From positions 1 to 47,193 of the forward strand of contig NZ_JAIEWN010000046.1 in assembly GCF_019599295.1 (NCBI RefSeq): a stretch of 47,193 nucleotides of DNA, in the 5' to 3' direction. The notes under the pieces were generated by a model that worked only from the letters and a program-made list of their open reading frames with translations, made no database searches and was not told the DNA's origin. Of this stretch, positions 1 to 47,193 are shown piece by piece; position 1 is the first letter of the stretch; each line of letters opens with the position of its first letter. Both the position numbers and the translations under genes were made by a program. This DNA is from Oscillochloris sp. ZM17-4. GTDB lineage: Bacteria > Chloroflexota > Chloroflexia > Chloroflexales > Chloroflexaceae.

Positions 1-1
1 C

Positions 2-1633
2 CATAACCGTCGCGAGCTGCCCCCCGCGCAGCTCGGCGGCGTCGCAGACGAGGAGGCCCAGGCGCTCGCCGCGTTTGTGGCCCGGCCCGACGAGCCGGCG
101 GCGCGCGCGCGCGGCCAGCGGCTCTGCCGGGCCGGTCTCGGCGAGCGGAGCGTCGTCATGCTCGCCCAGACGGCCCGCCACTTCTTCCTCAGCGACGCCC
201 CCGAGCACCTACGCATCCCCGCGATCGACCTGATCGATCGTTACCAGGGTGAGATCATCTGCGGGTTCATCGAGGCCCACACAGCCATCACCCGCGAAGA
301 GCAGGAGCAGATTCGATCAGCGATCCAGCGCGCGGCCAGCCGCTACGCCATTCACCTGGACGGCACCGCCGATATCGCCCGCGCGACCACATCTATCCTC
401 GACCTCGACGAGCTGCTGCAGACCGCCGTCGATCTCTTCCACGAGCGGTTTGGCTTCGCCTACGTCGCGATCTTCCTCACCGACCCGGAGAGTCGCTGGG
501 CCAGCCTCCAGTCCAGCGCCGGCGAGGCCGGCCATGCGCCGCTGCGCCCGGGCCACCGCCTGAGTATCGGCGGGGAGTCGCTGGTGGGCTGGTGCATCGC
601 CCACGGCGAGTACCGCATCGCCCTCGATGTCGGCGCGGAGGCGATCAGCTTTGATATCCCCGTCCTGACCGACATCCACTCCGAGATGGTCATCCCGCTC
701 AGCACGCGCGGCCGCGTTATTGGCGCCATGGCGCTTCAGAGCCGCCACAACGGCGCTTTTTTGGGGCAGGACCTCGCCGTGATCCAGACTACGACGGGCC
801 AGCTCGCCAACGCGATCAGCAACGCCCGCATCTTCGGGGAGCATGAGCGCACCGCACAGGAGCTGCGCGAGGCCAGAGACGCCGCTGAGGCGGCGAACCG
901 GGCCAAGAGCACCTTTTTGGCTAACATGAGCCACGAGCTGCGCACGCCGCTGACCGCGATCATCGGCTACAGCGAGCTGCTGCGCTACGACGCGAGGCAG
1001 CGGGGCTACCCCGAAATGATCGCGGATCTGGACAAGATCAACGCGGCCGGCCAGCAACTGCTGGCGATCATCAACGATATCCTCGACCTGTCGAAGATTG
1101 AGTCTGGTGAGACGCAGATCTTCACCGAGACCTTCGACCTCAGCGCGCTCCTGATCGAGGTGCAGGCGACGGCCGCCCCGCTGATCCAGAAGAACCATAA
1201 CACCTTTGAGATCCAGCTCCCGGACACGATCGGCCTGATACACTCGGACATGACAAAGATCCGAAAGATCGTGCTCAACCTGCTGAGCAACGCCGCCAAG
1301 TTCACCGAGCATGGCCGGGTCTCCCTGCGCGCGCAGCGCGAGCTACGCGATGGCAGGGAGTGGGTCGCGATCAGTATCATCGATACCGGCATCGGTATCA
1401 GGCCCGAGATGATCGAGAAGCTGTTCCAGGATTTTACGCAGGCCGATGAGTCGCTAACCCGCAGACACGGCGGCACGGGGCTCGGCCTGGCGCTCAGCCA
1501 GCGGCTCTGCCAGCGGATCGGCGGCATGATCGACGTGACGAGCGAGTTCGGCGTCGGATCGACCTTCACCGCACACTTCCCGCAGTCTATGCCGTTCGTA
1601 CACCGATACGATGAGCGTGCGCTAGGCACGTAG
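2..1633 (+). CDS. GAF-domain sensor histidine kinase (5' partial)
   Basis: Cytoplasmic histidine kinase cut by the left window edge: the frame stays open upstream of a GTG at 77 to base 2, so the true start probably lies outside. Numbering from the GTG codon, residues about 1-100 form a helical N-terminal region like those seen in stress-signalling kinases. A GAF domain follows (about 105-255, containing [13 protein letters not shown] and [15 protein letters not shown]). After a short coiled coil comes HisKA with the phospho-acceptor motif [13 protein letters not shown], then HATPase_c with the N box (LLSNAAKFT), DTGIGI and GGTGLGLAL. No transmembrane segment or receiver is visible, so its phosphate must go to a separate response regulator. 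No cognate regulator lies next to it. Kinase assignment is secure; the ligand is unknown. Confidence 0.88.
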
Positions 1634-1639
1634 CGCGGC

Positions 1640-1762
1640 AGATACTTCTTTTGAGCCTGGCTGACCAGCACCAGCGTCGCATCAATCGTGCCATCGCTGC
1701 CGTGGTCGATGTGCAGCGTGATCGCCCCGCTGCCGTCCCACGCGCGATAGTTAACCGTGTCG
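1640..1762 (-). pseudogene. C-terminal remnant of an exported/repeat-type protein
   Basis: Reading the minus strand down from about 1762 gives a coherent peptide containing VNYRAWDGSGAITLHIDHG and then DGTIDATLVLVSQAQ. An in-frame stop lies just upstream and no start codon or RBS is visible. The Gly/Asp-rich beta-strand pattern resembles C-terminal repeats of secreted Chloroflexota proteins (recognised by pattern only). It fills most of the gap between the truncated kinase and the next gene. Best read as a decayed gene fragment. Confidence 0.4.
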
Positions 1763-1809
1763 TATCATGGCAGCAGGCAGCCGTACCCTGTCTGTTAGGA
1801 CACCGAGCC

Positions 1810-2808
1810 ATGAACCGAGCGACCGTTGAGCTTCAGCCCGTCACCGATGCCACGTTCAGCGACCTGAACGAGAATCTGGTGCGCGAACATATCACCACGG
1901 CCGTGCGGCGTCGCGCCTACAAGGACTCGACCGACCCGCGCACCTACCTGCTACAGCACCACTGCCTCGTCGAGGTGGGCGAGCAGCTCATCCCCACCGT
2001 GCTCGGCATCCTGACCTTCGCCCGCGACCCTAACCTCTGGCTACCCCATGCCGGCATCGACGTGATTCAGTTCGCCAGCCCGCTGCCGAACTCGACGAAG
2101 ATGCTGCTCTCGCGACAGGTGCGCGGCGATGTGGTGAGCCTGATCGACCAGGCGGCCGAGCTGCTCTGGGCGCGCACCGAGCACCGGATCACCCTGCGCG
2201 GCACCCGCAGGGCCGAGCTCGACGCCTACCCGCTGGTCGTACTCCGCGAGCTTACGGCAAATGCGGTGCTGCACCGCGACTGGGGCATCACCGGCTCGCG
2301 CATTCGCATCCAGATCTTCCCCGACCGGATCGAGTGGATCAGCCCCGGAGGGTTTCCGGGCCGGCGCAAGACCATATCGTTCGAGACGCTCCTCAACGAG
2401 CACCAGCTGCGCAACCACTACCTGGCCCAGCTGCTCTACCTCTCTGAGCGGCTAGAGGCATTCGGGCTCGGCTACGACTCGGTGGCTGAGGCCATGCGCG
2501 ATGCGCCCCGCACGCCTGTTGTGACAAGCAGGCCCGAGCAGTTCAGCGTCTGCGTCTGGGGGAAAGACCTCCCTGGGGAACATCGCGTGATCACTCCGAT
2601 CAAGATGAGCGAGCGGCAGAAGAGCATCCTTAGCCTCCTCGCCAACCCCGCCACGCAGACAGTGCAGTCCTTGGCCGAAGCCCTCGAGGAGACACCGCGC
2701 ACCATCCAGCGCGACCTCCGCGGCCTCCTAGAGGCTGGCATGATCATCGCAGAGGGACATACGCGGAGTCGGCGCTATCGCGTCACGCGCGACCCGAACA
2801 ACGCGTAG
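1810..2808 (+). CDS. RecG-like ATP-binding regulator (HATPase_c_4) with C-terminal HTH
   Basis: A 332-aa protein. The ATG at 1810 is preceded by TAGGA about 9 nt upstream and is preferred over an in-frame upstream start at 1651. The N-terminal part (DLNENLVREHI...PTVLGILTFARDP) matches the middle segment of the AlbA_2/'divergent AAA' regulator family. It is followed by the family's ATPase signature ELTANAVLHRDW and by IRIQIFPDRIEWISPGGFP. The C-terminal 65 residues (MSERQKSILSLLANPATQ...EETPRTIQRDLRGLLEAGMI) form a winged-helix DNA-binding domain. The usual N-terminal AlbA_2 domain is missing, so the protein is either a short form or N-terminally trimmed. Such proteins are usually annotated as ATP-dependent DNA helicase RecG-related or transcriptional regulators. 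Substrate and target are unknown. Confidence 0.72.
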   Translation: MNRATVELQPVTDATFSDLNENLVREHITTAVRRRAYKDSTDPRTYLLQHHCLVEVGEQLIPTVLGILTFARDPNLWLPHAGIDVIQFASPLPNSTKMLLSRQVRGDVVSLIDQAAELLWARTEHRITLRGTRRAELDAYPLVVLRELTANAVLHRDWGITGSRIRIQIFPDRIEWISPGGFPGRRKTISFETLLNEHQLRNHYLAQLLYLSERLEAFGLGYDSVAEAMRDAPRTPVVTSRPEQFSVCVWGKDLPGEHRVITPIKMSERQKSILSLLANPATQTVQSLAEALEETPRTIQRDLRGLLEAGMIIAEGHTRSRRYRVTRDPNNA

Positions 2809-2874
2809 GTAAAAAAATCGCATCAGGACGGGCTATTCTCGGCCCCGAGCCCCCATACGCCACGGGGCTGGTCA

Positions 2875-3150
2875 TGTCGCAAAACCGCGCCGCAGCGAGC
2901 AGACCGGCTCGTGATCGATGGCGTTTTAGCCCTTTACAATGAGCTAAAACGCTTACGGGCTGGCACGTATTTCACAGAATGTCGCGAAAGGGCCAGATGT
3001 CGCGAAACGCTTTTCGCCGATTCAGAGCTTTTGCGCATCCAGACGCAGAGAATAGCGTATCGACTACGTCTCCCAGATGAGGCGTCAATGTCGCGAAATG
3101 CCTTTTGCGACATTGCATGCGCCCGAAACTGTCGCGAATATGGCGCGAAA
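2875..3150. repeat. Iteron-like repeats, candidate replication origin
   Basis: Seven copies of a 10-mer close to TGTCGCGAAA lie in 276 bp: 2875-2884 (TGTCGCAAAA), 2980-2989, 2998-3007 and 3089-3098 (all exact), 3103-3112 (inverted, TTTTGCGACA), 3130-3139 (last base T) and 3141-3150 (TGGCGCGAAA). The cluster ends just before a promoter that reads into the probable initiator gene. Clustered repeats upstream of a rep gene, next to an A/T-richer stretch (3171-3195), are the standard layout of iteron plasmid origins. The spacing is irregular (18, 41 and 11 bp), so these could instead be regulator operators. No DnaA box was recognised. Confidence 0.6.
2921..2952. repeat. 10-bp inverted repeat inside the origin region
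   Basis: GCGTTTTAGC (2921-2930) and GCTAAAACGC (2943-2952) are perfect inverted repeats separated by 12 bp. No T-run follows, so this is more likely a protein-binding site or a cruciform in the origin than a terminator. It sits between the first and second iteron-like boxes. Confidence 0.5.
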
Positions 3151-3155
3151 AAGTA

Positions 3156-3184
3156 TTGAGTTGCGCCATCTGTTCTGATAAAAT
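3156..3184 (+). promoter_or_regulatory. Predicted promoter for the replication initiator
   Basis: TTGAGT (3156-3161), a 17-bp spacer and TAAAAT (3179-3184) give 4/6 and 5/6 matches to the sigma-70 consensus, with TG two bases before the -10. It begins 6 bp after the last iteron-like box, so an initiator bound there could repress its own transcription. Start of transcription would be near 3191, leaving a leader of about 340 nt before the ATG at 3533. Confidence 0.5.
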
Positions 3185-3265
3185 TATGCGCTAAAGGGTG
3201 ATGTAGCGGAAGGGTCTCACCCTCCGCAAATGCCCCATCCGCCCGATCCACCTTGATAAGAAAAA

Positions 3266-3301
3266 GGCTGGGCCGCGCAGCGTCAACTGCACGGCCCAGC
3301 C
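3266..3301 (-). terminator. Intrinsic terminator on the minus strand
   Basis: GGCTGGGCCG (3266-3275) pairs with CGGCCCAGCC (3292-3301), with an additional GCAG/CTGC stem in the loop. On the minus strand it is followed by TTTTTCTTATC (3265-3255). On the plus strand it is followed by A residues, so it is directional. There is no minus-strand protein gene for it to terminate, which supports the antisense RNA above. Confidence 0.65.
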
Positions 3302-3390
3302 AAAAAGGACAAGGAAGGAAGACCAGACTACGAGCGCCCGTCTCGGATTCCCAACCATTCGAGCACTCGTGGAACCTCTCACATCTGTAA

Positions 3391-3414
3391 GGCAATGGCA
3401 ATGGCAATGGCAAT
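3391..3414 (+). repeat. (GGCAAT)4 hexanucleotide tandem repeat in the rep leader
   Basis: Four exact tandem copies of GGCAAT, followed by an AGAGAT/AGAGAG purine tract. As RNA, each copy can pair with GUUGCC, which occurs downstream at 3435-3440 and again at 3498-3503 beside the ribosome binding site. It could be a simple slipped repeat or part of a leader-folding switch. Confidence 0.7.
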
Positions 3415-3434
3415 AGAGATAGAGAGAGAATTCT

Positions 3435-3524
3435 GTTGCCATAGTAGCATCCGAACGATCTCCTTGTCAATACCTTGACCGGGGAGCCTAATGTTGTGTT
3501 GCCATAAATAGGCAACGCCAGGAG
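3435..3524 (+). promoter_or_regulatory. Leader repeats and RBS-proximal hairpin of the initiator gene
   Basis: GTTGCCATA occurs twice (3435-3443 and 3498-3506). The second copy forms a 6-bp stem, GTTGCC(3498-3503)-ATAAATA-GGCAAC(3511-3516), ending four bases before the Shine-Dalgarno AGGAG (3520-3524), which is 8 nt from the ATG at 3533. The stem could limit ribosome access, and the upstream GGCAAT repeats could compete for GUUGCC. That mechanism is inferred. Confidence 0.4.
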
Positions 3525-3532
3525 CGACGAGC

Positions 3533-4948
3533 ATGTCTGTAGCAGCCTACACGCCACAAACACCTCAGCGAGAATCTCGCGTCGCCGCCGACTCGCCGGC
3601 GACCTATGTTCCGCTGCCGCGCCGCCTGATGGAAGATCTGCGCAACGCACCCGTCGCCCTTGGCGCGTATGCGCTGCTGGCGCGCCGCTACCAGATCAGC
3701 GCCGCGCCAACCCCGCTCTCGCCGGGCGATCTTCAGCTCTACGACCCCGCCCTCAGCTACGGCGCGGCGCGGCGCGCGCTCGACCGCCTCGTCGACACCG
3801 GCTACGCAGTTGTCACCGACAGCTCCGGTCGTAAAACCAGCTATCTGCCCAGCTGGGGGAAAGTGGACGCCGCCCCGCGCCCATGGGATCGTACGGTGCC
3901 GGGCTGGGGGCGGCCTCGTCACATCGCCGCCGTCCGCCTTGACGACCGCCTGCTCGATGTCTGTATGGGACGCCTGCGCCCCCACCCAGACCACCCAGCC
4001 GTGATCGAGCGCTATGTCGCCGCCCCGCTCATCAGCCTCCGCACCATCGGGACCTATGCCCTGGCCCTTGCGGGCATTCCCATCCGCAGCACCACACTTG
4101 CCACCCTCGGCCTGTGCGATGCGACGGGACGGCCACTCCCGCTCCCCGATGACGCCACCATCCTTGCTGCCGCATCCCAACGCGCGGCGACCGATGCCGC
4201 CAGCGGCCTCACCCCCGCTGGCTGGCAGCACGCAGGCTTCACATTGCGCACCCCGGCACCTCCAAGGGGCCAAGCACTTTTTTTCGCGCCCGACGGGGGG
4301 AGCATGTTCGAGGGGGAGATCGGTCACCTGTCCGGGGACATGATCGGGGACATGATCGGGGACATGATCGGCATGTCCTGTAGTGATGAGATCGAGAATA
4401 GCCGACTAGAATGCGTCAAAACACCTCCCATCGAGCCGCCCGCGAGATCACATGGATCTACAGAATCAGACGGAGCTAACCTAACCACCACCACCCAGCC
4501 AGACACGCGTGCAGCAACAGCCGTAGATGGTGGTGGTGGAGAAATACGTACATCAGAGCCCCGGCCCGATCAGCCGCCGCCGCAGAACGAGAGCGTACGT
4601 CTGCTGCGCGCCATCGGCGTACGCGCCGACGTCGCCGCCACATTTGCGAACCGACCAGGTGATCACATCCACAACGTGATTGCCAAGGCGCGCGCACAGC
4701 AGGGCGTGCGCGACCTCGCCGCGTGGGTCGTCAGTGCGCTTCGTGCGCTCCCCGCCGCCGAGGAGATCATGCCCCCTCCCCCGAAAGTCTCCGAGCGGGC
4801 GATCCTCTTCCACTCAGGCATCTCTGGCTATGACCGCCAGCGCTGGCTGGCCATCTTCCGCAGCGCCGACCTCGCAGATCGTCCGGCCATCCTCGCCCGC
4901 TTCCATGCGCAGCACCCCGAAGAGGAATCGCATGTCAATACCGCCTAG
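3533..4948 (+). CDS. Probable plasmid replication initiator (winged-helix protein)
   Basis: A 471-aa protein starting at an ATG with AGGAG 8 nt upstream. The N-terminal 110 residues (TYVPLPRRLMEDLRNAPVAL...YGAARRALDRLVDTGYAVV) look like the winged-helix fold of plasmid/phage initiators and DnaD-like primosome proteins. The middle is Ala/Pro-rich. Residues about 268-280 contain a GDMI-GDMI-GDMI repeat encoded by a 12-bp DNA repeat. A linker (about 290-355) rich in Pro, Thr and Gly leads to a helical C-terminal domain (VRLLRAIGVRADVAATF...VRDLAAWVVSALRAL) like those of loader/initiator proteins. Its position after iterons and a controlled leader, and its 17-nt overlap with dnaB, argue for an initiator that recruits the helicase. 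No family was recognised with certainty; the role is inferred from context. Confidence 0.55.
   Translation: MSVAAYTPQTPQRESRVAADSPATYVPLPRRLMEDLRNAPVALGAYALLARRYQISAAPTPLSPGDLQLYDPALSYGAARRALDRLVDTGYAVVTDSSGRKTSYLPSWGKVDAAPRPWDRTVPGWGRPRHIAAVRLDDRLLDVCMGRLRPHPDHPAVIERYVAAPLISLRTIGTYALALAGIPIRSTTLATLGLCDATGRPLPLPDDATILAAASQRAATDAASGLTPAGWQHAGFTLRTPAPPRGQALFFAPDGGSMFEGEIGHLSGDMIGDMIGDMIGMSCSDEIENSRLECVKTPPIEPPARSHGSTESDGANLTTTTQPDTRAATAVDGGGGEIRTSEPRPDQPPPQNESVRLLRAIGVRADVAATFANRPGDHIHNVIAKARAQQGVRDLAAWVVSALRALPAAEEIMPPPPKVSERAILFHSGISGYDRQRWLAIFRSADLADRPAILARFHAQHPEEESHVNTA
4334..4369 (+). repeat. Three tandem 12-bp repeats inside the initiator gene
   Basis: GGGGACATGATC is repeated three times exactly and in frame, encoding repeated GDMI. 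It is followed by GGCATGTCC, an inverted half of the same GGACAT core. The lack of synonymous change between copies suggests recent slippage or selection on the DNA, for example as a protein-binding array. Confidence 0.7.
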
Positions 4949-6263
4949 CCCGCCCTTCGATCTCGCCGCCGAGCGTGCGACACTAGGGGCCATCCTCCTG
5001 GAGCGTGATGCCATTGTCGTTGTCGCCTCGTTCCTAACCCCGGCGCACTTTTACCTGGAGCGGCACGCCCAGATCTTTCAGGCCATGCTGACTTGCTACC
5101 AGCGGCGTGAGCCCCCCGATCTCACGACAGTCGCCGCCGAGCTGCGGCGGCAGGAGCAGCTTGAGCTCGTGGGCGGCATGTCCGCGATTGGCGAGCTTGC
5201 GGCGGAGGTTCCGACGGCGGTGCATATCGAGTACTACGCCCGCATCATCGAGCGCACCGCCGTCGGTCGAGCGCTGATCGAGGCCGCCGGGCAGATCGCG
5301 GGCCTGGGCTACGACGACAGCCGCCCGATCGAGGATCGCTTAGACGCGGCGGCTCAGCATATCTACCAGCTGGCTGCAAAGCGCCAGATCGGCCAGGACT
5401 TTGTCGCGCTCTCCCAGATTGTCAGCGAGTACTTTGATACGATCCAGGATACCGCTGACGAAGGCGATCTGCTCGGGCTGGGCACGGGTTACCCAGATCT
5501 GGACATCATCAGCCAGGGGATGAAGCCGGGCGAGCTGGTGGTGCTTGCGGCCCGCCCTGGGGTGGGTAAGACCGCAATGGCGCTCTGTATCGCCCGCTAT
5601 GTGGCCCTACGCGGGCACCGGGTCGGCATCTTTTCAATGGAGATGGATCGTGAGCTTCTGGCGCAGCGGCTCGTGGCGATGGAGCTGGGGCTCGCCACGC
5701 CGCATGCGCTGCGGCTGCTGCGGCGTGGCGACCAGACGGCGATCAACGCGCTGGCGCGGGTGTCTGAGCTACCGATCCATATTGACCACACGCCTTCGCT
5801 GAACGTCATGGCCATCCGTGATCGGGCGCGGCGCCTGTCCAGCGAGCGGCGGATAGACCTCTGGATTGTTGACTACCTCCAGCTGGCCCAGGGGCCGAGC
5901 GAGCGCGACGATGAGGTGCGGCGGATCACGGCGGTCTCGCAGGGGCTGACCAGCCTCGCCCGCGAGCTGCGCACGCCGGTGCTGGCGCTCTCGCAGCTCT
6001 CGCGAGCGGTAGAGGGGCGCGCGGAGCACATCCCCATGCTCTCCGACCTGCGGGGCTCGGGTAGCATTGAGCAGGATGCCTCACAGGTCTGGTTCATCTA
6101 CCGGGACGAGCTGTATAACCGCCAGACGGAGTATCCCGGTATGGCCGAGATCCACGTGGCGAAGCATCGCAACGGAGAGACGGGGATGGCAACGCTGCGC
6201 TTTGATCGTGCGACCACCCAGTTTCGTAGCCTGAGCAGCCGCCAGATATCGTCCGTACGCTGA
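4932..6263 (+). CDS. dnaB: Replicative DNA helicase DnaB
   Basis: A 443-aa hexameric replicative helicase, close to the usual DnaB length. The start at ATG 4932 (AGAGGA upstream) gives the classic N-terminus, FDLAAERATLGAILLERDAI. The primase-interacting N-terminal domain spans about residues 8-110. The RecA-like domain has Walker A ARPGVGKTAMA, GIFSMEM, a DnaB Walker B region (RIDLWIVDYLQLAQG) and the arginine-bearing end AKHRNGETG. The gene overlaps the initiator by 17 nt, implying co-transcription and coupled translation. A replicon carrying its own helicase beside its initiator fits a large plasmid or phage-plasmid; a chromosomal dnaB normally sits elsewhere. Confidence 0.93.
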   Translation: MSIPPSPPFDLAAERATLGAILLERDAIVVVASFLTPAHFYLERHAQIFQAMLTCYQRREPPDLTTVAAELRRQEQLELVGGMSAIGELAAEVPTAVHIEYYARIIERTAVGRALIEAAGQIAGLGYDDSRPIEDRLDAAAQHIYQLAAKRQIGQDFVALSQIVSEYFDTIQDTADEGDLLGLGTGYPDLDIISQGMKPGELVVLAARPGVGKTAMALCIARYVALRGHRVGIFSMEMDRELLAQRLVAMELGLATPHALRLLRRGDQTAINALARVSELPIHIDHTPSLNVMAIRDRARRLSSERRIDLWIVDYLQLAQGPSERDDEVRRITAVSQGLTSLARELRTPVLALSQLSRAVEGRAEHIPMLSDLRGSGSIEQDASQVWFIYRDELYNRQTEYPGMAEIHVAKHRNGETGMATLRFDRATTQFRSLSSRQISSVR

Positions 6264-6297
6264 GCAGGATGTGATGATGTCTTCGTACCGCTTGTGC

Positions 6298-6341
6298 TTG
6301 CACGTTCGTTCGCCTTCTCATATAATGTCCCACATCGGACA
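6298..6341 (+). promoter_or_regulatory. Promoter and operator-like palindrome of the partition operon
   Basis: TTGCAC (6298-6303), a 17-bp spacer and a perfect TATAAT (6321-6326) lie 38 bp before the small HTH gene. TGTCC (6326-6330) and GGACA (6337-6341) form an inverted repeat over the expected transcription start. The -35 is weak (3/6) while the -10 is ideal, as is common for repressed promoters. The HTH protein or ParA are the obvious candidate repressors. Confidence 0.5.
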
Positions 6342-6363
6342 AGCATCTAAGATAGAGTGGCCT

Positions 6364-6591
6364 ATGCTCACCACACGTCAGGCCGCCGAGCGCCTCGGAG
6401 TCACACAGCGCCAAGTGCGTCGCTTTGTGGTTGCCGGGCAGCTCGTCGCACAGCAGATCGGCGACTACCCCACCGCCCCTTGGGTGATCACCGAGGAGAG
6501 CCTGAATTGCCTGATCGTCGCTCGCACACACGACCCGCCGCGCAAGGGGCGCCGGTCCGATGCCGCCGCTATGGAGAGGAATCGCCAATGA
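6364..6591 (+). CDS. Small excisionase/MerR-like HTH protein
   Basis: 75 aa, starting MLTTRQAAERLGVTQRQVRR. This is the helix-turn-helix signature of the excisionase/MerR-like 'helix-turn-helix domain' family (HTH_17), followed by a short wing (YPTAPWVITEESLNCLI) and a basic tail. The start at 6364 is chosen because the domain begins there and a GAGTGG sequence lies just upstream. Its stop overlaps the parA start in an ATGA arrangement, so the two are translationally coupled. It may be a partition-operon repressor or a centromere-binding adaptor. Confidence 0.75.
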   Translation: MLTTRQAAERLGVTQRQVRRFVVAGQLVAQQIGDYPTAPWVITEESLNCLIVARTHDPPRKGRRSDAAAMERNRQ

Positions 6592-7349
6592 CCGTGCTTG
6601 CCGTTGCGATCCAGAAGGGTGGTACTGGGAAGACGACGACTACGCTCTCGCTCGGCGTGGAGCTCGGGCGTATGGGGCGGCGCGTGCTGCTGATTGACAT
6701 CGACCCGCAGAGTAACCTCACCCAGGCGGTTGGACATGACCCGACCCAGATCGAGCACTCCGTCTATGAGGTGCTGCTCAACCCTACCTACGGGCCGGAA
6801 TTCGCCACGATACCCACGAGCTACGGTGTTGACCTTGTCCCTGCGACTCTGACGCTGGCTGGTGCCGAGCTGACGCTGGCTGGACGTTTTGGGCGCGAGC
6901 TGTTGCTCCGCACAGCGCTCGCCGAGGCCCGCAAGGAGTACGACTACATCCTGATTGACAGCCCGCCGTCGCTCGGGGTCTTCACCGTCAACGCGCTCAC
7001 TGCTGCCGATGCGGTGCTGGTGCCGCTCCAGGCCCACGTCTTCGCCCTCAAGGCAATGCCGCAGCTCGAGGAGACGATCAGCATTGTGCGCCAGCTCAAC
7101 CCGATGCTCTCCATCGGCGGCATCGTGGTGACGATGGTTGACCGTCGAACCAGCGTCAATATGGTGGTCGAAGATACGATTCGCCAGCAGTATGGCGATC
7201 TTGTCTTCCAGACAACCGTCCCCTTCAATGTGAAGCTCGTGGAGGCGCCCGCCACAGGCCAGCCGATTAGCATCTACGCTGGCGATAGCAGCGGGGCGCG
7301 GGCCTACCGCGATCTGGCGCAGGAGGTTGTCGCCCGCTATGAGCAGTAA
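6588..7349 (+). CDS. parA: ParA-family partition ATPase
   Basis: 253 aa with the deviant Walker A KGGTGKTTTT near the N-terminus (about residues 10-19), the A' motif RVLLIDIDPQSNLT, and the Walker B region YDYILIDSPPSLG. It has the compact length of Soj-like or type Ib ParA proteins and no N-terminal HTH; DNA binding is instead supplied by the small coupled protein before it. ParA ATPases position plasmids or nucleoids with a centromere-binding partner. The next gene starts inside its 3' end, forming a three-gene partition operon. Confidence 0.92.
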   Translation: MTVLAVAIQKGGTGKTTTTLSLGVELGRMGRRVLLIDIDPQSNLTQAVGHDPTQIEHSVYEVLLNPTYGPEFATIPTSYGVDLVPATLTLAGAELTLAGRFGRELLLRTALAEARKEYDYILIDSPPSLGVFTVNALTAADAVLVPLQAHVFALKAMPQLEETISIVRQLNPMLSIGGIVVTMVDRRTSVNMVVEDTIRQQYGDLVFQTTVPFNVKLVEAPATGQPISIYAGDSSGARAYRDLAQEVVARYEQ

Positions 7350-8181
7350 TAAGAGTCGCCTCAAGGGGATCCTCGCTGGCGGCGAGCCTGAGCCTCCGGC
7401 AAAGCCTATCCAGAAGGGCGTGCCCTTTCAGGTCTCGACCGTTGTCACAGCGGCAGAGCCAGATTTCCAAGGATCGATAGGTGAGCTGAGCGTGCCGCTC
7501 CAGGACATCGCACGCCGGTATGTGGGTGCCCGTCGTCGAAGTGGCGAGGCGCTGTTGGATGCCGCACGTTGGTTGACCGAGGCGCGCAACACCGCCGTAC
7601 ATGGCGAGTGGCAGATCTTTCTCGATGCCACCGTGACGAGCGCGGACAGCGCTGAGCGGTTGCTGAACATCCATAGTATGGCGATGCAGAACCCGCAGTT
7701 CGCTGACGCGGTTACGCGCAACTGGTTGGGTCAGTCGGCCGCCGCGCTGCTCGCCCGACCCTCCACGCCACCTGATGTTGTCGCCGACGTGCTCGGCCAG
7801 GCGGCGGCCCCGAGCGTCGAGGATGTGCGTGGTGCGATCGCACGATCACGCGGATCGCGCAGGGGTAAGGGGGCGGGGCAAAATCCGCAAATTGCGGATT
7901 TTGCCCCGCCCCAAAATCCGCAATTTGCGGATTTTGCGAGCCGCGGGGCTGAGCGTCAATCGGAGACAGCCGATACGGGCGAGGCTGCTGCGCGTCTCAG
8001 GGCAGATGACGCAGCGGATCTATCAGCAGCAGATTTGGCGCTTGAGGTGCTGCGCGAGACGACGCGCGCCATTGAGGGCCTTTGGGATCTGGCCCCAAGC
8101 CTCGCCGGCTCCCAGGAGGGCCGCTCGCTGATCGAGCGGATGAAGCTGGCGCTTCATGAGCTTGAGGATCGCGTGCTGTAG
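7339..8181 (+). CDS. DUF3102-like protein, probable ParB-equivalent partner of ParA
   Basis: 280 aa. The ATG at 7339 overlaps parA by 11 nt, with AGGAGG at 7321-7326; an in-frame TTG at 7327 is a weaker choice. No ParB N-terminal nuclease-like motif is present. Residues about 60-115 (RRSGEALLDAARWLTEARN...VHGEWQIFLD...SAERLLNI) resemble the DUF3102 pattern seen in plasmid and phage proteins. QNPQFAD-type peptides occur at about residues 117, 181 and 192; the last two are encoded by large DNA palindromes. The C-terminal 80 residues are acidic and helical. Position directly after parA suggests a centromere-binding or adaptor role. Function is inferred from context. Confidence 0.55.
   Translation: MSSNKSRLKGILAGGEPEPPAKPIQKGVPFQVSTVVTAAEPDFQGSIGELSVPLQDIARRYVGARRRSGEALLDAARWLTEARNTAVHGEWQIFLDATVTSADSAERLLNIHSMAMQNPQFADAVTRNWLGQSAAALLARPSTPPDVVADVLGQAAAPSVEDVRGAIARSRGSRRGKGAGQNPQIADFAPPQNPQFADFASRGAERQSETADTGEAAARLRADDAADLSAADLALEVLRETTRAIEGLWDLAPSLAGSQEGRSLIERMKLALHELEDRVL
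7870..7936. repeat. Two adjacent palindromes, candidate centromere (parS-like) site
   Basis: A perfect inverted repeat with 21-bp arms around one base (7870-7890 and 7892-7912, centre 7891) is followed at once by a second with 12-bp arms (7912-7923 and 7925-7936, centre 7924). The shared 23-bp cores are AAAATCCGCAA-N-TTGCGGATTTT and are exact reverse complements of each other. They lie in frame inside the partner gene of parA. They could be a partition site, an autoregulatory operator or a palindromic selfish element that entered the reading frame. Confidence 0.75.
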
Positions 8182-8193
8182 CGAGTATAGGTA

Positions 8194-8263
8194 CTGAGCG
8201 GTGCATGCTGTACACCGCGCGGTACCTTAGAGTACCGCGCGGTGTACAGCATGCACCGCTCAG
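8194..8263. repeat. Perfect 32-bp inverted repeat with 6-bp loop
   Basis: Arms 8194-8225 and 8232-8263 are exactly complementary around the loop CTTAGA. Each arm itself contains short palindromes (GCATGC, TGTACA, CCGCGCGG, GGTAC). No T-run follows on either strand. It lies between the partition operon (stop at 8181) and the next gene (ATG 8288). It may be a factor-independent terminator of the GC-rich type, a cruciform-forming replication or partition site, or a single-strand origin. Confidence 0.9.
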
Positions 8264-8287
8264 CACTCCATGATATGAGGAGCCCGC

Positions 8288-9160
8288 ATGTCCGTGCCGA
8301 AGCCACATCCCCCGCCCCCAAGCCCGCGGGAGCAGCTACCCATCACGCTGTTTGAGAGCGTTGTACTCGCCGTCCGCGCCGACGACGCACGCATCTACCT
8401 GAGCCTGCGCGACCTCTGTGACGCGCTGGGCCTCGCGGTGAACCCGCAGCGCCGGCGCATCGTCCTTGATGAGTCGCTCCTTCTGGTGCAGTTTCGGGTG
8501 CTCAGCGGCGGGCAGTTCCGCGCCATCGACTTCTTGCTGCTAGAGGATGTCTCTGTCTGGCTGCTGAGCGTGCAGCGGCGCCGCGTTACGGAAAAGGCCC
8601 AGGAGCGATTCTCCTACGTGAAGGCCTACCTCGTCACGGCGGTCCAGCGCGCCTTCGCAGAGCTCACGGGACTACCTGCCACCTCAAGTAGCGACATCGA
8701 AGATCTCGGCGAGCTGGATCGCATCGATAGGGCGTTTACCCAGATCACTGAGCTGACGCGCCGCCAGGATGTCATTGAGCAGAGCCAGGATCGCGCACGT
8801 GGCGCCTACCGCGATCTGCGCACGATCCTCAGCGATCTCCGTGATCGGATGCGGGCGCTAGAGCAGCGGCTCGAATCAACGCTCAGCCCGTCCCAGCGGG
8901 GGACAATCTATCACATGGTGCAGCGCTGGGGGACGGCCCGCGCCGAGCATGGGAAGAGCCTCGCGCCCGGCGTTGCGATCCGCAAGAGCTGGTCAGAGCT
9001 CAACGAGGCATTCAACGTCGGCACCTACACGGATCTGCCGGCAGCCCGTTATGATGAGATTGTGGGCTATATTAAGGACCAGTACCGCGCCGTGACGGGG
9101 CGCGATCTGGAGGCGGTTGAGCAGGCCGGCCTTGAGATGGGGGGCGGCGATGGGAGATGA
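8288..9160 (+). CDS. Phage antirepressor-like protein (P22_AR_N + ORF6C)
   Basis: 290 aa, ATG preceded by GAGGAG. After a Pro-rich start, residues about 17-125 (ITLFESVVLAVRADDARIYL, LRDLCDALGLAVNPQRRRI, VSVWLLSVQ) match the P22_AR_N antirepressor domain. A coiled coil runs from about 150 to 200. The C-terminal part (LSPSQRGTIYHMVQRW, WSELNEAFNVGTYTDLPAARYDEIVGYI) resembles the ORF6C domain. In phages such proteins block repressors; on plasmids they are probably regulators of replication or phage functions. Separated from the partition genes by the large inverted repeat, it probably has its own expression control. Confidence 0.78.
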   Translation: MSVPKPHPPPPSPREQLPITLFESVVLAVRADDARIYLSLRDLCDALGLAVNPQRRRIVLDESLLLVQFRVLSGGQFRAIDFLLLEDVSVWLLSVQRRRVTEKAQERFSYVKAYLVTAVQRAFAELTGLPATSSSDIEDLGELDRIDRAFTQITELTRRQDVIEQSQDRARGAYRDLRTILSDLRDRMRALEQRLESTLSPSQRGTIYHMVQRWGTARAEHGKSLAPGVAIRKSWSELNEAFNVGTYTDLPAARYDEIVGYIKDQYRAVTGRDLEAVEQAGLEMGGGDGR

Positions 9161-9324
9161 GCGACTCGAGGCGCGGGTAGGCCGCAGGCTGCGCGAGGCG
9201 CGGAGCGGCGCCCGCCGCCCGTGACACCAGGCGCATCCGGCGGCCCGCATGACCTGCCCACCGCAACGTCGTGACCGGTGCACGAATGTGTCTTGATAAC
9301 TTGAGCCACTATAAAGAGGGCACG

Positions 9325-10377
9325 ATGACTGATTCACCGATAGAACACCCGCTGGGGCAACCCGACACGAACACAGACCAGATTCTCGGCGAGACGACGG
9401 GTGATGTCGTGGTGTTTCACCGCACCCACGGATTCATTCGCGCCCCCGGCTTCGGCTCGGTCTTCGTCCACGTCTCTAACCTTGAGGAGGGGCGTGAGCG
9501 GCTGGAGCCAGGACAGCGCGTCCACGTGCGTATCAGGAAGGGGAGACGCGGCCGCTATGCTGATCAGGTGCGGGTGCTCCACGAGGGCTCAACTGAGATG
9601 CCATCGGCACCAACCACGCCGCCCGCCAGCCCAATGCAAGATATCGTGCTCACCATCGCCAGGCGCCTCGGCGAGCGCGAGTCGGAGCCGATCAACCTGA
9701 TCCGCCGGCTAGTTAAACACCTCGGCCCGGATGTGGCGTGGACGGTCCTCGATGAGACGGAGCAGCTTGAGGCGCAGGGCGGCATGCTCCTCCCTAATAA
9801 GTCTCGCCGCCGGACACCTGGCGGTGTGTTCTTCGCTCTAGCCAGAGATCGGCTCACCCCTGAAGATCGGGCAAATCTCTTCCCGAAGAAGCCATGGAAG
9901 GTGCGGCGCACACGGCCCGCCAAGGAACAGACAGAGCAGCCACAGCAGCCGCAGCCTGCGCCGCAGCCCATCACGTGGGAAATGCGCGGGCCACTGATCG
10001 ATGAGGCACGAGTAGGACAAGGAAGGGCGACAACAGTGAAAGTAACGGTTATTGGCCGGCCAGAGTCTATAGTCGAGCGTGGCAACACGGTGATTCTTAT
10101 GCTCACCCACCGTGGCCCGCTGCCATCGCTGCCTAAAGGCGTCCCCACCCCGGCGGAGGTGCCGACAACAAGCTACGTCGTGTATGTGGCAGCCAAGCAG
10201 TGGCGCGGGGTGGCCGAGCCTATCAAGGATCCGGAGGACAGCTTGATCATTGAAGGGACACAGGTCTGGGACGCCGAGCAGCAGGTGATCGCGGTCTACA
10301 CCACAAAGATCGGGACGAAGCTCATGCAGCGCGCCAAGCGGCCCGCTCCGCCCGCCGAGCCGCCGCCGCAATCGTAG
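9325..10377 (+). CDS. Cold-shock domain + PHAX RNA-binding domain protein
   Basis: 350 aa; the ATG at 9325 follows AAAGAGGG and fits the domain start better than an upstream in-frame start at 9271. Residues 22-86 are a cold-shock OB fold with RNP-like motifs (THGFIRAPGFGSVFVHVSNL). Residues about 104-178 match the PHAX RNA-binding domain, known in the eukaryotic snRNA export adaptor: helices IARRLGERESEPINLIRRLV, ...LEAQGGM and the hallmark SRRRTPGGVFFALAR. A basic Pro/Gln linker leads to a C-terminal beta-rich domain (about 225-335; TVKVTVIGRPESIVERGNTV) of unknown family. Two RNA/ssDNA-binding modules suggest a nucleic-acid chaperone or RNA-processing factor. Domain calls are by motif; function is unknown. 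Confidence 0.78.
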   Translation: MTDSPIEHPLGQPDTNTDQILGETTGDVVVFHRTHGFIRAPGFGSVFVHVSNLEEGRERLEPGQRVHVRIRKGRRGRYADQVRVLHEGSTEMPSAPTTPPASPMQDIVLTIARRLGERESEPINLIRRLVKHLGPDVAWTVLDETEQLEAQGGMLLPNKSRRRTPGGVFFALARDRLTPEDRANLFPKKPWKVRRTRPAKEQTEQPQQPQPAPQPITWEMRGPLIDEARVGQGRATTVKVTVIGRPESIVERGNTVILMLTHRGPLPSLPKGVPTPAEVPTTSYVVYVAAKQWRGVAEPIKDPEDSLIIEGTQVWDAEQQVIAVYTTKIGTKLMQRAKRPAPPAEPPPQS

Positions 10378-10398
10378 GCGTAGGGCGTACGGTACCCT

Positions 10399-10446
10399 CT
10401 ACGCACAAGGAGGGGCGGCTCACGAGCCGCCCCTCCTTGTGCGTAG
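10399..10446. terminator. 22-bp perfect hairpin after the PHAX gene
   Basis: Arms 10399-10420 and 10425-10446 pair exactly around CACG, 21 bp after the stop codon. No U-tract follows, but its position between the plus-strand PHAX gene and the convergent resolvase genes makes a bidirectional terminator the likely role. Confidence 0.6.
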
Positions 10447-10498
10447 GGTTCACCCGACCGGGCCTTTGCTAGGCAGGTTTAATCGGTCAAGGTCATCG

Positions 10499-10717
10499 CT
10501 ACCCGCATGGTGTATCGTCAGGCGCTTGCTGATCCTGCTCCCGTGCGGCCCTGGCTTCCTGGAAAAGCTGCGCCCACACTGCGGCGGCGCGCATCTGATC
10601 GGCAAGCGATGGCGTGCGTTGACGGGGAGCCGCGACGCAGCAGATGCGGCGCATCATCGGGGCGTCAGCAGAGGTCTCACTAGTAGGCGAAGTGGTGGGC
10701 GTTGCATCATCCATCAT
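10499..10717 (-). CDS. Small hypothetical protein coupled to the resolvase
   Basis: 72 aa starting MMDDATPTTSPTSETSADAP. Its ATG (10717) overlaps the resolvase stop (10707) by 11 nt and has GGAGGGA as ribosome binding site. The N-terminal half is Ser/Thr-rich and probably disordered. The C-terminal half (SLADQMRAAAVWAQLFQEAR) is a probable amphipathic helix. No family recognised. The overlap and RBS favour a real, translationally coupled gene, but the composition is not decisive. Confidence 0.45.
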   Translation of the reverse strand: MMDDATPTTSPTSETSADAPMMRRICCVAAPRQRTPSLADQMRAAAVWAQLFQEARAAREQDQQAPDDTPCG

Positions 10718-11360
10718 TGCGTCCCTCCGCGATACCGTTCTCCGCTGATTCCGCTGCGGAGGTAGGCTCGCCTGACCCTGGCACACGCCGTGCTTGGGGG
10801 GGCGTCGCCGCATCCGCACGTGTGTACTTGTAGTACGTATTGCGCGAGATCCCGACGATCTCACAGATCTCGCGGATGCTGTATCCAGCATCCTTCTTCA
10901 GCGCCAGCGCCGCTTTCTGCTTCTTCTGGTCGACGCCTTTCGGACGCCCGCCGTGCCTGCCTCTGGCCCGTGCCGCCGCCAACCCTGCGTTGGTTCGCTC
11001 CCTGATCAGATCGCGCTCAAACGCGGCCAGTGACGCGAAGATGTGAAAGATCAGCTTCCCGCCAGAGGTCGTCGTATCCATCTGCTCCTGCAAGCTCGTG
11101 AATCCCACGCCGCGCGCGTAGAGATCCTGCACAATCTCCACGAGGTGTGGGAGTGAGCGACCCAGCCGGTCGAGCTTCCATACCACGAGCGTATCGCCCG
11201 ACCGACATGCGCTCAGCGCTGCGGTCAGCCCCGGTCGATCCACGCGGGCGCCACTCACCGTGTCGCTAAATAGGCGCTCGCACCCTGCGGCATGGAGCGC
11301 ATCATGTTGGAGATGCAGGTTCTGGTCGGATGTTGAAACGCGGGCATAGCCGATCCGCAT
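10707..11360 (-). CDS. Serine recombinase (resolvase/invertase family)
   Basis: 217 aa. It starts MRIGYARVSTSDQNLHLQ with the catalytic serine of the resolvase/invertase family (YARVSTSDQ). It also has VVWKLDRLGRSL, FHIFASLAAFERDLIRERT and GRHGGRPKG. The C-terminal HTH (GYSIREICEIVGISRNTYYKY) binds DNA. The extra 35 residues after the HTH are Ala/Pro-rich and unusual. Such enzymes resolve plasmid multimers or transposition cointegrates, or invert DNA. Beside a replicon, multimer resolution is the simplest role. A resolution site would be expected in the 360 bp upstream (11361-11720) but no clear one was recognised. Confidence 0.92.
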   Translation of the reverse strand: MRIGYARVSTSDQNLHLQHDALHAAGCERLFSDTVSGARVDRPGLTAALSACRSGDTLVVWKLDRLGRSLPHLVEIVQDLYARGVGFTSLQEQMDTTTSGGKLIFHIFASLAAFERDLIRERTNAGLAAARARGRHGGRPKGVDQKKQKAALALKKDAGYSIREICEIVGISRNTYYKYTRADAATPPQARRVPGSGEPTSAAESAENGIAEGRNDG

Positions 11361-11720
11361 GGCCTGGCCTCCTCCGTATGCCGCCGGCGGGCATGGATCA
11401 CACGAAACCCATCTGCGCTACCTTCGGCTGGTACGTAGATATGATAGACCAGTTTTATGGTATGCGCCTGTGGGGCGATAGGCTCCACAGGCGGGTGTTC
11501 CCGCGTGTCAGCAATAATACCAGAGAAACGGTCGTTTTTCTGCACATCGCTCACGCCTGGTGGGTGACCAGCACATATCTTCGAGGGGCGTCCGCATGCT
11601 CAAGCAGCAGCAGATGCAGTGGACGCCTGAAGGCGCACACCTGCTGCCCCAAGTCCGCGTGCAGGTGATCCATGAGGATTGGGGAGCACATTCCGTCGTT
11701 GGTGGCCTGCCCCCGACGTT
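11361..11720. other. Intergenic region upstream of the resolvase
   Basis: Contains a 9-bp inverted repeat, CGCCTGTGG (11465-11473) and CCACAGGCG (11485-11493), lying in the resolvase upstream region, and the transposase fragment listed separately. The hairpin could be a resolution subsite, an operator or an old transposon end. No other gene seen. Confidence 0.4.
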
Positions 11721-11724
11721 TTAG
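11596..11724 (+). pseudogene. Transposase C-terminal fragment
   Basis: A 42-codon reading frame, MLKQQQMQWTPEGAHLLPQV followed by RVQVIHEDW. It matches by eye the conserved C-terminal tail of ISKra4-type transposases (..KxQQMxW...GAHLLLQxRxxVLN..). An in-frame stop lies shortly upstream (11566) and the rest of the transposase is absent; the tail after HEDW is out of register with the family. It ends 4 bp inside the 3' end of the neighbouring convergent kinase gene, so an insertion or deletion scar lies here. Family naming is from memory of the motif. Confidence 0.55.
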
Positions 11725-13487
11725 GGCTCTCCATGGACGCTGGCAAGCACCTCAGAGATCTCGCGCATCAACGTCTGATTGCTGACCGGCTTGGCCAGGT
11801 AGCGGGTTGCTCCCGCCGCCAGTAGACGCTCACGGTCGCCCGACATCGCGAGCGCCGTCACCGCGATGATCGGCGTGGCGGCGACGGAGGCATCCGCTCG
11901 CACCTGCCGGATCACGCCCATTCCGTCCAGATCAGGGATCTGGATATCGAGCAGCACGATGGTGGGGCGCTGTGCCCGGATCAGCGCCAGCGCCTCGGCC
12001 CCCGTGCGAGCAATGATGACCGTGCAGCCCAGGTGAGCGAGCTGTGCGATGTACAGCTCCAGGGTCGGCTCGTGGTCCTCGACCACCAGCACGCGCGGGG
12101 GTGTCGCCCATGCCTCGTGCGCCTTCGGCCTGGCTGCTGTCGGCGCACGAGGCCTATCGTTGTCGTCCTCAGACCAGGGGAGCGTGACGGTGAAGCGGCT
12201 TCCCGCGCCAGGGGAGCTCGTGACCTGCACACTGCCCCCGTGTAGCGCGGTGAGGCGTTGGACCAGGGTGAGCCCAAGCCCGATCCCTTCGTACGCGCGT
12301 GACAGCCGCCCGTCCACCTGGGTGAAGGGATGGAACAGCCGCTCCATGTCCTCTGCGGCGATCCCGATCCCGGTGTCCCTCACGATAAACCTGATGCACT
12401 CCTGGTCGGCGTCTGCTTCGACATCCAGCTCCACCGTCCCCTTCGCTGGCGTAAACTTCACCGCGTTGTCCAGCAGGTTGACCAGGATCTGGGTCAGACG
12501 CCGCTCGTCCGCCCGCACCCCCACCACCCCGAACGCCACAGACTGCATCAGCCGCAGATTCTTCTTCCGGGCGGGCTCGGCGACCAGCTGCAGCGCCGTC
12601 TGACAGAGGTGCATGATGGAGACGGGCTCTGTAATTAGCGGTGTGACGCCCGCATCAATGCGGGTCAGGTCGAGGATGTCCGATAGAATGCCGAGCAGGT
12701 GCCGCCCGCTCTGGAGGACCTGCGCCAATGCCTGCTGCTGCTGCGCGCTGATGGGGCCGTACAGATTCTCCTGGAGCCCCTCAGAGATGCCCAGCACGGC
12801 GGTGAGCGGGGTGCGCAGCTCGTGGCTCATCATGGCCAGGAACTCGTCCTTGAGCCGCAGCGCCCGGGTGAGCTTGGCGTTGGTGCGGCTCAGCTCCTCG
12901 GCGTGCGCCTGCACCGCTGCCTCGGCCCGCGTGCGCTCGGCAATCTCTTGCTGAAGCTGGAGGTTGGCCCGCTGGAGCTCTGCGGTACGTGCGTCCACCT
13001 GTGCTTCCAGGTGATCCTGGTGGTGCTGGAGCTCAGACTCGACCCTCACGCGCTCCGCAATCTCTTGCTGGAGCAGGGTGTTCTGCCGTTCGAGGCGCTG
13101 TTGCATGAAGTGGATGTGCAGCTGGACCTCGACTCTGGCGACCACCTCCTCTGGCTGAAACGGCTTGCTGATGTAATCCACGCCCCCCGCGTTGAAGGCG
13201 TGTACTTTATCGAAGATCTCGTTGCCCGCGCTGATAAAGAGGACTGGGATATCGCTCGTCCGCTCGTCCGCTTTCAGCTGACGGCATGTCGCGTAGCCAT
13301 CCAGCTGTGGCATCTGGACATCGAGCAGTATCAGGTCAGGGGGGGAGGCGCGGGCTGTGGCCAGAGCCGCCGTGCCGTCGGGCGTTTGCCGCACCTCATG
13401 TCCGCACTCGGTTAAGATCTCGACGAGCAGGCGGAGATCGTCGCGATTGTCGTCAGCGACAAGCAGATTGCCCTTCACCGGCGGCAT
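11721..13487 (-). CDS. Hybrid histidine kinase (REC-coiled coil-HisKA-HATPase-REC)
   Basis: 588 aa, cytoplasmic, ATG with AAAGGTA upstream. The N-terminal receiver (about 6-125) is intact: VADDN, LILLDVQMP, KPF. A long coiled coil (about 125-215) has duplicated QQEIAER.R.E heptads. HisKA has [19 protein letters not shown]; HATPase_c has NAVKFT, DTGIGI and GLGLTL. The C-terminal receiver (about 470-585) is also intact (VVEDH, VLLDIQIP, KPV). With receivers at both ends and no sensor, it is probably an intermediate that takes phosphate from another kinase, plausibly the large fusion kinase 72 bp upstream, and relays or integrates signals. Confidence 0.92.
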   Translation of the reverse strand: MPPVKGNLLVADDNRDDLRLLVEILTECGHEVRQTPDGTAALATARASPPDLILLDVQMPQLDGYATCRQLKADERTSDIPVLFISAGNEIFDKVHAFNAGGVDYISKPFQPEEVVARVEVQLHIHFMQQRLERQNTLLQQEIAERVRVESELQHHQDHLEAQVDARTAELQRANLQLQQEIAERTRAEAAVQAHAEELSRTNAKLTRALRLKDEFLAMMSHELRTPLTAVLGISEGLQENLYGPISAQQQQALAQVLQSGRHLLGILSDILDLTRIDAGVTPLITEPVSIMHLCQTALQLVAEPARKKNLRLMQSVAFGVVGVRADERRLTQILVNLLDNAVKFTPAKGTVELDVEADADQECIRFIVRDTGIGIAAEDMERLFHPFTQVDGRLSRAYEGIGLGLTLVQRLTALHGGSVQVTSSPGAGSRFTVTLPWSEDDNDRPRAPTAARPKAHEAWATPPRVLVVEDHEPTLELYIAQLAHLGCTVIIARTGAEALALIRAQRPTIVLLDIQIPDLDGMGVIRQVRADASVAATPIIAVTALAMSGDRERLLAAGATRYLAKPVSNQTLMREISEVLASVHGEP

Positions 13488-13507
13488 AGGGTACCTTTAC
13501 GTATTGC

Positions 13508-13558
13508 GACGCGGTGGATGCTCGGCGGGGCCTGCGGCCCCGCCGAGCATCCACCGCG

Positions 13559-13560
<2 letters not shown>
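13508..13560 (-). terminator. 25-bp perfect hairpin at the end of the STPK-kinase gene
   Basis: Arms 13508-13532 and 13536-13560 are exactly complementary around TGC. The stop codon of the upstream gene (13559-13561) lies within the stem. No T-run follows. It sits between two co-directional genes, so it may attenuate read-through or stabilise the upstream mRNA rather than fully terminate. Confidence 0.6.
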
Positions 13561-18841
<5,281 letters not shown>

Positions 18842-18918
18842 AGATGCGTGCTCCTGCTGGTGCGCGTACGGATAGTCTGCGGGCGGGCCCTGAACTCTAC
18901 CATACCGATGGGCGGGCC

Positions 18919-19338
18919 CTAGCGCGGCTCCCATACCGGCTCATCGCGCAGGATGCGCTCGATCTGCGCGGGAAAACGATCGGCGTTGAGCGGCTTGCCG
19001 ATGAAGCCGTCGAACCCAGAGTCGTGCGCGCGCTGGATATCGTCGGGGAGCACGTTGGCGGTGATCGCGACGACTTTTGTCTCCTGAAGCCGCGGGTGGC
19101 TTCGGATCTGCTTGAGCACCGTGTAGCCGTCCTCATAGGGGATCTGTATATCCAGCAGGATCAGGTCGACCTCCAGCGTGGGCTGGCTGGCGATCAGCTT
19201 GAAGAGCTGGTAGCCAGAGGCGCGGCTGTTGGCGTAGCGCACGTTCAGCTCCGCGTTGAGCAGGTCCATAACAATGAAGAGGTTGTCCGGGTTATCTTCG
19301 ACGACGATCACTGCGGCTGTCGTAGGTTCACAGGCCAT
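18919..19338 (-). CDS. Single-domain response regulator (CheY-like)
   Basis: 139 aa, one receiver domain and no output: VVEDNPDN, phospho-acceptor DLILLDIQIP, VVAITAN and IGKPLN. Start ATG 19338 with AAAAGGGG upstream. It is the first gene of the 19.3-11.7 kb minus-strand block, 77 bp before the STPK-kinase fusion, and is therefore likely that kinase's partner. DivK/CheY-type proteins act by binding other proteins or as phosphorelay shuttles. Confidence 0.92.
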   Translation of the reverse strand: MACEPTTAAVIVVEDNPDNLFIVMDLLNAELNVRYANSRASGYQLFKLIASQPTLEVDLILLDIQIPYEDGYTVLKQIRSHPRLQETKVVAITANVLPDDIQRAHDSGFDGFIGKPLNADRFPAQIERILRDEPVWEPR

Positions 19339-20078
19339 AGAGGCCCCTTTTTGAGATGAGACAAGGTTTCAGGTTACTTTACAGTTTGATGCCGTGCATG
19401 GCGTTCTACGACACCACATCTGCAATCTGCAATCTGAAGCCTTGCCTGAGTGCAAATACATCAACTCTTTCCACAGTGTAGCAGCGAGCACGAGCCACGT
19501 ATAGTGCTTTTGTGTGTCATTTGTGATGTAGAAATGGGTATCACTTACGAGAGAGGGTTGGACGATGACGCGCGCCGTGATGAAGAACTTCTACGGCCCG
19601 TAGCGTACCACCAGGGAGGCGCTCAGGTGCGCCGCCCCGCACCTGCATCTGGGGCTGGCTCTGGTCGCGCACGAGCAGGGCGATGCGCCGGCCAGGAGCG
19701 CGCCGACGGACATCTCCAGGATGCGCTGGCGCTGCTCGTCCGGCTGCTCGGGGCGGCGGATGCCGGGGGCCGTCGGCAGCGCGATCGAGATCTTGATTAT
19801 GCAGGCGCTGACTCTCTAGGCTGCAGGCGATCCGGTTTCGGCCATAGACGCGCATGATCGCGCCATGGCCCGCGCCGAGCCTGAGGGCTATGTCCGCATC
19901 TTTGTCGACGAGGGGCTCAGCAACCAGGAGCTTGCCGCGCGGCTATACCTCTGGTATATGTGGACGTGGCCAGAGCTGTCGGCGGCGAGCCGGCCATGAT
20001 CTCGCGATGGCCGGTAGTCGGCAGGCCCAAGGCAACGTCGATGATCACACCGGGGCCGCGCTTCTCGATGCTCAATGG
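19339..20078. other. Gene-poor region with decayed sequence
   Basis: 740 bp between two minus-strand signalling blocks. The first 190 bp is A/T-richer and should hold the promoter of the response regulator starting at 19338; a direct repeat of GCAATCT (around 19422-19435) is visible. The rest has broken reading frames with coding-like GC composition but no recognisable intact gene. One short fragment resembles a LuxR HTH (listed separately). Confidence 0.5.
19865..19999 (+). pseudogene. Possible LuxR-type HTH fragment
   Basis: A 44-codon frame with YVRIFVDEGLSNQELAARLY, which resembles the first helices of a LuxR/NarL DNA-binding domain (..LLAEGLSNKEIAERL..). The following recognition-helix sequence is lost, and no RBS or upstream receiver is visible. 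Probably a degraded gene fragment. Confidence 0.3.
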
Positions 20079-20552
20079 TTAGCTTTGGAGGTTATTTGCC
20101 GCGAGCAGGCCGACCACCATCTGGCCAACCCGTCGCGCGGCGACTCGCACCCAGCCCAGCTGCGCCGGCCCCTCGACGACCACGACCATGGCCATGTCTG
20201 TGGCGATGTGGAAGAGGAACAGGCTATGGGTATCGTGCTCTTGGACGATGCCCACGTTCGATGAGGCCGATCCGAGCAGGCCGCTTAGGGCGAGGCGTGC
20301 GATCAGGCTCGCGGCGCTAAGCGTCGCCACGCCATCAGTGTCGATCTCGTTCATCCGGCTCCATGAGCTTATGGGGGCGCCGCTCATGTCGGTGATGATT
20401 ACGAGTGTTGCTCCGACCTCGTAGCCCAGCTTGCCGAGCAGCCGGGAGACGTGTTGGCGCTGCCCGGCCGAGATCGACCGGGCAGCGGTAGCACTGCTGA
20501 TGGTTGGGTGCGACGCCTCATCGCTCGTGGGTCTGCGGACTAGGCTGAGCAT
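20079..20552 (-). CDS. Roadblock/LC7-domain protein
   Basis: 157 aa from the ATG at 20552 (AAAGGGAC upstream), chosen over an in-frame upstream start at 20645. Residues about 33-145 have the Roadblock/LC7 pattern: an N-terminal helix (HVSRLLGKLGYEVGATLVII), D.SGAPI, ATLSAASLIARLAL, and the strand pair LFLFHI and AMVVVVEG. MglB-like members regulate small Ras-like GTPases in bacterial polarity and gliding. No GTPase gene is in the window, so the partner lies elsewhere or the protein acts with the neighbouring kinase/receiver pair. Confidence 0.78.
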   Translation of the reverse strand: MLSLVRRPTSDEASHPTISSATAARSISAGQRQHVSRLLGKLGYEVGATLVIITDMSGAPISSWSRMNEIDTDGVATLSAASLIARLALSGLLGSASSNVGIVQEHDTHSLFLFHIATDMAMVVVVEGPAQLGWVRVAARRVGQMVVGLLAANNLQS

Positions 20553-20748
20553 AGCGTCCCTTTCAGGGATTGCGGCGGCGGAACCGCATGGCTGTGACGG
20601 AGATGGTCGCCTGCGTGTGGCGGGCATCACCTCGGACGCAGACAAGGTGCCATACTCATAGTACGCGCGCGTCTCGGCGAGGTCTATGCTATGTCTGTAT
20701 CAACTGTGGTGAGTTTGCGTGAGGGTGAAGCCCTCTCTGGCCCTCTCT

Positions 20749-21171
20749 TTAGCTATCGTCGTCAGAGCCGCCCGTGGGCATCGACACAACAAAGCCGACG
20801 GCGGTCGCACGATCCAGGTGCGTCTTAATCTTCCCGAGCAGCCGGGGCAGATCGATCGGCTTGGTGTCATAGTCGTCGCAGCCGACCGCGAGGCAGCGCG
20901 TCCGATCCTCGGTGAGCGCATAGGCGGTGAGGGCGATCACCGGGATATGGCAGGTTGCGGAGGACGACTTCAGACGATAGGTTGCCTGCCAGCCGTTGAG
21001 GATGGGCAGCCCCATATCCATGATGATCAGATCGGGCTGCTGATCCCTGGCCGCCGAGAGCGCCTTAGCCCCGTCGGGCGCGGTGATGACCTCGTACCCG
21101 TGGATGCTGAGCAGCCGCTCGAGCATATCGCAGTTTGTCTTATCATCTTCGACGATCAGAATCTTAGTCAT
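20749..21171 (-). CDS. Single-domain response regulator
   Basis: 140 aa receiver with VEDDKTN, phospho-acceptor DLIIMDMGLP, ALTAYA and TKPIDL; no output domain. It starts inside the 3' end of the upstream hybrid kinase (8-nt overlap), giving tight coupling. Since that kinase's first receiver lacks the acceptor Asp, this protein may be its working receiver. Confidence 0.92.
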   Translation of the reverse strand: MTKILIVEDDKTNCDMLERLLSIHGYEVITAPDGAKALSAARDQQPDLIIMDMGLPILNGWQATYRLKSSSATCHIPVIALTAYALTEDRTRCLAVGCDDYDTKPIDLPRLLGKIKTHLDRATAVGFVVSMPTGGSDDDS

Positions 21172-23599
21172 TGGGAATCTCCGTCGTATGCTTCAAAGAA
21201 GCGCCGATGTGCGCCGCGAAGTAGCTATGCATCTGTCGGGGCAGATCATCGAGAGTGTGGGCGCCATTGGTTAGGATCTGACGAGCCGAGCGCTTGAGCT
21301 GGGCGCGTTCCGCCCCGCTCAAATCGCTGGCTGCCATGATGATTATCGGGCATGCGATGCTGCCGGGGCGCGTGCGCAGCGTGCTGATCATCTGTACCCC
21401 GTCCATGTCAGGCATCAGCAGGTCGATCACGATCGCGGCGGGGTGGTGGACGGTGATCGCGCTGAGCGCCTCGCGCGCGCTCTCGGCGACGACGGCCCGC
21501 CAGCCCTCGCCCTCCAGCGCGCGCAGGTACAGGTCGGCGGTCGCGGAGTCATCCTCGACAACCAGGATGTACCCGGACGTTGGCGTGGGCGCGGGGAGCC
21601 AGCGCAGCGCCGCCGCGATCGTGGCCTGATCGCACGGGTTGGTGATGAAGTCGGCCACGCCAAGGGTAAGCCCGCGCTGCCGCTGGTTGTCGATGCTGAT
21701 CATCACGACCGGAATGGGGGCGAGCGCAGGGTCGGCCTTCAGAGTCGCCAGCACGTGCCAGGCGTCCATGTCGGGAATGAGCAGGTTGAGCAAGATCAGC
21801 TCGGGTAGCACGTCGCGGGCCAGCTCGACGCCCCCGGCACCGCTGGCGGCGTGGACGACACAAGCGTGCTCGGGGCCGATCGCGCGCGCGATCAGGCTGC
21901 CCACCGCCGGGTCGCCGTCGATCACCAGCACCAGGTTCTCGCTGACAATCGGCACCGGCTCCTCGGGCGCAGCCTCTGCGACGGCGGGTGCGGCGGCCAG
22001 ACTGACGAGAGGCTCCAGCTGCGCGGCGGGCTCGGTGGGCGCGATGGCGGGCAGCCGCATGGTGAAGGTCGATCCCACGCCAAAGATGCTCTCCACCGTG
22101 ATGTCGCCGCCGAGCAGATGGCAGAGCCGCTGGCTGAGGGCCAGCCCGAGCCCGGTGCCGCTATACCTTCGGTTCAGCGAGTCGTCGATCTGCGAGAACG
22201 GCTTGAACAGCTTCGGCATCTGGTCGGCGGCGATGCCGATCCCTGTGTCGGCGACCACAAATGTGACCCAGTCGGCATCACCGTCCCGCTCCTGCGCCAC
22301 GCTAAGCCAGATCGTCCCCGCCTCGGTGAACTTGGCGGCGTTGCCGAGCAGGTTCAGCAGCGCCTGGCGCACCTTGAGCGGGTCGGTGTACATCATCGCC
22401 ATGTGCGTGGGGCAGCTGATCTGGAGCGTGCTCCCGTTCTGCTCGATCAGCGGCTTGACCGTCGAGACGACGCTGTGGATGAGGTAGGGGACATCGACAC
22501 GCTCGGCGGAGAGCTGGAGCCGGCCCGCCTCGATCCGCGAGAGGTCGAGCACATCGTTGATCAGCGTGAGCAGATGCCGCCCCGCATCGTAGATGTGGTG
22601 CAGATCCGTCGCGACGCTGCGGTAGTCGTCGGCGGCCACCAGGTGCTCCATCAGCTGGCTGTAGCCGATGATCGCGGTGAGGGGAGTGCGCAGCTCGTGG
22701 CTGATCACCGAGAGGAAGGAGCTCTTGGCCTGGCTCGCGGCCTCGGCGATATCCCGCTCTTTGGTGAGCTCAAGCTCCACGCGCTGATGCTCGATGATCT
22801 GGGCAGTGTGCTCCATCAGCGCCCGCTCGCGGTCGCGAAGGTTCATCACCATCTGGCGCAGGGCGAGCTGGAGGTGGCCGACCTCATCGACCCCGCTGGT
22901 GTCAATGTCCTGATCGAGCTGGCCCGCGCCAATTGCGGTGGCCACGCCGGCCAGGGCGCGCACCGGCCGCACGATCTGGATGTGGAAGAGCCAGCTCACC
23001 AGGATCGCCACCAGGCCGATAACGCCGAATCCGATCGGGGCCGCGTTGCGCGCCGCCCGCACCGGCGCCTCAGCCTCCCGCGCGCCCGCACTCATCGCCT
23101 GGGCGGTCTGCATGCTGTGCTGCGCGATCAGGTCGTCGAGATCGACCTCCATCTGCTCCAGCGCATCGATCTGCGAGGCGGCGATCGTCGCGTCGTGGTC
23201 GTCCACCAGTAGCGCGGCCTCGGCCAGTAATGCCTCGGCCCTGCCCAGCAGCACGAGCCGCCGCGCGCGCAGCTGGGCAAACAGCGGGTCGGCATCGCCA
23301 TCCTCGATCTGCGCTAGGGCGTCCATCGCCTGTCGCGCGAGCGCGACCTGCTCCTGGGCGATGGCCAGCTCATCGGGCGAGCGGTCGTAGAACACCCGTG
23401 AGATGTCAGCGGTTGCACGCAGCATGCGTAGCTCGAACTGCCCGTCGAGGGTGACCTGTGGCAGCACCGTGCGCGTCAGATGGCTCAGCGCCTCAGATGT
23501 GATCGTGATCCCGTACACCGCCTGGGCGGCGATCAGCGTGAGGAAGGCGAGAAAGACGCCGACCCCGATCATCACCTTACCGGTTATGCTGTGTGCCAT
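21164..23599 (-). CDS. Membrane hybrid histidine kinase with HAMP and two divergent receivers
   Basis: 811 aa; ATG 23599 with AGGTG upstream. TM1 about 8-30, an alpha-helical extracytoplasmic sensor (about 31-185, four-helix-bundle-like), TM2 about 188-208, HAMP about 210-265. HisKA has [20 protein letters not shown]; HATPase_c has NAAKFT, DTGIGI and GTGLGLAL. Receiver 1 (about 555-668) is degenerate: LILLNLLIPDMD has Asn in place of the acceptor Asp, the acidic pair reads IDGD and the Lys position reads FITNP. Receiver 2 (about 680-795) keeps the acceptor Asp (IVIDLLMPDMDG), but the conserved Lys appears as Asn (ILTNGA). The kinase core is intact. The receivers look regulatory. Confidence 0.92.
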   Translation of the reverse strand: MAHSITGKVMIGVGVFLAFLTLIAAQAVYGITITSEALSHLTRTVLPQVTLDGQFELRMLRATADISRVFYDRSPDELAIAQEQVALARQAMDALAQIEDGDADPLFAQLRARRLVLLGRAEALLAEAALLVDDHDATIAASQIDALEQMEVDLDDLIAQHSMQTAQAMSAGAREAEAPVRAARNAAPIGFGVIGLVAILVSWLFHIQIVRPVRALAGVATAIGAGQLDQDIDTSGVDEVGHLQLALRQMVMNLRDRERALMEHTAQIIEHQRVELELTKERDIAEAASQAKSSFLSVISHELRTPLTAIIGYSQLMEHLVAADDYRSVATDLHHIYDAGRHLLTLINDVLDLSRIEAGRLQLSAERVDVPYLIHSVVSTVKPLIEQNGSTLQISCPTHMAMMYTDPLKVRQALLNLLGNAAKFTEAGTIWLSVAQERDGDADWVTFVVADTGIGIAADQMPKLFKPFSQIDDSLNRRYSGTGLGLALSQRLCHLLGGDITVESIFGVGSTFTMRLPAIAPTEPAAQLEPLVSLAAAPAVAEAAPEEPVPIVSENLVLVIDGDPAVGSLIARAIGPEHACVVHAASGAGGVELARDVLPELILLNLLIPDMDAWHVLATLKADPALAPIPVVMISIDNQRQRGLTLGVADFITNPCDQATIAAALRWLPAPTPTSGYILVVEDDSATADLYLRALEGEGWRAVVAESAREALSAITVHHPAAIVIDLLMPDMDGVQMISTLRTRPGSIACPIIIMAASDLSGAERAQLKRSARQILTNGAHTLDDLPRQMHSYFAAHIGASLKHTTEIPND

Positions 23600-24073
23600 C
23601 GCCGCACCTACGCCTCGCTGCTGCCAGGCAAACGGGTACGCACCGCGCCGCCCTAAGGGCTCATAAAAGAATAACGTCCCTCAGGCTGATTCAGCGGCCT
23701 TCGTAACCGTAGCCGGGGCCTTCAGGCCCCCGGCACCCGCCCGGCGGCTGAAGCCGCGGGCTACTGGTACAAAGCCCGCTACGCAGGCTGAGGGGTGAAA
23801 GGCAATACCGCAGAAGTCACGCTGTCCCCCAGGAAGCCACATCCCCATGTCACCCTGAGCGAAGCGAAGGGTCTTCCCACCACGGTCAATGGTGTCATTC
23901 TGAGCACAGCGAGAAATGATACCATCGACCGCGTGACTTCTGCGGTACTGTGGTGAAAGGATTAATCTCGTTATGAACCCTAACTATCATAGCAAGGGCG
24001 GGGCGGCGGATATATAGTTGCTGTGTATCAGCTATGGTGCATTCTCGTGCGACGGCCGCCGTGTGTGCCAATC
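23600..24073. other. Intergenic region packed with short interspersed repeats
   Basis: Contains small palindromes (CCGGGGCC-TTCA-GGCCCC around 23713-23730; GCGGCT-GA-AGCCGC at 23744-23757) and two divergent copies of a GTCAYYCTGAGC...AGCGA repeat (around 23849 and 23893). The latter lie inside a pair of 17-bp inverted repeats. These repeats separate the kinase at 21164-23599 from a promoter-like motif near 24022. No gene is seen. Confidence 0.6.
23806..23947. mobile_element. MITE-like element with 17-bp terminal inverted repeats
   Basis: TACCGCAGAAGTCACGC (23806-23822) and its exact reverse complement (23931-23947) flank 108 bp without coding capacity. Similar TGAAAGG sequences lie outside both ends. 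The interior carries the CACCCTGAGCGAAGCGAAGGG-type repeat seen in many environmental genomes. The structure fits a non-autonomous element or a REPIN-like unit. Confidence 0.5.
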
Positions 24074-27000
24074 TCAGCCGAGTGAGCGGATATGCTCCTG
24101 AAGGCGCGCCCATGTGCGATCATAGAGCGCGCGCAGCTGCGCGATCTCGCCGTCGATGGCGGGTCTGTCGAGGTGCTTTACGGCAGTTTCCAGCGCGGTA
24201 CACACGTCCGCGAGCGCGCTCGCGCCGAGCTGCTGGCAGCCGCCGCGCAGCTTGTGGGCCAGGAGCGCCACCGAAGACAGGTCATCGGCCCGCGCCACCG
24301 GGCCCATGGCGCAGATCTGCACCAGGAGCTCGCGCTCGTAGAGATTGGAGACGAGATGAGCCGCATCTGCCAGCGGCATCTGGAATGACGACATCAGCCG
24401 CATGAGTGCCGGCCAGTTGATCAGCTCCGCAGGGTCTGTCGTCGTGGGGCTCGGGGCGACCGGGGTCGGCGCCGCCTGCGGGGCTGGGAGCACACCGTAC
24501 GCGCGCGGCTCCAGCACACGCTGGAGATCATCAAGCAGCACCGGCTTGCTCAGATAGTCGTTCATGCCGGCATCCAGGTAGCGCTCCCGGTCGCCACGGA
24601 GCGCCGAGGCGGTCAGCGCGATGATGGAGGGCTGGACGATCTCATCCGCCAGGCTGCGGATGCGCCTGGCGGCCGTCTCGCCGTCCATGATCGGCATCTG
24701 AATGTCCATCAGCACCAGATCGTACGGCGCGGCGCGCACGTGCTCAAGGGCGGCCTCACCATCGCCCACGATCACCGGCGTGACGCCGAGCTGCTCGAGC
24801 ATGCGCCGAAGCACCTCCTGGTTGATCAGGTTATCCTCGGCGACCAGCACGCGCAGCGCGGTGATCGGCTTGCGCGCCACCGTCGCATCGAGCGCTGAGG
24901 GCGGGGCCAGCGCGGCGGTGATGGGGAGCGTCAGCGTAAACGCCGTGCCGACGCCAGTCTCGCTCATCACCTCAAGCCGCCCGCCCATAAGCTTGACAAG
25001 GTGCTGGCTGATCGTCAGGCCCAGCCCCGTCCCGCTCTCCTGGTGGGCCAGCACGCGCTCAAGCTGTACGAAGGGCCGGAAGATCCGCTCCAGCTGCTCG
25101 GGGGCGATCCCGATGCCCGTGTCGCGCACGACGATCACGATCTCATACTGCTCGGCGTCAAGCTGACGGCTGTCCAGTGTGAGCCACACCGCGCCATGGC
25201 TGGTAAACTTCACCGCGTTCGAGAGCAGGTTGACGAGCACCTGGCGCAGCCGGACGCCATCGCCGATCACCATGTCGGGTGTGTTCGGGGAGATCTGGAC
25301 GGTGAGGCCGATACCCTTACGCGCGATGCCATAGCTGACGAGGTCGATCGCGGCCTGGCAGATCGCCCGCAGATCGAAGGGCTGCGTGACGAGATCAAAC
25401 TGGCCGGCCTCGATCTTCGAGAGGTCAAGGATATTGCCGATCAGGCTGAGCAGAGTCTCGCCGCCGGTGCGGATGATCGCGGCGCTCTCGCGCTGCGAGG
25501 GGCTCAGCGAGCTCTCGGCCAGCAGGCCGGCCATGCCGATGATCGCGGTGAGCGGGGTGCGGATCTCGTGGCTCATGTGGGCCAGGAAGGTCGACTTGGC
25601 CCGGTCGGCGGATTCAGCCGCCTCTTTGGCCCGGAGCAGCGCATCGGTCGCCTGCTTGCGCTCGGTGATATCGTGGACGACAAACAGCAGCGTGTCGTCG
25701 ACCACCGGCACCACCCGCGCCTCGTAGACGAGCTGCTCGATACCAAGGCCCAGCTGAAACTCGAAGGTCGCGACCCCGCCCGCCGTCAGCACATGAGACA
25801 TCGCCGTCTGCATCTGGGCAATGATTGAGTCGGGGATCTGGAATATGGGGAGCAGGTCCATGATGGACTGTCCCTGGATCTCGATGGGCGGGCTCAGCGG
25901 CGGCGAATGAGGTGGCGCGTGGTAGTCGAGGATAGTGCCGTCAGCGTGAATCATCAGCAGCACATCGGGCAGGGCGTCGCGCAGCGCTCGTAGCTGGGCC
26001 TCGCTGGCAGCCAGGGCCTGCTCGGCAACCTTACGCTCGGTGATGTCCTGGGCGATGCAGAGGATCTGGCTCGGGCGCCCTTCCTCATCGTACATAAAGA
26101 TCTGGTCGCGGCTCAGCACCCAGTGGAGCTCGCCGTTGGCGAGCCGCACCCGGTGCTCCAGCTCGGACACCGCGCCGTCGCCGACCGCGATCAGGCGGCG
26201 ACGGTGCGCCTCCAGCCGGGCGAGATCCTCGTCGTCGAGCAGCAGATCAGACGCCACGACGCCATCTACCTGGATCTGCTCAGGGGTGTGGCCGACCATC
26301 GTCGATAGATCATGGTTGATGTAGACGGTGCGGCGGGTGGTCAGGTCGAAGACATAGATGATATCGGGCGTCGAGTGCATGACGCGCTGGATGAAGTGCT
26401 CGCGCTCGGCCAGGGCGAGGGTGGCCTCCCAGCCCTGCTGCGCGGCGGCAAGCATCTCGGCGGCGGTGCGCAGCAGTTGGACGCTCGGCTCATCCCATGT
26501 GCGGGCCTTACGTGTATCAGTCGTCGCAAGCAGGCCCCATTGCTCTCCATCGAGGAAGAGCGGGATCAGGAGCTTCGACTGGGCTCTGTTCTGTGCGAGG
26601 AACTCCGCGAAGCTTGAGCTATCTGGGAAGTGCCCGCCAACCGGGCCGTTGAACACCTGACCGGCAGCGAGAGCCGCGTTGATCTCAGGCGGAATATCAC
26701 TTCGTTGTTCAGAGCTCGGGATGGTCGGGGGTGGCACGTCGGGCGCGTGGGCCGTGGCGAGAGCTCTCGGCTTCTGGACGCTCTGGTAGAGCGCCAGTTG
26801 GCTCGCGTCAACCGCCTCGCGCAGCGTGTCGAGCACGCCGCGCATGATCGTCTCGTGCGCCTGTTGGGACTCCCCCTTACTGATCAGCTGCTGTGAGCAG
26901 TGCGCCAGCGTCTCGGCATAGCGCAGCTGCTGACTCAGGCTGGTCTCCGTCTGCCAGCGCTGAAGCGTGGTGCCGATGACGCCGGAGATCGTGTGCAGCA

Positions 27001-28528
27001 GGAGCGTCTCGTGTGTGCTCCACACCCGGTCGGGCTGCGGGTCGCTGAAGAAGATCGCCCCCCACCACACCTGTCCCACAAAGATCGGGAAGCAGAGGAT
27101 AGAGCGGATCTCCTGCTCATCGAAGATCCGGTGCAGCCACGGCAGCGGGGGCAGCATGCCCTGGATGGGGCCGAGCCAGAGGTTGCCTGACTCCAGGCTG
27201 TGGCGGACGCCGTCTGGCAGGTGGCCCCAGGCAATCTGCCGGCCGCGCAGCATCGTGGTCTCGGCGGGGCCGGCTTGGATCTCCACGCGGGCTGAGAGGC
27301 CCTGCTGCGGGTCGTCGATCGTTCGCAGCAAGTAGATCCGGTTCACCTCGGTCGCCGTATAGATGGCCTCCAACGATGCCGTCAGCAGGCGCTGCTGATC
27401 ATCGTCGGTGAGCGCTGGGTCGAGCAGCATCTGTGAGCTGCGCACGATGGTGGCCTGCATCTGGAGCTGACGCTTGAGCATCTGCTCCGCCGCCTTACGC
27501 GCGGTGATCTCGCTATAAACGATCATCGCCCCGTAGCCGGGCAGATCGAGCGGCACTGCGGTGACTGCGTACCAGGATGGGATGCCGCCCTGCCTGAGCA
27601 GACCGACCTCCGCGTCGCTGATCGGCTGCGACTCGCGGATCGCCCGCACCCCCGGGTGCTCGTCCATCGCCATCGGGGCGCCGTCGGCGCGTATCAGCTG
27701 CGCGGCGGCGGCGCCCGCCGCGCCGAGCGGGTCGCCGATATCCCCGGCGGCCAGATTGTGCTCCAGCAGCTGGCCGCGCTCATCGGTGATCACGACGCCG
27801 GCCGGCATCGTCTGAAACAGCGTCCGGTACTTCACCTCGCTGGCGTGCAGGTTTGCCAGCGCCTGCTCAAGCCGGGCCGTGCGCTCGGCCACGCGCTGCT
27901 CCAGCTCGGCGTTCAGCTGGTCGCGCTCGGCCAGCGCCTCCTCAGCGGCCTGTAAGCTCTTGCTGAAGCTGCTCTGGAGCCTGAGCGCCAGAGTGGCCAT
28001 CACCCCGCTGATGCCGATCATGAGCAGGCCATGGGTCAGCAGCGTATTCACATCGGTTATCCGCGCGACCGCCTCGGCGATATGCTCGGCGGGCTGCTGT
28101 GAAAAGATCGTCAGCCCCGCACCAATCATCGCCGCAACGAGCAGCCAGACGACGAACGCCTGCCGGCGGCTGAGGAGCAGCGCCGCCAGCATAACGATGG
28201 CGAAGAGGTTGTCTCGCCCCGATGAGACGAGCCCCAGGTGCATCAGGATATAGCCGTTAAAGCCGAGCCAGATCCCAATAATCACGATCACGCGCCTCTG
28301 GACGGGGATGGATCGCACGAGGACAAACGCCACCAGGATGGTGTAGAACACGCCATTGAAGACGATATGCTCGATCTGGCCGCGCTGGTAGGAGCCGACC
28401 GTGTCGACGACAAGCGGCAGGAAGGTGAGCGCGATGATGATCCGGAGCACCCCGCTCAGCGCATGCTCGCGCCATGCGTGCAGCATGGGAGTCTCGATCT
28501 GTTCGGTCGGGAACAGTTTCTTTAGCAT
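24074..28528 (-). CDS. Large membrane multi-PAS/GAF hybrid kinase with REC and HPt
   Basis: 1484 aa. An N-terminal membrane domain of about six helices (about 25-200) begins [20 protein letters not shown]. It is followed by a coiled coil, PAS (about 245-365), two GAF-like domains (about 370-520 and 540-700) and two PAS domains with PAC ends ([20 protein letters not shown] and [14 protein letters not shown]). Then come HisKA ([19 protein letters not shown]), HATPase_c ([22 protein letters not shown]), an intact receiver ([28 protein letters not shown]) and a C-terminal HPt domain with the phospho-acceptor His in [15 protein letters not shown]. It contains every step of an internal phosphorelay. 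It is the last gene of the six-gene run and begins 9 nt after the preceding gene. Confidence 0.95.
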
Positions 28529-28537
28529 CAGTGGGCC

Positions 28538-30646
28538 TTAGCGCTCATCGATAAGGGGCAGGTAGAATGCGAAGGTGCTCCCGCTCCCGGGCGTCGAGGC
28601 CACCCCCGTCCAGCCCCCATGGCGCGTGATCAGCTCGCGTGTGATCGCCAGGCCGAGCCCCGTCCCCGGGACGTGGGTCTGGCTCTGGACGCGGTAGAAG
28701 CGCTCGAAGAGGTTCCCGATATGCTTGGCGTCAATGCCGATACCCGTATCGACGATGCGCAGCCCGGCCCAGAACCCGGTGTCGGCGGCGCTATAGCCGG
28801 GCCATCCGGGCGAGGGCGGGCCGACATCCAGCCGGCGACACTCGCAGCGGATCACGCCCTCACCGGCGGTGAACTTGATCGCGTTGCTGATCAGGTTGCG
28901 GACACACTGCCCGAGCTGGGCCGGGTCGCCGGACAGGATCAGATTCTGCTCGGCCTGCACTTCCATGCGCAGGCCCTTGCTGCTCGCCAGCGGGCGCAGC
29001 TGCGCGACGGCCTGCGACAGGATCTCGCCAAGGTCGATCCGGCGATCCTCGCTCAGCAGACCGCCGCTGTCGATCCGGCTCAGGTCGAGGATATCGCTGA
29101 TCAGATCGTCGAGCAGCTGGGCCTGGGCGCGCACCTCGCGGATCAGGTGTCGCCGCCGCTCCTCGCCGAGCCGGTCGTAGAGGGTGTCGAGGTTGCCGCT
29201 GTGCAGCGCGATGATCGAGAGCGGCGTGCGCAGCTCGTGCGAGACGTTCGAGATGAACAGGTCCTTCGTGCGCTCGGCCGCCTTGAGCGGCGTGATATCG
29301 CGGTGGACGCTGACGACGCCCGCGGGCGTGTCGGGGCGCTGCGGGTCGAAGATCGGGGCGACCGTCAGCGCCGCGTCGTAGGTGGAGCCATCGCGCCGGC
29401 TGTCCAGCAGCTCGCCGCGCCACATCTTCCCGGCGCGCACATGCCTGTGGATCGTCTGGTAGAGCAGCCTGGCGCTCTCGTCGTGCTGCAGCAGGCACCA
29501 GGATCTACCGATCAGCTCCTCGCCGCTGTAGCCCGTCAGGATGGTCGTCGCGGGGTTCGCGTAGTTGATGATACAGTCTTCGTCGGTGACGAACACCGCC
29601 TCGCCGAGAGCCTCAAGGATGGCCTGGGTGCGATCTCGCTCGGCCTGAAGCTCGTTGGTGCGCACCGCGACCATCTCCTCCATCTGCTCGGCGTGGCGCT
29701 GTAGCCGCCGGTTGAGCAGGGCGGTCTCGATCGCCTGCCCGAGCGCGCTGACCAGGCTCTGGGCGAACGCGCGGTCCTGGGCGTCGAAGCGGCGCTCGCT
29801 CTCGGCGAGCAGCACAATCGCGCCAGAGGCCCGACCGTTGAGCATGATCGGCACAGCGTGGGGCATCGGTTCGTGCTGGCTGTTGGGCCACCGCATGGGC
29901 TCGGCCAGCGCGCTATCGAGGGCCGACGGCATGGCGCCATAGGCCGCCACGAGCTGCTGCGCCCGCTCATACGACAGGATCGCCGACGCTACCGGCTGGG
30001 CCGACGGAGGCGCCAGGCTTAGCGACGATGTGAACAGCAGCTCGGCGCCATCGTCGGGCAGCAGCCAGGCCTCGGCCGCCGCTAGGCCGAGGGCCTGGGC
30101 CAGCACGGTACATGCGTGGTGGACGGCGCCCTCCATTTGCAGGGATGTCTGGAGCCTGGCCGCAGACGTGACGATGAAGCCGTTCAGCAGCGATAGCTCG
30201 CGGTTGCGCCGGGCCATCTCCTCCTCAGCGCGCTGCCGCTGCGTGCGCTCCTGGAGCAGCAGCCGGTAGCGGTTCAGGCGCAGGATCGAGCCTACCCGGG
30301 CGCGCAGCTCGATGAAATCGATCGGCTTGGTGATAAAGTCGTCAGCGCCGACCTCTAGGCTACGCATGCGGGCGTCGGGGTCGTTGAGCGATGTGATCAT
30401 GATCACCGGAACCTCGGCCAGCTGCACCTCGGCACGCACGCGGCGACAGAGCTCGATCCCATCGAGGTCGGGGAGCATCACATCGAGCAGGATGAGGTCG
30501 GGCGGCTGGGCCAGCGCCGCAGCAACGGCCTCACGCGCTGTGCCGGTAACAGTGATCGTGCAGCCCTGGGCCTCCAGCGAACGCTGCATGAGTTGTCGGA
30601 TCACCGGGTCGTCATCCACCACGAGGACGTGGCCAATCTGTGCCAT
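28538..30646 (-). CDS. REC-GAF-PAS histidine kinase
   Basis: 702 aa, cytoplasmic; ATG with AGGAG upstream. An intact N-terminal receiver (VVDDDPVI, LILLDVMLPDLDG, TKPIDF) is followed by a coiled coil, GAF (about 150-310), PAS (about 345-465, ending VHRDITPLKAAER), HisKA ([20 protein letters not shown]) and HATPase_c (NLISNAIKFT, DTGIGI, GTGLGLAI). The ATPase domain has a Gly/Pro-rich insertion of about 25 residues before the DTGIGI motif. It can accept phosphate from another kinase and start a new relay. It lies 21 nt after the OmpR-type regulator and 9 nt before the 1484-aa kinase. Confidence 0.93.
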   Translation of the reverse strand: MAQIGHVLVVDDDPVIRQLMQRSLEAQGCTITVTGTAREAVAAALAQPPDLILLDVMLPDLDGIELCRRVRAEVQLAEVPVIMITSLNDPDARMRSLEVGADDFITKPIDFIELRARVGSILRLNRYRLLLQERTQRQRAEEEMARRNRELSLLNGFIVTSAARLQTSLQMEGAVHHACTVLAQALGLAAAEAWLLPDDGAELLFTSSLSLAPPSAQPVASAILSYERAQQLVAAYGAMPSALDSALAEPMRWPNSQHEPMPHAVPIMLNGRASGAIVLLAESERRFDAQDRAFAQSLVSALGQAIETALLNRRLQRHAEQMEEMVAVRTNELQAERDRTQAILEALGEAVFVTDEDCIINYANPATTILTGYSGEELIGRSWCLLQHDESARLLYQTIHRHVRAGKMWRGELLDSRRDGSTYDAALTVAPIFDPQRPDTPAGVVSVHRDITPLKAAERTKDLFISNVSHELRTPLSIIALHSGNLDTLYDRLGEERRRHLIREVRAQAQLLDDLISDILDLSRIDSGGLLSEDRRIDLGEILSQAVAQLRPLASSKGLRMEVQAEQNLILSGDPAQLGQCVRNLISNAIKFTAGEGVIRCECRRLDVGPPSPGWPGYSAADTGFWAGLRIVDTGIGIDAKHIGNLFERFYRVQSQTHVPGTGLGLAITRELITRHGGWTGVASTPGSGSTFAFYLPLIDER

Positions 30647-30667
30647 AGCTCCTGCTCCTGCGCTCGG

Positions 30668-31453
30668 CTATCCCTCAGGCGCGACGAGCCGGTAGCCAAC
30701 CCCGCGCACATTCTCGATACAGCCCATCTCGCCGATCTCGTAGCCCAGCCGGCGCCGCAGGATCCGGATCAGCGGCCGCAGCAGGCCGCTGGCATCGATG
30801 TCGTCGGTGTCGATCATGTGGCTGACCTTCACGATCTCACGCGGCGGCACGACCTGGCCAGCCCGACGGGCTAGGCACTCCAGCACGCGGAACTCGCGCG
30901 CCGAGAAGGTGATCTCGTCGCCGTTGAGCCAGACCCGGTGCTGGCTCGGCGCGACCCAGAGTCCGCCGACCTCAATCAGGTCGCTCGCCAGCTCGGGCGC
31001 GCTGGCGGCGGGTGAGGGCGTAGGCGGCAGGCGCTCCGCCGCGCTCAGATCCGGCGGGGCCGCCGCCTTGAGCTCACGCGCCCGGCGCAGCCGCCCCTCG
31101 ACGACGGCGAGCAGATCCTCGGGCTTGATCGGCTTGATCAGGTAATCATCGACCCCGAGGGTCTTCCCGTAGCGGATGTCGCTCGCCATCGCCCGCGCGG
31201 TCAGGAAGATAAACGGGATGCGCAGCAGCTCTGGGTCGGCGCGTATCTGCTCGAAGAGCTGGTAGCCGTTGAGCTCGGGCATCGCGATGTCGGCCAGGAT
31301 GAGGCTGATGGTATTGCGGTGCAGGATGTCGAGGGCGATGTTGCCGTCAAGCGCCGTGAGCACGTTATACCCGGCAGCCTCTAGGGTTATCTGGAGGCCG
31401 AGCAGCAGCTCGGGCTGATCATCGACGATAAGAATAGTAGACAGCTCCGTCAT
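30668..31453 (-). CDS. OmpR/PhoB-type response regulator (REC + winged helix)
   Basis: 261 aa from the ATG at 31453; an in-frame start at 31474 is possible and neither has a strong RBS. Receiver about 1-120: VDDQPEL, LILADIAMPELNG, IKPI. A Pro/Ala linker is followed by a winged-helix effector (about 165-258): ITFSAREFRVLECLARRAGQ, LIRILRRRLG and ENVRGVGYRL. This is the only intact DNA-binding response regulator recognised in the window and is thus the probable transcriptional output of this operon. Its targets are unknown. Confidence 0.92.
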   Translation of the reverse strand: MTELSTILIVDDQPELLLGLQITLEAAGYNVLTALDGNIALDILHRNTISLILADIAMPELNGYQLFEQIRADPELLRIPFIFLTARAMASDIRYGKTLGVDDYLIKPIKPEDLLAVVEGRLRRARELKAAAPPDLSAAERLPPTPSPAASAPELASDLIEVGGLWVAPSQHRVWLNGDEITFSAREFRVLECLARRAGQVVPPREIVKVSHMIDTDDIDASGLLRPLIRILRRRLGYEIGEMGCIENVRGVGYRLVAPEG

Positions 31454-31535
31454 TGGGTCACCACCAGGGTTCATTTTGATGAAGGCGCGAGGGATCCAGT
31501 CTTCGTTTACCGGCGGGACGAGGGCAGCTGCGCCA

Positions 31536-32954
31536 TCATAGAGACACTATAGATGATCGTATGAGCCGCGTCATCTGATCTCGGAGCTGGTCGGCGGACA
31601 GCTGGCCCTTCTGGACGCAGCAGATCATGCGCGCCTGGAGCCATGCGCGCTCGCTGGCAGTCAGCTCTTTGGCGGTCAGCACCATGATCGGTGTCCGCGC
31701 GGTGCGCGGCTCGGCGCGCAGCCGCTCAAGCACGGCGATGCCGTCCATGCCAGGCATCATCAGGTCGAGGACGATCAGGTCGGGGCGCACAGACTCCACA
31801 GAGGCCAGCCCGGCCCGCCCGTCGGTCGCCTCGACCACACGGCACTGCTGCTCGTCGAGGGAGAGCCGGACGATCTCGCGCGCGTCGGGGTCGTCATCGA
31901 TCACCAGGATCGTCGCCAGCGGCTCTATGAGGCGGCGGATGCGCAGTATCAGCGCCGCACCGTCGATCGGCTTGGGCAGGTAGTCGTTCGCGCCCAGGGT
32001 GATCGCCAGCCGCTGCTGATCGGCCGTCGAGCAGATCAGCACCGGGATCGGGCTGATGTCGGGGCTCGTCTTTAGCTCCCCCAGCACATCCCAGCCGTTG
32101 AGGTGCGGCATCAGCACGTCGAGGATCACGAGCTGCGGCCGGATCTGCCGGATTCGCTCGATCGCGTGGCGGATGTCGAGCACAGGGGTGACGGCGTAGC
32201 CCTGGGGCTCAAGGTGCAGGCGGCAGATCTCTTGGGAGCTTCGATCATTATCGACGATGACGACCATCGGCGGCGCGTCGCGCCCCGCATCCGGCGCGGG
32301 GCGCGGCGGCCCCGGCGCGGGCGGCGGCGGCTCCATGTCCGCGCCACCCTCAACCGCGCGATAGCCGAGGGTGGCGTTAATTAGGCCCAGCATGCGCTCG
32401 GCGTTGGCCAGCACGCGCTGCTGGAGATCCAGCTGGCGCTCGCTGAGCGTGCCATAGCGCTCCTTGCCGAGGAACCGCGTCAAGTTGAGGATGGCGTTGA
32501 GCGGTGCGCGCAGATCATGGGACATGTCGGCGAGGATCTGGCGCTGCGCCATGCTGGCCTCCTCGGCCGCCCGCGCGGCCTCGCCGAGGCGCGCGTTCGC
32601 CTGCTGGAGCTCGGCCGTGCGCTCTGCCACGCGCCGCTCGAGCGCGTCGACCTGCTGGCGTAGCTCGGCGGCCTCCGCGGTGCCGTCGATGGGGGGCTGG
32701 CCCTCCTGCTGGACGGCGCTCCGGCGGGCCAGGATCAGCGTGATCAGGACCAGCCATGAGAGCGCCCATATAAGCGCCCAGAGGGGCGGGAGGAGCTGCG
32801 CGATCACCGCACCATCCTGGCGCAGCCAGAACCACGCGTAGAGATGGATACCGCCGATGAGCAGCAGGATCACTGTGCTCAGCAAGAGGAAGATGTCGCC
32901 CATGGGCATGGACAGAAGGCACCCAGCCCGTGGCTGCTCATGGTGATGTTTCAT
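31536..32954 (-). CDS. HisKA protein without ATPase domain, fused to two receivers
   Basis: 472 aa. Two N-terminal TM helices (about 17-40 and 50-73) and a coiled coil precede a HisKA dimerisation domain with the acceptor His intact (ILADMSHDLRAPLNAILNL). The sequence then departs from its paralogues where they read DILDLSKIE (here ATLGYRAVEGG), and no N box, DxGxG or GxGLGL motif follows. After a Pro/Arg-rich linker come receiver 1 (VDNDRS, LVILDVLMPHLNG, PKPI) and receiver 2 (IDDDPDA, LIVLDLMMPGMDG, VQKG). It cannot autophosphorylate, so it may be phosphorylated in trans or act as a phosphotransfer hub. It starts 10 nt after the lipoprotein gene. Confidence 0.88.
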   Translation of the reverse strand: MKHHHEQPRAGCLLSMPMGDIFLLLSTVILLLIGGIHLYAWFWLRQDGAVIAQLLPPLWALIWALSWLVLITLILARRSAVQQEGQPPIDGTAEAAELRQQVDALERRVAERTAELQQANARLGEAARAAEEASMAQRQILADMSHDLRAPLNAILNLTRFLGKERYGTLSERQLDLQQRVLANAERMLGLINATLGYRAVEGGADMEPPPPAPGPPRPAPDAGRDAPPMVVIVDNDRSSQEICRLHLEPQGYAVTPVLDIRHAIERIRQIRPQLVILDVLMPHLNGWDVLGELKTSPDISPIPVLICSTADQQRLAITLGANDYLPKPIDGAALILRIRRLIEPLATILVIDDDPDAREIVRLSLDEQQCRVVEATDGRAGLASVESVRPDLIVLDLMMPGMDGIAVLERLRAEPRTARTPIMVLTAKELTASERAWLQARMICCVQKGQLSADQLRDQMTRLIRSSIVSL

Positions 32955-32964
32955 CGCCAGCGTC

Positions 32965-34023
32965 TCACTGCGGGAACATCAGCTTAACGACCTCGGGGTC
33001 CGAGTCGCCCCAGAAGCCATCTGGCAGGTCCATGCGTACATACGAATCTAGCGTATCGTTCGTGATCACCTTGAGCGGAATATCGACGTGGTGTGGCACC
33101 GGCACACCGGCGAGCACATCAAGGGCGGTCGTCACCCCAAGCTGGCCGACCCGCGCGGGGTAGCTGACGGCCACCGCCGAGAAGCCGTTCCGCTTCCACT
33201 GCTTAAGGAACGAGTTAATATCACCCCCAGTGATCGGCGGCACCGGCACGCCGGCCTCCAGGTATGCCTCCACCGCGCCCACGCCCTGTGAGCCGTCAGA
33301 CCAGATCCCGTCGATATGGCCGAGCGTCTGCAGCCAGCCCTGCATCGCCTTCTTGCCATCGACCGGCGACCAGTTAGCGTAGGCCTGGGCCAGCTCGTGG
33401 ATCTCAGGTGCCTTGGCGAAGACCTCACGGGCGCAGCGCATACGATCCTCGGCCACGCTCGAGTCTTTAACGCCCGAAAGGAGCACGATATCACCCCGCC
33501 CGCCCAGCTCCTGCACCAGCCACTCGGCCTGGAGCTGGCCGATGGTGCAGTTATTGGCCGAGACATAGGAGACGTAGTTGTCACCCGTCACGGTGCGGTC
33601 GATCAGGATCACCGGGACGCCCTGGGCCATCGCCGCGTCGATCGACGGCTTGAGCTCATCGAGCTTCGCCGGGCTGACGAGCAGCGCATCACAGCCCTCG
33701 GACAGCAGGCGCTGGATGTCGCTGATCTGGGTGGCCGGGTCATCTTTGGCATCGGCCTCGCGATAGGTGGCGATCTCTGCGTGGTGCCGCGCCTCGTAGC
33801 GGACGTGCTCAACCATCGAAAGGCGCCAGGAGTTTGAGGCCGAGGCATTGCTAAAGCAGAATGTATAGGGCGGGGCCTTCTTGTAGCGCGTGGTGTCAAC
33901 GGCACCCGCCGGCAGCGGCGTCGCGGGCAGTGACGTTGCCTCAGCCCGTCCGCAGGCGACGAGCAGTAAGGGCGCGATCAGTGATACGAGGATGGCAGTA
34001 AAACCTGTGCGCCGCCGGATCAT
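32965..34023 (-). CDS. Sugar-type periplasmic binding lipoprotein (Peripla_BP_4)
   Basis: 352 aa from the ATG at 34023 (AGAAAGGAAG upstream), preferred over an in-frame start at 34095. A signal peptide ends in a lipobox, LLLVACGRA, so the protein is a surface-anchored lipoprotein. The core matches the ribose/galactose-type binding family: TFCFSNASASNSWRLSMVEH, ISDIQRLLSEGCDALLVSPA, GVPVILIDRT and IVLLSGVKDSS. No ABC permease or ATPase gene is nearby. Instead it lies between a HAMP kinase and other kinases, so it probably presents a ligand to a sensor, in the manner of the LuxP-LuxQ or ChvE-VirA pairs. Ligand unknown. Confidence 0.9.
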   Translation of the reverse strand: MIRRRTGFTAILVSLIAPLLLVACGRAEATSLPATPLPAGAVDTTRYKKAPPYTFCFSNASASNSWRLSMVEHVRYEARHHAEIATYREADAKDDPATQISDIQRLLSEGCDALLVSPAKLDELKPSIDAAMAQGVPVILIDRTVTGDNYVSYVSANNCTIGQLQAEWLVQELGGRGDIVLLSGVKDSSVAEDRMRCAREVFAKAPEIHELAQAYANWSPVDGKKAMQGWLQTLGHIDGIWSDGSQGVGAVEAYLEAGVPVPPITGGDINSFLKQWKRNGFSAVAVSYPARVGQLGVTTALDVLAGVPVPHHVDIPLKVITNDTLDSYVRMDLPDGFWGDSDPEVVKLMFPQ

Positions 34024-34083
34024 GACCCACACTTCCTTTCTCCAGATAGACAAGGCTCGTAACCGCTTGAGCGTTTGCCGCCG

Positions 34084-34110
34084 CACATCCCTCACCTCAT
34101 CCCCTCTCCC

Positions 34111-34125
<15 letters not shown>
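34084..34125. repeat. Short interspersed repeat-like sequence
   Basis: The stretch CCCTCACCTCATCCCCTCTC followed by CCTCAAGGGGAG resembles a CCCTCACCC...CTCTCCC repeat common between genes of large bacterial genomes. It lies in the 87-bp gap after the HAMP kinase and overlaps the last codons of that kinase's reading frame. Assigned by pattern only. Confidence 0.3.
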
Positions 34126-35694
<1,569 letters not shown>

Positions 35695-36126
35695 GGTTGT
35701 AGTGTAGGATATGGTATGAGTCAGTTCATCAGACGGGTGGTACCGTCCACACGCGTATCTATATCGTAGCTGATCGCGCATGATAGGTCTATGTCCCCTG
35801 CGTAGAGGGCGTCATCATGATATGTGTCATGTGCTGCGCGGGGAGCACTTACCGCAGCAGATATCATGTATCATAGAGCTGTGACAGCGCCTGTCAATGG
35901 CTACAGAACGCCACAGTGCGCAAACGCGGGGCAGAGATGCCCCGCGGCTGATACGCAACCGCACCGGAGCCGATACAGAAGTCGCATAGTGCGCGCCAGG
36001 AGCCAGGCGTAGAATGATCGCGGCATCGGCCCTCAGATGACCCTGGCCGCTGGGAGTCACGGCTGAGCGACCACACACCGCGTCCAGCTGAGTACCAGTG
36101 TCAAAGACCTTCTCTGAGGTAACGTC
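35695..36126. promoter_or_regulatory. Divergent intergenic region with palindromes
   Basis: Separates the minus-strand kinase operon from the plus-strand STAS operon and must hold both promoters. TGACAG-CGC-CTGTCA (35882-35896) is a 6-bp-arm palindrome typical of a dimer-binding operator. TGCTGCG (35832-35838)/CGCAGCA (35853-35859) and ATGATAT (35817-35823)/ATATCAT (35861-35867) form a second, offset inverted-repeat cluster. No clear -35/-10 pair was chosen. Confidence 0.45.
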
Positions 36127-37221
36127 ATGCTCCACGCACGTCGACTGTCCCGCATCTTCGTCATGATCCACGCCGACGAGGATCTTCGACGCAGAGGGCA
36201 GAACCTGCTCACGATACTCTGGGGGCTGATCGGCATCACGCTGCTGACCCTACCGATCACAGTGCTGAACGGCCGGAACGGCCCGCTGATCAACTCGATC
36301 ATCGCGCTACCCCTGGGCGCGTGGCTGATCGTGCTGACGCACCGGGGCCACGTGAGCCTCGTGGCGACGCTCGTCATCATCTCCACCACCGCAAGCCTGG
36401 TGCTTGTCCCGATATTCGGCTCGGCGGACTTCTCGGCCAGCGCCTACTACTTCCTCCTGAACATCCTCATCGCCGGAGTCATCCTGTCGCCGATCGCCAC
36501 CTGGGGCATGGTGGCGATGAATCTGGCCGCCCTGATCATGGCCGCCCTGCTCAGCCGGCAGGAGGCCCAAGTAGCGCCGAGCATCCTGGTCACAAGCGTC
36601 AACGCCGGCATACTCCAGGCCTTCGCCGCGATGATCGTGGTCATCAACATGGTCACCACCGCGCGGGCGCTCCGCGATGCGCGGCAGGCCCGCGCCGAGA
36701 CTCAGCTGGCCAACCAGTCCCTGGCCATGAGCAACGCCAGCCTTGAGCGACAGGTGGCCGAGCGCACCGCCGCGCTGAGCGTCTCGCTGGCCGAGAGCGA
36801 GGCGCACGCGCTCGCCCTCCAGGAGTCGCTGGATGCCCGGGAGCGCATGAGCGATCTGATCACAGACCTCTCGCTGCCAATGATCCCGATCAGCCATGAC
36901 GCCCTGGTCGTTCCGCTCGTCGGCGCGCTCGACAGCGCGCGAGCCAGCCTGCTGCTCCAGCGCGTGCTCGCGCAGATCGAGTCCCAGCGGGCGCGGACGC
37001 TGATCCTGGATGTGACGGGGCTGCCGATCATCGACACCCACGTGGCCAGGGTGCTGCTCAGCACCGCGCAGGCCGCCCGCCTGCTCGGCGCGCGCTCCAT
37101 CCTGGTCGGCATCCGGCCCGAGGTCGCCCAGGCGCTCGTCAGCCTGGGGGTCGACCTGTCAAAACTCCAGACCCACGCGACGCTACAGCAGGCCATCGGG
37201 ACGCTGTTTGTGCTGCGATAG
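36127..37221 (+). CDS. Membrane STAS-domain protein (RsbR-like)
   Basis: 364 aa; ATG with GAGGT upstream. Six predicted membrane helices (about 30-180) are followed by a coiled coil (about 190-245) and a C-terminal STAS domain (about 250-360): VVPLVGALDSARASLLLQRV, LILDVTGLPIIDTHVARVL and VGIRPEVAQALVSLGV. The DxTGxxxxDT pattern keeps the Thr that is phosphorylated in RsbR proteins of stressosome complexes. RsbR usually has a cytoplasmic globin-like or PAS N-terminus; a polytopic membrane sensor is a less common arrangement. No RsbT/RsbS gene is nearby. It leads the plus-strand operon. Confidence 0.85.
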   Translation: MLHARRLSRIFVMIHADEDLRRRGQNLLTILWGLIGITLLTLPITVLNGRNGPLINSIIALPLGAWLIVLTHRGHVSLVATLVIISTTASLVLVPIFGSADFSASAYYFLLNILIAGVILSPIATWGMVAMNLAALIMAALLSRQEAQVAPSILVTSVNAGILQAFAAMIVVINMVTTARALRDARQARAETQLANQSLAMSNASLERQVAERTAALSVSLAESEAHALALQESLDARERMSDLITDLSLPMIPISHDALVVPLVGALDSARASLLLQRVLAQIESQRARTLILDVTGLPIIDTHVARVLLSTAQAARLLGARSILVGIRPEVAQALVSLGVDLSKLQTHATLQQAIGTLFVLR

Positions 37222-37351
37222 GGCCATCACCCCTGGCACCTCGCACATGATCACATCACAACTAACACAGAAAGCGCATAGACCTCCCCGCCCCCAGCGT
37301 ATACCATAGTACAGCCAACGGGTATCTGGGCGTGAGCAAAGGGGGCCTTCT

Positions 37352-38467
37352 ATGAATCGGGGCGTAAGCCTTTTTGATAAAAAGATATTGTTGGTTGACG
37401 ATCAGGAGATCAACCTCCAGCTGCTCAAGCGCATTCTTCAGCACGAGGGCTTTACCTCTGTTCAGAGCCTGAGCGACCCCTACCAGGCCCTGTCGACCTA
37501 TATCGAGTACCAGCCTGATATCATCCTGCTCGACCTGATGATGCCCGGCCTCGACGGCATCACGATCATGCAGCTGCTGAACCAGTGCATCCCCGAAGGC
37601 GTCTACCTGCCCATCCTGGTGCTCACCGCCGATATGAGCCCCGAGACGCGGCGGCACGCCCTGTCCCTGGGGGCGAAGGACTTCCTGACCAAGCCCTTCG
37701 ACCCGACCGAGGTCGTGCTGCGGATCCAAAACCTGCTGGAGACGCGCCGCCTCTACCTGCAGCTCCAGACGCAGAACCATCACCTGAGCCAGCAGGTCCA
37801 GCGTGGCCTGCGCGACATCGACGAGGCCCAGACCGAGGTCATCCTACGGCTCTCGCAGGCCGCCGAGTACCGCGACGAGGAGACGGGCCTGCACACCCAG
37901 CGCGTCGGCCGGCTCTCGGCGCTGATCGCCCGGTCGATCGGCCTCGATGAGGAGCAGGTCGAGCTCATCCGCCGCGCCGCGCCGCTCCACGATATCGGCA
38001 AGATCGCGATCCCCGACTACATCCTGCGCAAGCCGGGCCGACTCACCGCAGAGGAGCTCAGGCGGATGCAGGAGCACGCGGCGATGGGGGCGCGCATGCT
38101 TGAGGATAGCCGCTTCCCGCTGCTCCAGGCGGCCCACGAGATCGCCCTCTACCACCACGAGCGATGGGACGGCGCCGGCTACCCTCAGGGTATCGGGGGC
38201 CACGACATCCCGATCATGGCGCGGATCGTCGCGGTGGCCGACGCCTTCGACGCACTGACCCACGAGCGCCCGTATAAGCACGCCTGGAGCGTCGATGAGA
38301 CGCTCACTGAGCTCCGTGCGTGCAGCGGCTCGCGCTACGACCCGCAGGTGATCGAGGCGCTGAACAAGGTTGTAATCCAGGAGGGGCTCTACCGCCCTGG
38401 AATGATCGTCTCGCTGGGAGCGATCTACCCAGAGCCATTGCCGCGGATCATGGCGGCCGTGTCGTAG
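37352..38467 (+). CDS. REC-HD-GYP response regulator (c-di-GMP phosphodiesterase)
   Basis: 371 aa; AAAGGGGGCC precedes the ATG. The receiver (about 10-130) has LLVDDQEIN, IILLDLMMPGLDG and TKPFDP. A coiled coil leads to the HD-GYP domain (about 170-350) with H.QRV, the HD pair in PLHDIGKIAIPD, HHERWDGAGYPQG and VAVADAFDALTHERPYK. All metal-binding residues seem present. RpfG-type enzymes hydrolyse cyclic di-GMP, which links this kinase cluster to second-messenger output. It sits 130 bp after the STAS gene. Confidence 0.95.
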   Translation: MNRGVSLFDKKILLVDDQEINLQLLKRILQHEGFTSVQSLSDPYQALSTYIEYQPDIILLDLMMPGLDGITIMQLLNQCIPEGVYLPILVLTADMSPETRRHALSLGAKDFLTKPFDPTEVVLRIQNLLETRRLYLQLQTQNHHLSQQVQRGLRDIDEAQTEVILRLSQAAEYRDEETGLHTQRVGRLSALIARSIGLDEEQVELIRRAAPLHDIGKIAIPDYILRKPGRLTAEELRRMQEHAAMGARMLEDSRFPLLQAAHEIALYHHERWDGAGYPQGIGGHDIPIMARIVAVADAFDALTHERPYKHAWSVDETLTELRACSGSRYDPQVIEALNKVVIQEGLYRPGMIVSLGAIYPEPLPRIMAAVS

Positions 38468-38536
38468 CGCGCCGCAGGGCGGCTACGCGCTCACCTTTCA
38501 GCCGAGCAGGGCATACATACATACAAGGGGGCTCTT

Positions 38537-38965
38537 ATGGAAACCGAAGGTACACTAGCGAATATCTCTACACTGCGCCTACTCTATATATTTGGGCGAA
38601 ACGCGCGCAGCGGCAAGCTGCAGATCTCGAACGAGACCGCGTGGGCGCTGCTCTGGCTACGGGATGGCCAGGTCGTGAGCGCGATCATCCTTAGCAAGAG
38701 CGACCGGCGCCCGCTGCACGCCGGCGAGCAGGCCATCCTCGATCTCTTCACATGGACCAGCGGCCACTATAGCTACAGCCCCGACCCGGCGAGCGGCAGC
38801 TACCCCGTCACGATCAGACGCTCCACCAGCGATCTGATCGGCGAGGAGCTGGAGCACCGCAACGCTCCCGCAGCCCCCCCCCCGACGAGAGAGATCGCGG
38901 GCAAGCGGGCGCCCACCTATACGGCATGGCTGCGGCTCACATCCGCCGATGCGAGCCCGCGATGA
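38537..38965 (+). CDS. DUF4388 (PatA N-terminal-like) protein
   Basis: 142 aa; GGGGG lies 6 nt before the ATG. It begins METEGTLANISTLRLLYIFG and continues RSGKLQISNETAWALLWLRD and GEQAILDLFTWTSGHYSY, the pattern of DUF4388. This domain is found at the start of PatA-type response regulators and as a stand-alone protein in signalling clusters. The tail is Pro-rich. Its stop overlaps the next kinase's ATG (ATGA), so the two are co-translated. Biochemical role unknown. Confidence 0.8.
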   Translation: METEGTLANISTLRLLYIFGRNARSGKLQISNETAWALLWLRDGQVVSAIILSKSDRRPLHAGEQAILDLFTWTSGHYSYSPDPASGSYPVTIRRSTSDLIGEELEHRNAPAAPPPTREIAGKRAPTYTAWLRLTSADASPR

Positions 38966-40110
38966 TCAACGAGATGCCCCAGCCCGCCACGATCCTGGTG
39001 GTCGATGACCTGCCGCAGAACCGGCAGCTCATCGAGCTCTATCTCGTGCGGCTGGGGCATCGGGTGATGCAGGCGGCAAATGGCCGCGAAGCGATCGATC
39101 TGCTCCGCACGCAGCGGGCCGACCTGATCATGCTCGATATCATGATGCCGGTGATGGACGGCTTCGAGACGCTCACCATCTTAAAGGCCGACCCGGCGCT
39201 GCGGCACACGCCAGTGGTCGTCGTCTCCGCGCTCAACAGCACCGAGGATGTCGCCCGATGCATCTCGCTCGGCGCCGATGATTTCCTCTTCAAGCCGGTC
39301 GACCGGGTGCTGCTCGATGCGCGCGTCGAGGCCTGCCTCGTGCGCAAGCGGCTGCACGACCGCGAGCAGGCCGCCCTGGCGGCGGCCGAGTCCGCCAACC
39401 GCGCCAAGAGCGACTTTGTCGCGATCCTCTCCCACGAGCTGAAGAACCCGATCACCGGGATCGCCGGCTACGCCGATCTGCTGCTGCTCCAGGTGTTCGG
39501 CCCGATCACCGCGCAGCAAGAGGAGGGCGTGCGCGTGATCCGCAGCCTCGCTAACCTGACGAAGACGCTGCTCGCCGACCTGACCGATCTCTCGGAGATC
39601 GATTCGGGCCATCTGCGGCTTGATCCGTCGCCGTCCCGGCTCGCCGTCGCCGCCGCCGCCGCCAGCAACACGATGCGTACGCTGCTCGCCGACCGGCACC
39701 ACCGCCTGCGCATCGACATCCCCCCCGATCTGCCGCTCGTGATGGCCGACGAGGTGCGGCTCATCCAGATCCTGACGAACCTGCTCAGCAACGCCGGCAA
39801 GTACACCCCGCCGTATGGCTCCATTGTGCTCAGCGCCGCGCAGCTCGACGCCGCGATGATCGAGGTGTCCGTGCGCGACAGCGGCATCGGCATCCCCGCC
39901 AATGAGCAAGATCGTATCTTCAGCCCGTTCTTCCGTACAATGAGCGCGCGCGATGGGGGTGAGCCGGGCAGCGGCCTGGGGCTCAATATCACCCGCCGCC
40001 TCGTAGAGCTCCAGGGCGGCCGGATCTGGTTCTCCAGCGCCCCCAACGCGGGCAGCACCTTCTCGTTCACTCTCCCGGTCGCGCATTCCGCAACAACACA
40101 TCCAAAGTAG
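38962..40110 (+). CDS. REC-histidine kinase
   Basis: 382 aa from the ATG at 38962, in ATGA overlap with the DUF4388 gene; an in-frame start at 38926 would overlap further and is less likely. Intact receiver (VVDDLPQNRQL, LIMLDIMMPVMDG, FKPVD), HisKA (FVAILSHELKNPITGIAGYA) and HATPase_c (LLSNAGKYTPP, DSGIGIP, GSGLGLNI). The H-box reads HELKNP rather than HELRTP, a common variant in phytochrome-like kinases. It is cytoplasmic and has no sensor of its own, so its activity is probably set by phosphorylation of its receiver. Confidence 0.93.
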   Translation: MINEMPQPATILVVDDLPQNRQLIELYLVRLGHRVMQAANGREAIDLLRTQRADLIMLDIMMPVMDGFETLTILKADPALRHTPVVVVSALNSTEDVARCISLGADDFLFKPVDRVLLDARVEACLVRKRLHDREQAALAAAESANRAKSDFVAILSHELKNPITGIAGYADLLLLQVFGPITAQQEEGVRVIRSLANLTKTLLADLTDLSEIDSGHLRLDPSPSRLAVAAAAASNTMRTLLADRHHRLRIDIPPDLPLVMADEVRLIQILTNLLSNAGKYTPPYGSIVLSAAQLDAAMIEVSVRDSGIGIPANEQDRIFSPFFRTMSARDGGEPGSGLGLNITRRLVELQGGRIWFSSAPNAGSTFSFTLPVAHSATTHPK

Positions 40111-40116
40111 CACTTC

Positions 40117-42450
40117 ATGAGCGCGCAGTTTGTCTCCCTCTTCGCTGTGGCGCTGATCGGCGCGGCCGCCCTCACGGCGTCTCTGGCCGCGTGGGCGATG
40201 TACCACCGCACGCGCGGCTACTTCAGCTTCGCGCTGCTGATGCTCGCCCTGAGCTGGTGGTCCTCGGCGTACGCCATGGAGCTAGCGAGCCGCGACCTCG
40301 ACCGGGTCATGCTCTGGGTGCGGCTCGAGTATCTTTCGATCGTGAGCATCCCGCCGCTATGGCTGATCTACGCCTGGCGCTACGGCGGGCACGACCGCTG
40401 GCTCCGCCCGCGCCGCCTCGCCGCCCTGGCCCTCACCCCCCTGATCACGCTGGCCCTGGCCTGGTCGAACGATGCCCACGGCCTGATCTGGGCCACGGTC
40501 GCCCTGAAGCCCGTCGGCGACATGCTGCTGCTCGACACGGCCCACGGCTGGTGGTTCTGGGTCCACACGCTCTACTCCTACACCCTGATCCTGATCGGCA
40601 GCACGCTCTTCGTGCGGGCGGCCTGGCACGCGGCGCCGCTCTACCGCTCCCAGGGGGCCGCGCTCATGGGTGCCGGGCTCATCCCGCTGGCCGGCAACCT
40701 GCTCTACCTGGCGCAGATTGGCCTGCCGCTGGACGTCGACCTGACGCCGCTGCTCTTCACGGCCAGCGGGATCCTGTGCAGCTGGGCCAGCCACAGCTCG
40801 CGCCTGCTGACGATCGTCCCCGTGGCGCGCAACCGCCTGATCGAGGAGATGGGCGACGGCGTGCTCGTCCTCGACGACGCCGGGCGCGTGGCCGATATCA
40901 ACCCGGTCGGGCAGCAGATCTTCGCCGCCGCATTCGGCGCGGCCGTCGCGCAGCCGCTCGCCGCCGTCGCGCCACAGCTCGCCGCGCTGCTCGCCGCGCC
41001 CGAGCGCGCCGACGATGCCCTCCAGGAGCTGACGCTCGGCGCGGGGGCGGGCGCGAGGACCTACGATGTGCGGCGCAAGGCGCTGCGCAACCGGCGCGGC
41101 CAGCAGACCGGCTGCCTGATCGTCCTGCGCGACATCACCGAGCGCAAGCGCGGGGAGGCCGAGCTGCGCGCCCAGAAAGATCTCTTCGCCGGGCTTGCCG
41201 CCGTCGCCCAGGCCGCCGCCGCGCGGCCCACCCTCCGCGAGACGCTCCGCGGCGTGCTTGAGACATCGGCCGCCCTCGTCGGCACCAGCCGGGGCAGCAT
41301 CTTCCTGCTCGCCGAGGATCTGAGCGTCTTCGAGAGCATCCGCCTCCAGAGCAGCGCCGCCCCCTACGAGGTCGAGCGCGCGGTGATCACGCGTGTGCTT
41401 GTGGATGGCCTCGCCGGGTGGGCCGTGCGCCAGCGCGAGGTCGCCATCATCGACGACACCACCCGCGACCCGCGCTGGCTCCAGCTGGAGGGCGCGGCCG
41501 GCGCGGCGATGGCCGTGCCCATCCTGGATCGCGCGCAGGTGCTGGGGGTGATCACGCTCGCGCACCAAGACCGAGGCTTCTTTACCGCTGAGCACGCTGG
41601 CCTGATGCGGGCGGTGGCAGGGCAGATCGCGCTGGCGGTGCGCAACGCACAGATGTACGAGACCCAGCGCGAGCTGGCCGAGCTGGCCGATGCGGCGAGC
41701 CGCACCAAGAGCGCATTCCTCGCCACGATGAGCCACGAGCTGCGCACCCCGCTCAATGCGATCATCGGCTACAGCCAGCTGCTCATTGAAGAGCTGGGGG
41801 CCGCCGCGCATGAGCAGGCCCTCCGCGATCTAGACCAGATCACGGCCTCCGGCCAGCACTTGCTCACCCTGGTCAACGATGTCATCGAGCTCTCACAGAT
41901 CGAGGCCGGCCAGGCCCGCCTGAGCCTGGGACCGGTTGAGCTCGGCACCCTCGTCGCCAATGTGATCGCCGGGGCGCGCCCGCTCGCGGCGCAGAACGAC
42001 AACACGCTCAGCGTTGAGTGCGCCGATGATCTCGGCGTGGTGATCACCGATCTGGCGAATCTGCGCCAGATCCTCCAGCAGCTTCTAGCGAACGCCTGTA
42101 AGTTCACCGCAGACGGCAGCGTCTGCCTGCGCGTGACCCGCGAGGACGGATCGCTCACCCCGGGCGCGCCTGCGGCGATGATCCGCTTCGTGATCGCCGA
42201 TAGCGGGATCGGCATGACCGACGAGCAGATCAGCCAGATCTTCACCGAGTTCACCCAGGGCGATATGCGGAGCACGCGGCAGCACGGCGGCATGGGCATC
42301 GGGCTCGCCCTCTGCCAGCGGCTCAGTAGCCTGATGGGCGGCACGATCAGTGTGAGCAGCGCGCCGGGCCAGGGGTCGGTCTTCACGCTGAGCCTGCCGG
42401 TCGCCCCAGGCGATGCTACGCCGATGGGGTATGGCCCAGACGCTCAGTGA
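40117..42450 (+). CDS. 7TM-PAS-GAF histidine kinase
   Basis: 777 aa, starting 6 nt after the preceding stop. The N-terminal 225 residues form seven membrane helices like the His-kinase N-terminal 7TM family (WWSSAYAMELASRDLDRVML, WVRLEYLSIVSIPPLWL). Then PAS (about 240-345, ending LRDITERKRGE), GAF (about 360-510), HisKA ([20 protein letters not shown]) and HATPase_c (NACKFT, DSGIGM, GIGLAL). The last motif reads GGMGIGLAL where most kinases have GTGLGLA. No receiver. The final 35 bp overlap the end of the convergent kinase gene. Confidence 0.93.
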   Translation: MSAQFVSLFAVALIGAAALTASLAAWAMYHRTRGYFSFALLMLALSWWSSAYAMELASRDLDRVMLWVRLEYLSIVSIPPLWLIYAWRYGGHDRWLRPRRLAALALTPLITLALAWSNDAHGLIWATVALKPVGDMLLLDTAHGWWFWVHTLYSYTLILIGSTLFVRAAWHAAPLYRSQGAALMGAGLIPLAGNLLYLAQIGLPLDVDLTPLLFTASGILCSWASHSSRLLTIVPVARNRLIEEMGDGVLVLDDAGRVADINPVGQQIFAAAFGAAVAQPLAAVAPQLAALLAAPERADDALQELTLGAGAGARTYDVRRKALRNRRGQQTGCLIVLRDITERKRGEAELRAQKDLFAGLAAVAQAAAARPTLRETLRGVLETSAALVGTSRGSIFLLAEDLSVFESIRLQSSAAPYEVERAVITRVLVDGLAGWAVRQREVAIIDDTTRDPRWLQLEGAAGAAMAVPILDRAQVLGVITLAHQDRGFFTAEHAGLMRAVAGQIALAVRNAQMYETQRELAELADAASRTKSAFLATMSHELRTPLNAIIGYSQLLIEELGAAAHEQALRDLDQITASGQHLLTLVNDVIELSQIEAGQARLSLGPVELGTLVANVIAGARPLAAQNDNTLSVECADDLGVVITDLANLRQILQQLLANACKFTADGSVCLRVTREDGSLTPGAPAAMIRFVIADSGIGMTDEQISQIFTEFTQGDMRSTRQHGGMGIGLALCQRLSSLMGGTISVSSAPGQGSVFTLSLPVAPGDATPMGYGPDAQ

Positions 42451-45400
42451 GCTGTGCCAGCGTCGCAGCGTAGAGATGGCGGGCATAGGCGAGCAGCTCG
42501 GCGAGCGGCTCGCCCGAAATCTGCGCCGCCGCCTCGATCAGCTCCCAGTGATCGGCCAGCAGCGCTGCGCCGAGCTGCCGGCTGCCGCCGCGCAGCTTGT
42601 GGGCAAGGAGACGGATGCGGGGCCGGTCATCGGCGGCGATCGCGCCGGCGATATCCTCCACCTGGGCCGAGAGCTCGCTGCGGAAGAGATCCAGCACGAT
42701 CGCCGACACCTGATCCTGCCCCCCCCCCACCGATGCGAGCAGGCGATCGATCATGTGCCAGTCGATCATATCATCTGGCCGCGCCGCATCCGCAGACGGC
42801 GCCGGGGCGAGGGCCGGCTCAGATCGGGCCGGCTCACCGCCGCGCAGGCCAGCCCGGTCCAAGGCGGCGCACAGATCCTCGACCTGCACCGGCTTGCTGA
42901 GGTAGTCGTCCATGCCCGCCGCCAGGTAGCGCTCGCGGTCGCCGCGAAGCGCCGAGGCGGTCAGCGCAATAATATGGGGCTGGGCAATATGCCGCAGCGC
43001 GCGAATGCGTTGGGTCGCCTGCTCGCCGTCGAGCTCAGGCATCTGGATATCCATCAGCACGACATCGTAGGTCTGGCGGGCCACGGCGGACAGCGCCTCA
43101 AGCCCATGCTGCGCCAGGTCGGGCACGATGCCAAGGCTCTCCAGCAGCCGCGACAGCACCTCCCGGTTGATCGGGTTGTCTTCCGCCAGGAGCACGCGCA
43201 GCTGGCTCCGCATCGGCCTGAGGCCAGCATCTGCGGCGCCCACATGTGCGGGCATGGGCAGGGCGGCGATGTGCAGCGGCAGGCGGATCATGAAGGTTGA
43301 GCCCGCGCTCGGCCCGCTGGTCACACGGATCTCGCCCCCCATCCGCTCGATAATCTGCCTGCTGATCGTCAGGCCCAGCCCGGTGCCCCCGAAGCGCCGG
43401 GTCGTCGTGCTGTCGGCCTGTACAAACGGCTCGAAGATCTGCGACAGATACTCGGGCGCGATCCCGATCCCCGTGTCGCGGATGCTCAGCGCCAGCTCGT
43501 ACTCGGCATCGGCGAGCGCCCGCCCGCCCGCCGCGAGCCGCACTGAGCCACGCTCGGTGAACTTCACCGCGTTGCCCAGCAGGTTCACCAGCACCTGGCG
43601 CAGCCGCCCGCGATCACCCACCAGCGAGACGGGCACCGCCGCATCGACCACATACTCTAGCGCGAGCCCCTTGCGCCCGGCGTCGAGCGCGACGAGATCG
43701 ACCGCATCGTGCAGGCAGGCCCGCAGATCAAAGGGTTGCAAGTCGAGCTCGATCTGGCCCGCCTCGATCTTTGAGAAGTCGAGGATGTTGCCAATGATCG
43801 TCAGCAGGGTCTCGGCGCCGGTGCGGATAGTCGCCAGATACTCGCGCTGCTGCGCCGAGAGGTGTGTGCTCTGCAGCAGGCTGGCCATGCCGATGATCGC
43901 GGTGAGCGGGGTGCGGATCTCGTGGCTGACGTGGGCCAGGAAGGTCGACTTGGCCTTATCGGCGGCCTCGGCGGCATTCTTAGCTCGAAGCAGCGCCTCG
44001 GTGGACTGGCGGCGCTCGGTGATGTCGCGCACGACAAACAGCAGCGTGTCGCCGGCGATCGGCACGATCCGCGCCTCAAACGCCCGCTCGCCCACGCCCA
44101 GCGACAGCATATACTCTAACAGCTGCATATCGCCCGACGCCTGCACCCGCGTTATGGCGGCGTAGGCCATCCTGGCGACCTCCGGCGGGAGCACCTGGTC
44201 GAGCCTCTGGCCGAGGAACGACTCTGGCGACGCCAGCATATCATCCTGGCGCGACGCGTAGAACTCCAGGATGGTGCCGTCGGCGCGCACGATGAACAGC
44301 ATGTCGGGCAGGGCATCGCGCAGCGCCCGCAGCTGGGCCTCGCTGGACACCAGCGCATGCGAAGTGTGCTTGTCCTCGGTGATGTCCTGGACGATACTGA
44401 GGATCTGCGTGACGCGCCCTGCGTCATCGCGGGCAAAGGCCTGGGCCCGGCTCAGGAGCCAGCGCTCGCGCCCGTCGCCGAGACGGACGCGATACTCGAC
44501 CTCGGAGACCTCTCCGTCGGCGGCGGCGGACAGCCGGCCGTAGTGATCGGCCACCTGCCCGTAGTCGTCGGGGTGCAGCATCAGCCGCAGGGCATCCTCA
44601 TCAACCCTCTGCACCAGCTCGGGGGCGAGGCCGACCGCCGGGGCGATCGGGCGATTGATGAAGAGGCTGCGCCGCGTCGCCAGCTCGACGACGTGAACCA
44701 CATCGGGGGTCGCCTCCATCACCCGCTGGATGAAGTGCTCGCGCTCGCGCAGCGCCTGGTTCGCCTCCCAGCCCTGCTGGAAGGTGGCGATGATCTCGGC
44801 GGCGGTGCGCAGCAGCTGGATGGTCGCCGCATCCCACTCGCGGGCATGCACCCGGTCAAGGGCGGTGAGCGTGCCCCACATCTTCCCGCCGAGAAGCACT
44901 GGGATCATCAGGATCGCCTGAACATCATTCTGATCGAGCGACTGCTGGAAGTGAGGGTTATGGGGGAACTGGCCGGGGACCGGCCCGCCGAACCAGCGGC
45001 CCTCGCCAAGCGCGACGAGCATCTCGTGCGGGGCGTCCAAGATCTGCACGGGCGACGGCTCGATGTAGGCGGGCAGACCCGGCGCGTGCGTGTCTGCCAG
45101 GATCTTCAGGGCGATCTCGCCCTGAAGATCGTCCGGGGGCATGAAGACATAGAGCCGGCTCACGCCGACCGTCTCGCACAGCCTGGTGAGCGCAGCATCG
45201 AGGATCTCCCATCGCTCGGCGTCGCTCTCAGGCTGGCGCAGCAGCAGCTGCGAGCAATGGGCCAGCGCCTCGGCGTAGCGCAGCTGCATGGCGCGCTCGC
45301 GCTCGGCCTGCTTGCGCGCGGTGATATCGCTGCAGAAGCAGACCATCTCGCCCGCGCCGTCGGAGATATAGGTGACGGCGATCTCAAGATCAAAGATGCG

Positions 45401-46336
45401 GCCATCCTTGCGCCGGTGGCGGGTCTCGAAGCGATCCGAGCCGGTGGCCATGATCCTGCGGATGCGGGCGTCGGTCTCCGCTGTCTGCTCGGCCGCCTCG
45501 ACATCAGGGATGCGCATCGTCAACATCTCGGCGCGGCTATAGCCTGACATCGCGCAGTAGGCCTCATTCACATCGGTGAAGCGCATCTGCATATCGATCG
45601 CCCAGAAGCCGTCCAGCGCCGTCTGGAGGATCGAGCGCAGGCGCACCTCGCGCGCACGCAGCTCATCGACGGCCAGCTCAAACTCGCCGGTGTGCGCAGC
45701 CACCCGCTGCTCCAGGGTTGTGTTCGCCCGATCACGATCGACGAGCGCCTGCTCAGTGGCGCGGAGGCTCTGGCCCAGTATGCCGACCAGCGAGATGATG
45801 CTGAGCGCAGCCATCCCGCTCAGCGTCAGGGTGATCAGGGCGCTCAGCAGCAATGTGCTCGGGTCGGTGAGCCGCTGCGCCACTGCGGCGACCTCGGCGG
45901 AGGAGCGGCTGGCAAAGGCGATGCCGCTGAGCAGCAGCGCCGCCGCGCCGCTCAGCCAGACCAGCAGCGTTGAGCGGCGGCTGAGGATGAGCGCCGCGAT
46001 GAGGACGTCGGCGACGATATAGACCCGACCGGCGGAGACAAGGCCGCCGCTCATCAGCAAATAGGTGCTGAAGATCAGGCTGATGCCGAGGGTTGAGAAG
46101 ATGCGCCACTGGTAGGGGACGCCCCGCGCAACGGCCAGGGCCACGCCAGCGACGCCGAGCAGCAGATCCGCCACAACCGCGACATAGGCGGCCTGTGCGA
46201 GCAGCCTGATGACATCCAGCGCGAGCAGCGGCAGAAACGCCAGGATGATCAGGTGGAAGACCCGGCTCATGATATGCTCGCGCCATTGGGCGAGCGCATG
46301 CGGCTCGGCGGGAGTGGGATGGGACAATAAACGCAT
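42416..46336 (-). CDS. Large membrane multi-PAS/GAF hybrid kinase with REC and HPt (paralogue)
   Basis: About 1306 aa from the ATG at 46336; a GTG at 46351 that overlaps the upstream stop is an alternative start. Its N-terminal membrane domain (WREHIMSRVFHLIILAFLPL, about six helices) is clearly related to that of the 1484-aa kinase. Then PAS with PAC (ISDGAGEMVCFCSDITARKQ), a GAF-like region, PAS, PAS (FVVRDITERRQS), HisKA ([20 protein letters not shown]), HATPase_c ([23 protein letters not shown]), an intact receiver ([29 protein letters not shown]) and HPt ([15 protein letters not shown]). It lacks one GAF/PAS-size segment relative to its paralogue. The upstream receiver protein is its likely partner. 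Confidence 0.94.
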   Translation of the reverse strand: MRLLSHPTPAEPHALAQWREHIMSRVFHLIILAFLPLLALDVIRLLAQAAYVAVVADLLLGVAGVALAVARGVPYQWRIFSTLGISLIFSTYLLMSGGLVSAGRVYIVADVLIAALILSRRSTLLVWLSGAAALLLSGIAFASRSSAEVAAVAQRLTDPSTLLLSALITLTLSGMAALSIISLVGILGQSLRATEQALVDRDRANTTLEQRVAAHTGEFELAVDELRAREVRLRSILQTALDGFWAIDMQMRFTDVNEAYCAMSGYSRAEMLTMRIPDVEAAEQTAETDARIRRIMATGSDRFETRHRRKDGRIFDLEIAVTYISDGAGEMVCFCSDITARKQAERERAMQLRYAEALAHCSQLLLRQPESDAERWEILDAALTRLCETVGVSRLYVFMPPDDLQGEIALKILADTHAPGLPAYIEPSPVQILDAPHEMLVALGEGRWFGGPVPGQFPHNPHFQQSLDQNDVQAILMIPVLLGGKMWGTLTALDRVHAREWDAATIQLLRTAAEIIATFQQGWEANQALREREHFIQRVMEATPDVVHVVELATRRSLFINRPIAPAVGLAPELVQRVDEDALRLMLHPDDYGQVADHYGRLSAAADGEVSEVEYRVRLGDGRERWLLSRAQAFARDDAGRVTQILSIVQDITEDKHTSHALVSSEAQLRALRDALPDMLFIVRADGTILEFYASRQDDMLASPESFLGQRLDQVLPPEVARMAYAAITRVQASGDMQLLEYMLSLGVGERAFEARIVPIAGDTLLFVVRDITERRQSTEALLRAKNAAEAADKAKSTFLAHVSHEIRTPLTAIIGMASLLQSTHLSAQQREYLATIRTGAETLLTIIGNILDFSKIEAGQIELDLQPFDLRACLHDAVDLVALDAGRKGLALEYVVDAAVPVSLVGDRGRLRQVLVNLLGNAVKFTERGSVRLAAGGRALADAEYELALSIRDTGIGIAPEYLSQIFEPFVQADSTTTRRFGGTGLGLTISRQIIERMGGEIRVTSGPSAGSTFMIRLPLHIAALPMPAHVGAADAGLRPMRSQLRVLLAEDNPINREVLSRLLESLGIVPDLAQHGLEALSAVARQTYDVVLMDIQMPELDGEQATQRIRALRHIAQPHIIALTASALRGDRERYLAAGMDDYLSKPVQVEDLCAALDRAGLRGGEPARSEPALAPAPSADAARPDDMIDWHMIDRLLASVGGGQDQVSAIVLDLFRSELSAQVEDIAGAIAADDRPRIRLLAHKLRGGSRQLGAALLADHWELIEAAAQISGEPLAELLAYARHLYAATLAQLTERLGHTPSA

Positions 46337-46344
46337 AGTCGCTC

Positions 46345-46755
46345 TCAGCACATGCTCATCGGCGTTGGAGCGCGCAGCCGCTCGCCGCCATCCGGTCGGG
46401 CAAGCCAGCGGACCCGCGCGATCATCTGCGGAAAGTTGATCGGCTTTGGCTCATAGGCATCGCACCCATACGCCGCGAGCTGATCATCTCTCTCTTCAAG
46501 CTGCGACTCCGTCAGCACAATGATCGGGATGCCCTGCGTCTCCGGGTGCGCCCGCAGGCGCTGCGCTGTCTTCCGGCCATCGAGGATGGGGATATCAATG
46601 TCGAGCAGGATGAGCGCGGGCCGCTCGGCCCGCGCCAGCGCGACCGCCTGCACGCCATTGCTCGCCGTGATGATCTGAAACCCCTCGCGGTTCAGCCGGC
46701 GCGTCAGCAGGTTGCGTATGTTTGGATCATCCTCGACGACTAATAGTTTGAGCAT
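46345..46755 (-). CDS. Single-domain response regulator
   Basis: 136 aa from the ATG at 46755; a longer in-frame start at 46998 would add 81 residues with no domain character. Receiver motifs: VVEDDPNI, LILLDIDIPILDG, VLTESQ and PKPINF. A short basic tail follows (ARPDGGERLRAPTPMSMC). It lies 8 nt before the ATG of the large HPt kinase, so they form a two-gene unit. Probably a phosphorelay shuttle or an allosteric partner. Confidence 0.9.
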   Translation of the reverse strand: MLKLLVVEDDPNIRNLLTRRLNREGFQIITASNGVQAVALARAERPALILLDIDIPILDGRKTAQRLRAHPETQGIPIIVLTESQLEERDDQLAAYGCDAYEPKPINFPQMIARVRWLARPDGGERLRAPTPMSMC

Positions 46756-47050
46756 ATCATACCGCAGTGATGTACTACCACCTGTCGTAACTGCGCCGTT
46801 CGCATGCCTGCCGACCGACAAATCTAGTGTACCGGCTCCTACGCGCACTGTCTGTACTGGTTGTGTATCAGCTATTGTCAAGCTTACGCCACGCCGCCCA
46901 GTCTGTACACACAACATGACCACAGGAGATACACAGCGCGTATAGACGGTGCCGTGCCGGCTGACTACAATAGGTACAATTTGGCAAGCGGGTGCCACGG
47001 TGCCCCCATGCCAGCCCGCTTCTGGGAATTCCTATCGGGTTCACCGTTAC
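46756..47050. other. Intergenic region upstream of the terminal signalling pair
   Basis: About 295 bp with no convincing gene. It holds a TGTGTATCAGCTAT motif (46862-46875), shared exactly with 24022-24035, and a minus-strand TTGACA (46881-46876) beside it, at a distance suitable for the promoter of the regulator starting at 46755. No good -10 was found at standard spacing. Confidence 0.4.
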
Positions 47051-47193
47051 ATGGACATTGCCAACCCGAATCAGACAGGCGCATGGGCGTCAACGGACAC
47101 CGGACAGCCCGGCGAGAAGGTCGCCCGCTGGCTTGCCGAGCATCTCCATGAATTGGCCGCACAGCTTCAGCTTGCCCTGCGGGCGACGATGTT
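47051..47193 (+). CDS. Partial hypothetical protein running off the window
   Basis: An ATG at 47051 opens a frame of 47 codons to the window end, MDIANPNQTGAWASTDTGQP and then GEKVARWLAEHLHELAAQLQ. The second half has the composition of an amphipathic helix and the frame stays open. No strong RBS is seen and no family was recognised. It is more plausible than the overlapping minus-strand frame because of its residue pattern, but it remains tentative. Confidence 0.4.
   Translation, partial: MDIANPNQTGAWASTDTGQPGEKVARWLAEHLHELAAQLQLALRATM

Follow-up and report, generated by a model that had tools for sequence, protein, structure and literature searches.

A gene on a contig of plasmid-like gene content from Oscillochloris sp. 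ZM17-4 encodes a basic protein in which a cold-shock domain (CSD), a PHAX RNA-binding domain and a predicted OB fold stand in tandem, so that three modules of nucleic-acid-binding fold adjoin one another in a chain of 350 residues. On balance, we favour a multi-module single-stranded-nucleic-acid-binding protein of a Chloroflexota PHAX-OB family, most likely an RNA-binding or RNA-chaperone factor. Throughout, the window is the whole 47,193-nt stretch of DNA that was analysed. The features of the gene are as follows.

9316–9320, plus strand: Shine-Dalgarno-like GAGGG, read from sequence, 4 nt before ATG 9325
9325–10377, plus strand: gene of the CSD-PHAX-OB protein, 350 aa, pI 9.7
9391–9594, plus strand: cold-shock domain, residues 23–90 (Pfam CSD, fold match)
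9631–9888, plus strand: PHAX RNA-binding domain, helical, residues 103–188 (Pfam, fold match)
9889–9972, plus strand: basic, Q/P-rich linker of low pLDDT, residues 189–216
9973–10344, plus strand: C-terminal OB fold, residues 217–340 (predicted model; motif kept in 43 sequences)
10399–10446, no strand assigned: inverted repeat of two perfectly matched 23-nt arms 2 nt apart, beginning 22 nt past the stop codon, terminator-like with no T run

Counted from its GTG, the open reading frame spans 9271–10377; translation probably begins at the ATG at 9325, as an earlier note made from the letters of this DNA had also proposed. The whole frame is kept in close relatives, and dN/dS (NG86) is ~0.30 against L066 and ~0.25 against L050, the nearest of them, indicating purifying selection. 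Given this conservation and a ratio of about 0.25–0.3, we conclude that 9325–10377 is a real gene. Basic character is common to the full protein and its modules.

The earlier note had described a CSD fused to a PHAX domain carrying the motif SRRRTPGGVFF, and profile searches and structure prediction both agree with that description. The PHAX_RNA-bd model (PF10258) matched residues 109–187 with 64 bits against a cut-off of 25 (1.3e-17; model positions 3–80 of 84), the CSD model (PF00313) matched residues 25–84 with 32.1 bits against a cut-off of 27 (1.1e-7), and the motif lies at residues 160–170. In a phmmer search of the PDB, human PHAX (2xc7, E 1.8e-8) came first, followed by the apicomplexan domain from Cryptosporidium (2w4s, E 1.1e-4) and then by cold-shock proteins. 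The full-length AlphaFold2 model, built from a 43-sequence alignment, had a mean pLDDT of 89.3 and supported both domains. Its PHAX part superimposed on 2w4s with Z 12.8 and rmsd 1.7 over 81 residues, and on the human complex of this domain with single-stranded RNA (2xc7) with Z 9.2 and rmsd 6.2 over 99 residues. Its CSD gave Z 10.9 to the YBX1 CSD and Z 10.0 to CspA.

Within the RRRTPGG loop of the PHAX domain, which human PHAX has in common with the bacterial protein, the first R, the T and both Gs are invariant in 48 bacterial sequences, and the longer stretch SRRRTPGGVF is identical to the human one; the invariant residues and the human counterpart of the loop together speak for a binding surface that has been kept. 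The resemblance ends at the domain. Only human residues 230–296 align, and the window protein has no match to the CBC- and CRM1-binding export region of human PHAX, whose CBC-binding helix and NES region comprise residues 112–162 (PMC12350170). The fold is that of the eukaryotic domain, whereas the protein is bacterial, is fused to a CSD and an OB fold, and is not a nuclear export factor. The CSD has the fold of bacterial CspA and CspB (structurally aligned with CspA, it is 36% identical), but here it is a module of a larger protein, and its RNP motifs, read from the sequence, are partly degenerate: VFVHV is present, THGFI stands in place of the KGFGFI of RNP1, and GFI and VFVH are what is left of RNP1 and RNP2. 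The CSD may therefore no longer bind RNA.

The C-terminal domain had been noted as beta-rich and unassigned; the beta-rich character stands, and an assignment can now be offered. Modelled alone, the domain reached a pLDDT of 94.7, with five main strands and a helix between strands 3 and 4. Its nearest structures were SSBb (Z 8.1) and PriB with ssDNA (Z 7.8), and the other matches listed included aminoacyl-tRNA synthetase OB domains and RPA, nearly all of them OB folds. Although Z values near 8 are modest, matches and topology agree, and the predicted model supports an OB fold. OB folds bind DNA, RNA or protein. The barrel, with its helix between strands 3 and 4, is that of SSB and PriB, but the domain has no detectable sequence similarity to them: Pfam scans gave no SSB (PF00436) hit and hhalign a probability of 2.2%, so that SSB membership has no support by sequence. 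It has instead its own family motif, VKxTLIGRPG...LPKGxPxP...KQWxxVxEA...DxLIxEG in 43 sequences, with an invariant LPKGxPxP loop and a KQW motif, and it is tied to PHAX. Sequence searches of the PDB with the domain profile hit designed TIM barrels through short, repeated matches, and these were set aside as not meaningful.

A family profile run against 84,980 species genomes found 98 relatives, and nearly all of the best 80 of these 98 came from Chloroflexota; viral contigs added four more. The PHAX domain is followed by the OB domain in 72 of the 83 PHAX proteins compared (one of the 72 has two OB domains and one has two PHAX domains). Among 400 genomes sampled from the phylum, the distribution was sporadic: 21 had PHAX and 16 had the OB domain, and matches to the OB domain without PHAX were few and mostly partial. 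What differs is the N-terminus, which carries a CSD, up to four RRMs, or no module at all. RRMs precede PHAX in L092 (four of them), L093, L105 and L109, placing an RNA-binding module just where the window protein has its CSD; an OB domain follows in L092 and L093, whereas L105 and L109 have none. A CSD occurs in 6 of 43 aligned members, and in the tree the CSD carriers that were compared group together in a single supported clade of Oscillochloridaceae and kin; two members with no detected CSD belong to it as well. By sequence comparison, then, the PHAX-OB pair is a phylum-wide Chloroflexota family, to which a CSD has been added in that one lineage. Relatives of the same type appear in records labelled Chromatiales (L052), Nitrosomonas (L098), Acidobacteria (L073) and Bacteroidetes (L079); these records may be mis-binned, and L052 has neighbours in common with Anaerolineae loci.

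Because three nucleic-acid-binding folds lie side by side, and because CSD and RRM are swapped in relatives, a role in binding single-stranded RNA is the most economical one; the replacement of the CSD by an RRM itself points to RNA. From homology we infer that the CSD-PHAX-OB protein binds RNA. The conserved RRRTPGG loop of the PHAX domain would grip single-stranded RNA, and adjoining unpaired stretches would be held by the CSD and the OB fold, the full set of three binding modules having presumably arisen when a CSD was joined to the N-terminus of PHAX-OB in this lineage. Binding would change the folding, stability or translation of target transcripts, a regulatory outcome that we offer as a guess. 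The likeliest targets might be transcripts of the protein's own replicon, since the PHAX gene comes last after parA, parB and the antirepressor gene; this, too, is a guess, made from gene order. The genes in question are these.

3533–4948, plus strand: P0002, candidate replication initiator, with no family hit
4680–6263, plus strand: DnaB-type replicative helicase
6357–7349, plus strand: ParA ATPase (Pfam), true start probably near 6585
7327–8181, plus strand: gene in the ParB position, weak DUF3102 match only
8288–9160, plus strand: P22_AR_N antirepressor-like gene, directly upstream of the PHAX gene

Replication and partition genes do lie upstream of the PHAX gene, as had been noted. The region had also been called plasmid-like. 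Its gene content fits, and on that basis the contig is a putative plasmid; its ends have no terminal overlap. That P0002 is a replication initiator is a guess from its position; several homologues lie elsewhere in the same genome, relatives occur on two Herpetosiphon plasmids, and in four loci P0002 and a PHAX gene are no more than about 7 kb apart. Elsewhere in the window, 1651–2805 (plus strand) encodes a protein with HATPase_c_4 and HTH regions and weak PADLOC matches.

The gene order of the window recurs in part of the family, on several replicons of Chloroflexales. It is found as such (parA-parB-antirepressor-PHAX) in L047, as parA-parB-PHAX in L055, and as parA-parB-antirepressor near a truncated PHAX in L088; a P22_AR_N family gene is upstream of PHAX in L037, L047, L067 and L087. 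ParA was present in the analysed flanks of 11 PHAX loci against about 1.8 expected from its density in the Oscillochloris genome (1.6 per Mb), with P about 3e-6, a value that overstates independence given that the loci are related. Phage records yielded no close relatives, and plasmid records only one, on Herpetosiphon pHAU01, where a type I CRISPR operon with Cst1, DevR, Cas5 and Cas3 adjoins the PHAX gene Haur_5073 (region L122 9974–19911). Other PHAX loci have varied neighbours, such as a menA-like prenyltransferase, an acylphosphatase (both named from sequence) and metabolic genes; many members, from Anaerolineae and Ktedonobacterales, are away from replication genes. Because so many loci have unrelated neighbours, the link to plasmids holds for certain branches and not for the whole family. 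Most relatives lie on contigs with no recognised plasmid genes and no common neighbour, and a replicon-specific role therefore cannot be general. We regard as unlikely the fuller proposal that the replicon-encoded protein regulates plasmid partition or replication via RNA and that the RNA-binding domain of eukaryotic snRNA export has a relative, or its source, in bacteria.

The earlier note had gone further and suggested a plasmid antisense RNA as one possible target. The element concerned, at 3258–3434 on the minus strand, lies upstream of the P0002 gene and consists of a strong hairpin with a T run behind it; it folds well (z −5.6 on the minus strand) and is possibly a countertranscript or a terminator. 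An Rfam search of the window gave only eukaryotic miRNA models below the gathering score, which we treated as chance. Nothing links the element to the protein, and many family members are away from replication genes, so the suggestion finds no support.

The variety of contexts would suit a protein with a general role in Chloroflexota cells, as an RNA chaperone or a binder of small RNAs, that travels as cargo and is only incidentally near parAB. Fusions to CSD or RRM modules are what one expects of RNA chaperones, and a second copy is present in the same genome on contig C162. The sporadic distribution is unlike that of a core chaperone, however, and the ParA enrichment and the conserved parAB-antirepressor-PHAX order also argue against an incidental neighbourhood; we think this account improbable. 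A little less probable still is a replication accessory, in which the OB fold would bind plasmid ssDNA while PHAX and CSD held primer or R-loop RNA, helping the candidate initiator and DnaB to load at the origin. The likeness of the C-terminal fold to SSBb and ssDNA-bound PriB favours such a role, as do the presence of DnaB, ParA and the candidate initiator in the same block and, in viral contigs L116 and L118, the proximity of PHAX genes to DnaB. Against it, the C-terminal domain lacks sequence similarity to SSB, the genome already encodes four ordinary SSBs, the RRM fusions point to RNA, and most relatives are away from replication genes. A defence or counter-defence RNA binder in phage or plasmid conflict is very unlikely: the antirepressor-like neighbour, the PHAX genes of viral contigs and the CRISPR operon beside the Herpetosiphon copy hint at it, but PADLOC gives only a weak cold-shock model, annotated neighbour clusters contain no recurring defence genes, and the protein has no catalytic domain.

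If the PHAX-OB proteins are RNA binders, as we favour, they are a candidate RNA-chaperone family in Chloroflexota. A survey covering eukaryotes only (PMC3032688) took PHAX to be an innovation of one lineage, confined to animals or opisthokonts. Our literature search, limited to open-licence papers, found no description of bacterial PHAX domains, in line with the earlier remark that they are poorly described, although this is weak evidence of absence. A diverse bacterial family in which PHAX is joined to CSD, RRM or OB modules makes the origin of the domain, and its ancestral RNA-binding role, testable. Its members take several further forms. The protein at L092 2331–4169 combines its four RRMs with PHAX and OB domains, and a 616-residue relative at L028 478–2325 has an N-terminus that reads as three CSD-like repeats, unscored by Pfam, ahead of PHAX-OB. 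PHAX proteins at L104 1468–2799 and L112 9773–11089, in records labelled Myxococcales and Polyangiaceae, have no OB domain and carry long low-complexity regions after the PHAX domain. A stand-alone short type of about 115 residues has a basic N-terminus.
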